Part shown: positions 1-16,415 of the stretch, piece after piece
Position numbering within the stretch: position 1 is the stretch's first letter
Layout of the letters: every line of letters begins with the position of its first letter
Origin: an uncultured Flavobacterium sp.
Lineage (GTDB): Bacteria; Bacteroidota; Bacteroidia; Flavobacteriales; Flavobacteriaceae
Assembly: GCF_946479975.1 (NCBI RefSeq)
Contig: NZ_CAMLIX010000109.1
Location: forward strand, 1-16,415
Direction of reading: 5' to 3'
DNA length: 16,415 bases
Made by a program: the position numbers and the translations under genes
The notes under the pieces: generated by a model
Told to the model about the DNA's origin: nothing
The model's input: the letters and a program-made list of their open reading frames with translations, nothing else
Databases searched by the model: none

Positions 1-17
1 TAGTAGTTAGACCAATG

Positions 18-50
18 AAAAGCTTTCCACTTTTGTGGATGGCTTTTTTG
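18..50 (+). terminator. Rho-independent terminator of a gene upstream of the window
   Basis: A 13-bp imperfect stem (18-30 with 35-47, TTTT loop, one wobble pair and one mismatch) runs into a T-tract at 44-49. No coding region lies before it in the window, so it most likely ends a plus-strand gene that finishes just outside the left edge. Confidence 0.7.
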
Positions 51-123
51 ATTTAGGACCTTTTGTAAAAGTTAAATTCCAATGATTTTGAAATCTCAAA
101 ATTAAATCCCAAATTCAATTTGA

Positions 124-180
124 TCGTACAGTTTGTTATTTCGACTGAAACGAGAAATCGCACTAGATAGAAATTCTACA
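124..180. repeat. Half copy of the palindromic repeat family
   Basis: It begins with a diverged version (TTTGTTATTTCGACTGAAACGAG) of the TTTGTCATTTCGACCGAAGGGAG arm that opens the full element at 583-690. It continues with a core resembling the CACTAGAAACTCTACA core of the element at 8458-8560. The second arm is missing, so this looks like a decayed or truncated copy. Confidence 0.6.
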
Positions 181-187
181 GAGATTT

Positions 188-290
188 ACCGCAAAGTGCG
201 CAAAGAATACGCAAAGTTCACAAAGATGTTTTAAAGAATACAAAGTCCGCAAAGCTTATAATTTATAAAGCTTTGCGGACTTTTCGGCAA
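188..290. repeat. GCAAAG-rich repeat ending in a perfect hairpin
   Basis: Several degenerate (C)GCAAAG words lie between 188 and 255. They end in a perfect 16-bp inverted repeat (242-257 with 268-283, 10-base loop) built around TCCGCAAAGCTT/AAGCTTTGCGGA. The same hairpin, with TTCGC in place of TCCGC and the matching change in the other arm, occurs three times in the array at 11784-12290. No coding region lies between the left end and the tRNA at 437. Apart from this repeat, the half element at 124-180 and the tRNA promoter, I see nothing in that stretch. Confidence 0.75.
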
Positions 291-389
291 AATAAAAGAA
301 AATTCCTGCTTTTTGAATAAAACAATAATTTTTAAAATATTGGATTTTAGGTTATTAAAAAAATATTAAATTTTTATTCTCAAAAACAC

Positions 390-419
390 TTGCAGAAACG
401 AAATTCTGTTGTATTTTTG
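390..419 (+). promoter_or_regulatory. Promoter of the tRNA-Asp gene
   Basis: TTG at 390-392 and TATTTTTG at 412-419 are separated by 19 bases. This fits the Bacteroidota vegetative promoter (TTG/TTTG, about 19 bp, TAnnTTTG). The tRNA starts 17 bases after the -7 box. Confidence 0.8.
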
Positions 420-436
420 CACCCACAATAACGCAG

Positions 437-510
437 GGTTTGGTAGTTCAGTTGGTTAGAATACATGCCTGTCACGCATGGGGTCGCGGGTTCGAGTCCC
501 GTCCAGACCG
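437..510 (+). tRNA. tRNA-Asp (anticodon GUC)
   Basis: A complete cloverleaf can be drawn. The acceptor stem GGTTTGG (437-443) pairs with CCAGACC (503-509), with one wobble pair. The anticodon stem CATGC/GCATG encloses loop CTGTCAC with GTC at 471-473, and a standard T-arm carries GTTCGAGTC. The discriminator base is G (510), as expected for Asp. The following bases are CCT, so the CCA end is not fully encoded. The gene has its own promoter (390-419) and terminator (522-555) and appears to be a single-gene unit. Confidence 0.97.
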
Positions 511-521
511 CCTAAGTTTGT

Positions 522-555
522 AAAATGCCTCTCATTATGAGAGGCATTTTTTTTT
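522..555 (+). terminator. Terminator of tRNA-Asp
   Basis: A perfect 13-bp stem (522-534 with 538-550) with a TTA loop is followed by an uninterrupted T-run to 555. It begins 11 bases after the tRNA 3' end. Confidence 0.95.
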
Positions 556-582
556 ATATTTTTTTGAGTAAATCCACCTAGT

Positions 583-690
583 TTTGTCATTTCGACCGAA
601 GGGAGAAATCACACGCGGGATTCGACACAGATTGAAAAATTACTTTGTAGAGTTTCTAGTGTGATTTCTCCCTTCGGTCGAAATGACAAA
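583..690. repeat. Palindromic repeat element, copy E1 (108 bp)
   Basis: A perfect 32-bp inverted repeat (583-614 with 659-690) encloses a 44-base centre. The arm begins TTTGTCATTTCGACCGAAGG. It is closely related to copy E2 (6152-6256) in both arms and centre. It shares a 21-base stretch (644-664) with the reverse complement of copy E3 (8482-8502). It sits between the tRNA terminator and the AraC gene and contains no credible gene. Confidence 0.92.
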
Positions 691-741
691 CTGTGAGGCA
701 AATTGGAATTCGGAATTTGAGTTTTGGAATTTATTCTTCCC

Positions 742-749
742 TACCTTTA
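742..749 (+). promoter_or_regulatory. Possible -7 box upstream of the AraC-type gene
   Basis: TACCTTTA resembles TAnnTTTG and lies 4 bases before the ATG at 754, which would give a nearly leaderless transcript. No clearly spaced -33 box is seen, so support is weak. Confidence 0.3.
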
Positions 750-753
750 TATT

Positions 754-1578
754 ATGGAACAAGGAACATTCAAAGTAGACAAATACTACCTCACTAAAGT
801 CGATGCCGATAAAAAAAGCATTTACTGTCATCATGATATAATGGGCGAATTGTTGGTTCCAACGCACAAACATGAAAAAGCACAAATGCTATATGCAGAA
901 GGAGATGTGGTTTTTGTAACAACCGAAACGAAATCTTATTTTTTACCTGCACGACATTTTATCTGGATTCCCGCTGGATTGGAGCATAGCATTGAACCAA
1001 AATCGGAACATGTAATGATGCGGAATCTATATTTTCCGGTTGAAAAGGATGAAAATGAGTTTTATAAAAAGGAAGGCATTTATCCGGTCAATAATTTGCT
1101 ACTTCAAATGATGCTTTTCACCAATCAGTGGAATGGCGATTTGAAAAAAAACACTCCGAATTTCGTGATTGCAAAAGCCATAAAAGCAATTCTTCCTCAA
1201 ATTTGCACCAATAATCTTCCTTTAGAATTGCCTCAGCCTAAAGATAAACGACTGGGGAAAATCCTTCGTCATATTGAAAATAATTTGGGAGAAACAATTC
1301 TGTTTGCTGATGTTGCTCATGAATTCGGCTTTAGCGAACGCTCTTTGTATCGCTTGTTTCAAAAAGATCTTAAAATGTCTTTCATTCAATATTATACCAT
1401 TCGCAGAATTCTAAAAGCGATCGAACTTTTGTTAGAAAGAAAACTTTCTGTAAAAGAGGTAGCCCTTGAAGTTGGTTACAATAGTGTTCCGACATTCAGT
1501 AATACTTTCTTCAAGATTTTAGGTCAAAGACCTTCTGATTATCTTAATGGAAAAGAAATTTTAGAGCGCGGGAAATAG
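754..1578 (+). CDS. AraC-family transcriptional regulator with N-terminal cupin
   Basis: A 274-residue cytoplasmic DNA-binding regulator. Residues about 31-95 form a cupin-like sensor domain with the small-ligand features THKHEKAQ and WIPAGLEH. Residues about 165-265 are an AraC-type double helix-turn-helix: first helix pair near 184-206 (FADVAHEFGFSERSLYRLFQ), second near 233-263, with the family signature GYNSVPTFSNTFFKILGQRPSDY split around residue 241. The ATG at 754 is preferred. An in-frame TTG at 724 would add ten residues, but these would be read through the probable promoter. The gene lies 358 bp upstream of, and co-directional with, a tripartite efflux operon, so control of that operon is the simplest hypothesis. 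The ligand is unknown. Confidence 0.9.
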   Translation: MEQGTFKVDKYYLTKVDADKKSIYCHHDIMGELLVPTHKHEKAQMLYAEGDVVFVTTETKSYFLPARHFIWIPAGLEHSIEPKSEHVMMRNLYFPVEKDENEFYKKEGIYPVNNLLLQMMLFTNQWNGDLKKNTPNFVIAKAIKAILPQICTNNLPLELPQPKDKRLGKILRHIENNLGETILFADVAHEFGFSERSLYRLFQKDLKMSFIQYYTIRRILKAIELLLERKLSVKEVALEVGYNSVPTFSNTFFKILGQRPSDYLNGKEILERGK

Positions 1579-1583
1579 ATTTT

Positions 1584-1779
1584 TTGTTTCACGCAGATTT
1601 AAAAGGATTTAAGCTGATTTGGCAGATTTTCTTTATTCTTTGCTGAAAATTTTCTCTCGCATATTCTGCAGATTTGGGAGATTTTTTAAATTTATCTGCT
1701 CAATCTGCCAAATCTGCGAGAGTAAAAAATAAAAATCCGCGTTCATTTGCTTAAATCACTTTAAATCTGCGTGAAACAA
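1584..1779. repeat. Long imperfect inverted repeat (about 196 bp)
   Basis: The outer arms 1584-1614 and 1749-1779 match at 29 of 31 positions and carry TTTCACGCAGATTTAAA. Inside them, further partly complementary words (CTCTCGCA, GCAGATTT, GATTTGG) extend a weaker pairing toward the centre. It is non-coding and fills most of the gap between the AraC gene and the efflux operon. No T-tract makes it a textbook terminator, though a long hairpin here could separate the two transcripts. Confidence 0.8.
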
Positions 1780-1843
1780 GTTCGCTTTTTAATTAACTGT
1801 TTTTCAGTATCTTAATATAACGTTTTCGAAAAATGGAATTTAA

Positions 1844-1858
1844 CATTTGTCCGAAATG
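1844..1858 (+). promoter_or_regulatory. Possible operator before the efflux operon
   Basis: CATTT-GTCCG-AAATG is a 15-bp palindrome located 79 bp before the TolC-like start. AAATG also recurs 23 bp apart (1831 and 1854), close to the spacing of AraC-family half-sites. A degenerate -7-like box (GAACTTTG) lies near 1906-1913. This is pattern only, with low certainty. Confidence 0.25.
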
Positions 1859-1936
1859 AATATGTTGTTGGCTTTTTATGATTATCAGTCACGAAAAAAA
1901 TGAAGGAACTTTGCAACATAAATTATTCAAAGACTC

Positions 1937-3292
1937 ATGTTCCTTAAAACAACAAACTCTAAAGAAGATTGTTTCCCCAGAAGCTTATTGATTTTACTAA
2001 TGGTATTAGTATTCAATAGTTTACAAGCTCAGGAAGTTCATACGGTTTCTTTACAAGAAGCAATGAAACTGGCGAAGGAAAACAACAAAAAAGTCCTTAA
2101 ATCTCAACTGGAGATTACGCTCGCTGAGCAAAACATCAAAGAAAGAAAAGAACTTAGACTGCCAGATGTAGAAGTCAACGGCATGTATTCGAGAATTACC
2201 AACATCACAGAATTTAAAGGAAATGGTTTCTTGAACGGAAAAGAAGTCACCAAGGCAATTCCTGAAATCTACGAAGTAAATTCGACTTTTAAAATGCCAA
2301 TTTACGTTGGAAACAAGATCAACAATGCGATTAAAATTGCAAATCAGGAAAACGAAATTGCAAAAATAAAATCGGAAAAAACAGAAAATGATATTGAGCT
2401 GCAAGTTGTGGCCAACTATCTGGCGATTTATAAAATGATGGAACTTCAAAAGATATTTGAAGAAAACATCAAAGAAGAGAAAAACCGGTTAAAAGAAGTA
2501 CAATCACTTCAAAAACATGGAACGATAACCAAAAATGAAGTTATACGTGCCGAATTACAGCTCTCAGATCGCGAATTGAATGCGCTTACAAACTCCAAAA
2601 ACATTAAAATCGCACTTCACGATCTGAAGACGTTGATTCAGATTCCAGAAAATGAAGAAATTGCAATCGACACAACGGCAACTTTAGACGAAACAAATGG
2701 TTTAGATCCGTATGATTTTTATCTAAATAAAGCTTTTCAAAACGAAGAAATGCGAATGGCAAGTCAGGAATTGGAAATCAGTAAAACCGAATTGAAACTG
2801 GTAAAAGGAAATTATCTGCCAAGCGTAAACTTCTTCGGAAATTATGGTTTTTATTATCCAAACTACAAATTTTTTCCGCCAAATCCTTATTTGTACACTT
2901 TAGGTCAGGTGGGAATTGAGGCTCGTTTTGATCTTTCTTCATTATATAAAAACAAAACGAAAGTTGCGCAGGCGAATACCAAAATCGAAATGCAACAAAT
3001 GAATTCTGAAATCATAAAAGATGAAATTCAGGATCAATTGTATAAAGAACACACGCAATATCAGGAAATCCTTGAAAAGTTTGTGGTTGTTGATAAAGCG
3101 TTGGATTTAGCCAATGAAAACTACCGAATTGTAAAGTTGAAATATTTAAATCAATTGGTTTTAATTACCGAAATGGTTGATGCTGATAATGCTTTGCTTC
3201 AGGCGAAATACAACAAGATTTCTACACATTTGGATGCTGTTTTGAAACATTATGAAATGATGCGAACAGCTGGGATTATGCCACAAATTTAA
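1937..3292 (+). CDS. TolC-family outer-membrane efflux channel
   Basis: This 451-residue protein is the outer-membrane channel of a tripartite exporter. An N-terminal signal (about residues 1-32, hydrophobic LLILLMVLVF ending SLQAQ) sends it across the inner membrane. The mature protein has the duplicated TolC/OEP pattern. Each half has a long amphipathic helical hairpin (about residues 40-215 and 270-450). The first half carries a transmembrane-strand-like segment around residue 110-130 (FKMPIYVGNKINNAI), and a matching one (GQVGIEARFDLSSLYKNKTK) lies in the second half. Length is normal for the family. It is the first gene of a same-strand set with an adaptor (148 bp downstream) and an MFS pump, so it should work with them. 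Substrate cannot be read from the sequence. Confidence 0.92.
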   Translation: MFLKTTNSKEDCFPRSLLILLMVLVFNSLQAQEVHTVSLQEAMKLAKENNKKVLKSQLEITLAEQNIKERKELRLPDVEVNGMYSRITNITEFKGNGFLNGKEVTKAIPEIYEVNSTFKMPIYVGNKINNAIKIANQENEIAKIKSEKTENDIELQVVANYLAIYKMMELQKIFEENIKEEKNRLKEVQSLQKHGTITKNEVIRAELQLSDRELNALTNSKNIKIALHDLKTLIQIPENEEIAIDTTATLDETNGLDPYDFYLNKAFQNEEMRMASQELEISKTELKLVKGNYLPSVNFFGNYGFYYPNYKFFPPNPYLYTLGQVGIEARFDLSSLYKNKTKVAQANTKIEMQQMNSEIIKDEIQDQLYKEHTQYQEILEKFVVVDKALDLANENYRIVKLKYLNQLVLITEMVDADNALLQAKYNKISTHLDAVLKHYEMMRTAGIMPQI

Positions 3293-3304
3293 GACTTATA
3301 AAAA

Positions 3305-3423
3305 AGTTCCGTAGGAACGATTCATATTGTAGCGCCGGATTTTAATCCGGGGAAGATTAGAAAAGAAAAATTCATATTGTAGCGTCGTCCCGAGGCTTCG
3401 GGATTAATCCGGGGAAGATTAGA
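3305..3423. repeat. Intra-operon direct repeat with nested small hairpins
   Basis: A GTTCC-GTAG-GAAC hairpin (3305-3317) is followed by two direct copies (3321-3361 and 3371-3423). Each copy starts TTCATATTGTAGCG and ends AATCCGGGGAAGATTAGA. In copy 1 the middle is the palindrome CCGGATTTTAATCCGG (3335-3350). Copy 2 carries a different middle containing TCCCGAGGCTTCGGGA (3388-3403), which occurs again at 6101-6116. The block sits between the channel and adaptor genes, where hairpins could affect relative expression. Confidence 0.8.
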
Positions 3424-3440
3424 GATAAAAAATAAAAAAG

Positions 3441-4493
3441 ATGGTAAAAATAAAAAATGAAACTAAGAGAAATAGAACGTTTCATATATTGATAACAGTG
3501 ATTGCGTGTGCGCTGGTAATAAGCGGAGTTATTTTAGGAATTTGGTTTTATGTGTTTAATCGAAATCACGAAGAAACCAATGACGCTCAGGTGGAGCAAT
3601 ACGTTACACCAATTATGTCGAGAATTACGGGTTATGTGCAGGAAGTTCGTTTTAACGAAAATCAGTTTGTACATAGAGGCGATACTTTGGTCGTGATTGA
3701 TAATAGAGAATACAAATCGAAATTGAATGTGGCTTTGGCCGATGTTCAAAACGCACAGCAAAATAGCGTTGTGGCGCAGAAAAACGCCATTAATACTGCA
3801 AGTGCAACGGCAATTAACGAATCGCAATTGGATGCTGCAAAATCGAATCTTTGGAAAACCAAATTAGAATTCGAAAGGTATAAAGCTTTGGTAAAAGAGG
3901 AAGCAGCAACTTCTCAGCAATTAGAAAAAGTAAAGGCAGATTATGAATCGGCGCAAGCACATTTTTCAGAAATGAAAAACAGAATTCACTCCGCTACTTT
4001 GAGTACTTCTGTTGCTGAAGCAAATGTTCCAACAACGCAAACTAATATTGCTTCAAAACAAGCTGTTGCAGATAATGCGGCATTATTTCTTTCGTACACG
4101 ATTATTACAGCGCCTTATGACGGCTGGGTTGGAAAACGAACTTTACAGCCAGGACAAATGGTAAAAGAAGGGCAGTCTCTGCTTTCTATTGTAAGTAAAG
4201 AAAAATGGATTACAGCCAATTTTAAAGAAACACAATTGCAATATTTAACCGTTGGGCAAGAAGTCGAAATCAAGGCTGATGCCATAAACGACAAAACTTT
4301 TGTGGGAACAATTGCTTCATTATCGCCTGCGAGTGGTGCGAGATTTTCGTTGCTTCCTCCTGATAATGCAACTGGAAACTTCGTAAAAATCGAACAGAGA
4401 ATTCCGGTTCGAATTCAGTTAAAAGAACAAGACAAACAAACCGATTTTTTAAGAGCAGGAATGAACATTACGGTTGTTGCTGCACACAAATAA
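3441..4493 (+). CDS. EmrA/HlyD-family periplasmic adaptor subunit
   Basis: This 350-residue membrane-fusion protein links an inner-membrane pump to the outer-membrane channel. One N-terminal membrane helix (about residues 15-38) anchors it. The first lipoyl-like half follows at 51-95 (VTPIMSRITGYVQEV, GDTLVVID). Then comes an alpha-helical hairpin rich in Ala/Gln/Glu (about 95-212), the second lipoyl half (223-252, TAPYDGWVGKRTLQPGQMV) and the beta-barrel. The barrel carries the EmrA-type motif at 293-314 (SLSPASGARFSLLPPDN). The start at 3441 is preceded by an A-rich leader (AATAAAAAAG) rather than a Shine-Dalgarno site. The MFS gene begins one base after the stop codon, implying tight co-expression. 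The EmrA rather than RND-adaptor assignment rests on the motif and on the MFS partner. Confidence 0.93.
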   Translation: MVKIKNETKRNRTFHILITVIACALVISGVILGIWFYVFNRNHEETNDAQVEQYVTPIMSRITGYVQEVRFNENQFVHRGDTLVVIDNREYKSKLNVALADVQNAQQNSVVAQKNAINTASATAINESQLDAAKSNLWKTKLEFERYKALVKEEAATSQQLEKVKADYESAQAHFSEMKNRIHSATLSTSVAEANVPTTQTNIASKQAVADNAALFLSYTIITAPYDGWVGKRTLQPGQMVKEGQSLLSIVSKEKWITANFKETQLQYLTVGQEVEIKADAINDKTFVGTIASLSPASGARFSLLPPDNATGNFVKIEQRIPVRIQLKEQDKQTDFLRAGMNITVVAAHK

Positions 4494-4494
4494 A

Positions 4495-6078
4495 ATGGAA
4501 GATAAAAGTATATTTAAATCTTGGGTTCCAAAATGGGCGATCATTCTTATTTTGTTCGTTTGTTTGCTGCATTCCATGATTTTATTGGGCGTTTACACGT
4601 CAAACGTAACCTATGCGGCAAGTTTTCTGGATATTGAGCCTGAAGATTTGCAATTTGCAATGTGCGTTACATATGGAACGCTGCTGGCAACCATTTTGAT
4701 CGAAAGCCGATTTTCGAGTTTTTTCCCTGCAAAAAATTACTTGATGGCGGTATATTCGTTAATCGGAATAACGATTGTGGCGTCGGCTTATATTACAAGT
4801 TTTCCGATTTTCTTATTGATGAGAGTTGCCGAGGGAATTCTGATGGCACTTCCTGTAATTACAATCAGACAATTGCTTATTGAGCAGTTTAATTCTAAAA
4901 ATGCCATAATTATTGGGTTTTCATTTTATTACGGTTCGCTGTTGTTGTCCACGCCGTTTATTATGAATATTGCCGTTTGGTTTCTAGATCATTACGACTG
5001 GAAATACATGCTTTATGTTTCAGGGGGACTGCAGGTTTTAAATGTCTTTTTAATCTTAGTTACTTTCAGAGGGCACCGAATTACAAAGAAGATTCCGTTG
5101 TATCAAATCGACTGGATGAGTTATTTTTTGGTTTTAATTTCGATTCTTTGCGGTGCCTATTTTTTTGTTTATGCCGAGAAAAAATATTGGTTCCAATCTT
5201 CAGAAATGGTTTTAATGCTGATGGTTTCGCTCATTACAGGTGGCTTATTCATATTTAAAGAGCGTTTGGTAAAAAGACCAAGTTTTAATTTTGAAGTCAT
5301 AAAATACGCCAATCTGCGCATCGGATTTCTATTGTTTTTCCTTTTCTATATCAGCAGGGCGACATTGAGTCTTTGCCATTCGGCAATGTTTTCTATTTGG
5401 AATTGGGATCCATCGCGTGTGGCGGGCGTGCAGTACATAAATGGATTAGGAAACGTAATCGGACTTATTTTAGCCGCTTTTTTCCTGATGAAATCCGTTT
5501 CAACTAAAATTATTTTCATGATTGGTTTTACGCTTATTGCGATATTTCACTTCTGGTTTACGTTTCTTTTCGTGCCAGATGTGGCGCTAAGCGATATTAT
5601 TATTCCCTATATTTTGCAAGGAATCGGTGTTGGATTTTTATTTGTTCCGCTCATCTTATTTACTACATCATCGGTTCCGGCAAATATGGCGGTTTCTTCG
5701 GGAATTGTTGGAGTTTCAGGACGTTTTTGGGGAAGTACAATTGGTTTCTGTGTCATGCAGAATGCGATGGTTTTCTTGAACAAAAAACACTTTTTAAAAC
5801 TAAGCCAATTCGTAACCGGCGATAATCCCGAAGCTCAAAACGTCATTGCTTCAACAACGCAAAGTTTTATTGCCAAAGGATATTCTGCAGATAATGCGAA
5901 TGTTTTGGCTATGAAAAAGCTCTTCGGAACCATTTCTAAACAATCCACTTTATTGGCCGATATGGAAATTTATACTGTTGTTGGTTATGGTTTAGTAGTT
6001 TTGATTATTCTAATTGCGTGTAATCAGCATTTGAGACAGACGATGACTTTGGTTAAAAGTAAAATTTGGATAGGCTAA
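4495..6078 (+). CDS. MFS efflux transporter, DHA2 (EmrB/QacA)-like
   Basis: A 527-residue polytopic inner-membrane protein, long enough for the 14-helix DHA2 drug:proton antiporters. Hydrophobic helices begin at about residue 14 (WAIILILFVCLLHSMILLG) and recur to the C-terminus. A DHA2-like LLMRVAEGILMALPVITIRQLL stretch (split near residue 110) lies in the N-terminal half. The SGIVGVSGRFWGSTIG stretch near 402-417 resembles the conserved glycine-rich helix of the family's C-terminal half. A soluble loop near residues 430-480 precedes the last helix. The ATG at 4495 is chosen over an in-frame TTG at 4474 because it sits one base past the adaptor stop. With the adaptor and TolC-like channel it forms an EmrAB-TolC-type exporter. 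Substrate unknown. Confidence 0.9.
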   Translation: MEDKSIFKSWVPKWAIILILFVCLLHSMILLGVYTSNVTYAASFLDIEPEDLQFAMCVTYGTLLATILIESRFSSFFPAKNYLMAVYSLIGITIVASAYITSFPIFLLMRVAEGILMALPVITIRQLLIEQFNSKNAIIIGFSFYYGSLLLSTPFIMNIAVWFLDHYDWKYMLYVSGGLQVLNVFLILVTFRGHRITKKIPLYQIDWMSYFLVLISILCGAYFFVYAEKKYWFQSSEMVLMLMVSLITGGLFIFKERLVKRPSFNFEVIKYANLRIGFLLFFLFYISRATLSLCHSAMFSIWNWDPSRVAGVQYINGLGNVIGLILAAFFLMKSVSTKIIFMIGFTLIAIFHFWFTFLFVPDVALSDIIIPYILQGIGVGFLFVPLILFTTSSVPANMAVSSGIVGVSGRFWGSTIGFCVMQNAMVFLNKKHFLKLSQFVTGDNPEAQNVIASTTQSFIAKGYSADNANVLAMKKLFGTISKQSTLLADMEIYTVVGYGLVVLIILIACNQHLRQTMTLVKSKIWIG

Positions 6079-6100
6079 AACGCAAATTTCAAATTTTTAA

Positions 6101-6116
6101 TCCCGAGGCTTCGGGA
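6101..6116. repeat. Short hairpin repeat shared with 3388-3403
   Basis: TCCCGAGGCTTCGGGA is a 6-bp stem with a GGCT loop. It is identical to the one inside the intra-operon repeat and lies 23 bp after the MFS stop. There is no T-tract, so it is a weak terminator candidate at best. Confidence 0.6.
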
Positions 6117-6151
6117 CCAAATTCCAAAAAGCAACACGTTATTCCGTGTAG

Positions 6152-6256
6152 TTTGTCATTTCGAGGAACGAGAAATCACACGCGGGATTCTGCACAGATT
6201 GGAAAATTCCTTGTCGAGTTACTAGTGTGATTTCTCCCTTCGGTCGAAATGACAAA
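6152..6256. repeat. Palindromic repeat element, copy E2
   Basis: The right arm (6225-6256) is nearly identical to that of E1, with GTGTGATTTCTCCCTTCGGT in common. The left arm (TTTGTCATTTCGAGGAACGAG) is a variant that pairs imperfectly in its middle. The centre (GCGGGATTCTGCACAGATTG...) differs from E1 at only a few positions, so E1 and E2 are the closest pair in the window. Confidence 0.88.
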
Positions 6257-6280
6257 CAGTACGTAATAAGCATTGGTTAA

Positions 6281-6367
6281 AAAACTTTGCGTCTCTGCGC
6301 CTTTGCGAGATTCAAAAAAAACTCCGCAAATCTCTGCGAGAAACGGCCGCGCATCTCCGCGGAAAAA
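6281..6367. repeat. TTTGCG/CTCTGCG intergenic repeat
   Basis: Repeated words TTTGCG, CTCTGCG and CTCCGC (6284-6362), with partial self-complementarity, resemble the GCAAAG family on the opposite strand. An open frame from 6273 passes through it, but only by chance extension of the phosphatase frame. Confidence 0.55.
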
Positions 6368-6404
6368 CCCTTATCTTGCAACCGTTAAAAAACAAAATAA
6401 AATT

Positions 6405-7070
6405 ATGAGCCAGCAATGTGTAATTTTTGATATGGACGGCGTGATTTGCCACACCAATCCACATCATGTAGTCGCTTTTGAAGCCTTTTTCGATAAATAT
6501 AAAATTCCGTACACCAATGAAGAATTTGAAGAACATATGTACGGAAAACATAATAGTTACATCATGACGCATTTCTTCAAACGTCCGATTGAGGGAGAAG
6601 AACTGATCAAATTAGAAGACGAAAAAGAAGGAATGTTCCGTGAGATTTACAAAGACAAAGTCGAAACGATTCCGCATTATATGCAATTTTTGGATGAACT
6701 AAAATCACGAGGATTCAAAACGGCTGTTGCAACATCTGCACCGCGCGCCAATTTAGATTTGATTGCCAATTTCCTGAAACTCGACCAAAAAATGGATTCG
6801 ATGATGTCAAGCGAAGACGTTACGTTTCATAAACCCAATCCCGAAGTGTATTTAAAATCGGCAGAGCGTGTTGGCGTTTCTCCGTCTGATTGTGTGGTTT
6901 TCGAAGATTCTTTTTCGGGAATTACAGCAGGACTAAATGCCGGAATGAAAGTCGTTGGCGTTTTGAGTACGCATACAAAAGAAGAACTTCCGATCTGTGA
7001 TTTTTATATCAATGATTATAGCGAAGTGAATGCGGATAAGATAATTTCATTATTAAATCCCAATTCTTAA
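6405..7070 (+). CDS. HAD-superfamily sugar-phosphatase/phosphoglucomutase-like hydrolase
   Basis: A 221-residue cytosolic HAD hydrolase of the beta-phosphoglucomutase/phosphatase subfamily. All four HAD motifs are present: motif I FDMDGV with nucleophile D9 and acid/base D11, motif II T110-S111 in AVATSAPR, motif III K143 in FHKPNPEVY, and motif IV E167-D168 in VVFEDSFSG. Residues 15-90 form the helical cap. Length and order fit enzymes acting on small phosphate esters; the exact substrate cannot be assigned. The ATG at 6405 is chosen because the frame upstream (from 6273) is repeat sequence and the protein then begins immediately before the conserved first strand. TATCTTGC at 6372-6379 is a near-consensus -7 box. 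A strong terminator follows, so the gene is probably transcribed alone. Confidence 0.92.
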   Translation: MSQQCVIFDMDGVICHTNPHHVVAFEAFFDKYKIPYTNEEFEEHMYGKHNSYIMTHFFKRPIEGEELIKLEDEKEGMFREIYKDKVETIPHYMQFLDELKSRGFKTAVATSAPRANLDLIANFLKLDQKMDSMMSSEDVTFHKPNPEVYLKSAERVGVSPSDCVVFEDSFSGITAGLNAGMKVVGVLSTHTKEELPICDFYINDYSEVNADKIISLLNPNS

Positions 7071-7097
7071 AATTCCAAATTCCAAACGTTACGAGAC

Positions 7098-7138
7098 ACC
7101 TTTGTCAAAGTTTAAAACTTTGACAAAGGTTTTTTTTG
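7098..7138 (+). terminator. Terminator of the HAD phosphatase gene
   Basis: Arms 7098-7113 and 7115-7130 are exact complements (ACCTTTGTCAAAGTTT and its partner; the innermost bases form the loop). A run of nine T follows at 7130-7138. Confidence 0.95.
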
Positions 7139-7155
7139 CAGTTTAGTTAACGCAA

Positions 7156-7205
7156 AGTATGTCATTCCGAACGAGGAATCTTCGCAAGTAACTCCATAAA
7201 GATTT
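7156..7205. repeat. Half copy of the palindromic repeat family
   Basis: GTATGTCATTCCGAACGAGGAATC is a variant left arm, followed by CTTCGCAAGTAACTCC, which is also found in element E4 (9380-9395). No right arm is present. Confidence 0.6.
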
Positions 7206-7275
7206 TCCGCATTGTAAGCACAATCTTGTCGTTGGTTTAAATTACAAAACAATACGATTAAATAGAAATGATGTA

Positions 7276-7581
7276 TTACTTCAACTTTAAATAAGCTCTG
7301 GGAACTTCTAAAAATTCCTGATAACACCAGCTGTTTGGGCAATCATCATTTAATTTAGAATGCTCAGCAATTTGAATGTTTATGGTTTCTTTACCTTCGT
7401 CAGTTCCTTTAAAAGTTTCTCCAATTTTAAAAGTTCGATCACTTACGCCAACCACACCGCCAACCGTTATTTTTGTGGTGTATTCGGTTGTAAATTCAAA
7501 ATTTTTAGAAGCTTTGTCTTGTTCCGAGGAACAGCTCAGAATTCCTAAAGTTAGGATCAAAAAACAAATCAATTTTTTCAT
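7276..7581 (-). CDS. Small putative lipoprotein, unknown function
   Basis: 101 residues. The N-terminus is a short lipoprotein signal: MKK, a hydrophobic run, then GILSC with lipidated Cys at residue 17. It is followed by SSEQDK, an acidic/serine-rich stretch of the sort that directs Bacteroidota lipoproteins to the surface. The mature part is only about 85 residues, with beta-like alternation and two further cysteines (CPNSWC) near the C-terminus that could form a disulphide. I do not recognise a family. It lies 83 bp downstream of the DUF1080 lipoprotein on the same strand and may share its transcript, but no shared function is evident. Confidence 0.72.
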   Translation of the reverse strand: MKKLICFLILTLGILSCSSEQDKASKNFEFTTEYTTKITVGGVVGVSDRTFKIGETFKGTDEGKETINIQIAEHSKLNDDCPNSWCYQEFLEVPRAYLKLK

Positions 7582-7664
7582 AACAATCTTTTTATAATTA
7601 GATGTTTGAATACCAGATTGGTTGCGTGAAATTAAACAGAATTTTTCTGTGTTTTTACTAAAGC

Positions 7665-8321
7665 TTATTCTTTCGAAATATTTTTTATTCTAATATTCTT
7701 AAAATCAATTGGCGAACGCTCATAGTTTAAAGAAATTTTTCCTTCTGTAGAAGAAGCTTCAGTGCATTCGTTTACCAATTTTCCATTCAAATATTGCATA
7801 ATTTTTCCGTTGAAAGATTTGATTACAACAGAATTCCATTCGCCATATGCATTTTCATTTGCCAAAAACTTTGGAGAAACCACACTTGCACCAGCTTCGA
7901 TTAGTTTTCCGTTTACTTTTGCTGTTACCTGATCTAGAAAGATAAAATCTCCGGTCGTATTTTCTTTTATTTGAAACTGAATCCCTTTTGGCCAGATTTT
8001 GTCAGACGCATCCAATGGAATATTGTACATAACGCCGCTGTTTTTTGTGCCTTTCATTTTATACTTTTCTTCAAGATTCCATCTGAATTCTAAAGTAAGT
8101 TCAAAGTTTTTATAGCTTTTTTTGGACATCAAACATCCATTGTCTTCTCCGTGCATACGAATCATTCCGTCTGTAAACTCATATACTTTTGATGGTTCTT
8201 GTCTCGCAGGATTCGTTTTGGTAAAAGCATACCAATCATTCATTTCCAGACTTTTTTGCTGAACAGCACAAGAATTTAAAATCAAAAGAAGAACAATTGC
8301 AAAAGCTGATTTTTGTAACAT
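7665..8321 (-). CDS. DUF1080 (3-keto-disaccharide hydrolase family) lipoprotein
   Basis: 218 residues with a lipoprotein signal (LLLILNSC, lipidated Cys18). The rest matches the concanavalin-like DUF1080 fold: a first strand block (YEFTDGMIRMHGEDNGCL, residues 47-64), FELTLEFRW at 73-81, NSGVMYN at 94-100, GIQFQIKE at 113-120, GEWNSVVIKSFNGKIMQYLNG split across 160-180, and DFKNIRIKNI at 206-215. Family members are envelope-associated glycan-processing or glycan-binding proteins, and some cleave 3-keto-glycosides. The usual GxEfQIlD core here reads GIQFQIKE, so activity on the family substrate is not assured. No dehydrogenase or SusCD pair is nearby to indicate a sugar. Confidence 0.85.
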   Translation of the reverse strand: MLQKSAFAIVLLLILNSCAVQQKSLEMNDWYAFTKTNPARQEPSKVYEFTDGMIRMHGEDNGCLMSKKSYKNFELTLEFRWNLEEKYKMKGTKNSGVMYNIPLDASDKIWPKGIQFQIKENTTGDFIFLDQVTAKVNGKLIEAGASVVSPKFLANENAYGEWNSVVIKSFNGKIMQYLNGKLVNECTEASSTEGKISLNYERSPIDFKNIRIKNISKE

Positions 8322-8457
8322 AATAATGAGTTTGAAGCGAATTAGATTAGTTTGATTGACGATTTATAAAAAAGTAAAAATAATTATATCGGTTAGAATA
8401 AAAACTCGTTGTTGTGTTTTTTTGTTTTGAAAATTGAAAATGCGATTGAAGACTTTC

Positions 8458-8560
8458 TTTGTCATCCTGACGAAGGAAGGGTCACACTAGAAACTCTACA
8501 AAATTTAGCGACAAAAATTGCGGAGCTACTGTGTGATCCTTCCTTCGTCAGGATGACAAA
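8458..8560. repeat. Palindromic repeat element, copy E3
   Basis: The arms 8458-8487 and 8531-8560 pair at 29 of 30 positions, and the only difference is a G-T wobble. The arm sequence (GTCATCCTGACGAAGGAAGG) differs from E1/E2 in the middle but keeps TTTGTCAT and TCACAC. Its centre carries, in inverse orientation, the 21 bases found at 644-664 in E1. It fills the 307-bp gap between the DUF1080 and XRE genes together with the AT-rich upstream region of the DUF1080 gene. Confidence 0.92.
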
Positions 8561-8628
8561 CTGTTTGAATTGCCTTCTGCTTTAGCTGGAGGTTTTTATG
8601 TTTTTTAAGGAAAAGGCTTTAGCCGAAA

Positions 8629-8859
8629 TTATTTCAAAGGAAAATCAAGCAATTCTTTAGGTTCAATATCTAAAGCATTTGCAATTTTCACCAGAGTTTT
8701 TATGGTGGTATTTATTTCAGCTCTTTCGATTCTACCTATTTGAGTTTTACGAATCTCGCAATCATCGGCTAAATCTTGTTGAGACATGCCTTTCTTTTCT
8801 CGTAATTGTCTAATGTGAACGCCAAGATTTGCAATAAAGGTTTCTTGTGAAATATCCAT
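8629..8859 (-). CDS. XRE/Cro-family transcriptional regulator
   Basis: 76 residues, essentially one helix-turn-helix domain (residues 13-68). The recognisable pattern runs LREKKGMSQQDLADDCEIRKTQIGRIERAE, with the first pair of helices near 19-36 and the recognition helix near 37-47. It continues with TLVKIANALDIEPKELLDF, the usual fourth and fifth helices. No effector domain is present. It is divergent from the small gene at 8947 and probably controls itself, that gene, or both through the palindrome at 8871-8893. It could also be a stand-alone regulator unrelated to its neighbours. Confidence 0.92.
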   Translation of the reverse strand: MDISQETFIANLGVHIRQLREKKGMSQQDLADDCEIRKTQIGRIERAEINTTIKTLVKIANALDIEPKELLDFPLK

Positions 8860-8870
8860 ATTTCAAAATT

Positions 8871-8893
8871 CCTAAGATTTATTTTTGCTTAGG
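8871..8893. promoter_or_regulatory. Candidate XRE operator in the divergent promoter region
   Basis: CCTAAG-N11-CTTAGG is a perfect 6+6 palindrome, 11 bp before the XRE start on one side. It overlaps a plus-strand -7-like box TATTTTTG (8880-8887). Position and symmetry fit an autoregulatory site for a Cro-like dimer; binding is inferred. Confidence 0.45.
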
Positions 8894-8917
8894 TCACATT
8901 TATGCGCTCAAAAGTAT

Positions 8918-8925
8918 TATATTTG
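8918..8925 (+). promoter_or_regulatory. -7 box of the small gene at 8947
   Basis: TATATTTG matches TAnnTTTG exactly and lies 21 bp before the ATG at 8947. A well-spaced -33 box is not evident. Its position makes the in-frame ATG at 8902 an unlikely start, since that would lie upstream of the box. Confidence 0.5.
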
Positions 8926-8946
8926 ATAGCTTTAAAAAATAAGACA

Positions 8947-9186
8947 ATGGCTACAGGAGATCTTTCGAAAGAAACAGAAAAAAGACTTTTAGATTTTTTT
9001 AATAATGTTATTGATGCTAAAGATTTGGCAAAAGCCATACGACAATTAAATTATGCCATCGCTTTAGTTGTTCTGAGAGATGATGAAAGAGGATATGTCT
9101 ACGCGCAAAAAGAAAACTTAGAAAAAGGGTTTTATTGGCTCAATGAATTAGCCGAGATTTTGCATCCTTATTTAGAAGTTGAATAA
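8947..9186 (+). CDS. Small hypothetical protein
   Basis: 79 residues from the ATG at 8947 (94 if the in-frame ATG at 8902 were used). No signal or membrane segment is seen. The composition suggests an all-helical soluble protein: KETEKRLLDFFNNVIDAKDLAKAIRQLNY and then ENLEKGFYWLNELAEIL, each with a heptad-like hydrophobic spacing. I do not recognise a family. It is divergent from the XRE gene with a shared regulatory region, which makes co-regulation plausible. This is not a convincing toxin-antitoxin arrangement, because the two genes are on opposite strands and nothing in the protein resembles a known toxin. Confidence 0.7.
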   Translation: MATGDLSKETEKRLLDFFNNVIDAKDLAKAIRQLNYAIALVVLRDDERGYVYAQKENLEKGFYWLNELAEILHPYLEVE

Positions 9187-9208
9187 AGAAAAGTATTTTA
9201 AATAAAGT

Positions 9209-9232
9209 TCATTTCGACGAAAGGAGAAACCA
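9209..9232. repeat. Half arm of the palindromic repeat family
   Basis: TTCATTTCGACGAAAGGAGAAACC is nearly the left arm of E4 (9353-9380) without its partner, 120 bp upstream of the complete copy. Confidence 0.6.
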
Positions 9233-9352
9233 AACAACAACACCGACAAAAATTAAAATGATTTCCATAATTTTTTTCATGTGTACAAACTGTTGGTAAT
9301 GTTGGGGATCTTCTTTCGTCAAGGTGAGTTTAAGAAAGGTTTTTCCATGCAG

Positions 9353-9458
9353 TTTGTCATTTCGACGAAAGGAGAAATCTTCGCAAGTAACTCCGTTGCT
9401 AATATCCAATCTTTGTGGAGCTTCTCGTGGAGATTTCTCCTTTCGTCGAAATGACAAA
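9353..9458. repeat. Palindromic repeat element, copy E4
   Basis: A perfect 28-bp inverted repeat (9353-9380 with 9431-9458) has arm TTTGTCATTTCGACGAAAGG and a 50-base centre unlike E1/E2 but partly shared with the half copy at 7156-7205. The 449-bp gap between 9186 and 9636 holds this, the half arm at 9209, a possible 23-residue peptide frame (9209-9280, minus) and the promoter region of the next gene. I see no other gene there. Confidence 0.92.
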
Positions 9459-9562
9459 ACTAAATTGGAAATGTCTCTCAGAGCTGAAAACTAGAGTATT
9501 AATTTGTAATTAAATACAATGTCAAGTAAAAACGTATTATTAATTAGTAGATAAATTTAATA

Positions 9563-9582
9563 TTTTACGATTTTCCGTAAAA
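9563..9582 (+). promoter_or_regulatory. Palindrome upstream of the secreted-protein gene
   Basis: TTTTACG-ATTTTC-CGTAAAA is a perfect 7-bp inverted repeat ending 19 bp before the -7 box at 9602, a natural position for an activator or repressor. CGATTTT repeats again at 9587-9593. The cognate regulator is unknown. Confidence 0.3.
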
Positions 9583-9601
9583 CCGGCGATTTTCACTGGA
9601 T

Positions 9602-9609
9602 TACATTTG
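9602..9609 (+). promoter_or_regulatory. -7 box of the gene at 9636
   Basis: TACATTTG fits TAnnTTTG and lies 26 bp before the ATG. No TTG/TTTG is found at the expected -33 distance, which suggests an activator-dependent or non-standard promoter. Confidence 0.5.
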
Positions 9610-9635
9610 TCCATTATTAATTTAAATGAAAAAAA

Positions 9636-10046
9636 ATGAAAAAATTATTATTGGCTGTTGTTTTGATCATGAATTTTAGTCTTAATGCGCAAATAATGAA
9701 ACGTTCCGAGGAAAGCAAACCAGATGAAGTGATTTCGGTAAACATGGGCACTACAAAAATGAATAGGTTCGGTGAAATCTATGTTTTGGATATGCCAGAT
9801 GGAACCTCTAAAAGTGATGAAAGATGGCATTTTATGTTTAAAAAAGGAGAAATTGTAGAGATTTATAATGAGGTATCTAGGGCAATGAACAGTGATGAAT
9901 ATAAAAAAGGAGAGAGTTTTGATTATAAAAATTGGGAGGGAAATATGGTGACAATTCTTTATGATAAAACAATGGGAGTCAAAAGTATCCAATTCGTAAA
10001 AAGAGAAAAGGAATTTGTTGAGCATATTGGGGGGCGCTTACTTTAA
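9636..10046 (+). CDS. Small secreted protein, unknown function
   Basis: 136 residues with a clear export signal (MKKLLLAVVLIMNFSLNAQ, cleavage expected around residue 19). No lipobox cysteine is present, so it is probably soluble in the periplasm or secreted. The mature part is charged and beta/alpha mixed, with YVLDMPDGTSKSDERWHFMFKKGEIVEIYNE-type stretches (residues 49-79) and VTILYDKTMGVKSIQFVKREKEF near the end. I recognise no family. It stands alone behind a promoter region of its own. The start is supported by the signal peptide and an A-rich leader. Confidence 0.75.
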   Translation: MKKLLLAVVLIMNFSLNAQIMKRSEESKPDEVISVNMGTTKMNRFGEIYVLDMPDGTSKSDERWHFMFKKGEIVEIYNEVSRAMNSDEYKKGESFDYKNWEGNMVTILYDKTMGVKSIQFVKREKEFVEHIGGRLL

Positions 10047-10160
10047 AAAATTTGCAGAAGTTATTTAGCATTGATGTGATGCAAAAAAAATAAATTAAAT
10101 TTTTTTAAGGCCATAAATGGGGTCTATGACAAAAAATTGCAATTTGTAAGTAGTTAAAAC

Positions 10161-10196
10161 AAAAAAGCTTCTGAAAAAATATTCAGAAGCTTTTTT
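10161..10196. terminator. Bidirectional terminator between convergent genes
   Basis: AAAAAAGCTTCTGAA (10161-10175) pairs perfectly with 10182-10196 around a 6-base loop. It gives a T-run on either strand. On the minus strand it begins directly after the tRNA-Leu CCA. On the plus strand it can end the gene at 9636-10046. Confidence 0.9.
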
Positions 10197-10281
10197 TGGT
10201 GCGGATAATAGGACTCGAACCTACACGCCTTGCGGCACCAGATCCTAAGTCTGGCATGTCTACCAATTTCACCATATCCGC
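10197..10281 (-). tRNA. tRNA-Leu (anticodon UAG)
   Basis: A class II tRNA with acceptor stem GCGGATA (10275-10281) pairing with TATCCGC (10201-10207), discriminator A at 10200 and an encoded CCA (10197-10199). The anticodon stem CCAGA/TCTGG surrounds CTTAGGA with TAG at 10245-10247, so it reads CUN codons. A long variable arm (GTGCCGCAAGGCGT) and the T-loop GTTCGAGTC are visible. Unlike the tRNA-Asp in this window, its CCA end is encoded. Confidence 0.97.
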
Positions 10282-10294
10282 GGAATTGTGGGTG

Positions 10295-10324
10295 CAAAGA
10301 TAAGCATAGTTTCCAATAATCAAA
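10295..10324 (-). promoter_or_regulatory. Promoter of tRNA-Leu
   Basis: Read on the minus strand: TTTG (10321-10324), an 18-base spacer, and TATCTTTG (10295-10302). The 14 bases from the TTTG of the -7 box onward (TTTGCACCCACAAT) are identical to those at 416-429 in the tRNA-Asp promoter. Confidence 0.85.
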
Positions 10325-10360
10325 GCGTTTTTTGAAAATTTTTTATAATTCTCTTTTTTG

Positions 10361-10368
10361 TACTTTTG
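10361..10368 (+). promoter_or_regulatory. -7 box of the M20 peptidase gene
   Basis: TACTTTTG fits TAnnTTTG, 22 bp before the ATG at 10391. The nearest TTTG (10331-10334) is 26 bp away, longer than ideal. The promoter is divergent from that of tRNA-Leu. Confidence 0.5.
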
Positions 10369-10390
10369 GTTTTCTATAAAAAATATTTAA

Positions 10391-11779
10391 ATGGAAAATA
10401 TCAAGTCCTACGTTCAACAACATAAAGATCGGTTTATCAATGAATTGATCGAATTATTAAAGATTCCGTCGGTAAGTGCCGACACTGCATATTCTCAAGA
10501 TGTTATTGATACAGCAGAGGCTGTAAAAGAAAGTTTATCAAAAGCAGGCTGCGATTTTGTCGAAACTTGCGATACTCCGGGTTATCCAATTATCTACGGA
10601 GAAAAAATAATAGATCCAAATCTTCCAACGGTTTTAGTTTACGGACATTACGACGTACAACCGCCAGATCCGTTAGAATTATGGACTTCACCACCATTTG
10701 AACCCGTTATCAAAACTACAGACATTCATCCCGACGGAGCGATTTTTGCGCGTGGCGCATGTGACGACAAAGGTCAGATGTACATGCACGTAAAAGCGCT
10801 TGAATTAATGGTGCAAAGCAATACGTTGCCTTGTAACGTAAAATTCATGATCGAAGGAGAAGAAGAAGTAGGTTCTGCAAGTTTGGCTTGGTTCGTAGAA
10901 CGCAATCAGGAAAAATTGAAAAATGATGTGATCCTTATTTCAGATACTGGAATGATTTCGAACCAACAACCGTCTATCACGACTGGTTTAAGAGGTTTGA
11001 GTTATGTTGAGGTAGAAGTTACAGGTCCGAACCGCGATTTACATTCTGGCTTATACGGCGGCGCTGTGGCGAACCCAATTAATATTTTGGCAAAAATGAT
11101 TGCTTCGCTTCACGACGAAAACAATCATATTACAATTCCAGGATTCTACGATAAAGTTCAGGAATTATCTGCAGAAGAAAGAGCCGAAATGGCAAAAGCG
11201 CCTTTTAGCTTAGAAAAATATAAAAACGCTCTAAACATTGCTGATGTTTACGGCGAAAAAGGATATGTAACCAACGAAAGAAACTCAATCCGTCCTACAT
11301 TAGACGTTAACGGAATCTGGGGCGGTTACACTGGAGAAGGTGCCAAAACGGTTATTGCGAGCAAAGCTTTCGCTAAAATCTCGATGCGTTTGGTTCCAAA
11401 TCAGGAATGGGAAGAAATTACAGAACTTTTTACAAAACATTTCACCAATATTGCTCCGGCAGGAGTTACGGTAAAAGTTACGCCTCACCACGGTGGTCAA
11501 GGTTATGTAACGCCAATTGACAGCATAGGATATCAGGCGGCGAATAAAGCGTATACTGAAACCTTTGGAGTTCCTGCAATTCCTGTTCGTTCAGGAGGAA
11601 GTATTCCGATTGTGGCTTTGTTTGAGAAAGAATTAAAAAGCAAAACAATCCTTATGGGATTCGGGTTAGACAGCGATGCGATTCACTCTCCAAACGAACA
11701 TTTCGGAATCTTTAATTATTTGAAAGGTATTGAGACTATTCCGTTGTTTTATAAATATTTTGTGGAGCTTTCTAAGTAG
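10391..11779 (+). CDS. M20-family metallopeptidase (dipeptidase, carnosinase-like)
   Basis: 462 residues with no export signal, so cytosolic. It is a di-zinc M20 peptidase, closest in pattern to the CNDP-type dipeptidases. The metal-site motifs are complete and in order: VYGHYDVQP (H86, D88), RGACDDKGQ (bridging D125), EGEEEVGS (catalytic base E158, ligand E159), SDTG (D185) and AIHSPNEHF (H432). The lid/dimerisation domain occupies about residues 195-355 and includes DLHSGLYGG, whose His is the one supplied across the dimer in this family. Length is typical. Likely role: hydrolysis of small peptides for amino-acid recovery; precise specificity unknown. It is transcribed away from the tRNA-Leu and followed by a 700-bp repeat region, so it is probably a single-gene unit. 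Confidence 0.94.
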   Translation: MENIKSYVQQHKDRFINELIELLKIPSVSADTAYSQDVIDTAEAVKESLSKAGCDFVETCDTPGYPIIYGEKIIDPNLPTVLVYGHYDVQPPDPLELWTSPPFEPVIKTTDIHPDGAIFARGACDDKGQMYMHVKALELMVQSNTLPCNVKFMIEGEEEVGSASLAWFVERNQEKLKNDVILISDTGMISNQQPSITTGLRGLSYVEVEVTGPNRDLHSGLYGGAVANPINILAKMIASLHDENNHITIPGFYDKVQELSAEERAEMAKAPFSLEKYKNALNIADVYGEKGYVTNERNSIRPTLDVNGIWGGYTGEGAKTVIASKAFAKISMRLVPNQEWEEITELFTKHFTNIAPAGVTVKVTPHHGGQGYVTPIDSIGYQAANKAYTETFGVPAIPVRSGGSIPIVALFEKELKSKTILMGFGLDSDAIHSPNEHFGIFNYLKGIETIPLFYKYFVELSK

Positions 11780-11783
11780 TTTA

Positions 11784-12290
11784 TTAACCGCAAAGGGCGC
11801 TAAGAATTACGCAAAGGTCGCTAAGATTTTATGCGGATAACATTGAAATTTACGCAGAGATCGCAAAGAATTTACGCGGAGTACGCTAAGATTTTTTTAT
11901 TAAGATTTATAAAAGTTCGCAAAGCTGTATCATATAGCTTTGCGAACTTTGCGTTTTATGGAGATAATCCTTAGATAAAACCTTAGCGATCTTTGCGTTA
12001 TTTTTTTTACTGCAAATAATACGAAGGTTACGCAAAGGTCGCAAAGTTTTTACGCGGAGTACGCTAAGATTTTTTTGATTAAGATTTATAAGAGTTCGCA
12101 AAGCTGTATTTACAAAGCTTTGCGAACTTTGCGTTTTATGTAGATAACAATTAGATAAAAATCTTAGCGTTCTTTGCGTTATTTTTTTAACCGCTAAGAA
12201 TTTACTAGAGTTCGCAAAGTTTATGTACAAAGCTTTGCGAACTTTGCGTTTTTAATCATAATCTAATGCAAAAAACCTCGCGTCCTTTGC
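11784..12290. repeat. Tandem GCAAAG-hairpin array (three units)
   Basis: Units share CGCAAAGGTCGCTAAG-type words, a GAGTACGCTAAGATTTTTTT stretch repeated at a 178-bp period (11875 and 12053), and a hairpin followed by TTTGCGTTTTAT. The three hairpins are 11912-11926/11936-11950 (15 bp perfect), 12093-12105/12116-12128 (13 bp perfect) and 12209-12219/12233-12243 (11 bp perfect). Each stem pairs TTCGCAAAG with CTTTGCGAA. Units 1 and 2 are near-identical and unit 3 is shortened. No gene is supported between 11780 and 12484. The last 180 bases are plain AT-rich sequence with a possible promoter. Confidence 0.9.
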
Positions 12291-12354
12291 GTTATTTCTT
12301 CGTCCAATGTGTTGGAATTTCTCATTTAAATATTTTTAATTTTTTAATGTTTTG

Positions 12355-12388
12355 TTTGTATTTTGTGATGTAAATTAACTTAAATTTG
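12355..12388 (+). promoter_or_regulatory. Possible promoter of the glycosyltransferase gene
   Basis: TTTG (12355-12358) and TAAATTTG (12381-12388) are separated by 22 bases, at the long end of the accepted range. They would leave a leader of about 90 bases before the ATG at 12485. Confidence 0.35.
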
Positions 12389-12484
12389 ATTTTATTAATA
12401 ACCAGTCCCATCTTATATTAATAATAATTCTGTTTTTAGAATAGTTTCTAATGTTATTTTAATATTGATTTTAATGTGGAGTAA

Positions 12485-13582
12485 ATGGACTTAATTAAAA
12501 AAAAAATTAGATTTTCGCCGATAGCCTATTCGAGGTATCTTAAAGGAATAAAAAAATCACACTCGATGTTTCGAGAAGGCAAAATCTTCGAAAGTCTTGC
12601 CTTAAAATCATGGCAGATTGCTCCCGGAAATACTACTATTTGTCCAAAAGCTTATTTTTTAAACGGTCAGTTAGAGCGTGTTACGGGAACCGCTTATACA
12701 GATGATCCACATAAAAGTATGCACGGAGGTTTTGAGGTTGAACATGCGCCAACACGTGCCTATAAGCTGAAAGATATTTGGATGATCAATGGTTTTGTTT
12801 ACAAAGGGCTAAACAACTTCCGACTTCATCCTAAGTTTCAGCTTTCTAAAAAGATGAATTATTTTCCGCCTGCGGTTGTGGATACCGAAATTAATGATGC
12901 GGCAATATACAGTACTTCAGAAGGAAATGAATTTTTTGGTCTCTGGCTTACAGATGACTGTGCAAATTATGCTTTGGCGATTTCTGAGGGAATCCCGGTA
13001 ACTTCTAATATTATTCCGTATTCGCATATGTTGGAATACGAATCGTTTTTAGGAATGAATCCGTTTCGGACTAATGCGGTTTACATGAAAAATGCTATTT
13101 TCTTTGATGATAACTGGGGAAATAATGAAAATAAACACCTTCGTTTTACTTCAAACAGAGATAAAATACTATCACGATTTGCAGCAAATTCACATCCTGG
13201 GGTTTTTATTTTACGTCGTAATTCAGGAATATCACGTGTTATGTTAAATGAAATTGAGATCGCCGAAAAGCTAAGAGACAAATACGGTTTTAAGATTGTA
13301 GATGTTACTCAAAATTCTGCTTCCGAAATACTATCAGCTTGCGCAGGAGCTAAAATTTTGATCGGAATTGAAGGCAGTCATTTATTTCACGGATTAATTG
13401 CACTTGAGTCTGGTTCTTCGGTTTTAATTTTTCAACCTCCAACACGTTTTAGCGCGGTTATAAAAAACACTACAGATATGGAACATATCAATTACAGTTT
13501 TGTTGTAGGAATTCAGAAAGAAGAAAATTTTTATATCGATTTTGAAGAAGTAGAGCGCACTTTAGAATTACTTCCTTTATAG
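12485..13582 (+). CDS. Glycosyltransferase family 61 (DUF563)-like protein
   Basis: 365 residues, no export signal or membrane helix. The C-terminal half carries the GT61/DUF563 pattern: FILRRNSGISRVMLNE (241-256), where an R-x-x-x-x-R basic segment follows a strand, then FKIVDVTQNSASEILSACAGAKILIGIEGSHLFHGL (split across 269-304) with the Gly-rich donor-site turn, and a final strand SSVLIFQPP. In most GT61 proteins the turn reads GxHGAxLxN; here it is GIEGSHLFHG, so Glu replaces the usual His. The N-terminal half (1-130) contains HGGFEVEHAPTRAYKLKD, which I do not assign. The likely role is sugar transfer to a surface glycan, but no polysaccharide cluster surrounds it and acceptor and donor are unknown. 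GGAG at 12479-12482 precedes the start closely. Confidence 0.8.
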   Translation: MDLIKKKIRFSPIAYSRYLKGIKKSHSMFREGKIFESLALKSWQIAPGNTTICPKAYFLNGQLERVTGTAYTDDPHKSMHGGFEVEHAPTRAYKLKDIWMINGFVYKGLNNFRLHPKFQLSKKMNYFPPAVVDTEINDAAIYSTSEGNEFFGLWLTDDCANYALAISEGIPVTSNIIPYSHMLEYESFLGMNPFRTNAVYMKNAIFFDDNWGNNENKHLRFTSNRDKILSRFAANSHPGVFILRRNSGISRVMLNEIEIAEKLRDKYGFKIVDVTQNSASEILSACAGAKILIGIEGSHLFHGLIALESGSSVLIFQPPTRFSAVIKNTTDMEHINYSFVVGIQKEENFYIDFEEVERTLELLPL

Positions 13583-13589
13583 GTTTTTT

Positions 13590-13737
13590 TAAGGTTCAAA
13601 GATTCATAGGGGCAGAGGTTCAAAGGTTTTTGGGCTGAAGCCCTTTGTTTTTACTTTCCACCTCTTACAATTAATTTAATGATTTGCCACGCCAATACGA
13701 AACTTTGAGCCTTTGTCTCTATGTTTCTCTGTGCCTA
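13590..13737. repeat. Degenerate GGTTCAAAG/CTTTGAGCC repeat pair
   Basis: AGGTTCAAAGATTCATAGGGGCAGAGG near the start is partly complementary to CTTTGAGCCTTTGTCTCTATG...CTCTGTGCCTAA near the end (13703-13737). A small GGGCT-GA-AGCCC hairpin followed by TTTGTTTTT (13632-13652) could terminate the glycosyltransferase transcript. A related repeat lies at 15220-15287. Confidence 0.5.
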
Positions 13738-13753
13738 AAAAGAAAACCTTTTC

Positions 13754-13783
13754 TTGCAGATTTGAAATTTAATTCTACATTTA
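13754..13783 (+). promoter_or_regulatory. Promoter of the MORN lipoprotein operon
   Basis: TTG (13754-13756), 19 bases, then TACATTTA (13776-13783), one base from TAnnTTTG. The ATG at 13806 follows 22 bases later. Confidence 0.5.
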
Positions 13784-13805
13784 TGGAATGAGTTAATCGA
13801 TTGCT

Positions 13806-14228
13806 ATGAGAAATCTTTTTTGCATACTTTTTTGTGGATTAATGCTTTTTGGCTGTAAAAGCAAACCCATCAATCAGAAAATTGATAGGAAAAAAGAAGG
13901 TGTTTGGATTGATAATTATACGCAGGATGACACGAATTATAAATCGTATGAATATTATAAAAACGATCAGCCTGTCAAAAAATGGAAATCATACATTAAT
14001 GGCAAGATCTACAAAACAGAGAAATATAAAAATGGAATCTGTGTTGTAAAAAGTTATTACGAAAATGGAAAATTAGAATCTAAAGGAAAAACTAAATTAG
14101 AATCTAATTCGGTTGAAACGCATTGGTTTTATTTTGGTGAATGGAAATTCTATTCGGATAACGGAAAGTTGAAAAGCATTAAAAATTACGAAAAAGGCGA
14201 ATTAATTTCAGAACAAAAAATACCATAA
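13806..14228 (+). CDS. MORN-variant repeat lipoprotein
   Basis: 140 residues with a lipoprotein signal (FCGLMLFGC, lipidated Cys17). The mature part shows repeated YYENGKLESKG- and GEWKFYSDNGKLKSIKNYEKGEL-type units (about residues 45-135). This is the antitoxin-like MORN_2 variant common in Bacteroidota envelope proteins. Such repeats form beta-hairpin sheets and usually serve as binding or structural modules; no enzymatic role is suggested. The next gene starts 18 bp after the stop on the same strand, so the two probably share one mRNA driven from 13754-13783. Confidence 0.8.
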   Translation: MRNLFCILFCGLMLFGCKSKPINQKIDRKKEGVWIDNYTQDDTNYKSYEYYKNDQPVKKWKSYINGKIYKTEKYKNGICVVKSYYENGKLESKGKTKLESNSVETHWFYFGEWKFYSDNGKLKSIKNYEKGELISEQKIP

Positions 14229-14246
14229 ACTTAATCATTTGGACTT

Positions 14247-15209
14247 ATGAAAAAATTATTCGTTTTCTTTTTTATTGTTTGCGGCTTTGCTTTCGCGCAA
14301 GCGCAAACGTATAAGGAATGGGTTCAAAAAGCCGATTCTTGTTATACGAAAGAAAACTATAAAATGGCTGTTTCTAATTACGATAAAGCTTTTAAAATAG
14401 AACAAAAATCGGTAACAGATTTGTACAATGCAGGTTGTTCTGCAGCTAGGGCAAAAGAAAGCAAAAAAGCGTTTAAATGGTTGAATCTGGCAATTGATAA
14501 TGGGTATGAAAACATTTCGCATATGCAAATAGATGATGATTTGAAGTCTTTGCATGCAGAAAAAAAATGGAAGAAGACCATTGAAAAACTGCAGAAGAAA
14601 ATAGATATTCTCAGCGCAAATTATGATAAGGTGCTGGAAAAGGAACTTGCAGAAATTTACAGCGAAGACCAAGGAATTCGTGGAGAATTTATGAATGTCT
14701 ACAAATCCTCAAAACCTGATAAAAAGAAGATTGACAGCATTGGAAAAATAATGATAAAAAAAGACAGTATTAATCTCATTAAGGTTATGAAAATACTGGA
14801 CGAAAAAGGCTGGTTAGGAAAAAATGTTGTGGGAGAACCGGGAAATAAAACACTGTTTTTGGTTATCTAGCATGCAGATTTAAAATACCAGCAAAAATAT
14901 TTGCCAATGATGCGGGAGGCTGTTAAAAAAGGCGATGCAAATGCAGGAAATCTAGCGTATCTAGAAGATAGAGTAGCTTTGAGAGAAGGTAGAAGACAAA
15001 TTTACGGCAGTCAGAGTGCAAAGAATAAAAACACGAATAAAATGTACATTTCGCCCATGATAGATCCAGATAATGTTGATAAAAGGCGTGCAGAAGTTGG
15101 GCTTGGACCTATTGCAGATTATGCGACAAAAATGAATATTGAATGGGATTTGGAAACGTATAAAAAGGAATTACCAGAGACGGAAAAACTGGAAAATATT
15201 AAACAGTAA
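14247..15209 (+). pseudogene. TPR plus DUF6624-type protein interrupted by an in-frame TAG
   Basis: Read through, this is a 320-residue exported protein. It has a signal peptide (MKKLFVFFFIVCGFAFAQAQ), a TPR-like helical region (about residues 21-120, with YTKENYKMAVSNYDKAFKIE and YNAGCSAARAKESKKAFKWL), and a C-terminal half resembling DUF6624. Codon 208 is TAG (14868-14870), in the segment TLFLVI-stop-HADLKYQQKYLPMM. The same frame stays open for another 112 codons and continues with the conserved-looking LAYLEDRVALREGRRQIYGSQ (split near 15004). Relatives, as I recall the family, have Gln before HAD, so a single CAG-to-TAG change explains it. The gene is either a recent nonsense mutant, truncated to 207 residues, or carries a sequencing error. 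Restart at ATG 14907 is possible but would give a signal-less fragment. Confidence 0.85.
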
Positions 15210-15219
15210 GTGTTTATAG

Positions 15220-15287
15220 AGATTCAAAGAGGCAAAGGGACAAAGAACAGCAACCTTTGTTACTTTGTGGCTTTGAACCTTTGTACC
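15220..15287. repeat. CAAAG/CTTTG intergenic repeat
   Basis: ATTCAAAGAGGCAAAGGGACAAAG is partly complementary to CTTTGTTACTTTGTGGCTTTGAACC across a short centre. It is related to the block at 13590-13737 and lies between the converging genes that end at 15209 and 15374. Confidence 0.55.
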
Positions 15288-15292
15288 TTAAA

Positions 15293-15325
15293 TAAAAAAA
15301 ATCCGCTTCTGTTTCAAAAGCGGAT
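15293..15325 (-). terminator. Terminator of the saccharopine dehydrogenase-family gene
   Basis: Read on the minus strand, ATCCGCTT (15318-15325) pairs with AAGCGGAT (15301-15308) around a 9-base loop, followed by a run of eight T (15294-15301). It lies about 50 bp after the stop codon. Confidence 0.88.
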
Positions 15326-15373
15326 GAATTACAAACTAAAATAAAATCTAAAAAAAAAATTGCCAGATCCAGA

Positions 15374-16369
15374 CTAAAATAAGTCCGGATTATATCCAAA
15401 ATACGGTACTTTTTGTTCGTTAAAAATTACTCCGTATTCTTCTAATTCTTTCAATATGGGTTCGTAAACTTCTTTTTTAATCGGAAGCTGAACACCGGGA
15501 GTTGTGATTTTTCCATTCAAAATCAATAATGTAGCAATTGCAACTGGAAGTCCGACTGTTTTTGCCATTGCTGTGTAGGTTTGGTCGTCGCCAATGCAAA
15601 CCATTTTAGAATCAATTTGTTTCTTCTCGCCATTCAATTCATAACCAAATTTATGATACATCACAATCATATCTTTATCGTCTGGTTCCAAAGCCCAGCT
15701 GTCGGTCAGGATTTTTTCTAAGATTTGAGCCGGAGTAGCATTCGGTAGATTTACTTTTTTATTTGGGTTAAATAAATCCAGTTCCAAAAGTTTGTCCCAC
15801 ATAATATCGTCCTGATCGATTTTTAAAATTAAACGCGTTTTAATTTCAACTGAATCTGTTGGATGATAAGGCAGAAAAGAATTGATAAACTGACGATAGC
15901 TCATATCTTCAGAACCTTCAATAATATAACTGTCATCGGTCATTCCGAGTTGTACAAACATATTCCATGCGCGGGAATAACCCACTCTTCTAATTGTTCC
16001 TCTGTATAAAGTCAGAATATCATCTAAACCATAAATTGACCGGTATTTTAAAGAATCCCGATTCGAATAGGCTTCAAATTTTCCATAACCTTCTACTTCG
16101 AGAAATTCAGTTCTACGAAATAAAGCGCTGTACGGAATATATTTATAAGTTCCTTCCTGAATAAATTTGGCGGCGCCTCCTTGTCCCGCCAGAACAACAT
16201 TTCTTGGCGCCCAAGTAAATTTGTAATTCCACAGATTATTATCTGATTCAGGTGCTACAAGTCCACCGCAGAACGATTCAAACAAAAGCATTTTGCCACC
16301 TTTTGCTCTAATTTCATCAATAACTTTCATGGCGCTCATATGATCAATTCCAGGATCGAGGCCAATTTC
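15374..16369 (-). CDS. Saccharopine dehydrogenase family protein, 5'-truncated
   Basis: 331 residues of the C-terminal part of a LYS9-like saccharopine reductase/dehydrogenase. The reading frame does not begin at the Met at 16339. It continues through HDIGPDLGIE (reading upstream), giving EIGLDPGIDHMSAMKVID, and LDPGIDHM is the conserved family segment. The substrate-binding domain follows (FESFCGGLVAPES, NVVLAGQGGAAKFI). The C-terminus returns to the Rossmann-side segment TYTAMAKTVGLPVAIATLLIL near residues 270-290 of the visible part. The N-terminal NAD(P)-binding portion, probably a hundred or more residues, is missing because the contig ends. In the family these enzymes interconvert saccharopine with glutamate and aminoadipate semialdehyde in lysine metabolism; no partner gene is visible here to confirm that role. 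Confidence 0.92.
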   Translation of the reverse strand, partial: EIGLDPGIDHMSAMKVIDEIRAKGGKMLLFESFCGGLVAPESDNNLWNYKFTWAPRNVVLAGQGGAAKFIQEGTYKYIPYSALFRRTEFLEVEGYGKFEAYSNRDSLKYRSIYGLDDILTLYRGTIRRVGYSRAWNMFVQLGMTDDSYIIEGSEDMSYRQFINSFLPYHPTDSVEIKTRLILKIDQDDIMWDKLLELDLFNPNKKVNLPNATPAQILEKILTDSWALEPDDKDMIVMYHKFGYELNGEKKQIDSKMVCIGDDQTYTAMAKTVGLPVAIATLLILNGKITTPGVQLPIKKEVYEPILKELEEYGVIFNEQKVPYFGYNPDLF

Positions 16370-16415
16370 AGATCGGAAGAGCGTCGTGTAGGGAAAGAGT
16401 GTAGATCTCGGTGGT
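16370..16415. other. Illumina adapter sequence (not genomic)
   Basis: Beginning AGATCGGAAGAGCGTCGTGT and ending AGATCTCGGTGGT, these 46 bases match, base for base as I recall it, the start of the reverse complement of the TruSeq universal adapter. Translation of the adjacent gene is sensible up to 16369 and should be cut there. Confidence 0.98.

What the first reader, a model, noticed from the sequence alone, without database searches (positions are those of the whole stretch)
16370..16415. Untrimmed sequencing adapter at the contig end
The last 46 bases read as the Illumina TruSeq universal adapter in reverse complement. They are not part of the organism and would corrupt the 5' end of the saccharopine dehydrogenase-family gene, and any join made through them.
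Basis: partly seen in the sequence, partly recalled or inferred. Interest (0 to 1): 0.75.

Follow-up and report, generated by a model that had tools for sequence, protein, structure and literature searches.

The report
Leftover Illumina adapter at contig end
The last 46 letters of this Flavobacterium sequence are a piece of synthetic Illumina sequencing adapter that was never trimmed off, not bacterial DNA; it is an ordinary technical artefact that falsifies the start of one truncated gene.

Summary
Confirmed artefact. Window 16370-16415 is, letter for letter, the first 46 of the 58 bases of the Illumina TruSeq (single-index) universal adapter in reverse complement: 1 exact match, 0 in 200 shuffles. 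PMC10279531 prints the 58 bases. Of 104 relatives' loci, 101 (95 distinct) align to the preceding gene; every alignment stops at 16369 or at 16370 (a shared A), and the relatives' next 46 bases match the tail at 26%, near the 24% of shuffles. A saccharopine-dehydrogenase-like gene is cut: its first 123 codons are missing, and the open frame gains 15 false residues, PPRSTLFPYTTLFRS; the remaining 331 are 330/331 identical to F. chungbukense. Side result: a protein collection holds 'proteins' made of concatenated adapters (120 of 120 listed rows). No new biology.

The parts
16370..16415 (+). Illumina TruSeq universal adapter, reverse complement, first 46 of 58 bases (artefact, not genome)
   Evidence: exact match, 0 in 200 shuffles; 58-base adapter printed in PMC10279531; homology to relatives ends at 16369/16370
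16370..16414 (-). spurious in-frame extension PPRSTLFPYTTLFRS (15 codons) of the open frame
   Evidence: the ORF listing with open ends; frame translations
15374..16369 (-). genuine 3' part of a saccharopine-dehydrogenase-like gene: residues 124-454 of the 454-aa relative P0078, cut at the sequence end
   Evidence: PF16653 E=1.9e-81; 330 of 331 residues identical to P0078, F. chungbukense
15374..16339 (-). shorter ATG-initiated frame (321 aa) that a gene caller might report as a complete gene; the 454-aa relatives start 133 codons earlier

Best explanation
A library fragment of this Flavobacterium ended at the base now numbered 16369, and its insert was shorter than the read. The read went through the insert into the ligated adapter. 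The orientation AGATCGGAAGAGCGTCG... is that of read 2 running into the P5 or universal side, and it runs past base 33 without an i5 index, so the library used single-index (TruSeq-type) adapters. Shown here: identity, position, exact homology break, absence from the related genomes searched, and the same outward orientation at record ends of many other assemblies. Inferred: short insert, read 2, low coverage at the edge, single-index kit.
For: Exact 46-base match, none in 200 shuffles. Published 58-base adapter whose first 46 bases are identical (PMC10279531, passage); the first 49 also form part of an RT primer in PMC6377232 (passages). Alignments of 101 of 104 relatives' loci stop at 16369 (54) or 16370 (47); their next 46 bases average 26% identity to the tail against 24% for shuffles; with duplicate fetches merged, 95 distinct segments, 50 and 45. 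0 of 398 same-genus genomes for the 46-mer and for its first 33 bases. No match in 20,395 E. coli records. In the phage collection 6 of the 8 matching records match from base 1 to base 32 or 33 without a mismatch and a seventh matches bases 1-33 at 97%, which is where dual-index kits insert the i5 index (layout recalled); the window runs straight through.
Against: Nothing in the window speaks against it. Raw reads and the window's own assembly were not available, so short-insert read pairs were not seen. The string is not only at record ends elsewhere: 7 of 123 copies in viral contigs lie more than 200 bases from the outward record end, one of these (L123) 116 bases from the other end and pointing inward, and one phage record (KT254133) has the 46-mer internally. 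These may be joins made through an adapter; not examined further. 10 of 120 copies do not continue exactly with the rest of the adapter; by eye 6 of those differ from it at one to three bases.
Confidence: 0.995

Rival explanations
1. The 46 bases are genuine chromosomal or mobile DNA of the organism that happens to equal the adapter.
For: The open frame continues through it without a stop.
Against: All three reverse frames of the 46 bases are stop-free, so the open frame says nothing. 0 of 398 same-genus genomes have it; all 101 aligned relatives' loci (95 distinct) break off at the junction.
Confidence: 0.001
2. A chimeric join: an adapter dimer or ligation product fused library adapter to genomic DNA inside a molecule, with sequence of another place beyond it, cut off at the contig end.
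For: One phage record shows the adapter within the record with other sequence following; so do a few viral contigs.
Against: In the window nothing follows the adapter; plain read-through needs fewer steps.
Confidence: 0.03
3. The tail comes from deliberate constructs carrying universal-primer sequence (for example tagged amplicons).
For: The same string is used as an RT primer tail.
Against: The window is 16 kb of ordinary Flavobacterium-like DNA, largely collinear with stretches of four relatives; the tail starts inside a gene.
Confidence: 0.002

Closest known systems
Illumina TruSeq universal adapter (single-index), reverse complement, 58 bases as printed in PMC10279531 (there called the forward adapter; the TruSeq name is recalled)
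   Same: first 46 bases identical, outward orientation at a sequence end
   Different: the last 12 bases are absent; the window stops before them
Adapter copies at ends of IMG/VR contigs
   Same: same 46-mer, same outward orientation, 107 of 123 copies within 25 bases of the record end
   Different: 47 of 123 copies hold all 58 bases and many of those a run of A; the window does not reach that far
Saccharopine dehydrogenase family proteins of Flavobacterium (PF03435 + PF16653, 454 aa; e.g. P0078 F. chungbukense)
   Same: residues 124-454 are present, 330 of 331 identical
   Different: residues 1-123 absent, replaced in the open frame by 15 adapter-encoded residues

Membership tests
Illumina TruSeq universal adapter remnant | exact adapter sequence starting AGATCGGAAGAGC | tested here: met
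   46 of 46 bases; identical to the first 46 of the adapter printed in PMC10279531
Illumina TruSeq universal adapter remnant | genomic homology ends exactly where the adapter begins | tested here: met
   101 of 104 loci aligned (L019, L062 and L067 gave no alignment); ends at 16369 in 54 and 16370 in 47; 26% identity beyond, 24% for shuffles
Illumina TruSeq universal adapter remnant | absent from genomes of relatives | tested here: met
   0 of 398 same-genus genomes, also for the first 33 bases
Illumina TruSeq universal adapter remnant | lies at a contig end, pointing outward | tested here: inconclusive
   it is at the end of the window and points outward, but the own assembly is not held, so that 16415 is the contig end is taken on trust
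Illumina TruSeq universal adapter remnant | read pairs with inserts shorter than the read end at 16369 | not testable with these tools
   no reads available
Single-index rather than dual-index adapter | no i5 index between base 33 (..AGAGTGT) and AGATCTCGGTGGT | tested here: met
   the window runs through without interruption; the index position is recalled, consistent with 6 phage records matching only bases 1-32 or 1-33 without a mismatch and a seventh bases 1-33 at 97%
Saccharopine dehydrogenase-like protein | C-terminal domain PF16653 | tested here: met
   E=1.9e-81, residues 18-329 of the open frame
Saccharopine dehydrogenase-like protein | N-terminal NAD(P)-binding domain PF03435 | tested here: not met
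   not found in the window's open frame; listed for 112 of the 116 saccharopine relatives among the 120 rows, counted by eye. The gene is cut at the sequence end, so this is truncation, not loss

The most novel reading that the evidence does not exclude
Not about the window's biology: the same adapter, translated, makes up a large phantom 'protein family' in a public protein collection. Because the universal adapter contains an in-frame ATG and is stop-free in this direction, read concatenates give long open frames of the type MIRRPPRSTLFPYTTLFRS...RSEEHTSELQS...LVCRLLLEKKK. A search with one of them gave 7922 of 8000 scored candidates at E <= 1e-5, the candidate cap being reached; all 120 listed rows hold a universal-adapter and an index-adapter peptide. 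The other 7802 were not seen.
Probability: 0.9. Interest if true: 0.25.

Novelty: not a real feature. Interest (0 to 1): 0.07.

Why it matters
Practical only. The 46 bases should be trimmed before annotation or scaffolding: left in, they give the gene a false N-terminus, hide that it is truncated, and could join unrelated contigs that end in the same adapter. The wider lesson is that the 46 bases are stop-free in all three frames read towards the genome, so such errors can enter protein databases as plausible open frames.

Tried and rejected
Genuine DNA was rejected (see rivals). I looked for further adapter in the window: only the tail matches exactly. I looked for a protein in the large collection that carries this very junction: the 40-residue search across the junction lists no protein joining the adapter peptide to EIGLDPG in its 120 best rows (3928 hits, 8000 candidates scored); 4 of the 120 rows are adapter concatenates and 0 of the other 116 hold an adapter peptide. 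So I found no sign that the false N-terminus of this contig has spread there; the unlisted rows were not seen.

Papers. One search (terms LFPYTTLFRS, TLSLHDALPI, SFPTRRSSDL) gave one paper, PMC7949039, of which I saw one passage: a two-hybrid study stating that the TruSeq adaptor is translated into HSFPTRRSSDL and using TruSeq Single Index Adapters. One search (RSEEHTSELQS, DRKSTRLNSS, MIRRPPRSTLF, ISYAVFCLK) gave none; (at least 3 of 5 terms on spurious or adapter-derived proteins) gave none; (33-mer together with 'TruSeq Universal Adapter') gave none. These searches cover only the held open-licence library. Searches were seen as search listings with starts of abstracts. From them, passages were seen of PMC10898089 (four; a table note counts adaptors among common contaminants), PMC10279531 (two) and PMC6377232 (two). 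No paper was read whole.

Five sets of relatives' loci were duplicates; merged, 101 loci become 95 segments.

Full report
Observation. The last 46 bases of the window, 16370-16415, are AGATCGGAAGAGCGTCGTGTAGGGAAAGAGTGTAGATCTCGGTGGT. A scan of both strands with up to 3 mismatches finds only this place, and none of 200 shuffles has a match. The 13-base core has 5 matches at up to 3 mismatches, of which only the tail is exact; the other 4 are within chance. The adapter is printed in this orientation, 58 bases, in PMC10279531 (passage); the window has its first 46 bases without a difference. A primer with the first 49 of these bases is in PMC6377232 (passages). The product name TruSeq universal adapter is recalled.

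The junction. The window is Flavobacterium-like: its own assembly is not held, and the nearest held genome shares 24% of its sampled 31-letter words. Among 31 genomes searched 26 have a match to the terminal stretch, and 80 further loci, nearly all titled Flavobacterium or Flavobacteriaceae, were fetched by protein. Of 104 loci given to the boundary test, 101 aligned to window 16201-16415; L019, L062 and L067 did not. The alignments end at 16369 in 54 and at 16370 in 47 loci; the relatives carry G (54) or A (47) as next base, so the 47 only share the adapter's first A. Their next 46 bases match the tail at 26% on average (highest 33%), against 24% for shuffled tails, while the aligned part before it is 84% identical on average. 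Some loci were fetched twice; merged, they are 95 distinct segments, 50 ending at 16369 and 45 at 16370, with the same 26%. The 13-base adapter core is in 0 of the 104 loci.

The gene. On the minus strand the frame open to the end is 346 residues: 15 residues encoded by the adapter (PPRSTLFPYTTLFRS) and 331 real ones. The open frame carries PF16653, saccharopine dehydrogenase C-terminal domain, at residues 18-329, E=1.9e-81. The 331 residues are identical in 330 places to residues 124-454 of P0078, Flavobacterium chungbukense, although the DNA of that relative is only about 88-90% identical. Relatives have MNEIGLDPG at this point in 114 of 116 listed rows, where the window has adapter-encoded S before EIGLDPG. 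The N-terminal domain PF03435, listed for 112 of the 116 (counted by eye), is missing because the sequence ends. All three reverse frames of the 46 bases are stop-free, while two of the three forward frames have a stop: a gene whose 5' end lies beyond such a contig end gets a false open extension in whatever frame it enters.

Where else the string occurs. 0 of 398 genomes of the genus for the 46-mer and for its first 33 bases. No match in 20,395 E. coli records. One plasmid record of 72,556 matches 29 bases. Eight phage records of 50,697 match, one over the full length. They hold 123 copies. Measured to the record end in the outward direction, 107 lie within 25 bases, 116 within 200 and 7 further inside; one of the 7, L123, is 116 bases from the other end and points inward, the only copy within 200 bases of an end that does so, and one, L168, ends a stored stretch inside a long record. 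Of 120 copies with at least one following base, 110 continue exactly with the rest of the adapter as far as sequence is left and 10 do not. 47 copies have all 58 bases; of the 33 with 8 or more bases beyond, 32 have AAAAAAAA. This is the pattern of reads running through short inserts and off the molecule, not of a biological sequence.

How it arose. Established library chemistry (recalled): a read longer than its insert continues into the adapter; AGATCGGAAGAGCGTCG... is what read 2 sees. Dual-index kits have the i5 index after base 33; 6 of the 8 phage records match without a mismatch from base 1 to base 32 or 33 and a seventh matches bases 1-33 at 97%, whereas the window runs on into AGATCTCGGTGGT. 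So the library was probably a single-index one. That untrimmed reads at a coverage edge extended the contig is inference; no reads were available.

Side result. The protein search over the junction brought up 4 unrelated 'proteins' with the same peptide. All 120 listed rows hold the universal-adapter peptide LFPYTTLFR and an index-adapter peptide; 102 hold the former at least twice, and 41 begin with MIRRPPRS, i.e. at the ATG inside the adapter. They look like translations of concatenated library molecules. The candidates below the listed 120 were not seen. Searches found no paper in the held library that describes these peptides as database contaminants; one paper (PMC7949039, passage) states a translation of the adapter for another purpose.

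Verdict.

Noticed in passing
P0001, P0002, P0004, P0037, P0121-P0237 (protein collection): Predicted 'proteins' that are concatenated Illumina adapters with inserts; 120 of 120 rows listed hold peptides of both adapters. P0037 was read by eye only.
   Followed up: partly
L221 1001-1046 (KT254133.1 59297-59342, phage phiFenriz): The full 46-mer lies inside a phage record called complete, followed by 5 more adapter bases and then other sequence: perhaps a join made through an adapter. The host is written as a Chryseobacterium ('Chyrseobacterium') while the taxonomy line says Pbunavirus PB1, which looks odd.
   Followed up: no
L142 and L180 (IMGVR_UViG_2602041661_000004), L168, L201: Adapter copies more than 1 kb from either end of the viral record: possible joins through an adapter.
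   Followed up: no
L123 14320-14365: The one copy near a record end (116 bases) that points inward.
   Followed up: no
window 583-690, 6138-6269, 8458-8560, 9339-9462: Dispersed inverted-repeat elements with the core TTTGTCATTTCGACCGAAGGGAGAAATC or variants, with similar copies in the relatives' stretches. They resemble small palindromic interspersed elements.
   Followed up: no
window 11802-12300: Imperfect repeats with AAAGTTCGCAAAGC...GCTTTGCGAACTTTGCG-like units, three copies in several families.
   Followed up: no
window 437-512 and 10197-10281: tRNA-Asp (gtc, plus strand) and tRNA-Leu (tag, minus strand).
   Followed up: no
window 1937-6078: Three consecutive ORFs (451, 350 and 534 aa) that by eye look like an outer-membrane efflux protein, a membrane-fusion protein and an MFS transporter; no family search was run.
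   Followed up: no
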